Origin: Peptoclostridium acidaminophilum DSM 3953
GTDB lineage: Bacteria > Bacillota > Clostridia > Peptostreptococcales > Peptostreptococcaceae
NCBI RefSeq assembly: GCF_000597865.1
Contig: NZ_CP007452.1
Location: forward strand, 1,433,183 to 1,497,182
Reading direction: 5' to 3'
Length of the DNA: 64,000 nucleotides
Shown: positions 1-64,000 of the stretch, in pieces
Layout: each line of letters opens with the position of its first letter
Numbering within the stretch: the first letter of the stretch is position 1
Made by a program: the position numbers and the translations under genes
The notes under the pieces: generated by a model
The model's database searches: none
What the model saw: the letters and a program-made list of their open reading frames with translations, nothing else
Told to the model about the DNA's origin: nothing

Positions 1-994
1 GGTAAAGCTTGACTTCCTTTAGGAATTCATATGTAGCTTCGAATTCCTCGTCTGTCTCACCCGGAAAGCCTGCGATTATATCGGTTGTGAGCGCCACATT
101 GTTGAAGCTCTCCCTGAGCTTTCCAATTATAGCTTTAAGCTTTTCGGTCGTATATCTTCTGTTCATCCTTAAAAGCGTTTCATTGCAGCCGCTTTGTATT
201 GATAGGTGGAAATGCGGACATACCTTTTCCAGCTTTGAGAGCTCATATATAAACTCGTCTGTGAGCATGTCGGGCTCTACTGAGCTCATCCTGATTCTTT
301 CTATACCGCCTATTGAATGCACAGCCTTTATTACATCCAGGAAGCCTGACGTCTTGAGGTCCTGTCCATAACATGCAACGTTTATGCCTGTCAGCACTAT
401 CTCCTTGAATCCTAACTTGGCAAGGCGGCTGACTTCATCTACTATGTTGTCTATGCGGCGGCTTCGTATGCTTCCTCTGGCGTATGGTATTATGCAATAA
501 GAGCAGAACCTGTTGCAGCCGTCCTGCACCTTTACAAACGCCCTTGTCTTGCCGCTTGCGCCCTCTATATGCATCTCTTCGAATTCCATTGGCTTCATTA
601 CGTCTTCCACTCTGCTCAGCTTCTCGCCAGGCATTGCGCTCTCGAGTATCTCGACTATCCTGGACTTGTCCTTAGTCCCCACTATGACGTCTACCTCCGG
701 TATGCTTATAACTTCGTCGGGAGCCACCTGAGAATAGCATCCCGTCACTGCTATAACTGCATCAGGACTCATGCGCCTTGCCCTTCGCAGAAATTGCCTC
801 GACTTCTTGTCGCTCATGTGGGTTACTGTGCATGAATTTATGATGTATATGTCAGCCTTTTCATTCGCATCCACAACAGTGTAGCCGCTGTTTCTGAAAA
901 GCTCCTCCATGGCCGTTGTCTCATACTGGTTGACCTTGCACCCTAGAGTCAATATTCCTACTGTTTTCGGGCGCTCGCTGTTAATATCCTTCAA
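1..994 (-). CDS. mtaB: MtaB, tRNA t6A37 methylthiotransferase (partial, C-terminus off the left edge)
   Basis: Radical SAM methylthiotransferase that converts t6A to ms2t6A at position 37 of tRNAs reading ANN codons. About 331 codons are visible. The N-terminal MTTase domain shows the cluster cysteines in LGCKVNQ (C19), NSCTV (C55) and TGCYS (C86). The radical SAM motif CNRFCSYC follows at residues 160-167. The C-terminal part, including any TRAM domain, lies outside the window. The start is TTG at 994: GGAGGAG lies 9 nt upstream, inside the end of rsmE, whose stop is 1 nt away, so the two genes look translationally coupled. The short motif spacing and the neighbours prmA and rsmE favour MtaB over MiaB. 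Confidence 0.93.
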   Translation of the reverse strand, partial: MKDINSERPKTVGILTLGCKVNQYETTAMEELFRNSGYTVVDANEKADIYIINSCTVTHMSDKKSRQFLRRARRMSPDAVIAVTGCYSQVAPDEVISIPEVDVIVGTKDKSRIVEILESAMPGEKLSRVEDVMKPMEFEEMHIEGASGKTRAFVKVQDGCNRFCSYCIIPYARGSIRSRRIDNIVDEVSRLAKLGFKEIVLTGINVACYGQDLKTSGFLDVIKAVHSIGGIERIRMSSVEPDMLTDEFIYELSKLEKVCPHFHLSIQSGCNETLLRMNRRYTTEKLKAIIGKLRESFNNVALTTDIIAGFPGETDEEFEATYEFLKEVKLY

Positions 995-995
995 A

Positions 996-1751
996 TTACA
1001 CAACTCCTCCTAAATCCGAAAGCTCGTAAAGCACTATGGCCGAGCTCACAATTGCCGCCGTTTCTGTGCGCAGTATCCTGTTTCCAAGAGTCACAGGAAT
1101 TACGCCTTTTGCTGAAAGCATTTCGATTTCAAACTCCTCGAAGCCACCTTCGGGTCCTATGAATATACCTATGCTTTCCGGCCTTTCCTCAAGGTTCCTT
1201 AGCACGCTTCCTATTGGATTGGCCCTCTCATTCTCGTATGGGACGATGTTTACATCGTTCCTTTCTATGTCATTTATGGCCTGAGCTATGCTCATTGGCT
1301 GCTCAAGGCTTGGCAATACGCCTCTTTTGCTCTGCTTTGCGGCGCCCAGGATTATTTTCTCCCATCTGTCCGCTTTTTTGAGCTCGCTCTTTGAATCCAG
1401 CTTTACAATGCTTCTGGCCGTCTCAAGTGGAACTATTCTTGAAACCCCTATCTCTGTAAGCTTTTGAACTATGAGTTCAAACTTTTGAGCCTTGGGCAGT
1501 CCCTGATAAATCGTCACGCTGAGACCGGGTTCCCTTTGTACATGGATTTCTTCAAGGAGCTCAAGCTGCACTTCCTTTTTTGATATACTGCTTATCTGGC
1601 ATATGAACTCCCTTTGCCTGCCGTCACAGATCTCGAGCTTTTCTCCCTCTTTGAGCCGCAGCACTTTTGAGATATGCTTTACCTCTTCCTCATCGCTTAT
1701 GCTGCATATCCCGTTTTCATAGTCTATATTGTCAGCAAAAAATCTGTCCAA
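996..1751 (-). CDS. rsmE: RsmE, 16S rRNA m3U1498 methyltransferase
   Basis: Methylates N3 of U1498 in 16S rRNA and belongs to the SPOUT (trefoil-knot) family. The 251-aa length is typical. An N-terminal PUA-like domain opens with HISKVLRLKEG (about residues 26-36). The C-terminal SAM-binding knot includes IGPEGGF (about 198-204) and LGNRILRTETA (about 222-232), the family signature. The start codon is TTG with AAGGGTGAG just upstream, and only 2 nt separate it from the prmA stop. The order prmA-rsmE-mtaB is common in Clostridia and puts three translation-modifying enzymes in one transcript. Confidence 0.95.
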   Translation of the reverse strand: MDRFFADNIDYENGICSISDEEEVKHISKVLRLKEGEKLEICDGRQREFICQISSISKKEVQLELLEEIHVQREPGLSVTIYQGLPKAQKFELIVQKLTEIGVSRIVPLETARSIVKLDSKSELKKADRWEKIILGAAKQSKRGVLPSLEQPMSIAQAINDIERNDVNIVPYENERANPIGSVLRNLEERPESIGIFIGPEGGFEEFEIEMLSAKGVIPVTLGNRILRTETAAIVSSAIVLYELSDLGGVV

Positions 1752-1753
1752 AG

Positions 1754-2698
1754 CTACTCACCCTTTTTGGCAACAACAGCTGCCCATTCTCCAAGCTTCT
1801 CAACCTTTATTATCTCAAAACCGTTTGCCACGAGTGCCTCCCGGACTAAGTCGAGTTTTTCGTGTATTATTCCAGAGGATATGAATATCCCGCCCGGCCT
1901 TATTACCTTTGGCACATCCTTTGAAAGCATTACTATGACGTCTGCTATTATATTAGCAACAACTATATCTGCGCTGTCCTCGACTACCTCCAGCAGGTTT
2001 CCCAGCCTTATATCCACTGCGCCTTCGACTCCGTTGAGAACTACATTTTCACGTGCGACCTTTACAGCCACCTCGTCGAAGTCCCCGCCTATTACCTTGC
2101 GGGCTCCGAGCTTTGCCGCCACAATCGATAGTATGCCGCTGCCGCAGCCTATGTCAAACACGGTCTTTTCAGGAGTTACATATTCTTCGAGTGCCGTTAT
2201 GCACATCATTGTAGTTTCATGCGTGCCTGTGCCGAATGCCATGCCCGGATCAAGTTCTATGACAAGCTCTCCCTCTGCCCTGGAATATTCTTCCCATGAA
2301 GGCTTTATAACTATCCTTTCGCCGACACTTGTAGGCTTGTAGTACTTTTTCCACGAGTCAGCCCAGTCGCTGTCGTCCACTTCGCTTATTTCAACGCTGC
2401 CTTCGCCTATTTCAAGGCCGTATTCAGGAAGCCTCTTTATTTTTTCCCTTATCATCTCAAGCTCGGCCACAACGTTTTTTTCTTCAGCAAGATAAGCCTT
2501 GATTACAACGCCCTCGTAGCCTGAGTCGAATATGTTGTTTTCATCCAGGTAGTCCCACGCCTTGTCTTCCTTTTCCTGAAACAAAAAGTCATTTGGATCT
2601 TCTATAACTATTCCACCTACTTCCGCCTCGTATAATATACTCGTGACAGCCTCTACAGCTTCTGTTGTAGTCTTTATTGTTATTTCGGTCCATTTCAT
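1754..2698 (-). CDS. prmA: PrmA, ribosomal protein L11 methyltransferase
   Basis: SAM-dependent methyltransferase that modifies ribosomal protein L11. The protein is 314 aa, the usual length. The N-terminal substrate-binding region is followed by the glycine-rich SAM loop DIGCGSGILS (about residues 182-191) and the catalytic-loop motif VANIIADVI (about 246-254). GMAFGTGTHETT just before the SAM loop is a strong PrmA signature. Start is ATG with AAGGAAGGGA upstream. A stem-loop between dnaJ and prmA (2806-2837) suggests that prmA is only partly co-transcribed with the heat-shock operon. A TATAAT lies in the 130-bp gap, but without a convincing -35. Confidence 0.95.
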   Translation of the reverse strand: MKWTEITIKTTTEAVEAVTSILYEAEVGGIVIEDPNDFLFQEKEDKAWDYLDENNIFDSGYEGVVIKAYLAEEKNVVAELEMIREKIKRLPEYGLEIGEGSVEISEVDDSDWADSWKKYYKPTSVGERIVIKPSWEEYSRAEGELVIELDPGMAFGTGTHETTMMCITALEEYVTPEKTVFDIGCGSGILSIVAAKLGARKVIGGDFDEVAVKVARENVVLNGVEGAVDIRLGNLLEVVEDSADIVVANIIADVIVMLSKDVPKVIRPGGIFISSGIIHEKLDLVREALVANGFEIIKVEKLGEWAAVVAKKGE

Positions 2699-2805
2699 AG
2701 AGATCCCTTCCTTAAAAAAGTATTTTTCAGGTATGAATTGCTTTAAATATTATATAACATACGGTTTTTTTTTGCCATATTTTATGTCTGCTTGAAACAT
2801 ATAAA

Positions 2806-2837
2806 AAATAGAACTTTCTAAAAAGAAAGCTCTATTT
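2806..2837 (-). terminator. Hairpin terminator after dnaJ
   Basis: Two 14-nt arms (2806-2819 and 2824-2837) with one G-T-type mismatch and a 4-nt loop. On the minus strand the hairpin runs into a T-rich stretch, and the downstream arm covers the dnaJ stop codon. It probably attenuates read-through from dnaJ into prmA. Confidence 0.7.
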
Positions 2838-3971
2838 CAGTTTGTCTTTTACCTTCTCGAAAAAGCCCTTCTTCTGCTCGTGGACTTCCTCGCCGGTCTC
2901 CTTTGCAAAATCCCTTAGTATGTCTTTTTGCTTTTCCGAAAGGTTCTTTGGAACCTCGACTATGACCTTGACATACTGGTCTCCTCTTGCTCCGGTCCTA
3001 AGGTGAGGCACGCCTTTGCCCTTTAGTCTGAATACTGTTCCCGACTGAGTCCCCTCGGCCACCTTGTATTTGACCTTGCCATCGAGGGTAGGCACTTCTA
3101 TCTCATCGCCCAGAGCCGCCTGAACGAACGTTATAGGTATGTCATAGTATATGTCATAGCCGTCCCTTTTGAAGAGCATATGCGGCTCGACTGATATGGC
3201 TACGTAAAGGTCGCCTCTTGGGCCGCCCCTTAGGCCGGGTTCGCCCTCTCCTGAAAGTTTTATTACCGAGCCGTCGTCAACGCCGGCTGGGATTTTTATT
3301 TCAATCTTCTTAGTCTTTCTTACCCTTCCTCTGCCCTGGCAGTTCTCGCACGGCTGCTCAACTATTGTGCCTTCGCCCCTGCAGGTGTGGCAAGTTGTAG
3401 CACTTACCATTCTGCCAAACATCGTATCCTTATAAGTCTTTATCTCGCCGCTTCCGCCGCATGTCGGGCAAGTCTTTCTTGAAGTGCCCGGCTTAGCGCC
3501 GCTTCCGCCGCAAACCTCGCACTCTTCCTGCCTGTCTATTTTTATTTCCCTGTCGACACCAAATGCCGCTTCTTCAAATTTTATTCGAACATCATATCTG
3601 ATGTCGTTTCCTTTTTGAGGTGCGTTTCTCCTTCTGGCGCTCCCTCCAAAACCTCCACCGAACATGTCTCCGAACACGTCGCCGAATATGTCTTCAAAGC
3701 CTCCAAAGCCTCCGCCAAAGCCGCCACCCTGGCCGAATCCGCTTCCGTCCACTCCGGCATGCCCGAACTGGTCATACGCCCTTCGCTTTTGAGGGTCTGA
3801 GAGCACTTGGTAAGCATCGTTTATTTCCTTGAACTTTTCTTCCGACTCCTTGTCGCCTGCATTCTTGTCAGGGTGGTACTTCATGGCAAGCTTTCTGTAT
3901 GCCTTTTTTATCTCCTTCTCATCGGCGTCCTTTGACACCCCGAGCGTTTCATAGTAATCCCTCTTACTCAA
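2832..3971 (-). CDS. dnaJ: DnaJ, Hsp40 co-chaperone
   Basis: Stimulates the ATPase of DnaK and delivers unfolded clients. All domains of a type I DnaJ are present in 379 aa: J domain with HPD (about residues 33-35), a Gly/Phe-rich linker (about 75-110), four CxxCxGxG zinc motifs (about 150-215) and the C-terminal client-binding domains. Start is TTG at 3971 (protein begins MSKRDYYE), with GGCGGTGA about 7 nt upstream. It is the last gene of the CIRCE-controlled hrcA-grpE-dnaK-dnaJ operon. A 12-bp perfect hairpin separates it from dnaK. Confidence 0.97.
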
Positions 3972-3995
3972 TAACCGTCACCGCCTTGCCGAAAT

Positions 3996-4023
3996 AATGG
4001 CTTGTGGAAAACCACAAGCCATT
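3996..4023 (-). terminator. 12-bp perfect hairpin between dnaK and dnaJ
   Basis: Arms 3996-4007 and 4012-4023 pair perfectly around a 4-nt A/T loop. It sits 4 nt past the dnaK stop and 24 nt before the dnaJ start. It lacks a long T tract, so it is more likely a processing or attenuating element that sets the dnaK:dnaJ ratio than a full terminator. Its function is inferred. Confidence 0.6.
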
Positions 4024-4027
4024 CAAA

Positions 4028-5881
4028 TTATTTCTCATCGTCAACTACTTCGTAGTCCGCATCCACTACGTCATCGGCCTTGCCTGAAGCTTGCCCTTCG
4101 CCTGCAGCTCCTGCTTGTGCATCACCTGCATGCTTTGAAGCTTCCTCATAAAGCTTTTGCGAAATAGGATGCATCTTGTTCATAAGCTCTTCCATAGCTT
4201 TTTGTATAGCCTCTGCGCTTGAATCCTGATTGTCCTTGACTTTTCTTAACTCTTCTATTGCCTCTTCAACCGCCTTCTTATCTGCATCAGAGACTTTGCC
4301 TTCAACTTCCTTGAGTGTCTTTTCAGTCTGATATATTGTTGACTCTGCATGGTTTACAGCTTCAATCCTGTCTTTTCTCTCCTTGTCCTTTGCCGCGTTC
4401 ATTTCAGCCTCTTTAACCTTTTGCTGTATCTGATCCTCTGTAAGGTTTGTAGATGATGTTATTGTTATGGCCTGCTGCTTTCCTGTTCCAAGGTCTTTTG
4501 CCGTAACGTGAACTATGCCGTTGGCATCTATGTCGAATGTAACTTCTATTTGTGGTATTCCCCTTGGTGCCGCAGGAATGTCTGTGAGCTGGAATCTTCC
4601 AAGAGTCACGTTGTCAGAAGCCATAGATCTTTCTCCCTGGAGTACGTGTATATCAACTGCCGTCTGATTGTCGGCCGCAGTCGAGAACACCTGTGACTTC
4701 TTGGTAGGTATTGTAGTGTTTCTTTCAATAATCTTTGTCATTACTGAACCCAGAGTTTCTATTCCAAGCGAAAGCGGAGTCACATCGAGCAGCAGCAGAT
4801 CGTGCTTTACTTCGCCGCCAAGTATACCACCTTGTATTGCAGCTCCCACAGCAACACACTCGTCCGGATTGATGCCCTTGTCAGGCTCTATCCCTAGAAG
4901 ACTCTTTATGGCTTCCTGAACTGCCGGCGTACGAGTTGAACCTCCAACAAGAAGCACCTTGTCAAGGTCTGAAGGCTGAAGCCCTGCATCCTTAAGTGCG
5001 TTTCTTGTAGGCTCCATGCTCTTTTCCACAAGATCTGCAGTCAGCTCGTTGAACTTTGCTCTTGTTATGTCCATATTGAGGTGTTTAGGTCCTGTATTGG
5101 TAGCAGTAATGAAAGGCAGGTTTATGTTTGTTGTCATGACGCTAGAGAGCTCTTTCTTTGCCTTTTCTGCAGCCTCTCTTATTCTTTGAAGGCTCATCCT
5201 GTCAGCTCTAAGGTCAACGCCTTCAGCCTTTTTAAATTCGTCAGCTATATAATCCATAAGCCTCTGGTCGAAGTCGTCCCCGCCAAGGTGGTTGTTTCCG
5301 CTTGTAGCAAGAACCTCTATAGCTCCGTCGCCTATCTCTAGTATCGAAACGTCGAATGTTCCTCCGCCAAGGTCGAATACGAGTATTTTTTGCTCCTCGT
5401 GCGCCTTGTCTAGTCCGTAAGCAAGAGCTGCGGCAGTAGGCTCGTTTATTATCCTCACTACGTTAAGCCCTGCAATTCTTCCCGCATCCTTTGTCGCCTG
5501 TCTTTGGGCGTCAGTAAAGTATGCCGGCACTGTAATTACAGCGTCGTTTACAGGCTCTCCAAGATAGCTTTCTGCATCGGTTTTAAGCTTTTGGAGTATC
5601 ATAGCAGATATCTCCTGTGGCGAGAGATCCTTGCCGTCTATGTGAACCTTATGGTCTCTTCCCATCTCTCTTTTTATAGACATTATAGTTCTTTCTGGAT
5701 TTGTAACAGCCTGCCTTTTTGCCGGCTCTCCAACTATCTTTTCCCCATCCTTGCCAAACGCCACTACGGAAGCAGTAGTCCTAAGGCCTTCTGCGTTAGT
5801 TATTACTACAGGCTCTCCGCCTTCTACAACTGCAACGCACGAGTTAGTCGTTCCAAGGTCAATTCCTATAATTTTTCCCAT
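4028..5881 (-). CDS. dnaK: DnaK, Hsp70 chaperone
   Basis: ATP-dependent Hsp70 of 617 aa. The ATPase domain begins [14 protein letters not shown] (about residues 4-17). It carries [10 protein letters not shown] (about 170-179) and the adenosine loop [11 protein letters not shown] (about 311-321). The substrate-binding domain follows a hydrophobic linker ([11 protein letters not shown]), and the tail ends in an acidic EVVDDEK-type motif. The Gram-positive form lacks the roughly 24-residue loop of proteobacterial DnaK. ATG start with GGAGG 9 nt upstream. Works with DnaJ and GrpE, encoded on either side. Confidence 0.98.
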
Positions 5882-5960
5882 GTCACCATTCCTCCTAAAA
5901 TAATTGATTTCTGAGATTTATGATGTAATCTTTATTTGTTCAACTGCAATATACAGTTTA

Positions 5961-6527
5961 TCACTTTGATACCTTTACCATCGAAGGCCTTATGACCTTG
6001 TCTGATAACTTGTAGCCGTTTTGAAACACCTCTACGACTATGCCTGATTCCACACCGTCCCTTTCTTCGTTCATCACTGCGTGATGAACGTTCGGGTCGA
6101 ATTCGCAGTCCACAGCGCTTATCTTTTCTAGCCCGAATTTGCCAAGTGTGTCTGTCATCTGCTTGAGAACAAGCTCCACTCCGCTGTATACCGAGCTTTC
6201 CTTTTCATGCTCGGCGCACGAAATCAGCGCCCTTTCCAGATTATCTATTACCGGCAGGAGCTCGGTCATTATCTTTTCGTTTGCGAAAACCGAAATCTGG
6301 TCCTTTTCTTTTTCAACCCTTCTTTTGAAGTTGACAAAGTCGGCCTGAAGTCTCTGGAGAGTATTCTTTAGTTCCTGGATTTCGATGTCCCTTGGGTCGC
6401 TCACTTGCGCAAATTCCTCTTCAAGCTCACTCTCAGTCGGCGCAAATTCCTCTTCAAGCATCTCGCATTCGGCAACTTGCTCCTGCTGATCGTCCACCGC
6501 TTGTTCAAACTCTTTTTTGTTCTCCAA
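5961..6527 (-). CDS. grpE: GrpE, DnaK nucleotide exchange factor
   Basis: Promotes ADP release from DnaK. 188 aa: an acidic, low-complexity N-terminus (about residues 1-50), a long coiled coil (about 50-90) and a C-terminal beta domain with the family motif NPNVHHAV-like FDPNVHHAVM (about 143-152). TTG start with AGGGGTG 6 nt upstream, 13 nt after the hrcA stop. The N-terminus contains LEEEFA twice, encoded by an exact 20-nt direct repeat (separate entry). Confidence 0.96.
   Translation of the reverse strand: MENKKEFEQAVDDQQEQVAECEMLEEEFAPTESELEEEFAQVSDPRDIEIQELKNTLQRLQADFVNFKRRVEKEKDQISVFANEKIMTELLPVIDNLERALISCAEHEKESSVYSGVELVLKQMTDTLGKFGLEKISAVDCEFDPNVHHAVMNEERDGVESGIVVEVFQNGYKLSDKVIRPSMVKVSK
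6407..6459. repeat. In-frame 20-nt direct repeat inside grpE
   Basis: A 20-nt sequence at 6407-6426 recurs exactly at 6440-6459, a 33-nt period (11 codons). It encodes LEEEFA twice in the acidic N-terminal tail of GrpE. The period keeps the frame, so copy number could vary without breaking the gene. Confidence 0.85.
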
Positions 6528-6539
6528 TTTTCACACCCC

Positions 6540-7574
6540 TTAAAATTCACTTTTTATAAAACTGTCCAACCTTTGAGAGACATAATTCATGATTGAAAAT
6601 ACTCTCGAATAATCCATCCTCGTAGGGCCTATAACTCCTATTTTCCCTATGGTCTTGTCGCCCAGCTTGTATGTTGCTGTCAAGATGCTGCAATCCCTGG
6701 AAATGTCGCATAGATTTTCTGCCCCAATAAGTATGTTTATGTTCTCCCTTTGAATTCCAGCTGAATTTAATATCTGCTGCATTGTATCCTTCTGGCTTAG
6801 CATGTCAAAAAAAGCCCTTGCCTTCGATATATTGTTGAATTCAGGAAAGTCGAGTATGTTTGTCTTTCCTTCAGCAAGTATCTCTATATCCTCAAGCACT
6901 GGAGAATTCATGCCTATGCCTTCAAGCAGCTGATCCAGGAATTCGCTGTATTCATATATTTTTGTCTTCAGATAGCTTATGAATCCAGAGTCAATCTGCT
7001 CTATTGTTTTTCCAGAAAGCCTCTCGTTTAGCATTGATGATATTATGTTGAGTTTGTCCTGACTTATTTCAAGCTTCGTATTCAGAATCAGATTCTTTAT
7101 GATCCCGCTCTCCATAACTACTATGAGCATTATGCTGCTTGCGCTCACAAATACAAGCTGGAGATTCCTGATTTTGCTTTCGTTGAACTTGGGTGTCAGG
7201 GCTACTGCCGTATAGCTGGTAAACTCAGACATGAGCCTAAGCGCATCGTCGAGGAGCTTTTGGACCTCGCCATGTTTTCTGAAAAGCGAATCATCTATAG
7301 CCCTTTTTTGTTTCCCGTCCAGTATCCCTTCCTGCATCATGCTCTCGACATAGAGCCTGTAGCCCTTTTCTGTAGGAATTCTTCCAGACGACGTGTGTGG
7401 CTGCGCCAGATATCCCAGCTCTTCGAGATTTGACATTTCATTTCTTATTGTGGCTGCGCTTATATTGAGGTCATGATTTTGCGAAACACTCTTGGAGCCA
7501 ATGGGCTCCGCGGAGAATATATAATCGTTTATTATGGCCTCAAGTATTTTTAACTTTCGTCCACTCAAATTCAT
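6540..7574 (-). CDS. hrcA: HrcA, heat-shock repressor
   Basis: Represses class I heat-shock genes by binding CIRCE; its activity depends on GroEL in relatives. 344 aa. The N-terminal winged helix contains IGSKSVSQ and SAATIRNEMSNLEELGYL (about residues 22-52), followed by HTSSGRIPTEKGYR, all family hallmarks. GAF-like dimerisation and inserted domains make up the rest. ATG start with AGGGGTG about 10 nt upstream. First gene of the operon it represses; the CIRCE element is 49-75 nt upstream of the start. Confidence 0.97.
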   Translation of the reverse strand: MNLSGRKLKILEAIINDYIFSAEPIGSKSVSQNHDLNISAATIRNEMSNLEELGYLAQPHTSSGRIPTEKGYRLYVESMMQEGILDGKQKRAIDDSLFRKHGEVQKLLDDALRLMSEFTSYTAVALTPKFNESKIRNLQLVFVSASSIMLIVVMESGIIKNLILNTKLEISQDKLNIISSMLNERLSGKTIEQIDSGFISYLKTKIYEYSEFLDQLLEGIGMNSPVLEDIEILAEGKTNILDFPEFNNISKARAFFDMLSQKDTMQQILNSAGIQRENINILIGAENLCDISRDCSILTATYKLGDKTIGKIGVIGPTRMDYSRVFSIMNYVSQRLDSFIKSEF

Positions 7575-7622
7575 AATGACAAAACACCCCTATGTTTGTA
7601 AAAAGGCTTCTGCGTCTGTTTT

Positions 7623-7649
7623 TTAGCACTCGGCTCACAAGAGTGCTAG
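7623..7649. promoter_or_regulatory. CIRCE operator (HrcA binding site)
   Basis: TTAGCACTC, a 9-nt spacer, then GAGTGCTAG, matching the 9-9-9 CIRCE consensus except for the final base (G instead of A). It lies just downstream of the hrcA -10 box, so bound HrcA would block initiation. Negative autoregulation of hrcA-grpE-dnaK-dnaJ follows from established knowledge of this element. Confidence 0.96.
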
Positions 7650-7662
7650 CGTCTTCTTTTTT

Positions 7663-7691
7663 AAAATATCACTATTAGTTTTTTTTGTCAA
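7663..7691 (-). promoter_or_regulatory. Sigma-A-type promoter of the hrcA operon
   Basis: Minus-strand TTGACA (7686-7691), 17-nt spacer, TATTTT (7663-7668). The -35 is a perfect consensus hexamer. Transcription would start at the upstream edge of CIRCE. The upstream end overlaps the last position of the hemW gene region. Confidence 0.85.
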
Positions 7692-7696
7692 GATTA

Positions 7697-8863
7697 TTAC
7701 TGAGCTTCATCTTCAAGCAAAAATTCCACAAAAACAGAGTTGCTAAGATCAATGCCTCTGTTAGTCAGGGCAATCATTTCACGTTCATCCTTATAAATCC
7801 TTTTAAGCAGCTTGCGGCTTATCAGCATTTCAACCTTCTCAGCATATATTCCGTTCAAATCTGCTCCTAGCTTTTTTGAAAGCTCCCGCATGTCAATGCC
7901 TTCGTTCATTCTAAGCCCCATGAACATGGCTTCTTCGATTTTTTCTGCCAGGGAGAGTGTTTTTTCACCCTCAACCGGCAGGAAGCCCTTGTCTATGCTT
8001 TCAAAGTATTTTCCCAAGCCTTCGAAGTCAGAAAATCTTTTGCCGTCTATATACGAGTGCGCACCGGGGCCTACACCGAGGTAGTCTCCGCACTTCCAGT
8101 ACATTATGTTATGTCTCGACTCGTAACCCGATTTTGAAAAGTTGGATATTTCATACTGGGCGTATCCCTTTTTGAAGAGCATGCTCCTGCATGCATGGTA
8201 CATCCTCCTGTCCGTCTTTTCGTCGAGCTCACTCAGTATCCCCTGTTCGATAAGGCTTTGCACCTTGGTCCCTTCCTCAACTATGAGCGAATATGCAGAG
8301 ATGTGCTCCGGCTCCAGTCTTGTGACATTGCCGAGAGTGTCCATCCACTCGCCTAGTGTCTGTGTTGGAATCGAAAACATAACGTCTATGCTTATGTTTT
8401 CAAAGCCCGCCTTCCTGGCCTGATTATAATTTTCAACGAAATCCTCATATGTGTGAATCCTGCCCAGAAGCTCCAGCAAGCGGTTTTGAGCGGCCTGCAG
8501 CCCCATGCTGAGCCTGTTTATTCCAATGCTCCTCATGTCCTTTAGCTTGGCTTCGCTCAAGGTCTTTGGGTTCGCCTCCATTGTGATTTCAGCTCCGGGC
8601 TCGACGTCAAAACTCGAGTGTATCTCATCCATAAGCTCTGACATTTCACTTGAATGGAGCAGGCTGGGAGTTCCCCCGCCTATGAATATGCTGCTCAGCG
8701 ACTTGTCCTTTAGCCTGCATGCATGCATGCTCAGCTCCTTAAGCAGATATTTTGTGTATACCTTCCTTTCGTCAATTACGTTTTCCACGCAAAACGAATT
8801 GAAGTCGCAGTAGCTGCATTTTTTTATGCAAAACGGAATGTGCACGTATAGTCCTATTCCCAT
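7697..8863 (-). CDS. hemW: HemW, radical SAM heme chaperone (HemN-like)
   Basis: Resembles oxygen-independent coproporphyrinogen oxidase but belongs to the HemW group, which binds and delivers heme. About 388 aa. The radical SAM motif CIKKCSYCDF lies near the N-terminus (about residues 11-20), followed by IFIGGGTPSLL and the HemN C-terminal region with YWKCGDYLGVGPGAHSY. I set the start at ATG 8863, because GGGGAGG lies 8 nt upstream; an in-frame ATG at 8884 has no ribosome binding site. Follows lepA as in most Firmicutes, but a strong hairpin stands between them. Confidence 0.92.
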   Translation of the reverse strand: MGIGLYVHIPFCIKKCSYCDFNSFCVENVIDERKVYTKYLLKELSMHACRLKDKSLSSIFIGGGTPSLLHSSEMSELMDEIHSSFDVEPGAEITMEANPKTLSEAKLKDMRSIGINRLSMGLQAAQNRLLELLGRIHTYEDFVENYNQARKAGFENISIDVMFSIPTQTLGEWMDTLGNVTRLEPEHISAYSLIVEEGTKVQSLIEQGILSELDEKTDRRMYHACRSMLFKKGYAQYEISNFSKSGYESRHNIMYWKCGDYLGVGPGAHSYIDGKRFSDFEGLGKYFESIDKGFLPVEGEKTLSLAEKIEEAMFMGLRMNEGIDMRELSKKLGADLNGIYAEKVEMLISRKLLKRIYKDEREMIALTNRGIDLSNSVFVEFLLEDEAQ

Positions 8864-8884
8864 ATCGATTGCCTCCCCTGGCAT

Positions 8885-8921
8885 AAAAATAAAAATTGGG
8901 CATAGCCCAATTTTTATTTTT
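8885..8921. terminator. 17-bp perfect hairpin between lepA and hemW
   Basis: Arms 8885-8901 and 8905-8921 are perfectly complementary with a 3-nt loop. The base of the stem is A/T only, so a T-rich tail is present in both orientations. It overlaps the lepA stop codon and ends about 20 nt before the hemW start. It should terminate much of the lepA transcript. Confidence 0.8.
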
Positions 8922-10716
8922 CAACCTTAAGCACTGACATGAACGCCTTTTGAGGAACCTCGACAGAACCTACCTGTCTCATTCTCTTCTTGCCCTCTTT
9001 TTGCTTTTCAAGAAGCTTTCTCTTACGAGATATGTCTCCGCCATAGCATTTTGCAAGCACGTCTTTTCTGTAAGCGCTTATTGTCTCTCTCGCTATAATC
9101 TTGTTTCCTATTGAAGCCTGTATAGGAATAATGAACTGGTGCTTTGGTATCTCTTCCTTAAGTTTTTCACACATGGCCTTGCCCCTCTTGTAGGCTCTGC
9201 TCTCGTGCACTATGAAAGAAAGCGCATCCACCTTTTCCTTGTTTATCATTATATCCAGCTTTACAAGATCGGATTCTCTATATTCCTTGAACTCGTAGTC
9301 GAACGAGCCGTATCCTCTTGTCCTTGTCTTTAGAGCGTCAAAGAAATCGTATATGACCTCATTCAGCGGCAGCTCGTAGTGGAGCATTACCCTCTTTGTG
9401 TCTATATACTCCATGTCTATCATGCTGCCCCTTCTCTCCTGGGAAAGCTCCATAACCGCCCCAACGTAATCTGAAGGCACTATTATGTCGGCCTTCACTA
9501 TCGGCTCGTCTATATGCGACACTTCTGTTGCCGGCGGAAGATCCGAAGGGTTTTGTATCATTATAATCTCGCCGCTGTTCATATACACCTTGTACAGAAC
9601 CGACGGCGCCGTAGTTATTATGTCCAGGTCAAACTCCCGCTCGAGCCTTTCCTGCATTATCTCCATGTGAAGAAGTCCCAGGAAACCGCATCTAAAGCCA
9701 AAGCCCAGCGCCGCCGAAGTCTCCGGCTCGTATTCAAGCGCAGCATCGTTTACCTGAAGCTTTTCAAGCGCGTCCCTGAGGTTTTCATATTTCTCTCCCT
9801 CTCCAGGATAAATTCCGCAGTAAACCATCGGAATCGCCTTCTTGTAGCCTGCAAGTGGATCTGGTGTGGGATTGTCGGCGTCGGTTATTGTATCTCCAAC
9901 GCGGCAGCTTCTGATTTCCTTTATGCTTGCAGCCACGTAGCCAACCTCTCCCGCTCTCAGCTCGTCCACAGGGGTCTGGCCGGGAGCCATAACACCTACC
10001 TCAGTTACTTCAAACATCTTGCCTGTGGCCATCATCTTTATCTTCATGCCCTTTTTCAGCTTGCCCTCGAACACCCTTATATAGCCAACTACGCCCTTGT
10101 AGCTGTCGTAGTATGAATCGAACACGAGTGCCTTGAGCGGCTTGTCATAGTCGCCGCTTGGCGGCGGCACCTTCGTAACAATTGCCTCGAGCACATCTTT
10201 GATGTTGAGACCCTCCTTGGCTGAAATCAAAGGCGCATCATGAGCCTCAAGGCCAATTATTTCCTCTATTTCAGTCTTTATTTCCTCCGGCCTTGCGCTT
10301 GGCAGGTCTATCTTGTTTATCACCGGTACAATCTCAAGGTCCTGGTCAAGTGCAAGATATACGTTAGCCAGAGTCTGGGCCTCAACGCCCTGCGCCGCAT
10401 CGACTATCAGCAATGCGCCTTCGCAGGCTGCAAGGCTCCTTGAAACCTCGTAGTTGAAATCCACGTGCCCCGGAGTGTCTATGAGGTTTAGCACATAATC
10501 CTCTCCGTCATCTGCTCTGTAGGTTAGCCTCACGTTCTGAAGCTTTATTGTTATTCCTCTTTCCCTTTCAAGATCCATGTTGTCAAGAAGCTGAGCCTTC
10601 ATCTCCCTTAGCGACAGAAGCCCCGTATATTCTATGAGCCTGTCAGCAAGAGTTGATTTCCCGTGATCTATGTGAGCAATAATACTGAAGTTTCGTATCC
10701 TGCTTTGGTTGTACAT
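8914..10716 (-). CDS. lepA: LepA (EF-4), ribosomal translation GTPase
   Basis: Elongation-factor-G-like GTPase that acts on ribosomes (back-translocation or initiation roles). About 600 aa. The G domain has AHIDHGKST (about residues 14-22), DTPGHVDF (about 80-87) and NKIDLPSA (about 134-141). The C-terminus shows the EF-4-specific [17 protein letters not shown] stretch. Start chosen at ATG 10716 (protein begins [10 protein letters not shown]), with AAGGGAGA about 10 nt upstream; the open frame extends 24 codons further, but that extension is not conserved-looking. A good promoter lies at 10760-10788. Confidence 0.96.
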
Positions 10717-10759
10717 TAAATGATAATCTCCCTTCATGAGTGTTTTTCGACTAATTTTT

Positions 10760-10788
10760 ATTATACATATAGGCCCGCCTATTATCAA
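10760..10788 (-). promoter_or_regulatory. Promoter of lepA
   Basis: Minus-strand TTGATA (10783-10788), 17-nt spacer, TATAAT (10760-10765), about 45 nt before the chosen lepA start. Its position also argues against the longer lepA reading frame, whose start codon would lie upstream of the transcription start. Confidence 0.8.
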
Positions 10789-10830
10789 GTAAACTGTTAT
10801 TCAGGTGCAATTTTAGATATATAATTTTCC

Positions 10831-10859
10831 TTGATTTTTTATTGCTTATTTGGTAAAAT
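10831..10859 (+). promoter_or_regulatory. Promoter of rpsT
   Basis: TTGATT (10831-10836), 17-nt spacer, TAAAAT (10854-10859). Divergent from the lepA promoter in the same 190-bp gap. The leader to the rpsT start is about 40 nt. Confidence 0.72.
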
Positions 10860-10906
10860 TGTCTTTGTTGAAATTTATTAAGTAAATAAAGTAGGGGGTG
10901 AACAAT

Positions 10907-11179
10907 TTGGCTAATATTAAATCAGCTAAGAAGAGAATAAAGGTTATAGCAAAGAAAACTCTGGCTAACAAGATAAGAAAGTCTGAAGTTAAAACTGCTA
11001 TAAGAAGATTTGAAGAAGCTATAACTGCTGGCAACATAGATGAGGCTACTTCAAGATTCAGATTCGCTGAAAAGAAGCTCTATCAAACAGCTGCAAAAGG
11101 AACAATACACATGAACGCAGCGGCAAGAAAGGTTTCTCAGCTTGCAGACAAGCTTAACGCGGCTGTGTCTGGAAAGTAG
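10907..11179 (+). CDS. rpsT: Ribosomal protein S20
   Basis: Small-subunit protein S20 that binds the 5' and 3' domains of 16S rRNA. About 90 aa, mostly helical and very basic (N-terminus ANIKSAKKRIK). The start is TTG at 10907, six nt after AGGGGGTG; the GTG at 10898 is part of that ribosome binding site. TTG or other rare starts are known for rpsT in other bacteria and can support autoregulation. Monocistronic, ending in a hairpin shared with holA. Confidence 0.95.
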   Translation: MANIKSAKKRIKVIAKKTLANKIRKSEVKTAIRRFEEAITAGNIDEATSRFRFAEKKLYQTAAKGTIHMNAAARKVSQLADKLNAAVSGK

Positions 11180-11232
11180 TAAATCTATTTGATCTGGATA
11201 AAGTCTCAACACCCCATTTCGATATTCCCCGA

Positions 11233-11262
11233 AAAAAATCCCCAGTAAGCCTGGGGTTTTTC
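11233..11262. terminator. Bidirectional terminator, rpsT / holA
   Basis: CCCCAG (11240-11245), 5-nt loop, CTGGGG (11251-11256), flanked by an A run on the left and a T run on the right. It serves convergent rpsT (+) and holA (-). Confidence 0.82.
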
Positions 11263-12299
11263 TATTTTTTGAGACAAAGCTCGGCTATGAGAATCTCGAT
11301 CCCCATCCTTTCGCCTATAAGCCCGCTTTTTATATTCAAATCGGTCTGTGCGCACTCGTCTATGGCTCTTGATACCTGATTGCCTGAAAAAGCCGTTCCC
11401 TCAGAGAGGGCCTTGCCTGCCACAAAAGGATGTATCTCAAGCTTTTGCGCTATTTGCTTCGGCGAATAGCCCGCTTCCTTGAGCTCCCTTGTCTGCAGCA
11501 TTAGTCTTAGCTGCCTGGCTATCATTGAGAGCACCATCATTGCTGAGGTTCCCTGCACCGTCATTTCGTCGAATATCTTTATCGCCTCCGCCGCCTGTTT
11601 TTTTCCTATGCAGTCTATAAGCTTGAATATGTCGTTTTCAAGGGAAACCGCTGCAAGCTTTTCAATTGAGGCTTTTGTAACCTCGTTGCCGGGCGAAATG
11701 TACGAGCATATTTTCATCATCTCGTTTTCTATATCCTGCAACGTCTTCTGAGAATTCTTGCTCTCGTAATCAGACAGCTTCAGAAAATATACTATATCAG
11801 AAATGCTTATGATCATATTTCTGCTTTCAAACTGAGCCTTGGCCCAGCTTATCAACTCGTTGCCGCGCAATTTGTCGCAGTCGAGAGAAGTTCCAAGCTT
11901 TGTAAAAGCCTTTGCCAGCTTCCTCCTGCCGTCGATATCACCATGCACCGAAAACACAAGCACCGTTGTCTGGGGGATGCTGGCTAGATATTCAATGAGC
12001 TCCGCCTCTTGTTCCTCCGAAAAAATTTTGCGTTTGCCCTTTAGCAGCTCCGTTTCCTTTACAAGCACTAGTCTTCTCTGGTCCATAAACGGCAGGGTCT
12101 CGCATGCCTCTTTTATTTTTGAAAGGCTCGTTTCAGACCCGTCAAGTATAGCCATGTTGAACTCTGCAAAATCCTTTATCAGTGTGCTTTTCAGCTTGTG
12201 TATTATTTCTTCTATAATATACACTTCTCTGCCGTACAAGAGGTATGCCGGTTTAATCCTGTTCTCTTCTATCTGCCTATTCATATCCTTTAGCTGCAT
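11262..12299 (-). CDS. holA: HolA, DNA polymerase III delta subunit
   Basis: Clamp-loader delta subunit that opens the beta clamp. 345 aa, the usual size. The N-terminus YLLYGREVYIIEEII (about residues 19-33) matches the delta family opening. VLVFSVHGD and the C-terminal collar helices around LRLMLQTRELKEAG are also typical. ATG start with AAAGGAG 7 nt upstream. It overlaps the comEC 3' end by 23 nt, so both are on one transcript. The pairing comEC-holA is widespread in Firmicutes. Confidence 0.94.
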   Translation of the reverse strand: MQLKDMNRQIEENRIKPAYLLYGREVYIIEEIIHKLKSTLIKDFAEFNMAILDGSETSLSKIKEACETLPFMDQRRLVLVKETELLKGKRKIFSEEQEAELIEYLASIPQTTVLVFSVHGDIDGRRKLAKAFTKLGTSLDCDKLRGNELISWAKAQFESRNMIISISDIVYFLKLSDYESKNSQKTLQDIENEMMKICSYISPGNEVTKASIEKLAAVSLENDIFKLIDCIGKKQAAEAIKIFDEMTVQGTSAMMVLSMIARQLRLMLQTRELKEAGYSPKQIAQKLEIHPFVAGKALSEGTAFSGNQVSRAIDECAQTDLNIKSGLIGERMGIEILIAELCLKK

Positions 12300-13551
12300 T
12301 CATTTGCTCCTTTACCCTGCGCGATTCATAATATATGACGAATGCCACTGCTGCCATGTAATATATAATCACAAGCGGCATTGACGGCTCACTTACTTTC
12401 ATGCTCGCAAAACTCATGTCAGAAAGCTTCATTGATACTATTGCGCTGTAGTCTACAATTAATATTACAATTTCCGATACAAAAATAGAAGACCTTAAGC
12501 TTACAAAAGACAAAAAAATGCATGAAAGCGAGCCTGCCATGAGCAAAGGCACCAGCGGAACCACCAGTACATTTGCTACAGGCGATATCAGCGATACATT
12601 CTTGAATACAGCATATGTAACTGGCCATGTCATCATGTTAGCGCTCAGAGTCATTGAAAGAGGAGCGAATCCTACTTTTTTTTGCAACAAATCATAAAAC
12701 GAGCATACGGAAAATACTGCTGAAAACGAGAGCAAAAATCCCGCGTCGTATATCACATAGGGATTTTTCAGCATCAGCACTATTGCGGTCGCGTAAAGCG
12801 CACACTTGAGATCATACTCGCATCCTGCGAAAAAGGCAATCTCACTTATTATGAAAAATAGGGCCGCCCTTGTAACCGAAGGTGTGAAACCCGTCATGAA
12901 TGCATACATTATCAAAAACAAAGTGATTCCAAACACCCTGAGCGTATTCCCTGCTTTTTTCAGCAGCAACGATATCATTGCGCACGTTATTCCAACGTGG
13001 AGTCCCGAAACTGCGAAAATATGCATTATCCCCGTGTCTGAAAATGCATCCAAAAGCTCGCTGTCCATCGCTGATTTGTCACCGAAGAGAATTCCCTTTA
13101 AAAACGGAGCGCGGGATCCAAATATCATTTCTATATTTTTGTAAACCCGAGCCTTTATTATACCCGAATAAAAGTACAGATTCTTCTCAACGCCTATGTA
13201 TTCTATGGAGCTGGCATACACAACGTACGTATAGCCTTTGGCTCTTAGAACTCTTCCGTAGTCAAAGCCTTCTATGCTTATTTCCCGGAAATTCTTGAGC
13301 CTTCCTCTCACGTCAAGCACATCCCCCATCTTGTATTCCTTCTGCCTGCCGTAATCTGAGATTAAATATGGCCCGATTTTATATTCATTGCACCTTTCCT
13401 TGAGCGCAACATTTTCAACCGTCCCCCTTATATTCACACCGGATTTGGCTGCATCGCCTGTATTCCGTTTGTCTGCGCCCGTATAGGCAATGCATATCAA
13501 AATGCAAGCGATAAATATTGCTGCTATTGGCCTTCTTGTAAAATAGCTCAT
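12277..13551 (-). CDS. comEC: ComEC/Rec2-type membrane channel protein lacking the metallo-beta-lactamase domain
   Basis: DNA-uptake channel family. 424 aa, against about 750-800 for a full ComEC. An N-terminal membrane segment (about residues 8-24) is followed by an OB-like region (about 35-110) and the Competence domain with HIFAVSGLHVGI (about 182-193) and many transmembrane helices. The protein ends right after the last hydrophobic segment, so the C-terminal MBL domain is absent. A stand-alone MBL lipoprotein of the ComEC type is encoded at 15293-16177 on the same strand. Whether the pair imports DNA is inferred; no comEA or com pilus genes are adjacent. Confidence 0.88.
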   Translation of the reverse strand: MSYFTRRPIAAIFIACILICIAYTGADKRNTGDAAKSGVNIRGTVENVALKERCNEYKIGPYLISDYGRQKEYKMGDVLDVRGRLKNFREISIEGFDYGRVLRAKGYTYVVYASSIEYIGVEKNLYFYSGIIKARVYKNIEMIFGSRAPFLKGILFGDKSAMDSELLDAFSDTGIMHIFAVSGLHVGITCAMISLLLKKAGNTLRVFGITLFLIMYAFMTGFTPSVTRAALFFIISEIAFFAGCEYDLKCALYATAIVLMLKNPYVIYDAGFLLSFSAVFSVCSFYDLLQKKVGFAPLSMTLSANMMTWPVTYAVFKNVSLISPVANVLVVPLVPLLMAGSLSCIFLSFVSLRSSIFVSEIVILIVDYSAIVSMKLSDMSFASMKVSEPSMPLVIIYYMAAVAFVIYYESRRVKEQMNAAKGYE

Positions 13552-13571
13552 GACATCACCCGCAAATTATA

Positions 13572-14186
13572 TTACAACTTTTTGTCGAACAGTCCCCCGC
13601 TGCCGTGCAGAAAATTGATTATGTCAGTTTTCGCATTTTCCAAAATGCTATGTACTTTTTTCAAAAGCCCCAACTCCGGATCAAATATGGTTTCAGCCGA
13701 CATTGTCCCGTTTTCCAGCGACTGCCTGAGCAGCTTTTCATCTATTACAAATTTTGAATCCATAAAGCTTATTCCAAGCTTTGCTATGTGGCTATACTTA
13801 TCGGAAAGCGCAGCCACCTTTTTGAAGCCGTATCCGCCCGCAAACGAATCCATGACCTTTATCGTCTTTATTGCACTGTTTATATTGTTTATAGCCTCCA
13901 CTATCTTTCCGTACAAGTCGTCGCACTCACCCGGCGTGTCCCTGATCTGTTTCTTGATACTGTATTCACTCACCGAAAAATCGTCCATGCTCTTTTTTGC
14001 CTTCTTAAGATGCTCATAGAAGGTGTCGCTTTCAATGGTATAGTTCTGGCCTGCATTTGCAGTTTCATTCTTTACCTTTCCGACGCTTTTAATGGCATCA
14101 ACATCCCTTACTGAACCGCTTACTGTTTTTCTCTCAACATCGAATATCTTTATCCTGTCGCCGCCTATCCCCGAAATCCTGTTCAC
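13572..14186 (-). CDS. Unrecognised 204-aa protein, weakly FliD C-terminus-like
   Basis: I do not recognise this protein with confidence. It has no signal peptide or membrane segment. Residues about 60-105 are helical and charged. The segment about 125-200 (SHIAKLGISF, FVIDEKLLRQSLEN, IFDPELGLLKKVHSILENA) is patterned like the C-terminal part of flagellar cap protein FliD, where LGI, 'L-D-x-x-L-x-x-aL' and a final helix recur. That resemblance is by eye only. GTG start with GGGGGAGG 6 nt upstream. It is 20 nt ahead of comEC and has its own promoter, so it may be co-transcribed with comEC-holA. No flagellar genes are in view. Confidence 0.75.
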   Translation of the reverse strand: MNRISGIGGDRIKIFDVERKTVSGSVRDVDAIKSVGKVKNETANAGQNYTIESDTFYEHLKKAKKSMDDFSVSEYSIKKQIRDTPGECDDLYGKIVEAINNINSAIKTIKVMDSFAGGYGFKKVAALSDKYSHIAKLGISFMDSKFVIDEKLLRQSLENGTMSAETIFDPELGLLKKVHSILENAKTDIINFLHGSGGLFDKKL

Positions 14187-14219
14187 GCCGCACCTCCCCC
14201 AAGAAATAGTTTCATGCTT

Positions 14220-14248
14220 TATATATTCTTACCATAATAAATGCACAA
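14220..14248 (-). promoter_or_regulatory. Promoter of the 13572-14186 gene (and comEC-holA)
   Basis: Minus-strand TTGTGC (14243-14248), 17-nt spacer, TATATA (14220-14225), about 35 nt before the GTG start. It faces the tcdA promoter in a 138-bp divergent gap. Confidence 0.6.
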
Positions 14249-14257
14249 TAATCCCAA

Positions 14258-14287
14258 TTGCAATTTTTGTCATATAAATGATAAAAT
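14258..14287 (+). promoter_or_regulatory. Promoter of tcdA
   Basis: TTGCAA (14258-14263), 18-nt spacer, TAAAAT (14282-14287). Back-to-back with the divergent promoter at 14220-14248. Confidence 0.5.
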
Positions 14288-14324
14288 ATATATAGACATA
14301 CATGAATTTGACTGGAGGAGTATT

Positions 14325-15035
14325 ATGACAGATTCTGTTTTTCAAAGAACAGAAATGCTAATTGGCAGCGAAAATTTAAACAAGCTCAGAAATTCCAGCG
14401 TGCTTGTGCTTGGAATAGGAGGCGTGGGCGGATTTGCCGCAGAAGCGCTGGCGAGAGCCGGCGTAGGCCATCTTACACTCGTCGACAAGGACTCCGTTGA
14501 CGTGACAAATATTAACAGGCAGATAATTGCGCTTCATAGCACAGTCGGAAAAAACAAGGTTGAAGTAATGAGAGAGCGAATAGCTGATATTAGCCCTATC
14601 ACCCGCGTTGATGCCTTCGCAGCAAGATACGACAGCGATACTTCCGAAGCCATACTCAGCGGTAGCTATGACTATGTAGTTGACGCCATAGACATGGTTT
14701 CCTCCAAGCTGGATCTCATAGAAAAATGCTATTTCAGAGATATTCGCATAATCAGCTCAATGGGCATGGGCAACAAGCTGGACCCTACAAAGATAAGCGT
14801 AAGTGACATATACAAGACTACAATGTGCCCGCTTGCAAGGGTCATGAGAAAAGAGCTGAAATCCAGGGGAGTTAAAAAACTGGAAGTCGTTTACTCCACT
14901 GAAAAACCACAAGAGGTGATGGCTTTTATCCCTGAAGGTTCTAAAAAACCATCACCGGGCAGCATATCGTTCGTTCCTTCCGCTGCAGGTCTTGTAATGG
15001 CTTCTGTAGTTGTAAACAATCTTATGGCAATATAG
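14325..15035 (+). CDS. tcdA: TcdA, tRNA t6A dehydratase (E1/ThiF-like)
   Basis: ATP-dependent E1-like enzyme that cyclises t6A37 to ct6A in tRNA. About 236 aa. The nucleotide-binding loop GIGGVGGFAAEALARAG lies at about residues 31-47, followed by DKDSVDVTNINRQ (about 54-66) and the DAIDM motif (about 124-128), all ThiF/TcdA signatures. The late KPSPGSISFVPS segment is typical of TcdA. Start is ATG 14325, 4 nt after GGAGGAG; upstream in-frame codons look non-coding. Together with mtaB this window has two enzymes acting on t6A37. Confidence 0.93.
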   Translation: MTDSVFQRTEMLIGSENLNKLRNSSVLVLGIGGVGGFAAEALARAGVGHLTLVDKDSVDVTNINRQIIALHSTVGKNKVEVMRERIADISPITRVDAFAARYDSDTSEAILSGSYDYVVDAIDMVSSKLDLIEKCYFRDIRIISSMGMGNKLDPTKISVSDIYKTTMCPLARVMRKELKSRGVKKLEVVYSTEKPQEVMAFIPEGSKKPSPGSISFVPSAAGLVMASVVVNNLMAI

Positions 15036-15061
15036 AATGGCTCCTAAGCCATTCTTTTTTT
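15035..15061 (+). terminator. Terminator after tcdA
   Basis: Arms 15035-15042 and 15047-15054, 4-nt loop, then a run of seven T. The left arm begins at the end of the tcdA stop codon. Confidence 0.85.
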
Positions 15062-15076
15062 ATTGAAAATTTTTCT

Positions 15077-15289
15077 TCACTCAAAAAGCTCATTCATCAA
15101 CTTTTCAGCCTCTTCTTTTCTGTCTTTTGTATCACAAGCATCTATTGACACTTTTTCTCCTTCTATTACAAGTGAGTCGCCTTCCCTGGCATTCTCAGGC
15201 AGCAGCTCCCTTCCTATTTCGACAAATCTCCCGTCTTCGAGCTCCACAACTGCAACTTCGCCTTCAAACCTGTCAATCACGCCTCGCAT
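15077..15289 (-). CDS. DUF3006 family small protein
   Basis: About 70 aa, no membrane segment. The sequence opens RGVIDRFEGEVAVVELEDGR, the N-terminal beta-hairpin pattern of DUF3006, and has LLPENAREGDSL in the middle. The family function is unknown, but such genes often follow ComEC-type MBL genes. It directly follows the MBL lipoprotein gene: the stop of that gene and this start are about 3 nt apart. Start chosen at ATG 15289, 6 nt past GGGGAAG; the preceding in-frame GTG is closer to the Shine-Dalgarno sequence. Confidence 0.85.
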   Translation of the reverse strand: MRGVIDRFEGEVAVVELEDGRFVEIGRELLPENAREGDSLVIEGEKVSIDACDTKDRKEEAEKLMNELFE

Positions 15290-15292
15290 CAC

Positions 15293-16177
15293 CTACTTCC
15301 CCTCCCCGTAATAATTGTATGTACCCTGTTTTTTGTCTGCCCATATTTTTTTGCCGTCACAGTAGAATGCAATGCTTCCCTGCTCGTCTGTCCGATATAT
15401 CAGAATCGACTGCGCCTTCAGCAGCTCGAGCGTCTCCTTGTGCGGGTGCCCATAGCTGTTTTTGAGCTTTGCAGATATTACTGCCACATCGGGTGATACA
15501 GCCTTTATGAACTCCTCGCTAGATGATGTCGAGCTCCCGTGATGACCCAGCTTGATTAAGTCGCTGTCGATATTTTCGCCTGCTCCCAGAATTTCAAGCT
15601 CGTTTTGCACCTCTGCGTCTCCCATAAACAGGAAACTCTTATCCGAGTATTCAAGCCTTGCAACAGCCGACCAGAGGTTGTTGTCGTCTGAATATGTGCT
15701 CCTGGGATTTAAAAATTTCCCCTTAACCTCACTGCCAAGCTTGAAATCGACTCCCGCCTTAGCCTCCTTCACCTTGAGGCCATTTCTTTTGGCTGCATTA
15801 AGCACGTCAAGAAATGTATTTGTGGTATGCGACTTTCTGGGCATATAGAAATCAACTATTTCGAAGCTGTCTATTATTGTGTCGAGTCCGCCTATATGGT
15901 CGGCATCCGGGTGGGTTCCCACAAGTATGTCTATAGTGCTTACGCCCCGCTTTTTTAAATAATTCGCGACAACATCTCCCGCCGAATTGTCTCCCGCATC
16001 TATGAGCATTGTTTTCCCATCGGGTGACATTATAAGCGTAGAGTCTCCCTGACCCACATCTATAAAATGTACCTGCATAAGGCCTTCATTCTCCACAAAA
16101 GAGCATGACGACAAAATTGCCGCAGCTACTATTACAAGCACAATGCTTTTCAATCTATTGGTAAGTCCCAATCCCAT
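15293..16177 (-). CDS. ComEC-type metallo-beta-lactamase lipoprotein
   Basis: About 294 aa. The signal peptide (residues about 8-22) ends in a lipobox, ILSSC, so the protein should be anchored outside the membrane. The MBL fold follows: VHFIDVGQGDSTLI (about 35-48), metal-binding THPDADHIGG (about 88-97), FMGDAE, LKLGHHGSS and the late SYGHPHKETL. This is the ComA/ComEC C-terminal type, probably a nuclease or phosphodiesterase. Start ATG 16177 has GAGGAGA 6-7 nt upstream; the open frame runs 25 codons further without a signal-like start. Likely the missing domain of the ComEC at 12277-13551 (inference). Confidence 0.9.
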   Translation of the reverse strand: MGLGLTNRLKSIVLVIVAAAILSSCSFVENEGLMQVHFIDVGQGDSTLIMSPDGKTMLIDAGDNSAGDVVANYLKKRGVSTIDILVGTHPDADHIGGLDTIIDSFEIVDFYMPRKSHTTNTFLDVLNAAKRNGLKVKEAKAGVDFKLGSEVKGKFLNPRSTYSDDNNLWSAVARLEYSDKSFLFMGDAEVQNELEILGAGENIDSDLIKLGHHGSSTSSSEEFIKAVSPDVAVISAKLKNSYGHPHKETLELLKAQSILIYRTDEQGSIAFYCDGKKIWADKKQGTYNYYGEGK

Positions 16178-16343
16178 TTTATATCTCCTCTTAATCTTTG
16201 TTGTTTTTCCTGTGCTTCGCCGTGACCATACTACCATTTCCATTATATCCAATTACCCTGCGGATTAACACAGTTTCCTCCAGTATTATACACTTCTTGC
16301 TTGCTGTCTGAAATTTATATAAATTGTATGGGTACGAATTGTA

Positions 16344-16372
16344 TTGAATGCGCACAATAGCGTATGTATAAT
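16344..16372 (+). promoter_or_regulatory. Promoter of the ECF S-component gene
   Basis: TTGAAT (16344-16349), 17-nt spacer, TATAAT (16367-16372). The leader before the ATG is about 40 nt, too short for most riboswitches. Confidence 0.78.
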
Positions 16373-16416
16373 TATTTTGTAATGATAATTAATTTATAAA
16401 TCGAGGTGGAATAATA

Positions 16417-16932
16417 ATGAATATGAACGTAAAACAAATTACACTGCTCGGACTCATGACTGCTGCGGTCTGCATAGGAACCATGGTGATAGTAATTCCA
16501 ATACCAGCTACAAACGGCTATATAAACATTGGTGACAGCGTCGTGTTCCTTACTTCAATACTGTTTGGTCCTGTTGCCGGCATGGTTGCCGGTGGAGTCG
16601 GCTCGGCTCTTGCAGATCTTCTCAGCGGATATGCTCACTGGGCTCCTTTCACTCTCCTTATAAAAGGACTTGAAGGACTGCTTGTCGGACTGCTTATGAA
16701 AGGTGGCATGTCAAAGCTTAGAATGGGTGCTTCTACATTTGCAGGCGCGTGCCTCATGGTGACTGGCTACCTGTTTGCAGGTGCAGTTCTTGAAGGCAGC
16801 ATACTAGTTTCCCTCAGATCGGTGCCTGCCAACATAGTTCAGGGCGTTGCCAGCATGCTAATAGCTGTTCCCGTTTCAATAGCGATAGCAAAGACAGCCT
16901 ATGTAAGAAAAAACAGCTTTATGAAAAACTAA
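16417..16932 (+). CDS. ECF transporter S component, substrate unknown
   Basis: Substrate-binding membrane subunit of an energy-coupling-factor vitamin importer. 171 aa with about five or six hydrophobic segments. The start VKQITLLGLMTAAVCIGT followed by YINIGDSVVFLTSILFGP (about residues 36-53), ALADLLSGY and TLLIKGLEGLLVG is the common ECF S-component pattern (HmpT/DUF1393-like). No EcfA or EcfT is in the window, so it probably uses shared EcfA-EcfT modules (group II). Substrate cannot be read from sequence; no riboswitch is evident. Preceded by GAGGTGG. It has its own promoter and terminator. Confidence 0.88.
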   Translation: MNMNVKQITLLGLMTAAVCIGTMVIVIPIPATNGYINIGDSVVFLTSILFGPVAGMVAGGVGSALADLLSGYAHWAPFTLLIKGLEGLLVGLLMKGGMSKLRMGASTFAGACLMVTGYLFAGAVLEGSILVSLRSVPANIVQGVASMLIAVPVSIAIAKTAYVRKNSFMKN

Positions 16933-16962
16933 TCCCTGATACAATATTACATGAATCTTGTT

Positions 16963-16994
16963 ATATCCGCCTCCAGAAGGCGGATATTTTTTTA
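16963..16994 (+). terminator. Terminator after the ECF S-component gene
   Basis: 10-bp perfect stem (16963-16972 with 16978-16987), 5-nt loop, then a run of T. Confidence 0.88.
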
Positions 16995-17024
16995 TTGTCC
17001 TTTATTCAGACGCTAAGGTACAAT
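16995..17024 (+). promoter_or_regulatory. Promoter of tmcAL
   Basis: TTGTCC (16995-17000), 18-nt spacer, TACAAT (17019-17024), directly after the previous terminator and about 55 nt before tmcAL. Confidence 0.5.
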
Positions 17025-17080
17025 AGCATTATCGCATCATTTATGCTTCATAAAATACTTGTTACGCGGGAGGGCAGACC

Positions 17081-18367
17081 ATGAAGGTTCTAGGCCTTAT
17101 AACGGAATACAATCCCTTTCACAACGGGCATGCATACCATCTGGATGCTTCAAAAAAAGAGACCGGGGCTACGCACACAGTCGCAGTCATGAGCGGACAT
17201 TTTCTCCAAAGGGGCGAACCTGCCATCTTCGACAAGTGGACAAGAGCCAAAATGGCAGTTATGGCCGGTGTAGACCTTGTGCTCGAGCTTCCAACAGCCT
17301 ACTCTTCACAAAGCGCGGAGCTGTTTGCGTATGGCTCAGTACTCACACTCGATTCCATACGTATTGTAGACAGCATATGCTTTGGGAGTGAATCCGGCGA
17401 CATATCCAGACTGAGCGCCGTGGCAAATATCCTTGAAAACGAGCCGAGTAAGTTCAAAGTCCATCTGAAAGAAAAGCTCGACTCGGGCCTGACGTTTCCA
17501 AGGGCCAGAGAGGCCGCTCTCGGCCTTTTCCTGGACTGCGGCACCACCGCATACGGCCTTTGCGCAAATGATGCGTTGGGCATACTGAGAAGTCCAAACA
17601 ACATACTCTCTATAGAATATTTAAAAAGCCTGTCGCGCCTTAGAAGCAGTATAAAGCCCGCCACCATACGCCGGATAGCCGCCGACTATAACAGCACACA
17701 GATTTCAGGCAGCATATGCAGTGCCACGGCAATAAGGGAATGCCTCAAGCAGGGCTCCTCTTTGGAAGCGATATCCTCAGTGGTACCATCAGCATCATAT
17801 TCTCTTATGCACTCAGTAGCCGCAGCCGGCCTTACACCCGTAACCGAAAATTCTCTCCTCGAGCTGCTCTCTTATGCCGTGATATCGAAATCAGACACAC
17901 TCTCAAGCTACTGCGATATCCGGGAAGGCATGGACAACAAGATCAAATCAGAAATAAGACGGGCACCGTCTTATGATGAGCTGCTCTCAAGTCTCAAATC
18001 AAAGCGCTACACAATGACTGCCATTAAAAGAATGCTCATGAACATACTCCTTGGAGTAAAAAAAGCTGATGTTGAAGTGTTCAGGCGTCTTAGCTCTGTC
18101 CCTTATATAAGAATACTCGCTTTTAACGACAAGGGCACGGAGCTGCTGAAAAAAATCAAGCACAGCTCGAAGGTTACCATTATAAACAAGGTTCCCAGGC
18201 TGGATTCAATCAGTGATGAGACTGCGCGCAAAATGCTCCAGTATGACATTGATTCCACAGACATATTCAACATAATCTATTATGCGGGTTGCAAGCACGC
18301 TCTCAGGGGCTCGATGGACTATATCATTTCGCCTGCGTACCTTAGCAAAAAAGACAGGGATTTCTAA
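17081..18367 (+). CDS. tmcAL: TmcAL, tRNA-Met cytidine acetate ligase
   Basis: Forms N4-acetylcytidine at the wobble base of elongator tRNA-Met from acetate and ATP. 428 aa, slightly longer than the usual 400. The nucleotidyltransferase fold opens GLITEYNPFHNGHAYHL (about residues 4-20), with the HxGH-type site. Next are MSGHFLQRGEPAIFDKW (about 38-54) and DLVLELP (about 66-72), all diagnostic of the YlbM/TmcAL family. GGGAGGGC lies just upstream of the ATG. Single gene between a promoter and a strong hairpin. Confidence 0.93.
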   Translation: MKVLGLITEYNPFHNGHAYHLDASKKETGATHTVAVMSGHFLQRGEPAIFDKWTRAKMAVMAGVDLVLELPTAYSSQSAELFAYGSVLTLDSIRIVDSICFGSESGDISRLSAVANILENEPSKFKVHLKEKLDSGLTFPRAREAALGLFLDCGTTAYGLCANDALGILRSPNNILSIEYLKSLSRLRSSIKPATIRRIAADYNSTQISGSICSATAIRECLKQGSSLEAISSVVPSASYSLMHSVAAAGLTPVTENSLLELLSYAVISKSDTLSSYCDIREGMDNKIKSEIRRAPSYDELLSSLKSKRYTMTAIKRMLMNILLGVKKADVEVFRRLSSVPYIRILAFNDKGTELLKKIKHSSKVTIINKVPRLDSISDETARKMLQYDIDSTDIFNIIYYAGCKHALRGSMDYIISPAYLSKKDRDF

Positions 18368-18396
18368 TCTGCCGATTTGGAATCCCTGTCTTTTTT
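18347..18396. terminator. Bidirectional terminator, tmcAL / coiled-coil gene
   Basis: 16-bp perfect arms (18347-18362 and 18381-18396), 18-nt loop. A and T runs at the two bases serve both directions. The left arm overlaps the end of tmcAL. Confidence 0.85.
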
Positions 18397-18432
18397 GATG
18401 TCACATCAATTTAATTATAATATTAATATGTA

Positions 18433-18885
18433 TTATTCCTTTGCTATTCTACCCAGCTCAACTCTATTTTGCGAAACCGTGCTGATCAGCTTCTCCAGGT
18501 TGTCCTGCACGCCTTTCAGAAGATCATCTGCGTATTCATTGGCTCCCATCCTTATATCCTTGGACAGCTTCTGGGCCTCGAGTATCATTTCATCAGCATG
18601 CTTCTTGGCTTCTTTTATTATTTCGCTGGCTTCGACTTTTTCCTGAACATAGGATTTTGCATTTTCAATTATCGAATCAGCCTCATGCTGCGCCTCCAGA
18701 AGCAGTCTTTGTCTTTCCCTGTTTATCCATTCGGCCTGCTTGATTTCGTCTGGCAGCTGTATCCTGACCTCTTTTATTATCTCAAGCGCCTCCTTCTTGT
18801 CTAGAAGAACCTTGCCTCCAAACGGTATAGATGAACTCTCATCTATAATGTCTTCAAGTTCCTCCAACAGCTTTAGAACCTCCAT
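18433..18885 (-). CDS. Coiled-coil protein next to coaD, function unknown
   Basis: 150 aa, almost entirely helical and charged; a long coiled coil spans about residues 50-125 (IINRERQRLLLEAQHEADSIIENAKSY-like heptads). No membrane segment is seen. Such proteins are sometimes auto-annotated as ATPase or V-type ATPase subunits because of the shared helical pattern, which I do not accept as a function. It follows coaD by 3 nt in the recG-rsmD-coaD run, a position that seems common in Clostridia. Membrane-linked cell-division scaffolding, as for DivIVA, is one possible role. Confidence 0.82.
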   Translation of the reverse strand: MEVLKLLEELEDIIDESSSIPFGGKVLLDKKEALEIIKEVRIQLPDEIKQAEWINRERQRLLLEAQHEADSIIENAKSYVQEKVEASEIIKEAKKHADEMILEAQKLSKDIRMGANEYADDLLKGVQDNLEKLISTVSQNRVELGRIAKE

Positions 18886-18888
18886 ATT

Positions 18889-19377
18889 CTACACATCCCC
18901 TTTTAGCTTTTTGTTTAATTCGTTTAAAACAATATCAGGAACAAACTCACCTATATCTCCATTAAGGCTTGCAACCTCTTTCACAAGACTTGAGCTCAAG
19001 AATGAGTATTGGGTGCTTGTAGTAAGAAATATGGTTTCAACCTCCTGGTTGAGCTGCCTGTTCATCTGAGCCATCTGAAGCTCGTACTCAAAATCAGATA
19101 TTGCCCTTAATCCCCGTATGATTGCATTTACTTCCTTGTCCTTGCAATAATCTACAAGCAGTCCTGAAAACATATCCACCTCAACATTGGGTATGTCATT
19201 TGTTATAAGCTTAAGCATGTCGACTCTTTCATCTATTGTAAACATGCTTTTTTTGCTCTGATTTTTCAGTACTGCCACTATAAGTTTGTCAAACAGCTTT
19301 GAGCCCCTCACTATTATATCAAGATGCCCTTTTGTTATAGGATCGAAACTCCCTGGATATACTGCTATTTTACTCAT
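18889..19377 (-). CDS. coaD: CoaD, phosphopantetheine adenylyltransferase
   Basis: Penultimate step of coenzyme A synthesis: 4'-phosphopantetheine plus ATP to dephospho-CoA. About 162 aa. Starts KIAVYPGSFDPITKGHLDII with the nucleotidyltransferase TxGH site (about residues 15-18) and ends with the family C-terminus, including FLSSSLVKEVA (about 125-135). Start ATG 19377 has GGAGG 6-7 nt upstream and sits 1 nt after the rsmD stop. An ATG 18 nt earlier lies upstream of that ribosome binding site. Confidence 0.95.
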   Translation of the reverse strand: MSKIAVYPGSFDPITKGHLDIIVRGSKLFDKLIVAVLKNQSKKSMFTIDERVDMLKLITNDIPNVEVDMFSGLLVDYCKDKEVNAIIRGLRAISDFEYELQMAQMNRQLNQEVETIFLTTSTQYSFLSSSLVKEVASLNGDIGEFVPDIVLNELNKKLKGDV

Positions 19378-19378
19378 T

Positions 19379-19933
19379 CTAATCCTCCAGTTCAAAAAAA
19401 GAAACTGCTACAATGCCGTATTGTCTGGTCTTGTACATTGCAAGGCTGCCATATCTGTTCAATATCTCATCTGTCTTTTCATGCTCGACAACAACAACAG
19501 CTTTGCTTGAAAGTATGTCGCTGCTGAGAATCGCATCCAGAATCCAAGGTACCATGTCCCTGCTGTAAGGCGGATCAAGAAAAACTATGTCGAATTTCTC
19601 TCCCCTTAGCCTGGAAACGGCCGCACCGGCTTCAAGCATGTATACATCGGCTTTTTCAACGAGTCTGGTCTTTTCCAGGTTCTCTTTAACAATTTTGATG
19701 CTGGCGGCGTCCTTGTCTACAAAAACGCACCTGGAGGCCCCCCTTGAAAGCGCCTCTATGCCCAGCGCTCCGCTGCCTGCAAACAAGTCGAGAACCCTGC
19801 TCCCGTATATATCGATGTCTGAATTCAGTATATTGAATATGGATTCCTTAACCCTGTCAAGAGTCGGTCTTGTGCTTAATCCTTCCAGCGACTTTAGCTT
19901 AGTCCCTCTTGCTGTACCTGAAACAACTCTCAT
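19379..19933 (-). CDS. rsmD: RsmD, 16S rRNA m2G966 methyltransferase
   Basis: Methylates N2 of G966 in 16S rRNA. 184 aa. It opens RVVSGTARGTKLKS, followed by the target-recognition TRPTLDRVKESIFNIL (about residues 22-37), SAM loop DLFAGSGALGIEALSRGA (about 49-66) and catalytic FLDPPY (about 119-124). All are diagnostic. rsmD-coaD adjacency is widespread in bacteria. Confidence 0.95.
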   Translation of the reverse strand: MRVVSGTARGTKLKSLEGLSTRPTLDRVKESIFNILNSDIDIYGSRVLDLFAGSGALGIEALSRGASRCVFVDKDAASIKIVKENLEKTRLVEKADVYMLEAGAAVSRLRGEKFDIVFLDPPYSRDMVPWILDAILSSDILSSKAVVVVEHEKTDEILNRYGSLAMYKTRQYGIVAVSFFELED

Positions 19934-19968
19934 GACTCTGCTCCTTATATTTTAACATATATTGCTTA

Positions 19969-22035
19969 CTAATTAACAAAAATATCGGCTTCATCCGCTG
20001 CTTCCGCCATTACCGCTGCCTTCAGATTGGTATTCTGAGCACCCTCAAGCTCAGCGTCGGCTTCAAACAATTCCTTTGCGCATAACTTTGCAGCTTCGAG
20101 TATTTTGACATGCCTGCTGATATCCGCGAGCTTGAACTTGAAATATCCATGCTGCCTGATACCTGAGATTTCACCTGGTCCCCTCATGAGCATATCCTTT
20201 TCGGCTATTTCAAAACCGGAATTGCTCTGCACCAGCACATTTAATCTCTCGCTTTCGTCGTTTCCACCCTGCTGAATGAGCATGCAGTATGAATCACATT
20301 CTCCTCTCCCCACCCTGCCTCTTAACTGATGCAGCTGAGAGAGACCAAATTGCTCTGCGCCCTCAATTATTATAACACTTGCATTCTTGACATCTATGCC
20401 CACCTCAATTACCGTTGTCGAGACTAGCACATCTGTTATGCCGTTTTCAAAATCAGCCATTACAGCCTGCTTTTGCTCCTGAGGCAGCCTTCCGTGCAGC
20501 AATGCAACTTTGTGTCCTTTGAAAATTCCGGCTTCTAGCTCAGCATATACGTGCTGTACTGAAATAGACTTGTTCTTTTCATCCGAGGCTTCTATCAGCG
20601 GGCACACTACATATGCCTGTCGCCCTGATTTTATTTGCTCCAGGGCAAATGCATACGCCTTTTGCCTGTCTCTTTTCTTGAATAGCTGTGTCCTTATCGC
20701 CTTTCGTCCTTTTGGAAGCTCGTCTATTATGCTTATATCCATGTCTGCATATGCGGCCAGCGCCAGGCTCCTGGGTATGGGTGTAGCAGACATTGAAATG
20801 AAGTGAGGACTTTCGCCTTTTTCGGCAAGCATGAGCCTTTGCCTTACTCCGAATCTGTGCTGTTCGTCTGTCACTGCAAGCCCCAGTCTTTTAAGCCTTA
20901 TTCCCGGCTGAATGAGAGCGTGAGTGCCTACTAGAATATCTATATCCCCGCTCCCGAGTTCCTCATATATGCTTTCCTTTTCAGCAGGCCTTGTGCTGCC
21001 CGTGAGCAGCCTTATTTTTATAGCTTCATGCGAGAGCATTTTTTTTATGGAATTGAAATGCTGGTTTGCAAGCACTTCAGTGGGTACCATCATTATGCTC
21101 TGAAATCCATTGAGTACGCAATTGGCCATGGGAATGCCCGCCACCACGGTTTTTCCCGACCCAACATCGCCCTGTATCAGCCTGTTCATAGCGTTTTGCC
21201 CCTGCATATCCTCGAAAATATCGTCCATAGCCCGCCTTTGCGCATCCGTAAGTGAAAACGGAAGCCTTTCGATTATTCCGGGTATTGCTGGCGAAACAGC
21301 CATTCGAACGGCGTTGTTGCTTCTGAGTTTAAAGCCGTTATAAATGGCCTTGCATACCATCAAAAAAAACTCTTCAAATATGAGCCTGTATAGGGCTATC
21401 TTAAGGGCATCCCTGCTGCTTGGGGCATGGATATTCTCTATGGCGTATCGTACGCTGCAAAGCTTATGCCGCTTTCTTATGTCTGCTGGAATGACATCCT
21501 CCATTCCACCTGGTTCGCCCTGCCTTACAATGTCGTCTAAGGCTGCTTTTTCAATTTTTTCTATCTCATTGCTGCTGAGCCCTTCAGTAGACGGATATAC
21601 AGGCACTATCCTACCTAGTGCAGACTTATCGGCACTTGCAAATTCAATTACAGAGCACTCGATTTCTGTTGATTTTCCGTTTTTTTTCACCTTGCCGTAT
21701 GCTTTTATTTCTTGCCCCACCTTGTAGCCCCTCAGTAGATGCTCTCTGTTGAAAAAAATCAGATCAACTCGAGCTTCATTGTCACTTACGGCTATCTTAA
21801 TGATGCTCAAATTCTTTTTCAGTTTTTTGTTTTCGACCCCTGTGATTCTGCCCTTTACGCAGGCTTTCTCTCCTGCTTTGAGCCTTGAAAGCTGGGTGAA
21901 GTGGCTCCTGTCCTCATATGTCCTTGGAAAGTAGTGGAGCAAGTCCTCTATTGTATATATTCCAATGCCATTTAGCCTGTTTTGCTTTTTAGGACCCACG
22001 CCACTTACAATTTGCACGCTGTCAGAAAGCTTCAC
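19969..22035 (-). CDS. recG: RecG, ATP-dependent DNA helicase
   Basis: Branch-migrating helicase that remodels stalled replication forks. 688 aa. An N-terminal wedge/OB region begins VSGVGPKKQNRLNGIGI. Helicase motifs include Walker A GDVGSGKTVVAG (about residues 287-298), DEQHRFGVRQR (about 391-401), SATPIPRSLAL (about 416-426) and the motif VI region QLRGRVGRG. GTG start with AAGGGGTG 5 nt upstream. Transcribed ahead of rsmD-coaD, 35 nt away. Confidence 0.96.
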   Translation of the reverse strand: MKLSDSVQIVSGVGPKKQNRLNGIGIYTIEDLLHYFPRTYEDRSHFTQLSRLKAGEKACVKGRITGVENKKLKKNLSIIKIAVSDNEARVDLIFFNREHLLRGYKVGQEIKAYGKVKKNGKSTEIECSVIEFASADKSALGRIVPVYPSTEGLSSNEIEKIEKAALDDIVRQGEPGGMEDVIPADIRKRHKLCSVRYAIENIHAPSSRDALKIALYRLIFEEFFLMVCKAIYNGFKLRSNNAVRMAVSPAIPGIIERLPFSLTDAQRRAMDDIFEDMQGQNAMNRLIQGDVGSGKTVVAGIPMANCVLNGFQSIMMVPTEVLANQHFNSIKKMLSHEAIKIRLLTGSTRPAEKESIYEELGSGDIDILVGTHALIQPGIRLKRLGLAVTDEQHRFGVRQRLMLAEKGESPHFISMSATPIPRSLALAAYADMDISIIDELPKGRKAIRTQLFKKRDRQKAYAFALEQIKSGRQAYVVCPLIEASDEKNKSISVQHVYAELEAGIFKGHKVALLHGRLPQEQKQAVMADFENGITDVLVSTTVIEVGIDVKNASVIIIEGAEQFGLSQLHQLRGRVGRGECDSYCMLIQQGGNDESERLNVLVQSNSGFEIAEKDMLMRGPGEISGIRQHGYFKFKLADISRHVKILEAAKLCAKELFEADAELEGAQNTNLKAAVMAEAADEADIFVN

Positions 22036-22112
22036 TCAAACACCCCTTGGCTAATTCTTCTTCGCAATAATTATAGCATGAAAAAGCTTAAGCGCCTACA
22101 TCAGAGCTCCAT

Positions 22113-22583
22113 TCATTTGACATGCTGCTTTTTTTGTCTTCTCCTCACATCGCTGTATACCTGGCTTATCCATTCCTCGAATTTGTCGCTTTTATAGTAC
22201 TCCATTATGTCGTAGAGTTCCGGATCCTGATCTTTAAGCAGCTGCATGACTTTTGAAATTTCGAGTTCAGCCTCATCAGCATTCATCCGCCTAAATACCT
22301 TGCTTGCCCTGTGCATGTATACTTCGAAGTCAGGAACCCTTGTACCTCCATAGTCCGCATCTTCTCCAAAAACCTCTAAAGCCCGAATGGCCTGTATCCT
22401 CACTTCCTCTATTGCATCAGTTTCAGCCAGCCTTGAGAGTATTTCCCTGGACCTTCTGCAGTTCCACTTGCGAAGTTCGTCTATTGCAAGTATCCTAACG
22501 CGCCAGCTGCTTTTGTCTCTTGCCATGCTTTCAAGCTCTTCAATATTCGGAGGAGTTGCTCTAATTGTTTCATACTTGCTCAC
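22113..22583 (-). CDS. HEAT-repeat protein, function unknown
   Basis: 156 aa. Residues about 14-75 form two or three HEAT-type helical repeats (SSWRVRILAIDELRKW, AIEEVRIQAIRALEVFG). The C-terminal half is helical and charged and ends in a basic tail (RRRQKKQ). Such proteins are usually protein-protein scaffolds. GTG start with GGGGGTG nearby. Between recG and the fakA-like gene, on the same strand but with gaps on each side. No specific function can be assigned. Confidence 0.8.
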   Translation of the reverse strand: MSKYETIRATPPNIEELESMARDKSSWRVRILAIDELRKWNCRRSREILSRLAETDAIEEVRIQAIRALEVFGEDADYGGTRVPDFEVYMHRASKVFRRMNADEAELEISKVMQLLKDQDPELYDIMEYYKSDKFEEWISQVYSDVRRRQKKQHVK

Positions 22584-22651
22584 AGCGCACCCCCTGTAGA
22601 TTTTCTTATAATTATTCCCTAAAAGCTACATGCTATTCATTTTTTTGTTTA

Positions 22652-22677
22652 TTGAAAAAGAGCCTAACAGGCTCTTT
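22652..22677 (-). terminator. Terminator after the fakA-like gene
   Basis: 8-bp perfect stem (22657-22664 with 22670-22677), 5-nt loop; on the minus strand it runs into TTTTTC. Confidence 0.8.
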
Positions 22678-22694
22678 GGGATTTTGATTGAAAT

Positions 22695-24305
22695 TTATTC
22701 AGCGGACATTATATAGTAGTAGACCGGCTGGCCTCCATGATAAATCTCCACCTCTGCATTAGAAAATCTTTTTTGCGCCGACTGCTTGAGCCTGTTTGCC
22801 ATTTCCTCGCTCAAGTCTTTGCCATAGAATATGCTCACAATCTCATCATCCTCTGACACTATAGCCTCAAGCACTTCCATGGCCACGCTGTTTATGTCGC
22901 TTCCTGTACTCCTTAGCTCACCCTGAGATATCCCTATTATGTCGCCTTCCTTTATGGCTTGACCGCCTATGGATGTGTCCCTGACTGAAAATGTGACATC
23001 TCCTACCTTGACACTTTCTATCGCGTTGCGCATATTATCTACATTCTGTTGCAAATCCCCGTCGGGATTCAGAGCAATTATGGCGTCAAATGCCTGCGGG
23101 ATGTTTTGGGTTGGAATGACAGTTACGTTCTTTTGGCTTAACTCCTTTGCCTGATTTGCAGCCATTATAATGTTCTTGTTGTTTGGAAAAACTATTATGA
23201 ATTCGGCATCAACCTTGTCTATGGCTTCAATAAAGTCATTCGTGCTTGGGTTCATTGTCTGTCCGCCCTCTATTACACGGTCTGTGCCAATATCCTTGAA
23301 AATAGAGGCTATGCCTTCACCGGCTGCCACGGCAATTATTCCATACTTTTTGAAGTCCTGTTTCTCTTCCGCGGCTTCGCCCAGTATTCTGTTTTCGTGC
23401 TGGAGCCTCATATTCTCTATCTTTATGCTGATGAGCTCACCATATTCAAGAGCCCTTTGAAGCAAATATCCCGGCTCATTCGTATGTATATGTATCTTGA
23501 TGAGATCTTCATCGCCTACGGACATTATGCTGTCTCCCTTGTCCTCAATGAGCCTTAGCATTCCCTCGCTGTCGATCTTGTCCGTTTTGAGTATGAACTC
23601 GGTGCAATATGTGAATTTAATCTCCCCTTGCATCGAGTGCAGCTCCACTTCAACCTTTTGATGTTCTTCCATTTGTTTTTCGACAGGCCTGCCTGCCAGG
23701 GCCTTATGCATACCTTCAAATATGAGCACTATTCCCTTTCCACCTGCATCTACGACATTGGCCTCCTTGAGGGTTGCAAGGAGATTCGGTGTGTTTTCAA
23801 GGGACAACTGTGCCTTTTGCACAATGTTTTCGAAAAATTCAAGTATGCTTGTCTTTGTCTTGAGCAGCTCCAGGGACTGTTCCCCTGTCTCCCTTGAAAC
23901 GGTGAGTATAGTCCCTTCCACAGGCTTGATAACAGCCTTGTAAGCCATCTGGGCAGCCTGATTGAGTGCCTGGGCAAAGTCGAATATGTTAAGGCTGTCC
24001 TTGCCCTCTATTGAGTTGGCAAATCCCCGCAGAAGCTGCGAAAGTATTACTCCAGAGTTGCCCCTTGCGCCCATCAGAGAGCCTTTCGAAATCGCTCTTG
24101 CTATTTCGCTAATTGTAAGTGGATTACCGGAAATCAGTTCTTCTACAGCAGCATTCATCGTAAGCGACATATTGGTTCCTGTATCCCCGTCCGGCACAGG
24201 AAAGACATTTAGTTTGTCTACAAGTTCCCTGTGATTTTCAAGGTTGTTGGCTCCTGATATTATCATCTCCGAAAGCTGTTTTGCGTCTACAAATTCTTGG
24301 TTCAA
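22695..24305 (-). CDS. fakA: FakA-like DAK2-domain kinase
   Basis: Fatty-acid kinase A family (YloV): phosphorylates fatty acids bound to FakB partners and feeds phospholipid synthesis. About 536 aa. The N-terminal DAK2 domain carries NVFPVPDGDTGTNMSLT (about residues 34-50) and GARGNSGVILSQLLRGF (about 84-100). The C-terminal half is the Fak-specific DegV-like region. Start chosen at TTG 24305, 8 nt after GGAGG; an in-frame TTG at 24332 has no usable site. Preceded by the Asp23 gene (16-nt gap), the usual yloU-yloV pair. No fakB gene is in view. Confidence 0.93.
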   Translation of the reverse strand: MNQEFVDAKQLSEMIISGANNLENHRELVDKLNVFPVPDGDTGTNMSLTMNAAVEELISGNPLTISEIARAISKGSLMGARGNSGVILSQLLRGFANSIEGKDSLNIFDFAQALNQAAQMAYKAVIKPVEGTILTVSRETGEQSLELLKTKTSILEFFENIVQKAQLSLENTPNLLATLKEANVVDAGGKGIVLIFEGMHKALAGRPVEKQMEEHQKVEVELHSMQGEIKFTYCTEFILKTDKIDSEGMLRLIEDKGDSIMSVGDEDLIKIHIHTNEPGYLLQRALEYGELISIKIENMRLQHENRILGEAAEEKQDFKKYGIIAVAAGEGIASIFKDIGTDRVIEGGQTMNPSTNDFIEAIDKVDAEFIIVFPNNKNIIMAANQAKELSQKNVTVIPTQNIPQAFDAIIALNPDGDLQQNVDNMRNAIESVKVGDVTFSVRDTSIGGQAIKEGDIIGISQGELRSTGSDINSVAMEVLEAIVSEDDEIVSIFYGKDLSEEMANRLKQSAQKRFSNAEVEIYHGGQPVYYYIMSAE

Positions 24306-24321
24306 TTCCACTACCTCCAGA

Positions 24322-24678
24322 TTATTTTCCAACCCTTATGCCCTGAACCTTAATGTCTATTTTTGTGACATCTAGGCCCGTTTGCTTTTCAACCGAATAC
24401 TTGACTCTGTCCATTATGTTGTGGGCCACCTCTGATATTTTTGTTCCATACTGTATTATCACATAAAGCTCGATTGCAAGGCTTTCCTCTGTAAGTTCGA
24501 CAGTTACACCTTTGCTCATGTTCTCAAGTTTCAAAAGCTCTACAATTCCGTTTTTTACTGATTTTGAGGCAAGCCCTACAAGTCCGTAACACTCCACTGC
24601 CGCCCTGCCGGCTATTTTTGCAACTACCTCTGACTCTATATATATACTGCCATATTTATTTTCAATCTTTCCAGCCAT
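24322..24678 (-). CDS. Asp23/Gls24 family protein (YloU-like)
   Basis: About 118 aa small alpha/beta protein of the Asp23 family, found in cell-envelope stress contexts in Gram-positives. IESEVVAKIAGRAAVECYGLVGLA (about residues 14-37) and the later LYVIIQYGTKISEVAHNI are typical. ATG 24678 has GGGAGGG 7 nt upstream; the TTG two codons earlier is less well placed. It shares a divergent promoter gap with rpmB and heads the fakA operon. Confidence 0.92.
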   Translation of the reverse strand: MAGKIENKYGSIYIESEVVAKIAGRAAVECYGLVGLASKSVKNGIVELLKLENMSKGVTVELTEESLAIELYVIIQYGTKISEVAHNIMDRVKYSVEKQTGLDVTKIDIKVQGIRVGK

Positions 24679-24713
24679 ATACAATCCCTCCCTGAGATTC
24701 CGTTATATTTCAT

Positions 24714-24742
24714 ATTCTATATTATGCATGGCCTTTGTTCAA
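24714..24742 (-). promoter_or_regulatory. Promoter of the asp23-fakA operon
   Basis: Minus-strand TTGAAC (24737-24742), 17-nt spacer, TAGAAT (24714-24719). A second registration, TTGTAT-N17-TAATAT, is shifted a few bases upstream. Confidence 0.6.
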
Positions 24743-24759
24743 TACAATTTATATTTATA

Positions 24760-24788
24760 TTGCCAAAAGGGGCTTATTGTGATAATAT
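24760..24788 (+). promoter_or_regulatory. Promoter of rpmB
   Basis: TTGCCA (24760-24765), 17-nt spacer, TAATAT (24783-24788), about 45 nt before the rpmB start. Confidence 0.72.
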
Positions 24789-24836
24789 ATTTATGTTTCA
24801 AGCGGTAATTAATGAAGCAAAAGGGGGTGTTTTTAC

Positions 24837-25028
24837 GTGGCAAGGGTATGCGAGATTTGTGGAAAAGGAAGAGTATCAGGAAATCAGGTAAGTCACTCAA
24901 ACCGTCATTCTAAAAGAAGCTGGATGCCAAACCTTAGAAACGTAAAGGCTGTTGTGAACGGTTCTCCAAGTAAAATAAGAGTATGTTCAAGATGTCTTCG
25001 TTCTGGAAAAGTTGAAAGACCTATGTAA
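24837..25028 (+). CDS. rpmB: Ribosomal protein L28, zinc-binding form
   Basis: Large-subunit protein L28, 63 aa. Both zinc knuckles are present, CEIC (residues 5-8) and CSRC (about 51-54), so this is the C+ form that needs zinc; a C- paralogue could exist elsewhere. GTG start with AAAGGGGGTG upstream. Monocistronic, with its own promoter and terminator. Confidence 0.96.
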   Translation: MARVCEICGKGRVSGNQVSHSNRHSKRSWMPNLRNVKAVVNGSPSKIRVCSRCLRSGKVERPM

Positions 25029-25060
25029 TTATATTGGATATATGTAATTATATTTGGATA
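25023..25060. repeat. Tandem 18/19-nt duplication after rpmB
   Basis: 25023-25040 is repeated at 25042-25060 with one extra T. The first copy carries the rpmB stop codon, so the second copy is a duplicated gene end. It looks like a recent slippage duplication with no obvious function. Confidence 0.85.
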
Positions 25061-25064
25061 AAAG

Positions 25065-25090
25065 AAAAGAGTCTAACGACTCTTTTTTTT
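25065..25090. terminator. Bidirectional terminator, rpmB / thiN
   Basis: 9-bp perfect stem (25065-25073 with 25078-25086), TAAC loop, A run on the left and T run on the right. Confidence 0.88.
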
Positions 25091-25113
25091 AATTCATTTT
25101 TTTAATTCCTTAT

Positions 25114-25749
25114 TCAGTCTTTAGATTTTATCACAAGCAGATAGCCTTCTTTAAGGCTCACCCTGCAGGTTTTGCCCGTCATGACATTCGAAACGCCTAT
25201 CGACCTTCCAAAATCTATGTCATAATTACAAAGCGGGTATTCGAGCCCCTCGAGTGTCACTCCTTTAGCGTCTCCCATAATCGGAAGCACCGATACCAGG
25301 TCGCCTTTTTCTCCTGAAAGCTCCAATTCACTGTCAATCAGGAAAACCTCGTTTGTTTCATTTACAAGCCCTGGCTTTATACCGCTTTTGAATATAAGAT
25401 ACATCAGCCCTATATTGGCAAGTGAATGGTCTATCCTGCTGCCTATGGCGCCATAGAGCACAATCTCTCTTGCGCCTTTTGACTTGGCATGCTCCATGCA
25501 AAGCTCCGTGTCAGTAAAATCCTTTCTCGATGGAAATCCCTCAAATGCAACTCCCTTGCTTTCAAAAAAGGCCCGAGCCTCACTGCTTATAGAATCCATA
25601 TCGCCCATTATGACATCCGGAACTATCCCTGCAGTATAAGCAAAATTAGAAGCCCCATCGGCGCTTATGACATAATCACAGCCGCTCAGCTGAACTTTAT
25701 AAAATTCTCCGTCTTCTAGTGTCCCGTTAACTAATATTCCCGCTTTCAT
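25114..25749 (-). CDS. thiN: Thiamine pyrophosphokinase
   Basis: Transfers pyrophosphate from ATP to thiamine to make thiamine diphosphate. 211 aa. Contains the family motifs ADGASNFAY (about residues 34-42), GDMDSIS (about 50-56), KDFTDTELCMEHA (about 77-89) and GAIGSRIDHSLANI (about 100-113). Last gene of the rsmB-to-thiN run, and a common neighbour of rpe and rsgA in Firmicutes. The ribosome binding site is weak. Confidence 0.93.
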   Translation of the reverse strand: MKAGILVNGTLEDGEFYKVQLSGCDYVISADGASNFAYTAGIVPDVIMGDMDSISSEARAFFESKGVAFEGFPSRKDFTDTELCMEHAKSKGAREIVLYGAIGSRIDHSLANIGLMYLIFKSGIKPGLVNETNEVFLIDSELELSGEKGDLVSVLPIMGDAKGVTLEGLEYPLCNYDIDFGRSIGVSNVMTGKTCRVSLKEGYLLVIKSKD

Positions 25750-25768
25750 GATATCTTATGTTCCCTTC

Positions 25769-26428
25769 CTAAAACTGACTGTTTTTCCTGAACTCTGCAA
25801 CAGTTGCAGATATGTCTTCGCTGTTAAATATGGCTGAACCTGCAACTATTACGTTAGCTCCCGCCTCCACAACTTTTCTTACATTTGAAGGCTTTATGCC
25901 TCCGTCCACTTGAATATCGAGCTTCAGTGACATATTGCTTGCCATTTCCCTTATCTGGCTTATCTTGGGCAGTACGCTGTCTATGAACGATTGGCCGCCA
26001 AAGCCCGGATTGACGCTCATTATGAGCACCATGTCGATATCCCCTATCACATGCTTTATCGTATCCACAGGTGTCGCAGGATTTAGTGCTATACCTGCCT
26101 TGATTCCGTGCGATTTTATGTTCTGTATAGTCCTGTGAAGATGCCTGCAGGCCTCCTGATGGACTACTATTATGTCTGCTCCTGCCTTTGCAAAGTCTTC
26201 TACATAGCTGTCCGGATTCTCTATCATAAGATGGACGTCAAAAACCATACCTATACCTTTCTTCTTGAGGCTGTCCACAATGAGCGGCCCTATCGTTATG
26301 TTGGGTACGAAATGACCGTCCATGACATCAATATGCAGGTATTCGCACCCTGCAGCCTCAACCTTTCTTACATCCTGCTCAAGATTTGCAAAGTCAGCCG
26401 ACAATATAGATGGCGCTAATTTTATCAT
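25769..26428 (-). CDS. rpe: Ribulose-phosphate 3-epimerase
   Basis: Interconverts ribulose 5-phosphate and xylulose 5-phosphate. 219 aa TIM barrel. Opens KLAPSILSADFANLEQDV and shows HIDVMDGHFVPNIT (about residues 33-46) and MSVNPGFGGQSF (about 139-150), with the catalytic aspartates in the first and in VDGGI (about 176-180). ATG start with GGAGG 8 nt upstream. It overlaps the rsgA stop by 1 nt (TAATG). Confidence 0.96.
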   Translation of the reverse strand: MIKLAPSILSADFANLEQDVRKVEAAGCEYLHIDVMDGHFVPNITIGPLIVDSLKKKGIGMVFDVHLMIENPDSYVEDFAKAGADIIVVHQEACRHLHRTIQNIKSHGIKAGIALNPATPVDTIKHVIGDIDMVLIMSVNPGFGGQSFIDSVLPKISQIREMASNMSLKLDIQVDGGIKPSNVRKVVEAGANVIVAGSAIFNSEDISATVAEFRKNSQF

Positions 26429-27315
26429 TACTTGTACCTCCTGGTTGAGTCCCTTATTTCGTTTATAAGCTGAATGTAGCTGTCATATCTTCTCAGTGAT
26501 ATTTCGCCGTTTTCGACCGCCTTTTTGACTGCGCAGCCCGGTTCGCTTTCATGGATGCAATCCGTGAAAAAACGGCAGTCTTCCTCGTACTTTGTAAATT
26601 CGACGAAGTAGTCCTTAAGCTCTTTTTCTGCTATGTGGTTGACAGTGAGCGAGCTAAAGCCCGGAGTGTCAGCCACCGTAGTATTTTCATCCAGCCTGAG
26701 CAATTCGGCATGCCTTGTAGTATGCTTGCCCCTGCCCAGCTTTTTGCTTATATCTCCAGTCTTGAGCTGAAGGTTTGAATCCAATGCATTCAGAATGCTG
26801 GATTTACCCACTCCCGACGGGCCCGAAAACACTACAGTCTTGCCCTCTATGGCTTCCCTGAGCTCGCCAAGACCCTCCCCGGTAAATGTGCTTATGGCGA
26901 TTATGGGGTAGCCGCAACTTTCATATGTCTTTTTAACCTGCAAGAATGCACCTGTGTCATCCGAGTCTATCTTGTTTATGCATATTATTATTTCGAGATT
27001 TTCCTTCTCGGCAAGTACTATGAATCTGTCGAGCAGAGAGAAGCTGGGGTCGGGATCTTTGGCCGCAAATATTATCACAGCCGTATCTACATTCGATATG
27101 CTTGGCCTTATGAGCTCGCTTTTCCTGTCGAAAATCCTCTCAATCACCCCTTTTTTTGTCTCCTCGTCGATGACCTGTATTTCTACGGTATCTCCCACTA
27201 GCGGGGTGATCTTTTCTTTCCTGAATATTCCTCTTGCCTTGCATTCATACAGTCCGTTTTCCGTATCGATGTAATAAAAACCTCCGACTCCCTTTATTAT
27301 CCTCCCTCTAAGCAT
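26428..27315 (-). CDS. rsgA: RsgA, circularly permuted ribosome-assembly GTPase
   Basis: Late 30S assembly GTPase. 295 aa. An OB fold (about residues 1-70) precedes a permuted G domain: NKIDSD (G4, about 115-120) before the P-loop GPSGVGKSSILN (about 166-177) and DTPGFSS. The C-terminal zinc site uses CRFFTDCIHESEPGC (about 247-261). GAGGAGGAGA precedes the ATG. It follows prkC by 12 nt, and PrkC is reported to phosphorylate this GTPase in other Firmicutes, so the operon links kinase and target. Confidence 0.95.
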   Translation of the reverse strand: MLRGRIIKGVGGFYYIDTENGLYECKARGIFRKEKITPLVGDTVEIQVIDEETKKGVIERIFDRKSELIRPSISNVDTAVIIFAAKDPDPSFSLLDRFIVLAEKENLEIIICINKIDSDDTGAFLQVKKTYESCGYPIIAISTFTGEGLGELREAIEGKTVVFSGPSGVGKSSILNALDSNLQLKTGDISKKLGRGKHTTRHAELLRLDENTTVADTPGFSSLTVNHIAEKELKDYFVEFTKYEEDCRFFTDCIHESEPGCAVKKAVENGEISLRRYDSYIQLINEIRDSTRRYK

Positions 27316-27326
27316 ACTCTCCTCCT

Positions 27327-29279
27327 CTAGAAATTGACTTTCCCACTATAGTAGGATGTGCCGTCGACAAAAATCTGATAGTCCTTGCTTGTTCCTCTTT
27401 TTCCCTCTATGGGCACGTTCAATACTCCGCCCAAATCCTTTGGATTCACAGTCTTGTCGTATACGACTCCAGACGAGTCCTTTACAGTCACTTTTATGCT
27501 GTCTCTGTCCTCAGGCAGCTTTATTGAAAGCTGCTTTTTAACAAGGGCCTCTGACGAGCTGCCTCCTGAGCCTTGGGACTTCGAATCGCCCGAAATCTTG
27601 TTAACTACAATGTTAATCGAGCTGCCGCTCTCCACCTTTTCGCCTGCAGCAGGACTCTGCTTCATTATTATTCCATCTTCCTTGTCCGGATCCTCAATAT
27701 AATCTATGCCGCTTATAGTTATACCGCTAAGTTTTGCCCTTGCTTCGCTGATTGTATTACCTATCAGATTAGGTACCGTTACAATCACAGACTCCTTGCC
27801 CTTGCTTATGACAAAATCAATCTCACTGCCTTCCTCGGCCTTTGCGTACGGACTTGGGCTTTGCGAAATTATGGTTCCTTCAGGTTCTTCGCTGAATACA
27901 GGATTAACAATGCCTTCTTTAAACTTCTTTGATGATAGCATTGGATCTATCGAGTCTATGTTTTCCCCTGTAAAGTCGGGAACCGAGACAAGCTTCCCGC
28001 CCTTGCTGACTACGACTTTAACCTCGTAGTTTTTCTTGACCTGCGTGCCTGCATCGGGATTCTGGCTTATTATATGGTCCTTGCTGACATCGCTGCTGAA
28101 AATTTCTTTTTCAATTGCAAGCTTAAGCCCCATGTCCTCGAGTGCCTTCCTGGCTTCATCAACGCTCATGTTTTCCAAGCTGGGCATGCTCATTTGCGCA
28201 GGCTTCATAAGGTCCTTTATGTAGAACCCTCCTGCTGTGGCTCCAATCGATGCTATTAAAGCCAAAATCACAGCCAGTGTCGTCAATAGTTTTTTGTGCT
28301 TGATCTTTGGTTTTTTAGCCATAGCACTTTCTTCCTCTTTCACTTCTTTGATTTCAGCCGGTTTTTCAGCTTTCTTTGCTGATTGTATCTTATCGAGCTC
28401 AGCACCTAGATTTTCAAGCTTTTGGGTCTTGCAGGAATTATAGTCAACACCTGCAAAATCAGGGCTGACATTCTTTTGGATAAGCTCTATATCCTTTATG
28501 AGGTCATCTGCGCGAGCATATCTTTCCGACTGATTCTTCTGCGTAAGCTTGTAAACAAGCTTTTTTATGTCTTCAGACACCGGGCTGTCTTCGGGAAAGC
28601 AAATATCTTCGCTTATATGCTGCAGCGCTATGTTAACAGGTGTGTCTCCCTTGAACGGCACCCTCCCAGATAGCATTTCATAGAGTACTATTCCCAGCGA
28701 GTAGAGATCGGATCTTGGATCCACAAATCTTCCCTTGGCCTGTTCCGGAGAGAAGTAGTGTACGGAACCTATCACATTTCCCATAGTAGTAGTGGTTGAG
28801 CTTGTAACAGCCTTTGCTATGCCAAAGTCGACAACTTTTACTATGCCCTCATTGGTTACAAGTATATTGTGAGGCTTTATATCCCTGTGTATTATGTTTT
28901 TCCTGTGGGCCAGCGAAAGCGCCTTTGCAATCTGTTTTGTAATTTCAAGCGCATTGGCCTGATCAAGCGAACCGTTTTCTCTTATTATGTCCTTCAATAC
29001 GCGCCCTTCGACATACTCCATGACAATATAATGGACACCGCTGTCTTCCCCTACATCGTATATATTGACTATGTTGGGGTGTGTCAGGCTTGCTGCCGAT
29101 TGGGCCTCGTTCTTGAACTTTTCAAGAAATTCCTCGTCGTCCACAAACTCCTGCCTGAGCACCTTGACTGCAACTATTCTGTTGAGCAGCCTGCATCTGG
29201 CTTTGTATACATAGGCCATGCCGCCCTCTCCAACTTTTTCAAGTATTTCATATCTATTTCCTAAGACTTTGCCTAACAA
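27327..29279 (-). CDS. prkC: PrkC-like Ser/Thr kinase with three PASTA domains
   Basis: Membrane eukaryotic-type kinase sensing muropeptides or lipid II. 650 aa. The cytoplasmic kinase domain has GEGGMAYVY (about residues 17-25), the catalytic HRDIKPHNIL (about 134-143) and DFGIAK (about 151-156). One transmembrane helix (about 330-352) leads to three extracellular PASTA repeats (about 360-565), and a final beta-rich stretch of about 75 aa follows that is not PASTA. Serine/lysine-rich juxtamembrane region. Start is TTG 29279 with AGGAG about 11 nt upstream. Co-transcribed with the phosphatase prpC. Confidence 0.95.
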   Translation of the reverse strand: MLGKVLGNRYEILEKVGEGGMAYVYKARCRLLNRIVAVKVLRQEFVDDEEFLEKFKNEAQSAASLTHPNIVNIYDVGEDSGVHYIVMEYVEGRVLKDIIRENGSLDQANALEITKQIAKALSLAHRKNIIHRDIKPHNILVTNEGIVKVVDFGIAKAVTSSTTTTMGNVIGSVHYFSPEQAKGRFVDPRSDLYSLGIVLYEMLSGRVPFKGDTPVNIALQHISEDICFPEDSPVSEDIKKLVYKLTQKNQSERYARADDLIKDIELIQKNVSPDFAGVDYNSCKTQKLENLGAELDKIQSAKKAEKPAEIKEVKEEESAMAKKPKIKHKKLLTTLAVILALIASIGATAGGFYIKDLMKPAQMSMPSLENMSVDEARKALEDMGLKLAIEKEIFSSDVSKDHIISQNPDAGTQVKKNYEVKVVVSKGGKLVSVPDFTGENIDSIDPMLSSKKFKEGIVNPVFSEEPEGTIISQSPSPYAKAEEGSEIDFVISKGKESVIVTVPNLIGNTISEARAKLSGITISGIDYIEDPDKEDGIIMKQSPAAGEKVESGSSINIVVNKISGDSKSQGSGGSSSEALVKKQLSIKLPEDRDSIKVTVKDSSGVVYDKTVNPKDLGGVLNVPIEGKRGTSKDYQIFVDGTSYYSGKVNF

Positions 29280-29293
29280 AATACCACCAACTC

Positions 29294-30043
29294 CTAAATT
29301 AAAATGTTGATAATTGAAATATTATCGCTGCCCCCGTTGCTCTTTGCCTTTTCAACAAGCACCAAGCAATTATCCGTGATGCTTTTCGAGCTTGTGAGCA
29401 CATTTTGGATATCCTCGCTCGTAATCATGCTCGCAAGGCCGTCTGTTGTGAGCAGTATCTGATCGCCCTTGGCGACCTCATTTTCATATATGTCAACCTT
29501 TAAGACTTCATCCAGCCCTACAGCCCTGGTTATAAGATTCCTTTGAGGATGAACTCTCGCCTCGTCCTCTGTTATAAGGCCCTTGAACACCAGCTCCTGC
29601 ACAAGAGAGTTGTCATTTGTAAGTCTCTGAAGCTTGTTCTCCCTGAAAATGTAGCACCTGCTGTCTCCCACATTTCCAATGTAGAGCTTGTTGTGGAGTA
29701 TTACTGCCGTGGTCAGAGTGGTTCCCATTCCTTTGTATTCTGCGTTATTGCTTGCCATTTGCATTATTTTGCTATTGGAATCCTCATATGATTTTATTAT
29801 GGACTCAATTACAAAAGCAGTGTCTTCAGCGCTGCATCCACGCGCTATTTTTTCCTTAAGCAGCTTAATCGTGTTTTCAACTGCTATTTTGCTTGCCAGC
29901 TCACCCTTATTGTGACCTCCCATTCCATCTGCGATCACAAATATCCCCGTGAGCTTACCGCTGACATCAAGAAGCTCTGCTCCCAAAAAATCCTCGTTCA
30001 CTTTCCGCACATTGCCTATATCTGATAATGCTTCATATCTCAT
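29294..30043 (-). CDS. prpC: PrpC/Stp, PP2C-type protein phosphatase
   Basis: Metal-dependent phosphatase that reverses PrkC phosphorylation. 249 aa. Motifs IGNVRKVNEDF (about residues 8-18), VIADGMGGHNKGELAS (about 37-52), IGNVGDSRCYI (about 121-131) and LLTTDGLA are those of the PPM family; the aspartates bind Mg/Mn. ATG start with GGGGTG upstream. It lies 4 nt from rlmN and 14 nt from prkC. Confidence 0.95.
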   Translation of the reverse strand: MRYEALSDIGNVRKVNEDFLGAELLDVSGKLTGIFVIADGMGGHNKGELASKIAVENTIKLLKEKIARGCSAEDTAFVIESIIKSYEDSNSKIMQMASNNAEYKGMGTTLTTAVILHNKLYIGNVGDSRCYIFRENKLQRLTNDNSLVQELVFKGLITEDEARVHPQRNLITRAVGLDEVLKVDIYENEVAKGDQILLTTDGLASMITSEDIQNVLTSSKSITDNCLVLVEKAKSNGGSDNISIINILI

Positions 30044-30047
30044 CTAA

Positions 30048-31079
30048 TCACCCCGATATGCTGCTCTTTCTTAGCTGCCCGCAGGCGCCGTTAATATCGC
30101 TTCCCATTTCTCTTCTGACTGTAGCGCTTATTCCCGATTTCGCAAGAATCCTGGTGAAGGCTTCAATCTCATCCTTTGAAGGCTTCTTGTAATCCCGTTC
30201 TTCGATACTGTTTACAGGAATCAGGTTCACATGGGCCAGCATGCCCTTTAACAGGCCTGCAAGCTCCTTGGCGTCTCCCGGCGAATCGTTGAATCCCTTT
30301 ATCAGCGAATATTCAAATGTAATCCTCCTGTTTGTCCTTTCGACAAAATACCTGCAGGCCTTTATAATCTCATCTATTGAATATGCGTTCGCTATTGGCA
30401 TTATAGTCTTTCTTTTTTCATCGTTTGCAGCATGCAGCGATATTGCCAGGTTTATCGGCATACCCATGTCTGCAATTTCATATATCTTCGGAACTATTCC
30501 GCAAGTTGACAGCGTTATATGCCTGTAGCCTATGCACAGGCCGTTTTTTTCGTTTGCCACATGGAGGAATCTTATAACCTCTTCAAAATTATCAAAGGGC
30601 TCGCCGCTTCCCATGAGCACGACATTTGAAACTCTCTTGCCGGCATCCTCTTGTATTTTCATTATCTGATCCAGCATCTCGCCTGCAGTCAAATTTCTCT
30701 CAAGCCCGCCGATTGTCGATGCGCAAAAGTTGCATCCCATTCTGCAGCCCGCCTGCGTCGATATGCACACTGAAACCCCGTGCTTGTATATCATCATTAC
30801 ACTTTCAATTGCAGTGCCGTCGTGAAGCCTGAAAAGATACTTCCTTGTGCCGTCAATCGCAGACACAAGTTTCTTGTCAATCTTCAAATCACGCAATACA
30901 AACTTGTCTTCGAGCTTTCCTCTAAGTTCCGCCGTGATATTTTTCATCTCTGAAAAGCTTTTCGCCCCTTTGTATATCCATTGGAATATCTGAGTGCCCC
31001 TGAACGCCTTCTCCCCAATTGAAATCATCTCATTTCTGAGCTGCTCTTCCGTCAGGGATTTTATATCGATTTTATCCAT
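30048..31079 (-). CDS. rlmN: RlmN, 23S rRNA and tRNA A2503/A37 C2-methyltransferase
   Basis: Radical SAM methyltransferase acting on A2503 of 23S rRNA and A37 of some tRNAs. 343 aa. The cluster motif CRMGCNFCAST lies at about residues 112-122. GSGEPFDN and the family HAANDEKR motif follow, and the catalytic cysteine is in the C-terminal NGACGQLR segment. Between rsmB and prpC, the common Firmicutes order. Confidence 0.96.
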   Translation of the reverse strand: MDKIDIKSLTEEQLRNEMISIGEKAFRGTQIFQWIYKGAKSFSEMKNITAELRGKLEDKFVLRDLKIDKKLVSAIDGTRKYLFRLHDGTAIESVMMIYKHGVSVCISTQAGCRMGCNFCASTIGGLERNLTAGEMLDQIMKIQEDAGKRVSNVVLMGSGEPFDNFEEVIRFLHVANEKNGLCIGYRHITLSTCGIVPKIYEIADMGMPINLAISLHAANDEKRKTIMPIANAYSIDEIIKACRYFVERTNRRITFEYSLIKGFNDSPGDAKELAGLLKGMLAHVNLIPVNSIEERDYKKPSKDEIEAFTRILAKSGISATVRREMGSDINGACGQLRKSSISG

Positions 31080-31081
31080 TT

Positions 31082-32413
31082 CTATCTAACCTTTCTAAGC
31101 TTGGCAATGAAAAAACCGTCCATGCCGTGCGTGTTTGGAAATGTCTGCAAATAACCCGACTTCTGGCTTTTTTCATCCACGTCTATGCCTTCTATTGCTT
31201 CCAGCTTGAACTCCTTGCTTTCTTCTATGAAGGCCCTTATAATTTCAATGTTTTCTTCATCTTCTATTGTACAGGTACTATATATGAGTAGTCCACCCTT
31301 TTTTACATACCTTGACGCATTCTCAAGTATGGCTCTTTGGAGCTGCGGCAGGCACTCCAGATCCTTTTTCTGCTTGTATTTTATCTCCGGCTTTCTCCTG
31401 ATTATCCCAAAGCCCGAGCATGGCACGTCGGCCAGGACTATGTCGAAGCTTCCCATGCTATCTTCATCAAGAAACAGCGCGTCCATCAGCTGCGCTTTAA
31501 TGTTTGTAAGGCCCAGCCGCTTGGCGTTGTCCTTTATGAGCCTGAGCTTGTGCCTATGCAAGTCCCTGGCTATGACCTCCCCCGTGTTTTCCATGAGGGT
31601 GGCTATGTGCGTTGCTTTGCCTCCGGGAGCGCTGCACACATCGAGCACTTTCATCCCCTTATCGGGCGATGCAACGTGGCCTATAAGCATGGAGCTTATG
31701 TCCTGTATGAAGAAATATCCTTTCCTGAAAAGCTCATTGCCCTCTATGCTCTTCATGCCGTTTATTCTTATTGCTTCAGGCACTATGTCGCACTGCGAGC
31801 ACTCAATTCCCATTTTTATAAGCTCGGCTATCAGGTCTTCCCTGCTTGTCTTGAGTGTGTTGGTTCGGACATAAATTTCCGGCCTTTGCGCGTTTGCTTC
31901 CAGCAATGCCTCCACAAAATCCTCGCCGTATCTTTTGAGCCATTTTTCGATTATCCAGGGCTCGTATGAATATTTGATACTGTAGTATTCCACAATTCCC
32001 TCCTCCTTTAATGGAGGTTTTATGGACTCCTTGCTCCTTACGACGTTCCTGAGTATAGCGTTTACAAATCCGCTTGATTTTTTTGATATCCGTTTGCAGA
32101 GCTCGACGCTCTCGTTGACTGCCGCAAAATCCTTTACGCCATCGAGCATAATAATCTGGTATATGCCCATCTTAAGTATCAGCTTGACGCTCGGCGATAT
32201 CTTTGAAAGCTTGATGCTTGAAAACCCTCTTATCACATATTCAAGAAAATACCTGTTTTCAATTACGCCGTATACTATTTCAGTGACAAGCCCCCTGTCC
32301 GCATCCGAGAGTCCGCTGTCTTTGAGAGTGTTTCCAAGCGCGATGTTGGAATACTTACCTCTTACCTCTATGTCATACAGCGCATTATACGCTATCATCC
32401 TGCTGTTTTCCAA
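31082..32413 (-). CDS. rsmB: RsmB, 16S rRNA m5C967 methyltransferase
   Basis: Methylates C5 of C967 in 16S rRNA. About 443 aa. The N-terminal NusB-like domain (about residues 1-140, with SRMIAYNALYDIE) is followed by a RsmF-like fold with SAM loop DVCSAPGGKATH (about 260-271) and both catalytic cysteines in DVPCSGFGIIR and STCTIEDEE. Start TTG 32413 has GGGGAGG 7 nt upstream; a TTG at 32431 in frame overlaps that site and is rejected. An upstream hairpin separates it from the YugP-like gene. Confidence 0.94.
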   Translation of the reverse strand: MENSRMIAYNALYDIEVRGKYSNIALGNTLKDSGLSDADRGLVTEIVYGVIENRYFLEYVIRGFSSIKLSKISPSVKLILKMGIYQIIMLDGVKDFAAVNESVELCKRISKKSSGFVNAILRNVVRSKESIKPPLKEEGIVEYYSIKYSYEPWIIEKWLKRYGEDFVEALLEANAQRPEIYVRTNTLKTSREDLIAELIKMGIECSQCDIVPEAIRINGMKSIEGNELFRKGYFFIQDISSMLIGHVASPDKGMKVLDVCSAPGGKATHIATLMENTGEVIARDLHRHKLRLIKDNAKRLGLTNIKAQLMDALFLDEDSMGSFDIVLADVPCSGFGIIRRKPEIKYKQKKDLECLPQLQRAILENASRYVKKGGLLIYSTCTIEDEENIEIIRAFIEESKEFKLEAIEGIDVDEKSQKSGYLQTFPNTHGMDGFFIAKLRKVR

Positions 32414-32429
32414 ATTATGGCCTCCCCAC

Positions 32430-32457
32430 AAAAAATAAGTCCTAGCTGGGCTAGGAC
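32430..32457 (-). terminator. Terminator after the YugP-like protease gene
   Basis: 8-bp perfect stem (32439-32446 with 32450-32457), 3-nt loop; on the minus strand it is followed by TTATTTTTT. It sits just upstream of rsmB and would limit read-through. Confidence 0.85.
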
Positions 32458-32458
32458 A

Positions 32459-33139
32459 TTAGTCTCTTTGATTCCTCAAAACTAAGAGCCTTATAAGCTG
32501 CATAACCGCAGCAGCTGCCGCTGCCACATATGTCAGTGCCGCCGCATTAAGGACCCTCTTGCTGTATCGTATTTCATCCTGATACACTATGTTGCCGCTT
32601 TCAAGGCCAGCCAATGCTCTTGAGCTTGCATTGAACTCAACAGGAAGCGTTACTATCTGGAACAGCACGGCTCCCAGGAAAAGCAGTATGCCCATGTCAA
32701 GAAATGCCGGACTTATTATGAAGCCCGCCATTATGAATATCCAGGCAAGTGATGAACCCAGATTGGCCACAGGCACGAGCATGCTTCTTATCCGCAATGG
32801 AGCATAGCCGTGTGCATGCTGTATCGCGTGGCCTACCTCGTGGGCCGCCACTGAAACTGAAGCTATCGACGTTCCGGCATATACGTCCCTTGAAAGCCTA
32901 AGCACCTTGCTCCTTGGATCGTAATGGTCTGAAAGGTGTCCCTGCACCATCTCTATCCTGACATCTTCTATACCGTTGCTGTGCAGCATATAATCGGCTA
33001 CCTGGGCGCCGGTGTAGCCTTTCTTCGACTGAACTCTCAAGTATTTTTCAAAGGTTGTTTTCACCTTCATCTGCGCATATAACGTAAGTATTATCGCAGG
33101 TATCATCAATATGAATGTCGGATCAAATCCATAGTACAT
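32459..33139 (-). CDS. YugP-like membrane zinc metallopeptidase
   Basis: 226 aa. An N-terminal transmembrane helix (about residues 5-22) is followed by a soluble catalytic stretch with the zinc motif AAHEVGHAIQHAHGY (about 97-111) and two or three further membrane segments (about 120-165 and 200-220). This is the 'neutral zinc metallopeptidase, YugP' family; substrate unknown. GGGAGGG precedes the ATG. It is grouped with DUF116-fmt-def, an order seen across Clostridia, though no functional link is established. Confidence 0.9.
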   Translation of the reverse strand: MYYGFDPTFILMIPAIILTLYAQMKVKTTFEKYLRVQSKKGYTGAQVADYMLHSNGIEDVRIEMVQGHLSDHYDPRSKVLRLSRDVYAGTSIASVSVAAHEVGHAIQHAHGYAPLRIRSMLVPVANLGSSLAWIFIMAGFIISPAFLDMGILLFLGAVLFQIVTLPVEFNASSRALAGLESGNIVYQDEIRYSKRVLNAAALTYVAAAAAAVMQLIRLLVLRNQRD

Positions 33140-33141
33140 TC

Positions 33142-33891
33142 TTAATTCCCTCCCATAAAAAACAAAACCGCTTCCTCTATTTTCCTAATGTCAACGCTTG
33201 TATTAAAACATGGACCGTTGGGCCTCTCATTGTACACCCCTAGCACGGGTATTCCAGAGACTTCCTGAATCCCGCTTGTGAGATCCCTCTCGCATGCAAC
33301 AGCTATTATGGCCTTAGGCCTTTTGTCCTTGATTATTTTTCTGGCAAGAGTGCCTCCTGTTGCCACATACACATTAATTCCGTATTTATCCTTGAGCGCC
33401 AGGAAGTCTGCAACTTTACAGAGTCCGCATCTTTTGCAGTTGCTTACATCGCCTGTGATTTTTATTGTGCAGGAGCTGTTTTGAATGCAGTGAGGAGTCA
33501 GCAGCATTATATCCTTACCCTCGATGGCATACTTTGCGGAATATACATACTCATTGTTGAGTCTTATAAGCACTCTGCGCACATCGTCCCTGCCTACCTT
33601 CAGCGGCTGCGCCATGAATAGCAGAACCGGAAACAGGGCGCCTGCAAGCTTCAGGCTAAGCCCCAGCGAAAACCTGCCGCATTTTCTTCCGCTGTAGAGC
33701 CTGTGAATAACTAATGCGCAGTAAAGCGTAAGCGCCAAAACAACTGCCGCTCCAGTATTCACAGTAATCGAAATCGCAAGCTCAGCGCCTTTACTGCCGC
33801 TTAGAATTAGCAGGTTGATTCCAACTCCTGCCAATATCACGACTGCTGCGAATGCAAAAATCAAAAGAATGAATCTGTTTTCCTGCCTCAT
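33142..33891 (-). CDS. DUF116 membrane protein with cysteine clusters
   Basis: 249 aa. Two or three transmembrane helices occupy about residues 8-100. The soluble C-terminal half has conserved cysteines: TPHCIQNSSC (about 131-140), CKRCGLCK (about 152-159), VACERDL and RPNGPC. This is the DUF116 signature, and the cysteine spacing suggests a metal or iron-sulphur cluster. Function unknown. GGAGC precedes the ATG; the fmt stop is 1 nt upstream, so it is translationally coupled to fmt. Confidence 0.9.
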   Translation of the reverse strand: MRQENRFILLIFAFAAVVILAGVGINLLILSGSKGAELAISITVNTGAAVVLALTLYCALVIHRLYSGRKCGRFSLGLSLKLAGALFPVLLFMAQPLKVGRDDVRRVLIRLNNEYVYSAKYAIEGKDIMLLTPHCIQNSSCTIKITGDVSNCKRCGLCKVADFLALKDKYGINVYVATGGTLARKIIKDKRPKAIIAVACERDLTSGIQEVSGIPVLGVYNERPNGPCFNTSVDIRKIEEAVLFFMGGN

Positions 33892-33892
33892 A

Positions 33893-34828
33893 TCAAGCTC
33901 CTAATATTGCGCCCTTTTGTATACTGTTGCCCCTTAGATACTCCTCGACGCTCATCTTTTTTTTGCCCGGCATCTGAATTTCCTCAATAACCAGTACTCC
34001 CGCTGCAGCCTTCACTCTTATTCCCGTCTTGGAGACATCCAGAATTTCTCCGGCGCTGGCTTCCTCCTGAGATTCGCTTTCAAATCTGCATCTCAAAACC
34101 TTCATGACCATTCCATCGAGTGTTGTAAATGCCCCGGGCCACGGAAACGTTCCCCTGACAAGATTGAATATCTCCCGGGCGCTTTTGCTCCAGGCAATTT
34201 CGCCAAGAGTCTTTTTCATTATCGGCGCATATGAGGATTCAGCATCAGACTGCTTTTCCCTTGTCAGTGAGCCCTCTTCAAGCTTGGCAAGCGTATTGCC
34301 TAGCACTGCTGCCCCAAGCTTGCTCAGCCTGTCATGAAGTTCGCTGGCAGTTTCATTTTCTCCGATTTGAAGGCTTTCCTTAATAAGCATATCCCCAGTA
34401 TCCAGACCTTCGTCCATCAGCATGGTCGTTATGCCAGTTTCATTTTCGCCGTTGATTATAACCCAGTTTATAGGCGCTGCCCCTCTGTATTTTGGAAGCA
34501 ATGATGCGTGTACGTTTATGCAGCCATACTTTGGTATATCCAGTATGTCCTTTGAGAGTATCTGTCCAAAAGCGACAACCACTATGACATCCGGAGCCAT
34601 CTCCCTAAGCTTTTCTACAAACTCAGGGCTCTTAACATTTTCAGGCTGAAAAACCTCTATGCCGCTTTTTAAAGCCGCTTCCTTTACAGGAGACATCGCC
34701 AATTGCTTGCCTCTGCCCTTGGGCCTGTCAGGCTGAGTTACAACCGCTTTTACTTGATGGCCCTGAGCCAACATAGCCTCAAGGCATGGAACTGCAAATT
34801 CCGGTGTTCCCATGAAAACTGCATTCAT
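33893..34828 (-). CDS. fmt: Fmt, methionyl-tRNA formyltransferase
   Basis: Formylates initiator Met-tRNA using 10-formyl-THF. About 311 aa. GTPEFAVPCLEAM (about residues 7-19) and the active-site HASLLPKYRGAAPINW (about 107-122) are diagnostic. The C-terminal domain binds tRNA. Start ATG 34828 has GGGGAG 8 nt upstream; the in-frame GTG at 34837 is inside that site. Co-transcribed with def, the enzyme that later removes the formyl group. Confidence 0.96.
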   Translation of the reverse strand: MNAVFMGTPEFAVPCLEAMLAQGHQVKAVVTQPDRPKGRGKQLAMSPVKEAALKSGIEVFQPENVKSPEFVEKLREMAPDVIVVVAFGQILSKDILDIPKYGCINVHASLLPKYRGAAPINWVIINGENETGITTMLMDEGLDTGDMLIKESLQIGENETASELHDRLSKLGAAVLGNTLAKLEEGSLTREKQSDAESSYAPIMKKTLGEIAWSKSAREIFNLVRGTFPWPGAFTTLDGMVMKVLRCRFESESQEEASAGEILDVSKTGIRVKAAAGVLVIEEIQMPGKKKMSVEEYLRGNSIQKGAILGA

Positions 34829-34858
34829 TGTTATCACTCCCCAAGCTGCAAAATGTGC

Positions 34859-35311
34859 TTACTCCTCAAGTTCCCCTTCAACCTTGTCTATAAACAGCAC
34901 GCCGTCAAGATGGTCTACCTCGTGGAACACAGCCCTTGCAAACAGTCCTGTCCCTTCCATCTCAACTTTGTTTCCATGTCTGTTGATAAAGCTGACCTTC
35001 GCTCTGTTTGGCCTTCTTACCTTCCCAAACTTTCCCGGAACGCTGAGACAACCTTCGTCTCCAAGCTGCTCTCCGTCGTATTCCATTATTTGAGGATTTA
35101 TCATTTCAATTATACCTTCGCCCACATCTATTATTACTACCCTTTTTAGAACTCCAACCTGCGGAGCCGCAAGACCCACGCCGTCAGCCTTTACCATTGT
35201 CTCTGCCATGTCATCAAGCAACTGAAATATTCTTTCGTCGATTTTTTCAACATTCCTTGACTTCTTCCTTAAAACCGAATCTTCCTGCGTTTTTATGATC
35301 CTAACTGCCAT
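34859..35311 (-). CDS. def: Def, peptide deformylase
   Basis: Removes the N-formyl group from nascent proteins. 150 aa. All three metal-site motifs are present: GVGLAAPQVG (about residues 41-50), EGCLSVPG (about 87-94) and HEVDHLDG (about 129-136). The C-terminus is short. AGGAGG is 10 nt before the ATG. Between priA and fmt as in most Firmicutes. Confidence 0.97.
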   Translation of the reverse strand: MAVRIIKTQEDSVLRKKSRNVEKIDERIFQLLDDMAETMVKADGVGLAAPQVGVLKRVVIIDVGEGIIEMINPQIMEYDGEQLGDEGCLSVPGKFGKVRRPNRAKVSFINRHGNKVEMEGTGLFARAVFHEVDHLDGVLFIDKVEGELEE

Positions 35312-35331
35312 TTAAAAAATTCCTCCTATCA

Positions 35332-37797
35332 TTAAATCAAACTTTCGGGGTTGATATCGATGCTTATGCAAACATCGCTGTCGAGTATATCCCTTCTCTT
35401 TCTTATGCATACAAACTCAACTATCTTTTTGAGTATTGAAATTTCAATGCAAGTATCCTTGAGCAGTATGTTCCACCTGTAGTTGAGATTTACAAACTGG
35501 ACTATGCCGGGATTTGGTCCCATTATGAAGCTGCAGTCACTGTAGCCTCTCTTTCCAAGTATATAAACAATTGACTCGTATATTTTCTTTGCGTTGCTTG
35601 CAACAGTATGCTCGCTTTTTCCTGAGACCACTATTTCAACTATGTTGTTGAACGGCTCGTAGCCAAAAGCTTTTCTGAGCTTTATCTCAGTTTCATAAAA
35701 GCCTTCATAATCATGTTCTTTTGCGAATGTTATAGCGTAGTGCTCGGGATCGTATGCCTGAAGCACTGCCCTTCCCGGAAAGGCGTCCCTGCCTGCCCTT
35801 CCCGCAACCTGGGTTATGAGCTGAAAAGTTTTCTCGGCACTCTTGTGATCCGGGAAATTCAAAATCATATCAGCGCTTACAACTCCCACGAATGTGACAT
35901 TCGGGAAGTCCAGACCCTTGCTTATCATCTGCGTGCCTATCATTATATCTGACTTTCCTGTTTTGAAATTCTCAAAAATTTCCTCATATGCGCCTTTGCT
36001 GCCCGTTGTATCGCGATCCACCCGGACAACATTTGAATCCGGAAAAGCCGCCTTGATCTCATCCTCTATCTTCTGCGTGCCTGACCCTAGAGGACCTATT
36101 TCATTGCTTGAACACTCCGGGCAAACTCTTTGAATTTGCTCTTCATAGCCGCAGTAGTGACATTTGCCCATATTTCCTTTTTTGTGGTACGTGAGTGAAA
36201 CATCGCACCTTTTGCATTTGTATACGTATCCGCATTCCTTGCAGGATATACAGCTTGCATACCCCCTTCTGTTGAGGAGTATTATAGCCTGCTTGCCGTC
36301 TTCAATAGTCGTTGCAAGCAGCTGCATGAACCGTCTGCTGAATATACCCCTGTTGCCTGCTTGAATCTCGGATTTCATGTCCACGACCTCCACCTTTGGA
36401 AGGGTTGAAGCGTTGGCTCTTGTCCTTAATCTTATTATATCATATTCCCCTTTTTTACATCTATAGTAGTCTTTTACCGGGGGGGTTGCTGAGCCAAGCA
36501 CAAGCGTTGCATTCTCAAGCTCGCATATTTTTTTTGCAACATCTATGGCATTATATTTGGGAGTCATTGAAGACTTGTAGGCTCCCTCGTGAAACTCGTC
36601 TATAACTACAAGCCCGAGGTCTTCCACAGGCGCAAATATCGCGGATCTTGCGCCTATTACTATATCGGCCTCTTTGTTTTTTATCTTTCTCCACTGGTCA
36701 TATTTTTCTCCCATCGAGAGCCTGCTGTGGATTACAGCTATTCTGCCTGGAAACCTGCTGTTGAACCTGGCTACAGTCTGCGGCGTAAGGGCTATTTCCG
36801 GGACGATTACAATGCAGCCCTTGCCCATTTCTATCGCCCTTTCAATGGCGCGAATGTAGACCTCCGTCTTTCCGCTTCCTGTTACTCCGTGCAGCACAAT
36901 GGGTCTTGCGTAGCCTTGACTCAGCCTCTCATCTATAAATGCTGCAGCAGCTGATTGCTCCGCGTTCAGCTGCACTATTTTAGCTTCGCCTGCCTGCAAA
37001 TATTCAAGCGGCCCCCTGTAGCGCTCTCTTTTAATCAGCACTGCAAGCGTGCTGTTTATTAGCGCTTTTATTGTGGCTTCTGAAACGCCCAAAAGCTCCT
37101 TTAGGTCGTCTTTTTGCACCTCTTCATTAATGCTCAGGAACTCGAGCACCTGCGCCTGCTTGTAGGCTCTTTTCCTTCTGAGTTCATCTATTGCAGCATC
37201 GATATCTTCATAGTCCGCAAGGGCAATGGAGTCTATGCTTTTTTTATTTTCCGAGCTTTTGTATCCCCATGATATCTCTGCAAGACCCTCTCTCTGGAGC
37301 ATTTTCAGATGCTCCTGCACATTGTATCCAAGGCTTTTTTCAAGCTCAGATATTTTAACAGGGCCTTTTGACTCCTCAAGTTCACTAAGGACCTGCATTG
37401 CCCTTACCGAAAGCTCTTTACCTTCATGAGGCCTTCCCGAAAATTTTGCCACCTTATAGTTTTCAAACTTCACACCTTTGGGATACATAAGGCTGATGCA
37501 GTCCATATAGGTGCACAGATAATCTTCCTTCATCCACTTTACAAGTTCAACCTGCGAGTGGCTTAGCATAGGCTTTTCATCATCCATTACGCCTATAAGG
37601 CTTTTAATTTCAAATTCAGAATCTGATGCGTCCTCTATGCCAAAAACAAACCCTTCAACTGGCTTGTTTGACTTGCCAAAGGGTACAAGAACCCTTTGCC
37701 CTATTTTCAAATCAATATTCTCGTCGAACCCGTATGTGAAAAGCCTGTCTGTATAATGCGAATTGTTGTCCACGACTATTTGCGCGTATTTGACCAT
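35332..37797 (-). CDS. priA: PriA, primosomal replication restart helicase
   Basis: 3'-5' helicase that reloads the replisome at stalled forks. About 821 aa. An N-terminal DNA-binding domain (about residues 1-110) is followed by Walker A GVTGSGKTEVY (about 305-315), a Walker B reading DEFHE (about 401-405; most PriA proteins have DEEH), SATPPVK, and eight zinc-binding cysteines in the CISCKECGYVYKCKRC region (about 515-560). ATG 37797 has AGAGGTG 8 nt upstream; the TTG just before it is less likely. Confidence 0.96.
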   Translation of the reverse strand: MVKYAQIVVDNNSHYTDRLFTYGFDENIDLKIGQRVLVPFGKSNKPVEGFVFGIEDASDSEFEIKSLIGVMDDEKPMLSHSQVELVKWMKEDYLCTYMDCISLMYPKGVKFENYKVAKFSGRPHEGKELSVRAMQVLSELEESKGPVKISELEKSLGYNVQEHLKMLQREGLAEISWGYKSSENKKSIDSIALADYEDIDAAIDELRRKRAYKQAQVLEFLSINEEVQKDDLKELLGVSEATIKALINSTLAVLIKRERYRGPLEYLQAGEAKIVQLNAEQSAAAAFIDERLSQGYARPIVLHGVTGSGKTEVYIRAIERAIEMGKGCIVIVPEIALTPQTVARFNSRFPGRIAVIHSRLSMGEKYDQWRKIKNKEADIVIGARSAIFAPVEDLGLVVIDEFHEGAYKSSMTPKYNAIDVAKKICELENATLVLGSATPPVKDYYRCKKGEYDIIRLRTRANASTLPKVEVVDMKSEIQAGNRGIFSRRFMQLLATTIEDGKQAIILLNRRGYASCISCKECGYVYKCKRCDVSLTYHKKGNMGKCHYCGYEEQIQRVCPECSSNEIGPLGSGTQKIEDEIKAAFPDSNVVRVDRDTTGSKGAYEEIFENFKTGKSDIMIGTQMISKGLDFPNVTFVGVVSADMILNFPDHKSAEKTFQLITQVAGRAGRDAFPGRAVLQAYDPEHYAITFAKEHDYEGFYETEIKLRKAFGYEPFNNIVEIVVSGKSEHTVASNAKKIYESIVYILGKRGYSDCSFIMGPNPGIVQFVNLNYRWNILLKDTCIEISILKKIVEFVCIRKRRDILDSDVCISIDINPESLI

Positions 37798-37821
37798 CAA
37801 GTAAGCACCTCTTGAGAATAA

Positions 37822-37850
37822 AAATAAGCATCTAATTAAGATGCCTATTT
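37822..37850. terminator. Hairpin terminator after coaBC
   Basis: 12-nt arms (37822-37833 and 37839-37850) with one mismatch and a 5-nt loop; on the minus strand the base runs into a T-rich stretch. It covers the coaBC stop and lies ahead of priA. Confidence 0.75.
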
Positions 37851-39044
37851 GCCGGATAGTTCTGCTACTTTTTGAAGTATTATTTCCGACAGCTCGTCCT
37901 TGCTCATCTTTTCAAGCTCGATGACACTGCCGTCTCTATATAGAATCTTGGCTATGTTTGTATCAACGCCAAAACCCGCTCCCTCTTTTGTTATATCATT
38001 TGCCACTATGAAATCGAGATTTTTTTTCTCTATTTTCTTGGCCGCATTCTCCATAAGATCGTCTGTCTCTGCTGCAAACCCCACAAGAATCCTGTCACCC
38101 TTAATTTTACCTATTTCAAAGAGTATGTCAGGGTTTCTTTGAAGCTCGAGCACAAGTTCGCCCTCTGTCTTTTTAATTTTCTTGTCAGACTTGGTTTTGG
38201 GAGTGTAGTCCGCAACTGCTGCCGACTTTATTATTATATCACACCCGTCGAGATTCTCAACTACTGCGTTATACATGTCCATAGTGGATTCGACTGCTAA
38301 GAACTTTTCAAGTCCAAGGGGCGGCTTTAAGTTGGTCTTGCCTGATACTAGTATAACCTTAGCGCCCTTTCTTATTGCAGCCTTCGCTATGGCATAGCCC
38401 ATTTTACCTGTGGAGTGGTTTGTTATATACCTTACAGGATCTATGGCCTCACTGGTTGGCCCCGCTGTTACAAGCACAGTCTTGCCCGAAAGCTCGCAGG
38501 TGGAAAGCAGCTGCTGCTGGACTATTTCAACTATGTCCTCAGGCTGGGCCAGCTTGCCCTTACCGACATCTCCGCAAGCGAGCCTCCCGCTTTCAGGCTC
38601 CACAAAAGCGCAGCCCAGCTCCTTCAATACCTCTATATTTCTTTGGAGCACAGCATTTTCATACATTGCGCTATTCATGGCCGGCGCTATCATAACCTTG
38701 GCCTTTGTAGCCATCACGGTGGTCGAAAGCATATCGTCCGCTATGCCGTTTGCCATCTTGCCTATAATGTTTGCTGTCGCAGGAGCTATCAGAAATACAT
38801 CGGCCTTCTTGGCAAGCGATATGTGCCTTACATCCCAGGCGCTCACCTCTTCAAACATATCCTGAACTACAGGATTCTGGCTGAGCGTCTGGAATGTAAG
38901 CGGCGCGACAAATTCAGCAGCCGAATCCGTCATTATAACGTCTACATTTGCTCCAAGCTTCTTAAGCCTGCTCACAATATCACATGCCTTGTAGGCTGCA
39001 ATCCCTCCACATACTCCCAAAACCACATTTTTACCGCTGAGCAT
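37845..39044 (-). CDS. coaBC: CoaBC, phosphopantothenoylcysteine synthetase/decarboxylase
   Basis: Bifunctional enzyme of coenzyme A synthesis. 399 aa. The N-terminal CoaC flavoprotein domain (about residues 1-180) has GVCGGIAAYKA, PATANIIGKMANGIADD and IAPAMNSAMYEN; the catalytic cysteine is in GRLACGDVGKGKLAQ (about 151-165). The C-terminal CoaB domain has VTAGPTSEAIDPVRYITNHS (about 190-209). GGAG about 9 nt before the ATG. Together with coaD it gives two CoA steps in this window. Confidence 0.96.
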   Translation of the reverse strand: MLSGKNVVLGVCGGIAAYKACDIVSRLKKLGANVDVIMTDSAAEFVAPLTFQTLSQNPVVQDMFEEVSAWDVRHISLAKKADVFLIAPATANIIGKMANGIADDMLSTTVMATKAKVMIAPAMNSAMYENAVLQRNIEVLKELGCAFVEPESGRLACGDVGKGKLAQPEDIVEIVQQQLLSTCELSGKTVLVTAGPTSEAIDPVRYITNHSTGKMGYAIAKAAIRKGAKVILVSGKTNLKPPLGLEKFLAVESTMDMYNAVVENLDGCDIIIKSAAVADYTPKTKSDKKIKKTEGELVLELQRNPDILFEIGKIKGDRILVGFAAETDDLMENAAKKIEKKNLDFIVANDITKEGAGFGVDTNIAKILYRDGSVIELEKMSKDELSEIILQKVAELSGK

Positions 39045-39062
39045 ACTTCATTCTCCTTACGT

Positions 39063-39284
39063 TTAAGATTCCACAGCCTCTTCTTCAGATATCTGATGCT
39101 TTGACAGCACTATATCTCCGTTGAAAACTTCGTTAGTAGCAATATTAACCGGCTTGTCGTCCGTTGGCATTAGCCCTTCTCTTTGCTCGTCTATTATCTG
39201 CCTTGCTCTCTTTGATACCGCTATTACAAGTGTGTATCTGTTCTCCATTATATCTAGCAAATCAATTATCGATGGATATAGCAT
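39063..39284 (-). CDS. rpoZ: RNA polymerase omega subunit
   Basis: Small RNA polymerase subunit that helps beta' assembly and ppGpp response. 73 aa. NRYTLVIAVSKRARQI (about residues 15-30) is the conserved omega helix. ATG follows the gmk stop (TAA) with no gap, and GGGAGG lies 8 nt upstream inside gmk. The gmk-rpoZ pair is nearly universal. Confidence 0.95.
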   Translation of the reverse strand: MLYPSIIDLLDIMENRYTLVIAVSKRARQIIDEQREGLMPTDDKPVNIATNEVFNGDIVLSKHQISEEEAVES

Positions 39285-39899
39285 TTATATTTCCTCCCTG
39301 AATTTCCTCAGTATATTTTCTTTATTTCTCAAAACTCTGTTTTTTTCCGCCATCATTATGCAATCAAGCTGCATGACGGCTTTTTCAACATCGTCGTTAA
39401 CCACGAAGTAGTCAAAATTTTCTATTTTGCAGATTTCCTCGTATGCACTGCCAAATCGAAGCTTCAAAGACTCCTCCGTCTCGGAGCCTCTTTTGACAAT
39501 CCTGTCCCTGAGTTCTCTAAGCGAAGGCGGAAGTATGAATACGAACACGGCCTCAGGATAGCTGCATTTCACCTGCATGGCGCCCTGAATATCTATCTCC
39601 AGCAGGACATCCTCGCCGTTTTTGAGGCTTTTAAGCACCTCTGCCTTGGGAGTCCCGTAGTAGTTGTCGTATACCCGTGCATATTCGATGAATTCTCCGT
39701 TTTTAACCATTTCCTCGAATTGTCCGGTCCCGAGGAAGTGGTAGCTTATCCCGTCTACTTCCCCGGTTCTTGGCATCCTTGTGGTTGCCGACACCGACAG
39801 CTTTATGTCCCTGTTTTCGCCGAGGAATTCCTTACATATAGTACCCTTGCCTACTCCGGATGGCCCGCATATGACTATCAGGATGCCTTCTTTATTCAT
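39285..39899 (-). CDS. gmk: Guanylate kinase
   Basis: Phosphorylates GMP to GDP. 204 aa. P-loop [14 protein letters not shown] (about residues 12-25), then [18 protein letters not shown] (about 40-57) and YGTPK (about 81-85) as in the family. The [13 protein letters not shown] segment is also typical. It overlaps remA by 8 nt, with AAAGGAAG inside remA as its ribosome binding site. The cluster yicC-remA-gmk-rpoZ-coaBC is conserved in Clostridia and Bacilli. Confidence 0.97.
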
Positions 39900-40188
39900 T
39901 TACTTCTTCCTTTCTAAAATCACTGTGACTCTCAACGTGGTGCTCTTCCTTGTTTTCAAGCCTATGGGCAACCGTCTCAGGCTGCACCGCGGATAGTATC
40001 ACATAGTCGCTGTCGGTGAATATTACTGCCCTTGTCCTTCTGCCGTATGTAGCATCAATGAGGTTTCCCTTTTTTCTTGATTCCTGGATAATCCTCTTTA
40101 TAGGCGCTGATTCAGGGCTTACAATAGATACTATTCTGTTCGCCGATACTATGTTTCCAAATCCTATGTTAACCAACTTTAGAGCCAT
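39892..40188 (-). CDS. remA: RemA, DNA-binding extracellular matrix regulator
   Basis: 98 aa, DUF370/RemA family. In Bacillus subtilis it activates biofilm matrix and osmoprotection genes; its DNA-binding rings make it a chromosome-associated regulator. [27 protein letters not shown] is the conserved opening (about residues 4-30), with [28 protein letters not shown] in the middle. AGGAGG lies 6 nt before the ATG. Located between yicC and gmk as in relatives. Confidence 0.95.
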
Positions 40189-40198
40189 TGCAGGCCTC

Positions 40199-41080
40199 CT
40201 ATTCTATGTTTTGGACTTGCTCCCTTATTTTTTCAAGCTCGCTTTTTATGTCTACTATGAGCTGAGTTATTCTAAGGTTTGAAGATTTTGAGCCTATAGT
40301 ATTGGCTTCCCTGTTCATTTCCTGTATCAGGAAGTCTATTTTTCTTCCCACAGAATCGTCCTCTTTGAGAGTTCCGCCAAGCTGTATTATGTGGCTTCTG
40401 AATCTGACTATTTCTTCGGTTATGCTGCATCTGTCTGCAAATATCGCAGCCTCCTGCGCTATCCTCGATTCGTCTATTGCCACTCCTGCTCCAAGCAGGT
40501 CCTTGATCCTTCCTGTAAGCTTGTCCTTGTATTCTATCACTACGGTGTCGGAGAGTTTTTCTATCTGCCCAAGATATTCCTCCATGAGAGCGCATCTCAT
40601 TATAATATCGTCTGATATCTTATCGCCCTCCACCTTCCTCATGTCCCTTGCTGTCCTGAATGCCTCCTCGAGAGCCGGTGCGAGACTCTTCCATATGAGT
40701 TCCTCGTCCTCCTCCTTCTCAAGGAGCTTTACAACCTCAGGGAATCTGGCTATCGTAGATATTGTTATGTCATTTTTTACATCTATCTCGCCCGCTATCT
40801 TTTTGAGAACCTCATGATAACCCTTTGCAAGCTTAAGGTCGAGTCTGAGCTCCGATTCGCTTTCACCGACAAGCTCCATGCCCACAAAAATGTCTATTCT
40901 TCCCCTTTTGAGATACTGTTTAGCCTGGCTCCTTATTTTCTCTTCAAAAAAGGCAATCTTTCTTGGCAACCTTATATTTATGTCCAAATACCTGTGGTTG
41001 ATGCTCTTGCATTCCACAGTGAAATGATAATTCTCGTCCCTGTATTCACCTCTGCCAAATCCAGTCATGCTTACCGACAT
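40199..41080 (-). CDS. YicC/YloC family endoribonuclease
   Basis: About 293 aa. The start [12 protein letters not shown] (about residues 2-13) and [18 protein letters not shown] (about 21-38) are the YicC N-terminal signature, and the C-terminal DUF1732 domain ends with [40 protein letters not shown]-type sequence. Members cut RNA (including small RNAs) in other bacteria. Start ATG 41080 has GGAGG 7 nt upstream and the dapF stop sits 2 nt before it. Confidence 0.94.
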
Positions 41081-41082
41081 AG

Positions 41083-41913
41083 CTATACCTCCATAACACC
41101 TTCGCAAATTTTTACAGCAGGACCATCCATATATATGAGTCCGTCTATTATGTCTATCTTAAGCTTGCCACCTTCCGACTCTACATTAACGCTTTCAGAT
41201 ACAAGCCCCAATATATTAGATATATAAGCGGAAGCGCATATTCCTGTGCCGCACGCAAGCGTGTAGCCGCAGCCCCTCTCCCACGTTGCTACTCTGAGGT
41301 TGCTTTTGTCGACAACCTTTACAAAGTTGACGTTCGTCCTGTCAGGGAAAATGCTGTGATTTTCAATTTTAGGCCCTAGCGTAGTAACCTTCTCCATGTC
41401 TATGGTGTCAACGTAGATAACCGCATGCGGAACCCCCACAAGCGCAGCCGAGATGTTTATCTGCTGCCCGTCTACTTCAATAGTCTTGCTTAAGAAGTCG
41501 CTGCCCGCATAATCCACAGGGATTTTTTCCGGTGAAAGCTCAGCTCTGCCCATATCGGCCCTGACGCTTACAACCTTTCCATATTCTACATTTGCACGAA
41601 CTTTTATTATGCCAGCGAGCGTCTCAACCTCAAACTCATCTTTGTCTACAAGTCCTGTGTCATGCACGTACTTTACAAAGCACCTTAGGCCATTGCCGCA
41701 CATTTTCGCCCTGGTGCCATCAGAATTATAATATATCATGCAGCAGTCAGCAACGTCTGAAGGCTTTGCCACAAGGAGGCCGTCGGCGCCTATGCCGAAT
41801 CTTCTGTGGCACATTTTCCGTGCAATTTCGGAATAATCCTCATATATGTATTTTTCTCCATCTATAGCAATGAAGTCGTTTCCTGCTCCATGGAGCTTGA
41901 TAAATTCAATCAC
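41083..41913 (-). CDS. dapF: Diaminopimelate epimerase
   Basis: Converts LL- to meso-diaminopimelate for peptidoglycan and lysine. About 276 aa. Both active-site cysteines are present: GNGLRCF (about residues 70-76) and ACGTGICAS (about 217-225). HGAGNDFI near the start is also diagnostic. Start is GTG 41913 with GGAGG 7 nt upstream; the frame's ATG at 41940 lies ahead of that site. Heads the yicC-remA-gmk-rpoZ-coaBC operon. Confidence 0.95.
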   Translation of the reverse strand: MIEFIKLHGAGNDFIAIDGEKYIYEDYSEIARKMCHRRFGIGADGLLVAKPSDVADCCMIYYNSDGTRAKMCGNGLRCFVKYVHDTGLVDKDEFEVETLAGIIKVRANVEYGKVVSVRADMGRAELSPEKIPVDYAGSDFLSKTIEVDGQQINISAALVGVPHAVIYVDTIDMEKVTTLGPKIENHSIFPDRTNVNFVKVVDKSNLRVATWERGCGYTLACGTGICASAYISNILGLVSESVNVESEGGKLKIDIIDGLIYMDGPAVKICEGVMEV

Positions 41914-41948
41914 AAAATCGCCTCCAATACTTACTCCCATATTGATAT

Positions 41949-41977
41949 ATTATACATAAAATAATATATTAAATCAA
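41949..41977 (-). promoter_or_regulatory. Promoter of the dapF operon
   Basis: Minus-strand TTGATT (41972-41977), 17-nt spacer, TATAAT (41949-41954), about 30 nt before the GTG start. It argues for the shorter dapF reading frame. Confidence 0.8.
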
Positions 41978-42063
41978 AATAATTTGGTAGCAGAAACCAC
42001 CAATAGCATATTTTTACCGATTAGTGCAATTACTGGTTTCACAAAGCCTTCCAATAGTTGCGA

Positions 42064-42092
42064 TTGTTTAATCCGCCGGTTTGGCTTATACT
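42064..42092 (+). promoter_or_regulatory. Promoter of rqcH
   Basis: TTGTTT (42064-42069), 17-nt spacer, TATACT (42087-42092), about 28 nt before the ATG, which leaves room for the GGAGG at 42115. Confidence 0.75.
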
Positions 42093-42126
42093 ATTATTTG
42101 TAAATACTTTTGTTTGGAGGTACTCA

Positions 42127-43938
42127 ATGGCATTAGACGGAATATTTGTCCATTCGCTTGTCAAGGAACTCTCCTTGGTTCTTGTCGGCGGAAGGATAGA
42201 AAAGATATATCAGCCCGAGGGCGATGAAATGGTAATAAACATAAGAAATAAAGGAGAATCCGTAAGGCTTCTTTTGAGCGCCAGCTCCTCAAATCCCAGG
42301 GCGCATATTGTAAAGAGCGCGGCCAAGGAAAATCCCAACACCCCGCCCATGTTCTGCATGCTCTCAAGGAAAAATCTCCAGGGCGGCCGCATACTCTCAG
42401 TAACACAGCCAGACTTCGAGAGAATAATAAAGATAACAGTGGAGACGCTCGACGAGCTAAAACAAAAAAAAGACATCGACATACTCATTGAGATAATGGG
42501 CAAGCACAGCAACATAATACTTGTCGAGTCGGCTACAGGCAGAATTCTGGATTCAATCAAGAGGATTCCTCTTAGCGTAAGCAGCTACAGGCAAATTCTG
42601 CCAGGAAACACCTATATAACGCCTCCTCCTCAGGACAAGCTGAATCCCTTGGAGCCCGTTGGCAAGGAGGAATTCGAAGACAGGATTTCAGGCTCAAATT
42701 CGCCGGTCTTCAAAGCAATATATGGGTCATTCAAGGGCATAAGCCCCATAGTGGCAAAGGAGATAGTCCACAGAAGCTCTCTGCCTTTTGACATACACTC
42801 CTCCCAGCTCGAGCGCAGGCAGCTCGACTCCCTGTATGAGTCGTTTGACAGGTTTTTTAGACAGATTAAAAACGGCATATTCTCACCTTCGATAGTTATA
42901 GACAAAACCACAGACACGCTTGTGGATTTTTGCTTTACTAGACTTACGCTCTACAGCTCGCTTTCATTTATTGAAAGCGAAAGTCCCAGCGATATACTGG
43001 AAACCTTCTATATGCAAAGAGACCTCAAGGAGCGCATGAAGCAAAAATCTATTAACCTGCGAAAAAGCATGACAAACAAGCTCGAGAGACTCCAAAACAA
43101 GATACAAAAGCAAAAGCAGGAGCTGCTCGAATCCGAAAATGCTTCCAGATACAAGCTCTACGGCGATCTTATAACGTCATACATCTACATGATACAGCCC
43201 GGCATGGAAAGTGTCAGCGTTTCCAACTTTTTCGAAGAGGATTCTCCGCTGGTGGAAATACCCCTTGAAAAAAACCGGACGCCGTCTCAAAACGCCCAAA
43301 AATATTTCAAGAAATACTCAAAGCTCAAAACAGCAGCTCTGGAGCTTGAAAAGCAAATCACAATAACTCTACGAGAAATTGATTACCTTGAAAATATTAT
43401 TTACAGCATAGAAAACTGTGAAAGCACAGACGAGCTCGATGAGATAGTCGACGAACTTATAAAGGAAGGTCTTGTGAAAAGCAGGCTTAAGGGCAAAACC
43501 AAGAAGAAGGAATCCGAAAAGGCCAAAACCTCAAAGCCCCTTTCATTCCATTCGTCTGATGGTTTTGAAATCTTCGTGGGCAAAAACAACAAGCAAAATG
43601 ACATACTTACGCTTAAGACTGCAGCTCCTTCCGACATATGGCTGCATACTAAGGACATACCCGGCTCACACGTAATCATAAGAACCGGCGGAAAAAAAGC
43701 AAGCGATACTGCCATACTCGAAGCTGCAATGCTGGCGGCATACCACAGCAAAGCCAGAATGTCTGCCAACGTGCCCGTGGACTATACAGAGCGCAAAAAT
43801 GTCAAAAAGCCAGGCGGTGCCAAGCCCGGCATGGTCATATACGAATCAAACCGGACAATATACGTAACTCCGTCGGAAGAGGACCTCGTGGCCATAAAGA
43901 AAAACTCGCCATCGTCTGATTCCGAGAAAAACAGCTAA
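42127..43938 (+). CDS. rqcH: RqcH (Rqc2 homologue, NEMF family)
   Basis: Binds obstructed 50S-peptidyl-tRNA complexes and adds C-terminal alanine tails that mark stalled peptides for degradation. About 603 aa. The N-terminal NFACT-N domain opens MALDGIFVHSLVKEL with the LLSASSSNPRAHI segment; helical and coiled-coil regions occupy the middle; the C-terminal NFACT-R domain has SSDGFEIFVGKNNKQND and PSDIWLHTKDIPGSHVII (about 525-542). Often annotated 'fibronectin-binding protein'. ATG 42127 has GGAGG 6 nt upstream; an in-frame ATG at 42058 lies upstream of the promoter -10 and is rejected. Own promoter. Confidence 0.95.
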   Translation: MALDGIFVHSLVKELSLVLVGGRIEKIYQPEGDEMVINIRNKGESVRLLLSASSSNPRAHIVKSAAKENPNTPPMFCMLSRKNLQGGRILSVTQPDFERIIKITVETLDELKQKKDIDILIEIMGKHSNIILVESATGRILDSIKRIPLSVSSYRQILPGNTYITPPPQDKLNPLEPVGKEEFEDRISGSNSPVFKAIYGSFKGISPIVAKEIVHRSSLPFDIHSSQLERRQLDSLYESFDRFFRQIKNGIFSPSIVIDKTTDTLVDFCFTRLTLYSSLSFIESESPSDILETFYMQRDLKERMKQKSINLRKSMTNKLERLQNKIQKQKQELLESENASRYKLYGDLITSYIYMIQPGMESVSVSNFFEEDSPLVEIPLEKNRTPSQNAQKYFKKYSKLKTAALELEKQITITLREIDYLENIIYSIENCESTDELDEIVDELIKEGLVKSRLKGKTKKKESEKAKTSKPLSFHSSDGFEIFVGKNNKQNDILTLKTAAPSDIWLHTKDIPGSHVIIRTGGKKASDTAILEAAMLAAYHSKARMSANVPVDYTERKNVKKPGGAKPGMVIYESNRTIYVTPSEEDLVAIKKNSPSSDSEKNS

Positions 43939-43994
43939 AACTAAAGCTGGCTTCCAAAACGAACATGATTCATTTCGGCAGCCAGCTTTAGTTT
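43938..43994. terminator. Terminator between rqcH and pyrR
   Basis: 15-bp perfect stem (43938-43952 with 43980-43994) with a 27-nt loop; A and T runs at the base serve both the plus-strand rqcH and the minus-strand pyrR. Confidence 0.75.
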
Positions 43995-44014
43995 AATGCT
44001 CTACAAATAATTCT

Positions 44015-45515
<1,501 letters not shown>

Positions 45516-45518
45516 GAG

Positions 45519-45977
45519 TTAAAACTTTCCCTCCCGAATTTCAAGCATTTCGCTTTTAAAAAGCAGAATATACGCAAGCGATATTCCACCCACTACTACG
45601 CATATATCTGCGATGTTGAATACAGGCCATATCCTGAAGTCCAGAAAATCAACCACGAAGCCCAGCCTTACCCTGTCAATCAGGTTGCCTATCGCCCCTG
45701 CAACTACAAGGTCAAGCGATAGCCTAAGATACGTGTTCATTCCTTTGTTTTTATGCATGAAATACATAACGCCCGAAACTATCACCACTGTGAGTATTAT
45801 GAAAAACCATCTTTTGTTTTGAAGCACCCCGAATGCCGCTCCCCTGTTTTCCACATATGTCAGATGGAATATGCCGCTTATTACTGGAATGCTCCCAGCC
45901 GAGGCCAGAAACCTCAGCGCCCAGAGCTTTAACGTCTGGTCCAGCGCTACAAGCACCGCTATTATTAAAATATTCAC
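45519..45977 (-). CDS. lspA: LspA, prolipoprotein signal peptidase II
   Basis: Removes lipoprotein signal peptides in the membrane. 152 aa with four membrane helices. VENRGAAFG (about residues 50-58) and the two aspartate motifs GAIGNLIDR (about 92-100) and NIADICVVVG (about 117-126) are the catalytic signatures. GTG start with AGAGGTG nearby. Needed for lipoproteins such as the MBL protein at 15293-16177. Followed by rluD after 3 nt. Confidence 0.96.
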   Translation of the reverse strand: MNILIIAVLVALDQTLKLWALRFLASAGSIPVISGIFHLTYVENRGAAFGVLQNKRWFFIILTVVIVSGVMYFMHKNKGMNTYLRLSLDLVVAGAIGNLIDRVRLGFVVDFLDFRIWPVFNIADICVVVGGISLAYILLFKSEMLEIREGKF

Positions 45978-45994
45978 CTTTTCACCTCTATGAG

Positions 45995-46696
45995 CTATAT
46001 GGATTTAAGCATACTCAGCACCATGTCTTTTGAATTTTCTGCCGCAGCCTCAACAAACTCGCTGTAGTTGACATGCGCTGAACCGTCAGCCTTGTCTGAC
46101 ATGGCCCTTATTATAACAAACGGGATTTTATTCAAAGCGCATACGTGCGCAACAGACGCTCCTTCCATCTCCGTGCATGCTCCCGAGAAGACATCAACCA
46201 GCTTATCCTTCACATCCTTGCTGCTTACGAAAACATCACCTGTAACGACCCTTCCCTTCATAACCTTATGGCCTGAACCGTTGTCAATGCCAGCCTTGTA
46301 CGCTGCTTCTACAAGTATGGGATCGGCCTCGAACACTGATGTTTCCATTCTTGGTATCTCGCCCGGCTTGTAGCCGAATCCTGTGGCGTCAAAGTCATGC
46401 TCAAGCGCATCTGTAGATATAACTACATCCAGAACGTCCAGCTCGTCACAAAGTGCTCCGGCAACCCCTGTATTTATGACAGCGGCTGCTCCAAAAACGC
46501 TTATTAGCAGCTGCGTACACATGGCGGCATTAACCTTTCCAATCCCGCACCTTACAAGCACAATATTTCTGCCCTCCATTTTGCCCTGGCAGAATTCAAG
46601 GCCAGCCATCTGACTTATTTCATCAATTTTCATGTGGTGCTTTAGTATGTCCACCTCTTCGTCCATGGCTCCTATTATTCCAATTATATCAAACAT
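45995..46696 (-). CDS. mtnN: MtnN, methylthioadenosine/S-adenosylhomocysteine nucleosidase
   Basis: Hydrolyses MTA, SAH and 5'-deoxyadenosine, clearing products of radical SAM enzymes such as RlmN, MtaB and HemW encoded here. About 233 aa. Opens IGIIGAMDEEVDIL (about residues 5-18) with IGKVNAAMCTQ and the conserved MEGASVAHVC (about 172-181). ATG 46696 has GGAGGA 7 nt upstream. Between divIVA and lspA; a terminator-like hairpin precedes it at 46737-46763. Confidence 0.95.
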   Translation of the reverse strand: MFDIIGIIGAMDEEVDILKHHMKIDEISQMAGLEFCQGKMEGRNIVLVRCGIGKVNAAMCTQLLISVFGAAAVINTGVAGALCDELDVLDVVISTDALEHDFDATGFGYKPGEIPRMETSVFEADPILVEAAYKAGIDNGSGHKVMKGRVVTGDVFVSSKDVKDKLVDVFSGACTEMEGASVAHVCALNKIPFVIIRAMSDKADGSAHVNYSEFVEAAAENSKDMVLSMLKSI

Positions 46697-46736
46697 TATC
46701 CATTCCTCCGTCCGCATGCATATGCCTCAGCCTTAC

Positions 46737-46763
46737 AAAAAAAAGAGTGCTTTATTCAGCACT
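46737..46763 (-). terminator. Terminator after divIVA
   Basis: 6-bp stem (46746-46751 with 46758-46763), 6-nt loop containing the divIVA stop; on the minus strand it is followed by CTTTTTTTT. Confidence 0.78.
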
Positions 46764-47219
46764 TGAATCTGGCATTTCTTCGAAAATTTCATCTATAGTC
46801 TTTATCTGCTCTCCCAGCATGGACTTGAACCTGCTTTTGAACAGCTTGAATTCTTTTCTTACCTGTTCATATTCCTTCATTATATGTATTACCTGGTTAT
46901 TGGCTTCCTCTATTATCTTTCTGGCTCTGAGCTCCGAATCCTCTACTATAATCTGTGCCTTTTTCGATGCGTTGACGCTCACTTCCTCAGCTGTGCTCTG
47001 AGCTACTACAAGCGTATTCTTGAGCGTTTCCTCAATCCCCTTGTACTTTGAAATCTGATCAGAAAGCATGTTTATCTTGTCTCTTAGCTCTATGTTCTCC
47101 TTGTATATCTTCTCGAAGTCTTCCTTGATTTCATCAAGAAAGTCATCGACCTCGTCTTCCTTGTATCCCCTAAGGCCCCTCTTGAATTCCTTGTTTTCAA
47201 TATCCAATGGAGTTATCAT
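46752..47219 (-). CDS. divIVA: DivIVA family cell-pole / septum protein
   Basis: 155 aa. The N-terminal membrane-binding motif ITPLDIENKEFKRGLRGYKEDEVDDFLDEI (about residues 2-31) is diagnostic, followed by two coiled-coil stretches (about 35-140). It binds negatively curved membranes at the septum and poles and recruits division and envelope proteins. AGGAGGG lies about 8 nt before the ATG. Last gene of the sepF-yggT-ylmH-divIVA run. Confidence 0.95.
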   Translation of the reverse strand: MITPLDIENKEFKRGLRGYKEDEVDDFLDEIKEDFEKIYKENIELRDKINMLSDQISKYKGIEETLKNTLVVAQSTAEEVSVNASKKAQIIVEDSELRARKIIEEANNQVIHIMKEYEQVRKEFKLFKSRFKSMLGEQIKTIDEIFEEMPDSSAE

Positions 47220-47253
47220 GCTATGTACCCTCCTATATTATGAGTGTATATTT

Positions 47254-48048
47254 TTATATCAATATGCTGGCAATCATGAACATCCTGCCTTTTCTAGTCA
47301 CATCTCCAAATTCCTCAACTTTGAATCTTCCCCTGCCTCTGACCGAAACAACGCTGCCTTCGCTCACAGCCTTTGAAGCCGAGCCTGCAGGTTCAAAATC
47401 AACCTTTACATGATCACCTTCTATTAGCTTTGCCGCATCGCTTCTTGATATGTTGTATACCCCGGCCAGTATGCAATCCAGCCTGTTTGAAGCCACCGTG
47501 AACTTCTTTTGCCTGGATTCCGCCTTCGGAACTAGTATTGAATCTAGTCCTATAACGCTGCAGCTCACCTTGTATTTTGCCACCCCTGTGAAACTTGAAA
47601 CTATATAGTCGCAAATCTCAGTTTTGACAATTATATGGCACTTATTTTCATGTACAAGAATATCTCCGATTTTTTCGCGCTTAATACCAAGGCCCATGAG
47701 AGAACCCAGATAGTCCCTGTGCGAAATTTCGCTGAACTTGAAGCTTCCATTCACTTCAATACACCTGATTGGCACGTCATCCACAGAATCTGCAGTTGCA
47801 TACCAAGGCATGATGCTTATGCATTTGCGCTCAGCGCCTTCATAACCGCCGTATGTAATATAGGAAATCTCTCCCTTTAGAGAGTTAAGTACATCCCCCG
47901 AGCTTTTTAACTCATAGGGATTTAAAAAGTCTGTCGTTTTTATTTCATGAGTCTTCATGACCGCTTGAGCCTTGTCTATGACACTTAAAACAACGCGGCG
48001 CAGCTCCTCGTCCCTTATATGCACTGTAAGCCTGGTCTTGTCAATCAA
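47254..48048 (-). CDS. YlmH family S4-domain RNA-binding protein
   Basis: 264 aa. The C-terminal S4 domain (about residues 180-245: VASNRLDCILAGVYNISRSDAAKLIEGDHVKVDF) binds RNA. The N-terminal YlmH-specific region is conserved with other Firmicutes. In Bacillus subtilis YlmH can act with RqcH in ribosome quality control, and rqcH is also in this window. TTG start with AGGG upstream; the yggT stop is 2 nt away. Between yggT and divIVA, the classical order. Confidence 0.93.
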   Translation of the reverse strand: MIDKTRLTVHIRDEELRRVVLSVIDKAQAVMKTHEIKTTDFLNPYELKSSGDVLNSLKGEISYITYGGYEGAERKCISIMPWYATADSVDDVPIRCIEVNGSFKFSEISHRDYLGSLMGLGIKREKIGDILVHENKCHIIVKTEICDYIVSSFTGVAKYKVSCSVIGLDSILVPKAESRQKKFTVASNRLDCILAGVYNISRSDAAKLIEGDHVKVDFEPAGSASKAVSEGSVVSVRGRGRFKVEEFGDVTRKGRMFMIASILI

Positions 48049-48050
48049 TT

Positions 48051-48326
48051 CTAAAACCCTATTCTAAGAAGTATTCCCACCAGCATATTATATACAAACC
48101 TTATGGCAAGCAGAGCCACGATGGGTGAAAAATCTATTGAGCCTGTGTTTATAAGCCTGTTCATTCCCTCTCTGAAAGGTCCCAGTATTGGCTCTGTAAC
48201 TTTGAATACAAATGAGTAAAAAGACGAATACGGATTGACTCTGACCCATGACATTATTATCCTTATGAAAATCATTAGCTCCAAAAATTGCACAAAATAT
48301 CCTAGCGCCCTCACTATAACATACAT
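48051..48326 (-). CDS. YggT family membrane protein
   Basis: 91 aa with two membrane segments (about residues 3-25 and 62-85). The sequence IRIIMSWVRVNPYSSFYSFVFKVTEPIL and the later SPIVALLAIRFV are typical of YggT. Role in osmotic and membrane homeostasis is suggested in relatives. GGGGAG precedes the ATG. Flanked by sepF and ylmH. Confidence 0.93.
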   Translation of the reverse strand: MYVIVRALGYFVQFLELMIFIRIIMSWVRVNPYSSFYSFVFKVTEPILGPFREGMNRLINTGSIDFSPIVALLAIRFVYNMLVGILLRIGF

Positions 48327-48351
48327 TTTTTATGCTCCCCGCTACTATTAG

Positions 48352-48789
48352 TTATTTTTGCCAAGGAAAAAGCACCTTGTTTTCGAGTTCCTTCTTTATG
48401 TTTGCATCTATGTCTATATTGGTTGGAGCCAATATGAAAATGCCGCTTGAAACCTTCTGTATGGTACCTTCAAGCGCATAAACAGCTCCGTTTAAAAAAT
48501 CGAATATAGTCTTTGCAGTATCGTTGTCTTGAATACTTTGCAAATTCACTATGACAGCCTTTCTGGCCTTAAGGTTGTCCACTATGCCGGGTACCTCTTC
48601 ATAACTGAGCGGCTCATAGAGCATAACCTTCATCTGCGTAGTTGCATGGATGTTTACAATCTTGCTGTTTCTTGGTACTTCCTTGGCTGCAACCTGCTCT
48701 AATTCTTCCTCTTCCTCAAAGACATCGTTTTCAAAATCCTCTTCAAAACCCATAAGCCTCTTCATTTTTTCAACCATTTTTCCAGACAT
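48352..48789 (-). CDS. sepF: SepF, cell-division protein and FtsZ anchor
   Basis: 145 aa. An amphipathic N-terminus (residues about 1-20, KMVEKMKRLMGFEED) is the likely membrane anchor, then an acidic linker and the SepF/DUF552 domain (about 60-140, with YEPLSYEEVPGIVDNLKARKAVIVNL and FLNGAVYALEG). It tethers FtsZ filaments at the septum. GGAGG lies about 11 nt upstream. The neighbourhood yggS-sepF-yggT-ylmH-divIVA is the standard division cluster, though ftsZ is not here. Confidence 0.95.
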   Translation of the reverse strand: MSGKMVEKMKRLMGFEEDFENDVFEEEEELEQVAAKEVPRNSKIVNIHATTQMKVMLYEPLSYEEVPGIVDNLKARKAVIVNLQSIQDNDTAKTIFDFLNGAVYALEGTIQKVSSGIFILAPTNIDIDANIKKELENKVLFPWQK

Positions 48790-48804
48790 TATTATCTAAG
48801 CCTC

Positions 48805-49509
48805 CTAAACAGCATAATTTCTATTTCCAAATATTGCAGTCCCTATTCTGACCATGTTGGATCCCTCTTGCAGAGCTATCTCGTAATCATTGCTCATACC
48901 CATGGACAGATAATCCATATATACCCCTTGAATATTCAGATTCTCAATTTTCAATGAAATTTCCTTTATTTTTTTAAAATATATCCTGGATTCTTCAGGG
49001 TCTTCTACAAACGGCGCCATGGCCATAAGGCCTCTTATCCTTATGTTTGGGCAGCTGCTGGATACTGTTCTTATGAAATCCTCGACCTCAGACTCATCAA
49101 GGCCGTGCTTTGTATCCTCGTTAGATATGTTAATCTGGACAAGGCAGTCCATGATCTTGCCGGCCGCTTTTGCCCTCTTGTCGATTTCCTTGGCCAGCCC
49201 TTCCCTGTCGAGAGAATGTATTAAATCCACTTTATCAATTATATATTTTACCTTGTTTGTCTGTAAAGACCCTATAAGATGCCATCTCACATTTCCTATT
49301 ATGTTGTCGAACTTTCTCACTATTTCCTGGGGCTTGTTTTCGCCAATATCCGTAACCCCATGCTCTATTGCCTCGTTTATTTTATCCTCATCCACCGTCT
49401 TCGTCACAGCTATCAGCACTATATCACTAGTGTTTCGTCCAGACTTTTCTGCGCCGGCTTGTATTTTTTGACTGATCTCCTTCAAATTGTCTGCTATGTA
49501 TGAGCTCAT
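48805..49509 (-). CDS. YggS/PLPBP, pyridoxal phosphate homeostasis protein
   Basis: About 234 aa TIM-barrel protein that binds PLP. VLIAVTKTVDEDKINEAI (about residues 27-44) holds the lysine that binds PLP. GENKPQEIVRKFD (about 53-65) and HLIGSLQTNKVKYI (about 75-88) are diagnostic. The C-terminal LSMGMSNDYEIALQEGSNMVRIGTAIFG is the conserved tail. ATG 49509 is preferred over the GTG 9 nt upstream. Confidence 0.94.
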   Translation of the reverse strand: MSSYIADNLKEISQKIQAGAEKSGRNTSDIVLIAVTKTVDEDKINEAIEHGVTDIGENKPQEIVRKFDNIIGNVRWHLIGSLQTNKVKYIIDKVDLIHSLDREGLAKEIDKRAKAAGKIMDCLVQINISNEDTKHGLDESEVEDFIRTVSSSCPNIRIRGLMAMAPFVEDPEESRIYFKKIKEISLKIENLNIQGVYMDYLSMGMSNDYEIALQEGSNMVRIGTAIFGNRNYAV

Positions 49510-49520
49510 ATATTCCACCC

Positions 49521-50789
49521 CTATCTTATCTTCTGGCCTTCCTTTACCCTTTTAGGATTCATTATTATTTCATCGTAAAGCTTTGCCGTGTCTATTTTTT
49601 CAGCCTCGATTCGCTTGTAGTCGAGAATAATATGCTCTTCATTCTCACCTATCTGGCATTTTATCTCCTTGAAGGTCGCCTGCCCCGTTTCGGATATCAC
49701 GTATACTCCCTGTTTTCCATCCAATGTGGCAATCGCAGCCTTGGGAATTTTAATACCTGATACATTTTTTGTCACAATGCTGCAGCCGAGGATCCTCTTG
49801 TCCAGAAATTCAGCAGGCACCGATGCTGTTTTGAAAACCATTATGCTTTTGCCTTGTGAATCCTTGTACATGTCCTTTATTACGCAATAAACCGTTTCCT
49901 TGCCGCTTTTAACATATATACCCTGCCCAACCTTGAGTTCCTTGTTTTCTTTTTCATTCACTATGAAAAGCAGGTACATGAAATGGTTGTTTGCTATCTT
50001 GAAGGCCGGATCACCTTTTTCAAGAGCTCCGTCCTTTTTTATGACATTGTTGTTGCTCAGAGTTTTCAAAAAATCCGAATCTATTTTTCCAATTTCCGCA
50101 GGCGTCATACTGCCTTCGAATCCGTCAGCCTGGAAGCTTAGCACTCCTGATATCGTGGTTGGTATTACACGCGAAGAGCTCTGAATCTTTGCTTGTATGG
50201 CATCAGCTTTTTTTTGAAGCATTCCTGAGTCTTGGCCTGAAAGACTGCCATAAAGTATACTCTTTTCATCCATAAGAAACAGCAGCTCCTTTTTAAGCCT
50301 CTCTACAGAATCGAAAGCCCCCATCGTTATGCTGTTTTTTATCTCTTTGCGCTTTACCTCTATCCCTCTGTCGAGCTTTTCCGGAGTCACCCCTGCAAGG
50401 GCGCCACCGGAGGATACCACCTCAAGCCTTCTGGCGATTGTATCCGCCTCCTGCCTTAGCATCTGGTCAGCTTCATTGGTTTGTATCTCGCATACATAGT
50501 CATTTATGCTTATCCTGTCGCCTTCATTGTGAAGATATTTGGGAATTCCTCCTATGCTAGTATAAAACACCGACTCCTGCCTTACAGCATATCCGTCCTT
50601 TTGGAGGTATTCTACAATCTGACCCTTTTTTACAGTGTGCGTTTGTATGCTCGAATTTATTATGCTCATAACAAGATTGAATACAATATAGCTGAAAATC
50701 CCCATGAAAATTAAATAGTTGAATATTTTTCTCTGCGCTCTGCGTTTTTTTCTGCCCAAGCCCAACACTCCAAGATGCTTATTTTGCAT
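49521..50789 (-). CDS. HlyD-like membrane adaptor protein, orphan
   Basis: About 422 aa. A basic N-terminus (KKRRAQRK, about residues 14-21) precedes one transmembrane helix (about 25-47). The extracellular part has a biotinyl-lipoyl-like beta region (HTVKKGQIVEYLQKDGYAV), a helical hairpin and later beta-barrel segments, as in HlyD/MacA adaptors. No ABC transporter, MFS pump or RND gene adjoins it. It has its own promoter and precedes the yggS-sepF cluster. The start is uncertain: ATG 50789 or TTG 50795, and no clear ribosome binding site is visible. Confidence 0.82.
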   Translation of the reverse strand: MQNKHLGVLGLGRKKRRAQRKIFNYLIFMGIFSYIVFNLVMSIINSSIQTHTVKKGQIVEYLQKDGYAVRQESVFYTSIGGIPKYLHNEGDRISINDYVCEIQTNEADQMLRQEADTIARRLEVVSSGGALAGVTPEKLDRGIEVKRKEIKNSITMGAFDSVERLKKELLFLMDEKSILYGSLSGQDSGMLQKKADAIQAKIQSSSRVIPTTISGVLSFQADGFEGSMTPAEIGKIDSDFLKTLSNNNVIKKDGALEKGDPAFKIANNHFMYLLFIVNEKENKELKVGQGIYVKSGKETVYCVIKDMYKDSQGKSIMVFKTASVPAEFLDKRILGCSIVTKNVSGIKIPKAAIATLDGKQGVYVISETGQATFKEIKCQIGENEEHIILDYKRIEAEKIDTAKLYDEIIMNPKRVKEGQKIR

Positions 50790-50818
50790 TCGCAATTTAT
50801 TAATAGTCGTATATATTT

Positions 50819-50847
50819 AATATATAGTAATGCAGTTTTTATTTCAA
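50819..50847 (-). promoter_or_regulatory. Promoter of the HlyD-like / sepF cluster
   Basis: Minus-strand TTGAAA (50842-50847), 17-nt spacer, TATATT (50819-50824). Transcription would begin about 20-25 nt before the HlyD-like gene. Confidence 0.72.
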
Positions 50848-50859
50848 TTATTATAAAAG

Positions 50860-50905
50860 AAAAAAACCGCAAAATCTGCCTTTCAGGCATATTTGCGGCA
50901 TTTTT
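50860..50905. terminator. Terminator after gpsA
   Basis: Imperfect stem of CCGCAAA (from 50867) with TTTGCGG (to 50898) continuing through further pairs to a short loop; T runs follow in both directions, so it ends the gpsA transcript on the minus strand. Confidence 0.8.
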
Positions 50906-50912
50906 TTCTTGT

Positions 50913-51920
50913 CTATATGCTCAAATCTTCCATTTCATGAGTTCTGCTTCTTAGCATAAGATCAATCACAGACTTTTTAACATCCTTGCCTTCGTAGAGG
51001 ACTCCGAAAATCTCTCTCGTTATTGGCATGTCAATATCATACTTCTTTGATATTTCATATGCAACCTCTGTTGCTACGACGCCCTCAACCACCATCTTAA
51101 CCTCTTCAAGCGCTTCATCCAGAGTCTTGCCCTGTCCTACAAGTATGCCCGCCCTCCGGTTTCTGCTGTGCATGCTTGTGCATGTGACTATGAGGTCTCC
51201 TATGCCGGAAAGTCCCGAGAAAGTCGTGGCTTTGGCTCCCATCGCAACCCCGAGCCTTACAATCTCCCTTATGCCTCTTGTCATTAGAGCGGCCTTTGTA
51301 TTGTCTCCGTAGCCCAGGCCGTCTGATATGCCTGCGCCAAATGCTATTATGTTCTTTAGCGTGCCGCCCAGCTCTACACCTATCAAATCCTCATTGGTGT
51401 ATACTCTGAACTTTGGAGATATGAATATGTCCTGTACAAGCTCGGCCACCTTTATATCCTCGGCTGCAACTACTACCGTTGTAGGCATGTCCCTTCCGAC
51501 CTCTTCTGCATGCGAAGGCCCGGAAAGCACTGCAAAGTTGTTTTCCGGCAGCTCCTGCTTGCACACCTGGGATATTCTCAAATTTGTCTCTTTCTCAAAG
51601 CCCTTAGCCACATTTACAATCACTTGCTCCCTGGTTATGAAAGGCTTTGCCGATTTGAGCACGCTTCTTACAGCCTGGGAAGGCACAGCCAGCACTACCG
51701 CCTTTGCGCCCTGCACGGACACGCCAAGATCATTGCTGAGATTTATGTTGTTTGGAAATACCACGCCCGGAAGAAAATCCACGTTTTCCCTTGTCCTGTT
51801 GACACTTTCGCACTGTTCCTTGTCTAATGACCACATGTCAACATCGTAACCCTTTTTAGCCAGGAGTATTCCAAGCGCGCTTCCCCAGCTGCCTGCACCC
51901 AATATACATATCTTTTCCAT
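50913..51920 (-). CDS. gpsA: GpsA, NAD(P)-dependent glycerol-3-phosphate dehydrogenase
   Basis: Reduces dihydroxyacetone phosphate to sn-glycerol 3-phosphate for phospholipid synthesis. 335 aa. NAD loop GAGSWGSALGILLAKKG (about residues 8-24), then VLAVPSQAVRSVL and the active-site lysine in GGTLKNIIAFGAGISDGLGYG (about 190-210). GLSGIGDLIVTCTS is also typical. GGGAGG lies 8 nt before the ATG. Follows der, as in many Firmicutes. Confidence 0.96.
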   Translation of the reverse strand: MEKICILGAGSWGSALGILLAKKGYDVDMWSLDKEQCESVNRTRENVDFLPGVVFPNNINLSNDLGVSVQGAKAVVLAVPSQAVRSVLKSAKPFITREQVIVNVAKGFEKETNLRISQVCKQELPENNFAVLSGPSHAEEVGRDMPTTVVVAAEDIKVAELVQDIFISPKFRVYTNEDLIGVELGGTLKNIIAFGAGISDGLGYGDNTKAALMTRGIREIVRLGVAMGAKATTFSGLSGIGDLIVTCTSMHSRNRRAGILVGQGKTLDEALEEVKMVVEGVVATEVAYEISKKYDIDMPITREIFGVLYEGKDVKKSVIDLMLRSRTHEMEDLSI

Positions 51921-51942
51921 GATATCAGCCTCCCGTATGATT

Positions 51943-53265
51943 CTAGTCTCTATTTTTTTTCTCGTTGTAGTTGAACCTTATAGGGGTGCCCTCAAATCCA
52001 AAATTCTCCCTTATCCTGTTTTCCAGATATCTCTGATAAGAAAAATGCATAAGCTCCCTGTCGTTTATGAAGACAGTAAAGTTAGGAGGCCTTATGCCCG
52101 TTTGTGACACATAGTATATCTTGAGTCTTTTCCCTTTGTCCGAAGGCGGCTGCTTTAGCATCATGGCTTCTCCTATGACTTCGTTTAGCACTCCGGTAGG
52201 TATTCTCGTTGAATGCTGGTTTGCCACGAACTTTATCTTTTCAAGCACGTTCGAAAGCCTTTGCCCCGTCTTTGCGGATATGAATACAAGCGGCGCATAC
52301 GTCATGAACGCGAGCTTATTTTTTATTTCCTTTGTGAATAAATTCATTGTGTGGGTGTCCTTTTCAACAAGATCCCACTTGTTGACTACTATTATGCAAG
52401 CCCTGCCCTCTTCATGGGCTATGCCGGCAACTTTCGTATCCTGCTCCGTAACGCCCTCAGTTGCATCTATTACAAGAAGTACCACGTTCGAGCGGTCTAT
52501 GGCCGCAACAGACCTGAGAACACTGTATTTTTCAATGTCGTCATCCACTTTCTTTTTCTTTCTTATTCCCGCCGTGTCTATAAACAGGAACTTGTCTTCA
52601 CCATGCTCGAAGTAGGTGTCTATGGAGTCCCTTGTTGTGCCCGCTATCGGACTTACTATTACCCTCTCCTCGCCGAGTATGGCGTTAAGTATCGAAGATT
52701 TGCCCGCATTTGGTTTGCCGGCAATAGCCACCTTTATGAGATACTCATCTTCTTCCAGGTCTACATCATCAGGGAAGTTTTCAACCACCTTGTCAAGAAG
52801 GTCTCCTATTCCAAGGCCAACTGAGGCCGATATCTCTATTGGGTCTCCAAAGCCAAGCTCGTAAAAGTCATAGAAATTCTCCGACATCTTGCTGTTGTCC
52901 ACCTTGTTTACAACCAGCACTACAGGCTTGCTGCTTTTTCTCAAGATCTGGGCAATCTCCCTGTCTCCCAGCGTCACGCCTTCCTTTCCGTCGACTACAA
53001 ACATTATAACATGGGCTGTTTCTATGGCCATCTGGGCCTGCTTTTTGATAAGCGACGGAATCAGCTCTTCGCTGCCCACTTCTATTCCGCCCGTATCTAT
53101 AAGCGTAAAGTGCTTGTTTAGCCATTCAGCGCGCGTGTAGTTTCTGTCTCTTGTGACGCCGGGACTGTCTTCTACGATGGCGATTTTTCTCCCCGCAAGT
53201 TTATTAAACAGGGTGGACTTACCTACGTTCGGCCTCCCTACTATTGCAACAAAAGCATTAGACAT
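51943..53265 (-). CDS. der: Der (EngA), tandem-GTPase ribosome assembly factor
   Basis: 50S assembly factor with two G domains. 440 aa. First P-loop GRPNVGKSTLFN (about residues 10-21), NKVD (about 118-121); second P-loop GKPNAGKSSILN (about 182-193), NKWDL (about 294-298). A C-terminal KH-like domain follows. GAAGGAGAG lies about 6 nt before the ATG. Divergent from the LysR gene across a 429-bp gap. Confidence 0.97.
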   Translation of the reverse strand: MSNAFVAIVGRPNVGKSTLFNKLAGRKIAIVEDSPGVTRDRNYTRAEWLNKHFTLIDTGGIEVGSEELIPSLIKKQAQMAIETAHVIMFVVDGKEGVTLGDREIAQILRKSSKPVVLVVNKVDNSKMSENFYDFYELGFGDPIEISASVGLGIGDLLDKVVENFPDDVDLEEDEYLIKVAIAGKPNAGKSSILNAILGEERVIVSPIAGTTRDSIDTYFEHGEDKFLFIDTAGIRKKKKVDDDIEKYSVLRSVAAIDRSNVVLLVIDATEGVTEQDTKVAGIAHEEGRACIIVVNKWDLVEKDTHTMNLFTKEIKNKLAFMTYAPLVFISAKTGQRLSNVLEKIKFVANQHSTRIPTGVLNEVIGEAMMLKQPPSDKGKRLKIYYVSQTGIRPPNFTVFINDRELMHFSYQRYLENRIRENFGFEGTPIRFNYNEKKNRD

Positions 53266-53369
53266 TTATATCTCTCCTTCATTATATATCAAATATAACT
53301 ATTTATTTTTCCACATCATATTATGTTATCACGTTAAATGCAACTGAGTCAAGCAAGCAACCGTTGCGC

Positions 53370-53383
53370 ATAATATATATTAT
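53370..53383. repeat. 14-bp AT palindrome upstream of the LysR gene
   Basis: Self-complementary ATAATATATATTAT. It lies about 325 nt before the LysR start, so direct autoregulation from here is not obvious; it could also face der. Confidence 0.65.
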
Positions 53384-53610
53384 ACTGCTTGTTGCATGAT
53401 GCAAAACACAATCTTAGTACATTCTGTCTTTCGTGCCATTTTATTTTTTCCTTATTATGGATTTTTCGCTCCGTTTTTCATGAATCGCTTTCACTCGAGA
53501 TTTTATATTTTAAATCCAGCTCAGCAGCTTCAACGTCTTTGTGAATTAAAAATCATTTTTTCGCCTGTGTGCATCCATTTCATTATAAATTTTTATTTAT
53601 ATAAAAAGCG

Positions 53611-53639
53611 TTCAATTAATAATTCTTATCTGCTATAAT
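53611..53639 (+). promoter_or_regulatory. Promoter of the LysR gene
   Basis: TTCAAT (53611-53616), 17-nt spacer, perfect TATAAT (53634-53639), about 55 nt before the ATG. The weak -35 fits a gene that needs an activator. Confidence 0.65.
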
Positions 53640-53694
53640 CATTATTGTCTTGATCTCTTCGCAGGACAAAATAATTTTGGAAAGAGGTGGCGAA

Positions 53695-54594
53695 ATGGAT
53701 TTCAAGCAACTCGAGAGTTTCATCTCAATAGCAAAGTACAAGAGCTTTTCAAAGGCAGCAAAGGAGCTTTTCCTTACACAACCTACAATCACAAACCACA
53801 TCCAGAACCTCGAAAAAGAACTTGGCACAATCCTCATAAACAGATCCAACAGGACAATATCGCTGACCAAGGCGGGCGACATTCTGTACGATTACGCCTT
53901 GGATATGATCAACACAAAGAAAAAGACTATGTTTACCCTCGGCGAGTACAAGGGCAAGATAGAGGGCCTCATAGAAATTGCATCAAGCACGATTCCGGAG
54001 GAATTCATTGTTCCTGAAATAATAAAGTCATTCAGCAAGGAATTCCCTCATGTGAAATACACTCTAAAGCATTTCGATTCAAGCGACGTGATAGATGAAA
54101 TACTCAATCAGAAAGCAAACTTTGGTTTTGTTGGTGCCAGAATAAGCAATTCGCAGATTGAATACGTCAACATTGCCGACGACGAGCTCATCCTCATTGC
54201 ACCTTGCGATATCCAGCTTAAAAATGAAGACGGCGCAGTAGATATAAAGGACATCAAGAATATCCCGCTTATAATGAGAGAAACTGGCTCCGGTACAAGG
54301 GATTTGTTCATGAGAGAGCTTGAGAAGAACAAGCTTACACTTGATAATTTCAACGTCATCGCGCATATAGAGAATACAGAATCCATAAAGCAAATGGTCC
54401 GAAAAGGAATGGGAGTTTCAATTATTTCAAGAGCTGCTGTAACGGACGAGGAAACATTCGGTCTATTAAAAATATACAATATTAAGAGCCTAAAACTTAA
54501 AAGAAACTTCTATTTTGCATACCCCAAAAAGAGAACGCTCGCTCCTCTTGAAGAGAAATTCAAAGAACATGTAATTGAATCAATAAACATATGA
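53695..54594 (+). CDS. LysR-family regulator, possibly selenium-metabolism associated
   Basis: 299 aa. The N-terminal winged helix MDFKQLESFISIAKYKSFSKAAKELF with LTQPTITNHIQNLEKELG (about residues 1-46) is the LysR signature. The effector domain has two lobes (about 92-299), and ETGSGTRDLFMREL (about 198-211) is often seen in CysB/CysL-type members. The whole pattern resembles the LysR regulators found with selenium-metabolism genes in Clostridia, but no sel genes are here, so this assignment is inference. GAGGTGG sits 4-6 nt before the ATG. Strong terminator downstream. Confidence 0.88.
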   Translation: MDFKQLESFISIAKYKSFSKAAKELFLTQPTITNHIQNLEKELGTILINRSNRTISLTKAGDILYDYALDMINTKKKTMFTLGEYKGKIEGLIEIASSTIPEEFIVPEIIKSFSKEFPHVKYTLKHFDSSDVIDEILNQKANFGFVGARISNSQIEYVNIADDELILIAPCDIQLKNEDGAVDIKDIKNIPLIMRETGSGTRDLFMRELEKNKLTLDNFNVIAHIENTESIKQMVRKGMGVSIISRAAVTDEETFGLLKIYNIKSLKLKRNFYFAYPKKRTLAPLEEKFKEHVIESINI

Positions 54595-54655
54595 TTGCCA
54601 GACCCTAGAGGAATTTCAGCTGAATTCCTGAGAACTCTAAATTTTTGCATATACT

Positions 54656-54720
54656 ACAAAGAGCCTCCGCCGCGATTGTCTTTTCTTAAATATCAAACAG
54701 TCACAGCGGAGGCTCTTTGT
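54656..54720. terminator. Bidirectional terminator, LysR gene / aminopeptidase
   Basis: 15-bp perfect arms (54656-54670 and 54706-54720) with a 35-nt loop that may fold further. G+C-rich stem with A/T ends. Confidence 0.75.
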
Positions 54721-54730
54721 CATCAATATA

Positions 54731-56113
54731 CTAGGCTTCCTTTAAAAAAGCTTCATATCCTTTGCTTGCCATATATGCATCGACTTTGCTTGCAAGCTCG
54801 TATGGAGCATGCATTCCAAACAAGGCTACTCCGCAGTCTATAACCTCGGCTCCGTAATTTGCCAGTATGTAGGCTATTGTTCCGCCTCCGCCTTGATCCA
54901 CCTTACCCAACTCGCCGGTTTGCCACACTACAGAATTTTCCTTGAAAATCCTTCTAAGCAGTGCCACAAATTCCGCATTTGCATCGTTGCAGCCTGACTT
55001 GCCTCTCGAGCCTGTGTATTTAGATATGACAAGACCTTTTCCAATGTATGCGCTGTTTGTCTTATCCATAACCTCCGGATAGTTAGGATCAAAACCTGCT
55101 GTGACGTCTGCAGATATTGCCTTAGAATTTGCAAAAGCCCTTTTAAGCTTGATCTCTCTGTAGTCTCCCTCGAGATATATCAGCTCTGCGACGGCGTTTT
55201 CAAAGAACATGGATTCCATGCCTGTATTCCCCACTGAGCCTATCTCTTCCTTGTCGACAAAAAGTGCAACCGCAGTTTTTACAGGCGCTTTTACATTCAT
55301 AATTGCGCTTAGCCCGGCATATGCACACACCCTGTCATCATGTCCGTATGCTGCAATCATCGACCTGTCAAAGCCTACATCCCTGGCCTTGCCGGCAGGT
55401 ACAACCTGTATCTCCGCACTGACAAAATCCTCTTCTGTTATTCCGTATTTTTCGTTAAGCAGCCTTAGCACATTGAGCTTAACAGAGCTTTTATCGCCTT
55501 CATCCTTTATCGGAATGCTCCCCACCAAGACATTGAGCCCTTCTCCCGTTATTACTTCAGACGCTTTTTTTGACAGCTGATCCTTTGAAAGGTGTATAAG
55601 AAGATCAGATATATAAAACACCGGATCGCTTTCGTCTTCTCCTATAGCTATGTCAACCTTGCTTCCGTCAGTCTTTACAACGACTCCGTGAAGGCTGAGC
55701 GGCAAGGATGTCCATTGATATTTTTTTACTCCGCCATAGTAATGCGTCTTAAAAAGCGCAACTTCCGAATCCTCGTAAAGAGGCATAGGCTTTAGGTCAA
55801 GCCTTGGCGCATCTATATGAGCCCCCACAATGTTCATACCATTTTCGGTTGGATCGCTGCCTATTACAAAAAGTGCCGCGCCCTTGCCCTTGTTTTCAAA
55901 ATATATCCTGTCGCCCGGCTTTATCTCTTTGACTTCGCTGAAAGGTACAAATCCATTCCTTGCAGCTGCCTGCAGTATGAAGTCAGTGCACGACCTTTCA
56001 GTCTTGCCTTTATCCAGGAATTTCTTATACCCTTCACAATAGCCCATGACCTGTTCTTTTTCGCTGTCGCCAATCATTTCCCATGCGTTTTTATACTCGT
56101 TTCGCAAGTTCAA
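54731..56113 (-). CDS. M18 family aminopeptidase
   Basis: Zinc aminopeptidase of the aspartyl-aminopeptidase (M18) family. 460 aa. Metal ligands appear in GAHIDAPRLDLKP (about residues 97-109), VDKEEIGSVGN (about 288-298), and C-terminal MHAPYELASKVD (about 434-445). The SGCNDANAEF segment is also conserved. TTG start with GGGGG 7 nt upstream. Acts in cytosolic peptide turnover, a plausible role in an amino-acid fermenter. Alone on its transcript. Confidence 0.93.
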   Translation of the reverse strand: MNLRNEYKNAWEMIGDSEKEQVMGYCEGYKKFLDKGKTERSCTDFILQAAARNGFVPFSEVKEIKPGDRIYFENKGKGAALFVIGSDPTENGMNIVGAHIDAPRLDLKPMPLYEDSEVALFKTHYYGGVKKYQWTSLPLSLHGVVVKTDGSKVDIAIGEDESDPVFYISDLLIHLSKDQLSKKASEVITGEGLNVLVGSIPIKDEGDKSSVKLNVLRLLNEKYGITEEDFVSAEIQVVPAGKARDVGFDRSMIAAYGHDDRVCAYAGLSAIMNVKAPVKTAVALFVDKEEIGSVGNTGMESMFFENAVAELIYLEGDYREIKLKRAFANSKAISADVTAGFDPNYPEVMDKTNSAYIGKGLVISKYTGSRGKSGCNDANAEFVALLRRIFKENSVVWQTGELGKVDQGGGGTIAYILANYGAEVIDCGVALFGMHAPYELASKVDAYMASKGYEAFLKEA

Positions 56114-56205
56114 ACCCTTTCCCCCTCGATATAATATTTATATATAAAATTTATTTTAATTATACACCTTGCCAGATTAAAAATAAAGCAAAACTCATCT
56201 CAAAA

Positions 56206-57162
56206 CTAAAGCGACGGTTTGTACACAGCCCTGTTTTCAAGACTCCATACCCTTTGCGAAAAATCGCCGGCACTGACATCACTAAGGGCATTTTTAAAGT
56301 CATACATTCTGGCATCTATCATATCCAGATGATGCAGCATCTCCGCCTCTGGTATAAGAGGCTTTTTAGGGCTCCCAAAATCCGCTTCATAGTGGTGCGA
56401 AAGTATCATGTGCTGTAGCACGAGGAGGACCTCCTTGCTTGTTCCAAGAGCAGCACCTGCCAATTCAAGCTCCTTTATCGCCTGAATTATATGCCCCAGC
56501 AGCTTGCCTTCAACCGTATAGTCCGAGACTATTCCAAGCTCGTTTGCATCCATCTCATCGAGCTTTGAGATATCGTGAAGTATTATCCCCGCATAAAGTA
56601 TGTCCGGATCCAAAAAATCATATATCCCAAGCAGCAGTTCTGCCGATGCAAGCATTGTGGTTACATGGTACAAAAGCCCCGCTCTTATGGCATGGTGGTT
56701 CGACTTCGCCGCAGGATAATATAGAAGTCTCTCCTTTTTGCTTTCTGCAATATGCGCGACTATTCTTTTGATGTCTTCGGATTTTATCTTCGAGATGTAA
56801 CCCAGCATCACATTGTACATCTGCTCGCCTTCATAGGGGGCTGACCTGACAAAATCCTCAACGTTTACGCCGTCCTCACCTGTTATGTTGCGTATCTTCT
56901 CAATCTTGAGCTGCACCGAATCCTTCCACTTGTTGACCACCCCCCTGACCTTGACTATTGAATTCCCGGCAAATCCCTTTTCGTCATCAGGTGTGCTTTC
57001 CCAAAGCTTTCCCATTATATCCCCGCTCTTGTCCGAGAGCAAAAAATCTATATAATTCTTTCCGTTGCTGGCAGTCTTTGTCTCCACTGATTTCACAAGA
57101 AAGAATCCGTCCGCCCTGCTTCCAGGCTCAAGCGCGGACAGTCCTTTAACATCATGATTCAT
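56206..57162 (-). CDS. YhaM-like 3'-5' exoribonuclease (OB + HD)
   Basis: 318 aa. An N-terminal OB fold (about residues 20-95, ADGFFLVKSVETKTASNGKNYIDFLLSDKSGDI) binds nucleic acid; the C-terminal HD domain has LYHVTTMLASAELLL and LHDISKLDEM (about 190-210) with metal-binding H and D. This matches the YhaM family, which degrades single-stranded RNA and DNA from the 3' end. AGGAAGGTG 7 nt before the ATG. Divergent from the YceG-like gene across 244 bp. Confidence 0.92.
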   Translation of the reverse strand: MNHDVKGLSALEPGSRADGFFLVKSVETKTASNGKNYIDFLLSDKSGDIMGKLWESTPDDEKGFAGNSIVKVRGVVNKWKDSVQLKIEKIRNITGEDGVNVEDFVRSAPYEGEQMYNVMLGYISKIKSEDIKRIVAHIAESKKERLLYYPAAKSNHHAIRAGLLYHVTTMLASAELLLGIYDFLDPDILYAGIILHDISKLDEMDANELGIVSDYTVEGKLLGHIIQAIKELELAGAALGTSKEVLLVLQHMILSHHYEADFGSPKKPLIPEAEMLHHLDMIDARMYDFKNALSDVSAGDFSQRVWSLENRAVYKPSL

Positions 57163-57406
57163 CGCCTAACACCTTCCTCATATATCTAAAATAATTTCAA
57201 ATCGAATTTTCATAAATAAGCAGACAGTTCTCCATATAAGCTGCTTTTTGTTCACATATAATCATATATTTAATATAAATATACCACAAATATATGTCCT
57301 GTTCATTCCAATTATTAAATATGCACGCAATAATGCTATGAACGCCCCCTATGCGGGTATACATATCATGTAATTAATCTAGCGCCAGACAAAGGGGGAT
57401 AGGGAT

Positions 57407-58363
57407 ATGGACCGTGATAAAAAGGAGCCTGAAAGCTCTTCAAGGCTTGAGACTATAGCCTTCAAAGCTCAGGCCGAGATTTCCAAAGTGCTTTACGATC
57501 CTTCGCTTGGTATTTTCAAACCCTGGCAGTTTGAAGGATACGCCTCCTCTCCCGTGACTCTCAAGACCACATACGAGGAGCTTAAAATACTCTGGAACGA
57601 AGAGGCAAGATTCAGGCAAGGCTTCGAGGCCAGTAGCGATACCATTGCCATACCCAATCTTTTTGCAAAGATAGGCGGAATCCACAAGGACATATGTGAG
57701 TACGAAAAGGACATCGAGCTGTTCCTCTCTTCAGAAAAAATGTTTTTTTCACCCAAGCTGCCTTTTGTAGACAAATCCCCGGAATCGCCTTGCATAGGAT
57801 ATTCCCGGAATGGGCTTTTACAGCCCAAAGCAGGCTCAGCACTTATGAATTTCATATCAAAAAATGGCGCTTTAAATGTGGACAGTCTTGTTTCAAGCCA
57901 CTTTTTCGAGATTATAAGCTCAAATAAGCAGCTTCAAATAACTATGGCGCAAAAACTGCTGCAGCTTCTTGAATCCGATTTGCTTTTGAAAACGCGCAGC
58001 GAAGAGACCACGCTCAGGACGCTTCATATGCTTCTAAGCCTCGACAAGAGCCTTATAGGACTGCTTGAAAATTTTGATTACCCCTTCGATGTTCCCAAAA
58101 TAGTACTATATATCGGCAGGGAGGCTAATGTTTCGTTTGAGGACTGTGCCGCCATTTCATTTTTTTACCTTTGCGGCTTTGACATACTAGTACTTACACC
58201 ATCCGGGCATAATGACATCGAAATCTATATGAACAGCTATTATTTTGACACCCACCGCCTTAAAGAGCGAAATCCTGACCTTGATTACACCGACTTGAAA
58301 TACAAATGCAATACGCGCGGCAAAAAAGCCAAATCGCACGTGGCTTCCTTTTTTAAAAAGTGA
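57407..58363 (+). CDS. Short YceG-like protein, TelA-associated
   Basis: 318 aa. The stretch TTYEELKILWNEEARFRQGFE followed by AIPNLFAKIGGIHKD (about residues 48-105) and the C-terminal IGREANVSFEDCAAISFFYLCGFDILVLTPSGHNDIE (about 232-268) match the YceG family, which is linked to TelA in tellurite- and stress-resistance loci. Bacillus YceG is about 530 aa, so this copy lacks a large part. Function unknown even in the family. GGGGGA 7 nt before the ATG. Only 16 nt before the telA gene, so one operon. Confidence 0.82.
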   Translation: MDRDKKEPESSSRLETIAFKAQAEISKVLYDPSLGIFKPWQFEGYASSPVTLKTTYEELKILWNEEARFRQGFEASSDTIAIPNLFAKIGGIHKDICEYEKDIELFLSSEKMFFSPKLPFVDKSPESPCIGYSRNGLLQPKAGSALMNFISKNGALNVDSLVSSHFFEIISSNKQLQITMAQKLLQLLESDLLLKTRSEETTLRTLHMLLSLDKSLIGLLENFDYPFDVPKIVLYIGREANVSFEDCAAISFFYLCGFDILVLTPSGHNDIEIYMNSYYFDTHRLKERNPDLDYTDLKYKCNTRGKKAKSHVASFFKK

Positions 58364-58379
58364 GAGGGGGAATTTATTT

Positions 58380-59468
58380 ATGGACAGCACTATCAGCGAA
58401 AATGCATTCGAACTTGACACCCAAAGACAAGCAGACATTATTGCCAAGACAGCAAGAAATTCTGCGGAAATTTCAATTATAGCCTCTGAAATCGACCTCG
58501 ACAATCCCGAGACAATAGCAGCCTTTGGCAACAAAACGGCACATGAAATCTCCAGATTTTCCGACATGATACTAGACACCATAAAAATCACATCTCTTGA
58601 AAATCCGGAGGCTCTTCTTGTTCAGCTGAATAAAATCATGAATAAATTCGACGCTTCCGACTTCAGCGAGGAACAAAAATCCGGCCTTATAGTGCGCATT
58701 ATGAAAAGAACACGTGATTCTATAGACGCGCTTCTGAGCAAATACAGCTCAATGGGAGGCGAAATGGAAAAAATATATGTACGGCTGAAGGAATATGAAT
58801 CAGAAATAAAAAAATCCAACTCTCTTTTGGATTCAATGTTCGAAAAAAACATAGGGTATTTCGAAACACTTGAAAAATACATAACAGCAGGCAGCAGCGT
58901 CCTCCAAAAAATTCAATCGGAGACAATTCCTCAACTCGAATCCAAGGCGACTTTGACAGGCGACCAGATGGATAGGCTCAACCTTTCGAACGCCAGGAAT
59001 ATGGAGGAAATGGTGCAGCAAAGGATTTACGACCTTGAGCTTGCCAAAAACGTCTCCCTCCAGACTATGCCTCAAATAAGGCTTATTCAAAAGGGCAATT
59101 ACAATCTGATTAGAAAGATAAATTCGGCATTCATAATAACCATACCCATATTCAAGCAGTCGCTCATTCAAGCCATAACTTTGAAAAGGCAGCTAATCCA
59201 GGCAAAAGCCATGGCGGCCCTTGACGAGAAAACCAACGAGCTGCTTGTCAAAAACTCAGAAAACACAGCATTGCAGTCCAAAATGCTGGCGCACATGTCT
59301 TCAGGCGGAGCGCTCGACATTGAAACGCTCGAAAAAACCTGGAACACAATTGTCAAAGGAATCGAGGAAACCAAACAAATCCACGAGGATATGAAAAGAA
59401 AAAGGGACGAAGGCACGCAAAGACTTCATCAGATACAAGAAGATTTCAAGAAAAGGTCGGGAGTGTAG
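58380..59468 (+). CDS. TelA family toxic-anion resistance protein
   Basis: 362 aa, the usual size for the family. Long helical protein without signal peptide. The family core MPQIRLIQKGNYNLIRKINSAFIITIPIFKQSLIQAITLKRQLIQA (about residues 230-275) is clear, with coiled-coil stretches before (about 115-160) and after (about 290-355). Members are linked to tellurite and envelope-stress resistance; the molecular role is unknown. GAGAGGGGG about 9 nt before the ATG. Operon partner of the YceG-like gene. No terB/terC/terD genes are nearby. Confidence 0.92.
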   Translation: MDSTISENAFELDTQRQADIIAKTARNSAEISIIASEIDLDNPETIAAFGNKTAHEISRFSDMILDTIKITSLENPEALLVQLNKIMNKFDASDFSEEQKSGLIVRIMKRTRDSIDALLSKYSSMGGEMEKIYVRLKEYESEIKKSNSLLDSMFEKNIGYFETLEKYITAGSSVLQKIQSETIPQLESKATLTGDQMDRLNLSNARNMEEMVQQRIYDLELAKNVSLQTMPQIRLIQKGNYNLIRKINSAFIITIPIFKQSLIQAITLKRQLIQAKAMAALDEKTNELLVKNSENTALQSKMLAHMSSGGALDIETLEKTWNTIVKGIEETKQIHEDMKRKRDEGTQRLHQIQEDFKKRSGV

Positions 59469-59478
59469 ACTCTCCCAC

Positions 59479-59516
59479 AAAAACAGGCCGTTGCGTTTGC
59501 TTCGGCCTGTTTTTTA
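59479..59516. terminator. Bidirectional terminator after telA
   Basis: 12-bp stem AAAAACAGGCCG (59479-59490) with CGGCCTGTTTTT (59503-59514), 12-nt loop, A and T runs at both bases. It also ends the convergent minus-strand gene. Confidence 0.88.
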
Positions 59517-59530
59517 TGCGGAATTTGAAA

Positions 59531-60064
59531 TTATTCTTCTTCTCTGTTTCTGGATTCATAGTATCTGTCTGCAAATTCTACTATATCGGGAGCCACATCC
59601 ATCCCGAAATCAAAGCTCATTTTTAAAAGCTCGCTCACCCGTTCCCAGTTCACGGCTTCGCTTTTGAGCTCCCTCCTGACCATATTAAAAAGATTTCTAA
59701 GCTGCTCTTTTTTGTCGTTGTTCTCTTTTAGCATGTCTATCTTCGAGAGTATCCTGATCCCCACATCGCTGCCTATAGTATCTTCATCCGGAATCTCGGC
59801 GCAATCGCGGCATCCTTCACCTTCCTGCAGGAGTTTTGCTTTTTCCCTTGTTGATATTATCTTCAGATTCAGTATAATGCTCTCAATCGACTGACTTTCA
59901 CGCAAGACCTTGTATTCATCCGAAGACTGCTCATAAATGTCTCTTATAGCATGAAAACAATTGTTGTGCCATTCTATGTATTTGAGCGTGTGCCTGTCAT
60001 CCTCTTCGAATCCAATGCCATCTTCGATAAGCTGATCCAATTTTTTTATTTTATCATATTTCAT
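59531..60064 (-). CDS. Unrecognised 177-aa protein with a CxxC motif
   Basis: I do not recognise it. Mostly helical and charged, no membrane segment, acidic C-terminus (ESRNREEE). A CRDC motif sits near residue 95 (EGEGCRDCAEIPDEDT), and IGSDVGIRILSKIDMLKENNDKKEQLRNLFNMVRREL forms a helical pair after it. Start chosen at ATG 60064 with AAGGGG 6 nt upstream; the open frame runs 38 codons further but upstream residues look non-coding. Convergent with telA, 62 nt away. Confidence 0.72.
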   Translation of the reverse strand: MKYDKIKKLDQLIEDGIGFEEDDRHTLKYIEWHNNCFHAIRDIYEQSSDEYKVLRESQSIESIILNLKIISTREKAKLLQEGEGCRDCAEIPDEDTIGSDVGIRILSKIDMLKENNDKKEQLRNLFNMVRRELKSEAVNWERVSELLKMSFDFGMDVAPDIVEFADRYYESRNREEE

Positions 60065-60180
60065 AAGCTCCCCCTTACTTATCATATTCACAACTGCAAA
60101 AACTATATGAAATAGCCTTATTTGTTTATATACCTTCATTAACCGTTTTTCTAACACATGATTTTTTCGATGCCTCATTT

Positions 60181-60216
60181 AATAAAAATAAAAAAAGGCA
60201 GATATATTCATCTGCC
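60181..60216 (-). terminator. Terminator after efp
   Basis: 7-bp stem (60197-60203 with 60210-60216), 6-nt loop, followed on the minus strand by TTTTTTTATTTTTATT. Confidence 0.85.
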
Positions 60217-60227
60217 CACCTCTAAAT

Positions 60228-60785
60228 CTATGCTCTTGAAAGATACTCACCTGTTCTTGTATCTATTTTTATCTTGTCTCCCGTGTTCACGAACAGAGGC
60301 ACTTGAACAACCGCACCCGTTTCAACTGTTGCCGCCTTAGTAACGTTAGATGCCGTGTTGCCTTTTATTCCCGGCTCTGTCTCTATAACTTCAAGATCTA
60401 CAAAGTTTGGAGCCTCTACCTGGAATGCAGCACCTTCGAAGAATCTTATGATTACGCTGTCATTTTCCTTTATGAACTTTATTGCATCCTCAACCTGCTC
60501 AAACGACAAAGGAACCTGCTCGAAAGTCTCATTGTCCATGAAATAGTAAAGCTCTCCGTCATTGTAAAGATATTGCATTTCCTTAGTCTCTATGTTGGCC
60601 TTTGGAAACTTGTCACTCGGGTTGAACGCCTCTTCCCTTGTCGCTCCAGTTCTCAAATCCTTATATTTTGTTCTTACGAATGCTGCGCCCTTTCCCGGCT
60701 TAACGTGTTGAAAGTCAACAATCAAACAAGGCTGGCCATCCTTTACAAATGTTATTCCTTTTCTGAATTCACTTGCTGATATCAT
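60228..60785 (-). CDS. efp: Elongation factor P
   Basis: Relieves ribosome stalling at polyproline stretches. 185 aa. Opens [13 protein letters not shown]; domain I carries [11 protein letters not shown], with a lysine at residue 32 that can be modified in EF-P. The C-terminal OB domain ends [12 protein letters not shown]-like. GGAGGTAAGAT precedes the ATG. In Clostridia efp usually sits near aroK/aroQ and pepQ; here aroK is adjacent. Confidence 0.96.
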
Positions 60786-60925
60786 ATCTTACCTCCATAA
60801 TATTAAATTCCTCTGCCTAAACTCAAAACGGGGCGAAATATATAAATGTCGCAAAATACTCTGCAATGCAACGAAACAAGGAATATAAATCCCCATCATA
60901 CCTAAAAAATTACAATGCTATAATA

Positions 60926-61447
60926 TCACATTTTCTTAAGATTGAACAGTATCTCACTCACTATATTAGCAGGCGACTTGCCATCCACAGCTACTGTTAT
61001 GTGGGCCGCCTTCCTGTATTTTTCTATCCTGGCAGGAAGTATTTTGTCTATCCGTTCCTCTGCCTCACCTTTCCTCATCAAAGGCCTCTTATCCTCCGTC
61101 CTTCCCAGGTTCTTGAGTATAGTCTCACGGCTTGCCTTGAGCCATACAACTATCGAAGCGCCTCTTAAGGCCATTATGTTTTCTTCCCTCAGGATTATAC
61201 CTCCGCCAGTTGATATTACTCTCCCTGGCTCAGAAAGAACCTCCTGGAGAATCCTGCTCTCGACATCCCTGAAATATGCCTCTCCAGAATCCTCAAACAT
61301 GGAGCTGATTGTCCTTCCCTCAAACTTTTCGGCCAAATCGTCAGTATCCACAAATTCGAATCCCAGTCTCTTGGCCAGCTGCTTGCCCACAGTAGTCTTT
61401 CCGCTCGCCATGAATCCAACAAGCGAAATACTTTTAACCGAATCCAT
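60926..61447 (-). CDS. aroK: Shikimate kinase
   Basis: Phosphorylates shikimate in the chorismate pathway. About 173 aa. P-loop GFMASGKTTVGKQLA (about residues 10-24), FVDTDDLAE (about 31-39) with the substrate-binding Asp, RDVESRILQEV and VISTGGGIILREEN (about 77-90) are all typical. ATG 61447 has GGGAG 7 nt upstream; earlier in-frame ATGs lack one. Located at the end of the pilin operon, 58 nt after it. Confidence 0.95.
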   Translation of the reverse strand: MDSVKSISLVGFMASGKTTVGKQLAKRLGFEFVDTDDLAEKFEGRTISSMFEDSGEAYFRDVESRILQEVLSEPGRVISTGGGIILREENIMALRGASIVVWLKASRETILKNLGRTEDKRPLMRKGEAEERIDKILPARIEKYRKAAHITVAVDGKSPANIVSEILFNLKKM

Positions 61448-61505
61448 AAAACTACTCCCTTTCATGACGCGTCTATTTGTATGATAGTATAACATATTCT
61501 ATATT

Positions 61506-62012
61506 TTACGGGCAGTTTCTTATAAAAATCAAGAATTCAGTCTCCATAGAGCAATTATTTTTTTCCAGCAATAATACAAGCCTTACTCCTGATTCATCCT
61601 GAATTTTTTCAGCCCTCATTTTGGATACGTAGTTTGCGAATTCGTATCCGGGCTTTGCTCCGCCAATTATGCAAAATAATTTCTTCGTGCTCCTGTTCAA
61701 ATATATTCCCACATTTTCTTCTCCGAATTTGAAGCTTATTTCATCAACATCGCCTCTCGAAAATTCACCCCATGCCGTCTTCCTTCCGTTAGTTCCTGTA
61801 ACTGCAGTTATGCTAGAGGCTCCGTAAAGCCGCGCTTCTATAAAATGCTGCACCGTCATGGCATTTTCATGAAGCTCAGATTCAGACTCGGCTTTTGCAT
61901 ATATGTTTTTCAGTCCTGTCAGCATTTCAAGGCTCATAAGAACAAGCAGCATAGTCAGGAAAGCGTACGCAGCAACCTCCATAAGCAAAAATCCCCTCTT
62001 ATTCATACGCAT
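61506..62012 (-). CDS. Minor pseudopilin (ComGF/PilW-like)
   Basis: 168 aa. An N-terminal prepilin motif KRGFLLMEVAAYAFLTMLLVLMSLEML: cleavage expected after G7, before F, with the conserved Glu at +5 and a hydrophobic helix. The rest is a beta-rich head. Type IV pilus or competence pseudopilin; which one cannot be told. Overlaps the next gene (61999-62454) by 14 nt. Two cysteines in the C-terminal half could form a disulphide. Confidence 0.85.
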   Translation of the reverse strand: MRMNKRGFLLMEVAAYAFLTMLLVLMSLEMLTGLKNIYAKAESESELHENAMTVQHFIEARLYGASSITAVTGTNGRKTAWGEFSRGDVDEISFKFGEENVGIYLNRSTKKLFCIIGGAKPGYEFANYVSKMRAEKIQDESGVRLVLLLEKNNCSMETEFLIFIRNCP

Positions 62013-62454
62013 ATATGCCTTCCCTTATGAGAGTTCTGCCGCTAAAGGGTACTACTGTAACAACCTTCGTATACCCTGTCACTGCGTCTGTAATCCTGAT
62101 TGTGTCCCCGCTTCCCTTGAGAGTTCCTGCAAGTGTAAAATCAAGAGTGCCAAGAGTCGATGTGAATCTGACATCACCTGGCAGCTTTTCCTCTTTTTCC
62201 AACACTCCCTCCTTGTAAAGGGTGTACCCGCAGTGCCCTTTAGAATCCGTTTGAAACTTTATTTTCGCTGTGTCATCGCCGTATATGTTTCTCATCCTGA
62301 CATATCTAATATCCGAACACATTCTCCTTGCAAAGGAATCCACATTCGCTTTTCTTACGTTTGCCGACATGTATACAGCGCCAGACAGCAGCATTACAAT
62401 CGATACGGCGCAGGCCACCTCCAAAAGGAGCATTCCCTGCTTGCCTATTTTCAT
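61999..62454 (-). CDS. Minor pseudopilin (GspH/FimT-like)
   Basis: About 151 aa. The prepilin motif is KQGMLLLEVACAVSIVML, cleaved after G6 with Glu at +5. The head is beta-rich, with SARRMCSDIRYVRMRN typical of GspH/FimT pilins. Start chosen at ATG 62454 with AGAAGGTG 6 nt upstream; the GTG at 62463 is inside that site. One of four pilin-like genes that overlap in sequence, so probably co-translated. Confidence 0.84.
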   Translation of the reverse strand: MKIGKQGMLLLEVACAVSIVMLLSGAVYMSANVRKANVDSFARRMCSDIRYVRMRNIYGDDTAKIKFQTDSKGHCGYTLYKEGVLEKEEKLPGDVRFTSTLGTLDFTLAGTLKGSGDTIRITDAVTGYTKVVTVVPFSGRTLIREGIYAYE

Positions 62455-62459
62455 GCAAA

Positions 62460-63245
62460 TCACCTTCTTCTTACCCAGCCGCTCATACTGACCAGGCTTT
62501 CTAAATCCAGCACGCCTCTTGCATCAACGCTTTTAGGCACCTCCAAATAAAGCTCCCTGTATACGCCTTCGCCCAATTCAATGCTTTTGCCCAAATGTTT
62601 TGTATACAGTTCATATTCTATATGCCCAAAGCCCGAATCGGGTATCTTGATGCCCAGTCTGCACTCTATAACGCATCTTGTCGCTCCAATCGACTTTGAA
62701 GCGGCTACCTCCATAACAAAGGCGTCCACCAGGTCAAATTTAATGTAGTCATTCTTTACGTTTATAAGCACGTCTTCAAAGTCGACATCTTCTATTTGCC
62801 TCACGACTTCCAGGCGCTTCTCAGTCAAGATATAGTACCAGTACACCTTTTTAAAAATCTCGTTCAAGTGACTGTCAACATTCTCTCTGCTGAGACGCGC
62901 CGTGACATTTCCATCCTCACAATACTCGAGCTCCATATACTGGCTATCCTTTCCACTGAGTTCTTTTTCAAGCTCAATCAGCAGAAAATCCTCCAGCTCT
63001 TCATCCATATAAGCGTCCAGTTTGTCGAGACAATCTGCAAATGCGGCTTCCACATTTATAAGCAGGACCTCCTTTGCGAGACTCAAACCTCCATCAGCTA
63101 TGTAAAAACTTCTCTTATGGCTGGCAGCAAGCTCCCTGGCGCTGGCATTCCTGGCTGTAATAAGCACCAGCGTCATGCCAAGAGTCCAGAGTATGAGCAT
63201 TGAGATTATACCCATAATAAGAGCCGAACCTTTTTCATCGCGCAT
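62460..63245 (-). CDS. PilX-like pilus-associated protein
   Basis: About 261 aa. Short basic N-terminus then one hydrophobic helix (GSALIMGIISMLILWTLGMTLVLITARNAS, about residues 7-36), not a G-FxxxE prepilin site but like the PilX/TadE-type start (KGSALI). The remainder is a large acidic head with helical segments (about 75-200). It follows the usual order of minor pilins. Start ATG 63245 overlaps the preceding pilin gene by 11 nt. Confidence 0.8.
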   Translation of the reverse strand: MRDEKGSALIMGIISMLILWTLGMTLVLITARNASARELAASHKRSFYIADGGLSLAKEVLLINVEAAFADCLDKLDAYMDEELEDFLLIELEKELSGKDSQYMELEYCEDGNVTARLSRENVDSHLNEIFKKVYWYYILTEKRLEVVRQIEDVDFEDVLINVKNDYIKFDLVDAFVMEVAASKSIGATRCVIECRLGIKIPDSGFGHIEYELYTKHLGKSIELGEGVYRELYLEVPKSVDARGVLDLESLVSMSGWVRRR

Positions 63246-63645
63246 TTTCCCATCCTGCTCCTTTGAAAGTCTTAAGCTCCGCCAGTGGCTCGTCATTTTT
63301 TAAAACCAGCACGGTAATTAGCAACGTACCCCGGCTGCCCTCCTCGCCGCTTTTTCGCTCCGTAATTATGTCTATGCGTGTTTTTACATCAAATTCGCCC
63401 TCTTCGATTATATTGTCTGAATATTTATCGAAAAATTCATCCTCTTCAATATTTACAAGCATTTCAGCATATAGCTGTGCTGTGTTGAACGCCCGGGCCT
63501 TCTCCTTTGATCTTAGTATAGAGAGCGTGCAATCAAAGAATATCTCCGTAAATGAAACCATTAAGATGCTTATGAGTAAAATGGCGGCGGCGCTTTCAAG
63601 CAGCAAAAATCCTCTTTGATTTAAATTATGGTTATTTTTAGCCAT
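63235..63645 (-). CDS. Minor pseudopilin (PilV/GspI-like)
   Basis: About 136 aa. Prepilin motif NQRGFLLLESAAAILLISILMVSF: cleavage after G11, Glu at +5. The head is small and acidic. Start ATG 63645 is preferred because an earlier in-frame ATG adds a non-pilin N-terminus; the ribosome binding site is weak. Overlaps the 3' end of the gene at 62460-63245. Confidence 0.83.
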   Translation of the reverse strand: MAKNNHNLNQRGFLLLESAAAILLISILMVSFTEIFFDCTLSILRSKEKARAFNTAQLYAEMLVNIEEDEFFDKYSDNIIEEGEFDVKTRIDIITERKSGEEGSRGTLLITVLVLKNDEPLAELKTFKGAGWENAR

Positions 63646-63656
63646 AGCGGCACCCG

Positions 63657-64000
63657 TCAATAGCTGTTTCCAGCTAAGACAAGCAGCATTGTGCACTCAA
63701 AGCTGCCGTCCTTTGCACGAGCTACTCCCATTTCTCTAATTCCTATGCAAGCCTCCTGCAGTTGTACCGACTTAGTAAATTCAACAATCTGAGCTGGGCT
63801 GCCGCTCATATTGAGTTCCACCTCGTACAGCGAAATTTTACGAGAATCGGCGCCGTTTGCTATCTCTTCTATGCGATGTCTTTCAGATACAAGTTCAAGC
63901 CCCAGAAGCCTGTATCTGCCCTCCAGAAACAAGAGAACATCCTGTTGGCTTGATGTAAAATCCATTTTATAGCTTAGAATCTCCGATTTTTCTTGCGCCT
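63657..64000 (-). CDS. Partial PilO/GspM-like pilus assembly protein
   Basis: The frame is open to the right edge; about 114 codons are visible, so the N-terminus and start are missing. The pattern FTSSQQDVLLFLEGRYRLLGLELVSERHRI followed by VELNMSGSPAQIVEFTKSVQLQEACIGIREMGV resembles the C-terminal ferredoxin-like domain of PilO. An ATG at 63965 exists but is unlikely to be the start because the frame continues upstream without a stop. It is the first of the overlapping pilus genes on this side. Confidence 0.7.
   Translation of the reverse strand, partial: AQEKSEILSYKMDFTSSQQDVLLFLEGRYRLLGLELVSERHRIEEIANGADSRKISLYEVELNMSGSPAQIVEFTKSVQLQEACIGIREMGVARAKDGSFECTMLLVLAGNSY

Follow-up and report, generated by a model that had tools for sequence, protein, structure and literature searches.

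YceG reduced to its TelA-proximal domain in a two-gene locus of Peptoclostridium acidaminophilum DSM 3953

Many Firmicutes have stress loci that contain YceG and TelA, and YceH of Bacillus subtilis is a TelA protein. The B. subtilis genes yceC to yceH have been described as one operon under sigma W, sigma B and sigma M, and xpaC-yaaN as another (PMC3498285). In Bacillus megaterium, telA, yceG and three terD-type genes were reported in one operon (PMC9604106), and MeeF (YceF) was presented as a TerC protein supplying metal to exported enzymes (PMC10550928). With respect to phenotype, yceGH mutants of B. anthracis are described, citing Franks 2014, as attenuated and more sensitive to peroxide and cathelicidin (PMC4633105), and a Listeria mutant in the TelA/YaaN-like gene lmo1967 showed raised sensitivity to nisin and tellurite, by a mechanism stated to be not known (PMC12791056). 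In this study, a yceG-telA pair was analysed within a window of 64,000 nucleotides from the genome of P. acidaminophilum DSM 3953. The window pair resembles its counterpart in the yceCDEFGH operon in gene order (YceG and then YceH, the TelA protein) and in Pfam families; however, the B. subtilis pair follows yceC-yceF in one operon (PMC3498285), whereas the window genome lacks TerD and TerC. XpaC-TelA (YaaN) is likewise a two-gene unit with TelA, but its partner is XpaC rather than YceG (PMC12791056, PMC3498285), and Pfam returned nothing XpaC-like for either of the genes that flank the window pair. The mobilizable-type plasmid pFI430 of Lactococcus cremoris (L148) carries a complete ter/StiP operon that includes YceG-TelA. 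As in the window, its YceG precedes TelA; in contrast, its YceG has 534 aa and two repeats, and the pair is flanked by a lyase, a PRTase, StiP, three TerD genes and DUF475. The Pfam model of YceG comprises a single domain of 250 positions, which implies that the repeat is known to Pfam curators. No description of YceG repeats or of a one-domain YceG was found in the titles and abstract openings of the papers listed in literature searches.

The window gene yceG (57407..58363, plus strand) encodes a protein of 318 aa with a single YceG domain (PF14266, E-value 2e-42, 146 bits against a cut-off of 25) that was assigned to the C-type in repeat trees. The gene begins with ATG, and a ribosome-binding-like AGGGGG motif was read in the sequence 8 bases upstream (57393..57398, plus strand). 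Its open frame spans only 326 codons from stop to stop, so that no longer start is possible. Residues 1-52 (57407..57562) form an N-terminal extension of the C-type repeat which, according to the alignments, includes P39-W40-Q41 and matches the inter-repeat linker of the Peptoclostridium litorale YceG. The domain proper follows (residues 53-288, 57563..58270) and covers profile positions 1-220. These results bear out the sequence-only reading, which had noticed a 318-aa YceG-like protein with an LFAKI segment, here residues 85-89. The second gene, telA (58380..59468, plus strand), encodes a YceG-linked TelA of 362 aa (PF05816, 2.9e-107, 359 bits against a cut-off of 30, positions 4-329 of 332) and is separated from the yceG stop by 16 bases, in which a ribosome-binding-like GAGGGGG was read (58364..58370, plus strand). 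An intrinsic terminator with a 12-pair outer stem and a T run lies 3' of telA (59479..59514, plus strand; fold of -22.4 kcal/mol, z of -4.96 against shuffles), and it is absent from the sites of a stricter pattern scan.

Outside this unit, the left flank is a YhaM-like 3'-5' exoribonuclease (56206..57162, minus strand; NCBIfam NF010007, 8e-95, below the equivalog cut-off of 460 bits), and the right flank is a 215-aa protein without Pfam match (59531..60178, minus strand). The divergent intergenic region between yhaM and yceG (57163..57406) has 244 bases and holds no N-type remnant. When positions 57101-57500 were searched in six frames for similarity to N-type repeats, none was found and all hits had E-values of at least 0.44; a frameshifted or intergenic remainder of a longer YceG upstream of the gene was therefore ruled out. 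Rfam gave no match anywhere in the window, and the PADLOC anti-phage profiles gave none at E <= 0.01 for YceG, TelA, the 215-aa neighbour or the P. litorale YceG. Further along the window, positions 61506-63965 (minus strand) hold a run of short ORFs with pilin-like hydrophobic starts, which continues in the congener with ATPase-like and inner-membrane-like genes and, by eye, resembles a gene cluster for a type IV pilus or for a competence pseudopilus.

Profile searches of whole genomes indicated that long YceG proteins consist of tandem copies of the PF14266 domain. Separate profiles were built in which the last repeat was termed C-type and the earlier repeats N-type, and the proteins accordingly read as N-C (about 500-570 aa) or N-N-C (about 750-870 aa). 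Two sets of loci, which share some genomes, were compared. Set A comprised 40 loci and the window, with 44 YceG-domain ORFs, and contained N-C in 24, N-N-C in 12, C alone in 4 and N alone in 4. Set B comprised 36 named loci with 37 ORFs from one scan of a genome contigs collection, and contained N-N-C in 32, N-C in 3 and C alone in 2; one of these two is the congener of the window species, and the second is the 3' part of a gene with a frameshift in Clostridium bovifaecis (L135). In that complete genome, the gene takes the form of two ORFs that overlap and lie in different frames (L135:4369-6872). The family is thus not normally as short as in the window, since N-C or N-N-C predominate. About 530 residues had been expected for a Bacillus YceG, and the N-C protein of Bacillus sp. 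M6-12 (L118, 566 aa) fits this figure, whereas the window protein is C only. The description of the window gene as a strongly shortened YceG holds for the protein and fails for the domain, which is single and complete where other proteins have two or three; on alignment, the N-type repeats are absent and the C-type repeat is retained. The window YceG is a new architectural variant, namely a YceG reduced to its TelA-proximal domain.

In set A, the lone YceG ORFs without another domain attached are those of the window, the congener (L065), L087:9652-10644 (minus strand, 330 aa) and L089:1029-1904 (minus strand, 291 aa), and all are of the C-type. The L087 and L089 proteins have no adjoining TelA, and their genomes (G612 and G272) also encode a multi-repeat YceG and a TelA elsewhere. 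The N-only ORFs of this set are two protease fusions (L072 and L091), L104 with an internal stop codon, and L100:2197. In the fusions, an N-type domain without a C-type domain is joined to a trypsin-like protease (PF13365; L072:14901-16337 and L091:9036-10475, both plus strand). In L072, a complete YceG-TelA pair is found about 5 kb away from the fusion gene, and the contig also carries TerD genes in the vicinity. Three unverified gut metagenomic records titled 'Bacteriophage sp.' (L149, L150 and L151) contain a multi-repeat YceG with TelA; they are probably bacterial fragments, and a phage origin of YceG-TelA was not adopted.

Two trees of the repeats were built. In the first, a quick tree with 99 repeats that included low-scoring fragments as rows, the last repeats fell together with every lone C domain on one side of a branch with support of 100 and length of 2.32, and this side also took in two low-scoring fragments. 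In a careful tree of 76 rows, from which the low-scoring fragments and seven near-duplicate loci were left out, 33 rows, exclusively C-type repeats and lone C domains, lay on one side of a branch with support of 100/100. Within this group, the YceG proteins of the window and the congener joined repeat 3 of P. litorale, with support of 97 (quick tree) and 87/94 (careful tree), and in 355 of 400 bootstrap trees. Moreover, the TelA tree placed the window and the congener with P. litorale (support of 95). The congener, titled Peptoclostridium sp. MAG AA_UR_SE bin6 (L065, identical to L107), has the same one-domain YceG at the same site, so that the short form does recur in a related genome. The two proteins are 66% identical over the whole length, and the one-domain form is therefore no assembly error.

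P. litorale DSM 5388 (L074, identical to L108) has the closest TelA and C repeat outside the window genus; however, its YceG is an N-N-C protein of 853 aa, again with TelA. The same flanks, namely the YhaM-like exoribonuclease gene and the gene for a protein of about 200 aa that has no Pfam match, surround YceG-TelA in the window, in L065 and in L074. At this site, P. litorale has between TelA and the conserved neighbour a 131-aa ORF with weak zinc-ribbon matches (L074:7023-7418, plus strand), for which the window has no room at the same place. The window YceG has only about 14 residues before its alignment with the start of the third-repeat region of P. litorale. From the trees and the shared site, the simplest and most likely history is that both N repeats were lost in place. 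Support for this history is good. The window case represents a single event in evolution rather than a statistical rule.

The pair had also been said to stand apart from ter genes, and this was upheld across the genome. The window genome (3.06 Mb in 2 contigs, 99.96% complete) encodes one YceG domain and one TelA by whole-genome profile searches; it has no match to TerD (PF02342), to TerC (PF03741, positive in 9 of 14 control genomes) or to StiP (PF11202, matched in neither G000 nor G001). In the family of the window species, YceG is present in 36 and TerD in 39 of 71 genomes, and 34 of the 36 YceG genomes have TerD; the exceptions are the window genome and the congener. Outside the family, TerD was found in 24 of 27 genomes with YceG above the cut-off (G617, G633 and G662 fell below it and were not counted). 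The remaining three, G568 (L105), G653 (L103) and G434 (L101, with a TerC gene near its YceG), keep an N-C protein despite having no TerD, and ter loss as a sufficient cause of the loss of N repeats was therefore ruled out. Altogether, YceG occurs without TerD in 5 of 63 genomes, in 2 of which it is a lone C-type protein. In P. litorale, a ter cluster lies on another contig than YceG-TelA (L143:5397-15704, minus strand) and contains a PRTase-TRSP-StiP-PELOTA protein, a C-C bond lyase, a cation ATPase and TerD.

The genomic position of the repeats, their rates of divergence and the existence of N-type repeats without a C-type repeat in the protease fusions (L072 and L091) all bear on the relation to TelA. 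In 33 of the 36 named loci, the C-type repeat is followed by TelA in the same orientation; in L121 and L141 the sequence ends there, and L111 has none within 6 kb. In set A, TelA is next to 36 of the 44 YceG ORFs. In a mirror-tree comparison of 60 loci with N-C or N-N-C and TelA, from which six duplicate loci were dropped, the order d(TelA) < d(C) < d(N1) held in 95% of pairs. The distance correlation with TelA was 0.887 for C and 0.778 for N1, with partial coefficients of 0.70 (0.702) for C given N1 and 0.25 (0.246) for N1 given C. The C-over-N1 difference was positive in 300 of 300 half-samples, although the N1 distances are nearer saturation, which by itself lowers their correlation and could yield part of this difference. 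Over 35 loci, the partial correlation of N1 with TerD given C was -0.17, a value confounded by TerD paralogy, and a role of the N repeats as TerD docking modules found no support in these distances. Taken together, these comparisons lend moderate support to an assignment of the C domain to TelA, and on the best reading the C-type domain would be the partner of TelA and the N repeats dispensable accessory modules. It had been proposed that the window protein may be a minimal form that reveals the portion of YceG required for TelA. This agrees with what was kept (the C-type repeat with its PWQF extension), with what was lost (the N-type repeats) and with TelA distances that follow C. That the C repeat alone would suffice for TelA goes further, as we infer it from these patterns, and, as L087 and L089 show, a C domain can occur without TelA beside it.

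Structure prediction with AlphaFold2 was run with the window YceG and 27 C-type relatives, and the resulting model had a pTM of 0.79, the first approximately 45 residues and the loop 128-143 being uncertain. A model of the last two repeats of the P. litorale YceG had a mean pLDDT of 79.9 and a pTM of 0.49, with linker residues 244-255 below a pLDDT of 50. This prediction suits loosely joined domains with a flexible linker, and a fixed N-C interface was rejected on the same loose placement. The truncation point of the window protein falls in the inter-repeat linker region of P. litorale. Searches by sequence for solved relatives returned none convincing for YceG (best E-value 0.58) and none for TelA, and Foldseek against PDB and BFVD returned nothing at E <= 0.001. 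VIA-align matched the window YceG weakly and mostly to AAA+ P-loop proteins (best Z of 6.9, rmsd of 3.9, 144 aligned). For the two-repeat model, similarly weak matches were an Mcm2-7 chain for the C repeat (Z of 7.3, rmsd of 4.8, 137 aligned) and TnsC for the N repeat (Z of 6.9, rmsd of 4.4, 148 aligned), with SF1 helicases and GajB at lower ranks. Since models that lack a clear match often give Z values of about 7, the AAA+/SF1 likeness serves only as a lead. The window YceG has no Walker A motif, and the motif is not conserved among the YceG ORFs, of which 2 in 81 had a stray pattern match.

We consider it probable that the window pair is a reduced, ter-independent YceG-TelA module, in which the C-type domain would work with TelA and the N repeats were accessory. 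Both N repeats would have been lost at the inter-repeat linker, leaving a stand-alone C-type protein under purifying selection. The C-type domain may be the part that acts directly with TelA, and the two proteins might form a cytosolic unit for tolerance of envelope or oxidative stress. Its working surface could comprise the PWQF extension together with E58, R70, Y99, Q177, K183, D224, K231 and D259. Polar residues that are invariant over 28 C-type rows include Q41, E58, E65, R70, Y99, Q177, K183, D224, K231 and D259. The N-type repeats, in turn, may serve as flexibly linked accessory modules, either for other partners or for avidity, which could become dispensable once the rest of the Ter system was gone.

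The long and well supported branch between N and C repeats, together with the faster divergence of N than of C in the distance ordering above, speaks against the idea that the N repeats are redundant copies. According to this idea, a C-only protein, perhaps homodimeric, would serve the function of the N-C or N-N-C proteins with the same partners, and differences in repeat number would be neutral variation in size. Related genomes do have one, two or three repeats, N and C repeats match similar P-loop-like alpha/beta shapes (with weak Z values), and three genomes without TerD keep N-C; these observations favor redundancy. The four unattached lone proteins of set A, however, are all C-type, whereas the four N-only ORFs include the two protease fusions and one ORF with an internal stop codon. 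Redundancy is therefore regarded as a doubtful, if still serious, alternative. It is also conceivable that the single domain is the ancestral state, which the window protein retained while multi-repeat YceG arose by duplication. Tandem arrays must, by inference, derive from a single domain at some point; an old single domain, however, should branch outside the N/C split, but the window YceG lies inside the C-type clade, beside the third repeat of an N-N-C protein encoded at the same site. This history appears highly improbable.

The rates of change in the window genus bear on whether the short yceG is a decaying remnant that has eroded after ter loss, with TelA kept for another reason. Between the window and the congener, dN/dS (NG86) was 0.197 for YceG, about three times that of TelA (0.071) and of the neighbours (215-aa protein, 0.058; YhaM, 0.059; aminopeptidase, 0.051). 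Moreover, the C-repeat stem branch is 0.88 for the window genus against 0.37 for P. litorale, and the TelA stems (0.51 against 0.24) follow the same trend to a lesser degree. Several family-wide positions have changed as well: T266 to S and Y268 to H in the window genus are substitutions at positions fixed in the other 26 rows, and the window genus keeps 53 of 69 strongly conserved C-type positions against 58 in P. litorale, so that some YceG function may have drifted. Decay, however, does not agree with an intact frame of near-equal length in both genomes, a complete domain, and an intact ribosome-binding motif and operon layout. The ratio is also well below 1, and, as judged from these ratios, the window YceG is under purifying selection that is weaker than on its neighbours. 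C-type repeats evolve faster than TelA in other genomes too; since their dN/dS elsewhere reaches 0.03 to 0.31 among the pairs listed for which dS was computable, the window genus is not exceptional in this respect. An eroding yceG thus seems very improbable, and the reduced module of C-type YceG and TelA is preferred.

A broader reading can be offered tentatively, and we would not press it. YceG might be a modular adaptor in which the C-type domain is the obligate partner of TelA and the N-type domains are interchangeable targeting modules, with the window genus holding a minimal, Ter-free machine of C-YceG and TelA; the domain would be a P-loop-like alpha/beta fold without Walker A, acting as a scaffold or sensor and not as an ATPase. 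The window genome also uncouples YceG-TelA from the metal-sensing and biosynthetic Ter genes that usually accompany it. One YceG domain and one TelA in a genome with no Ter proteins point to the domain that should be expressed, the residues worth mutating and the partner to be tested.
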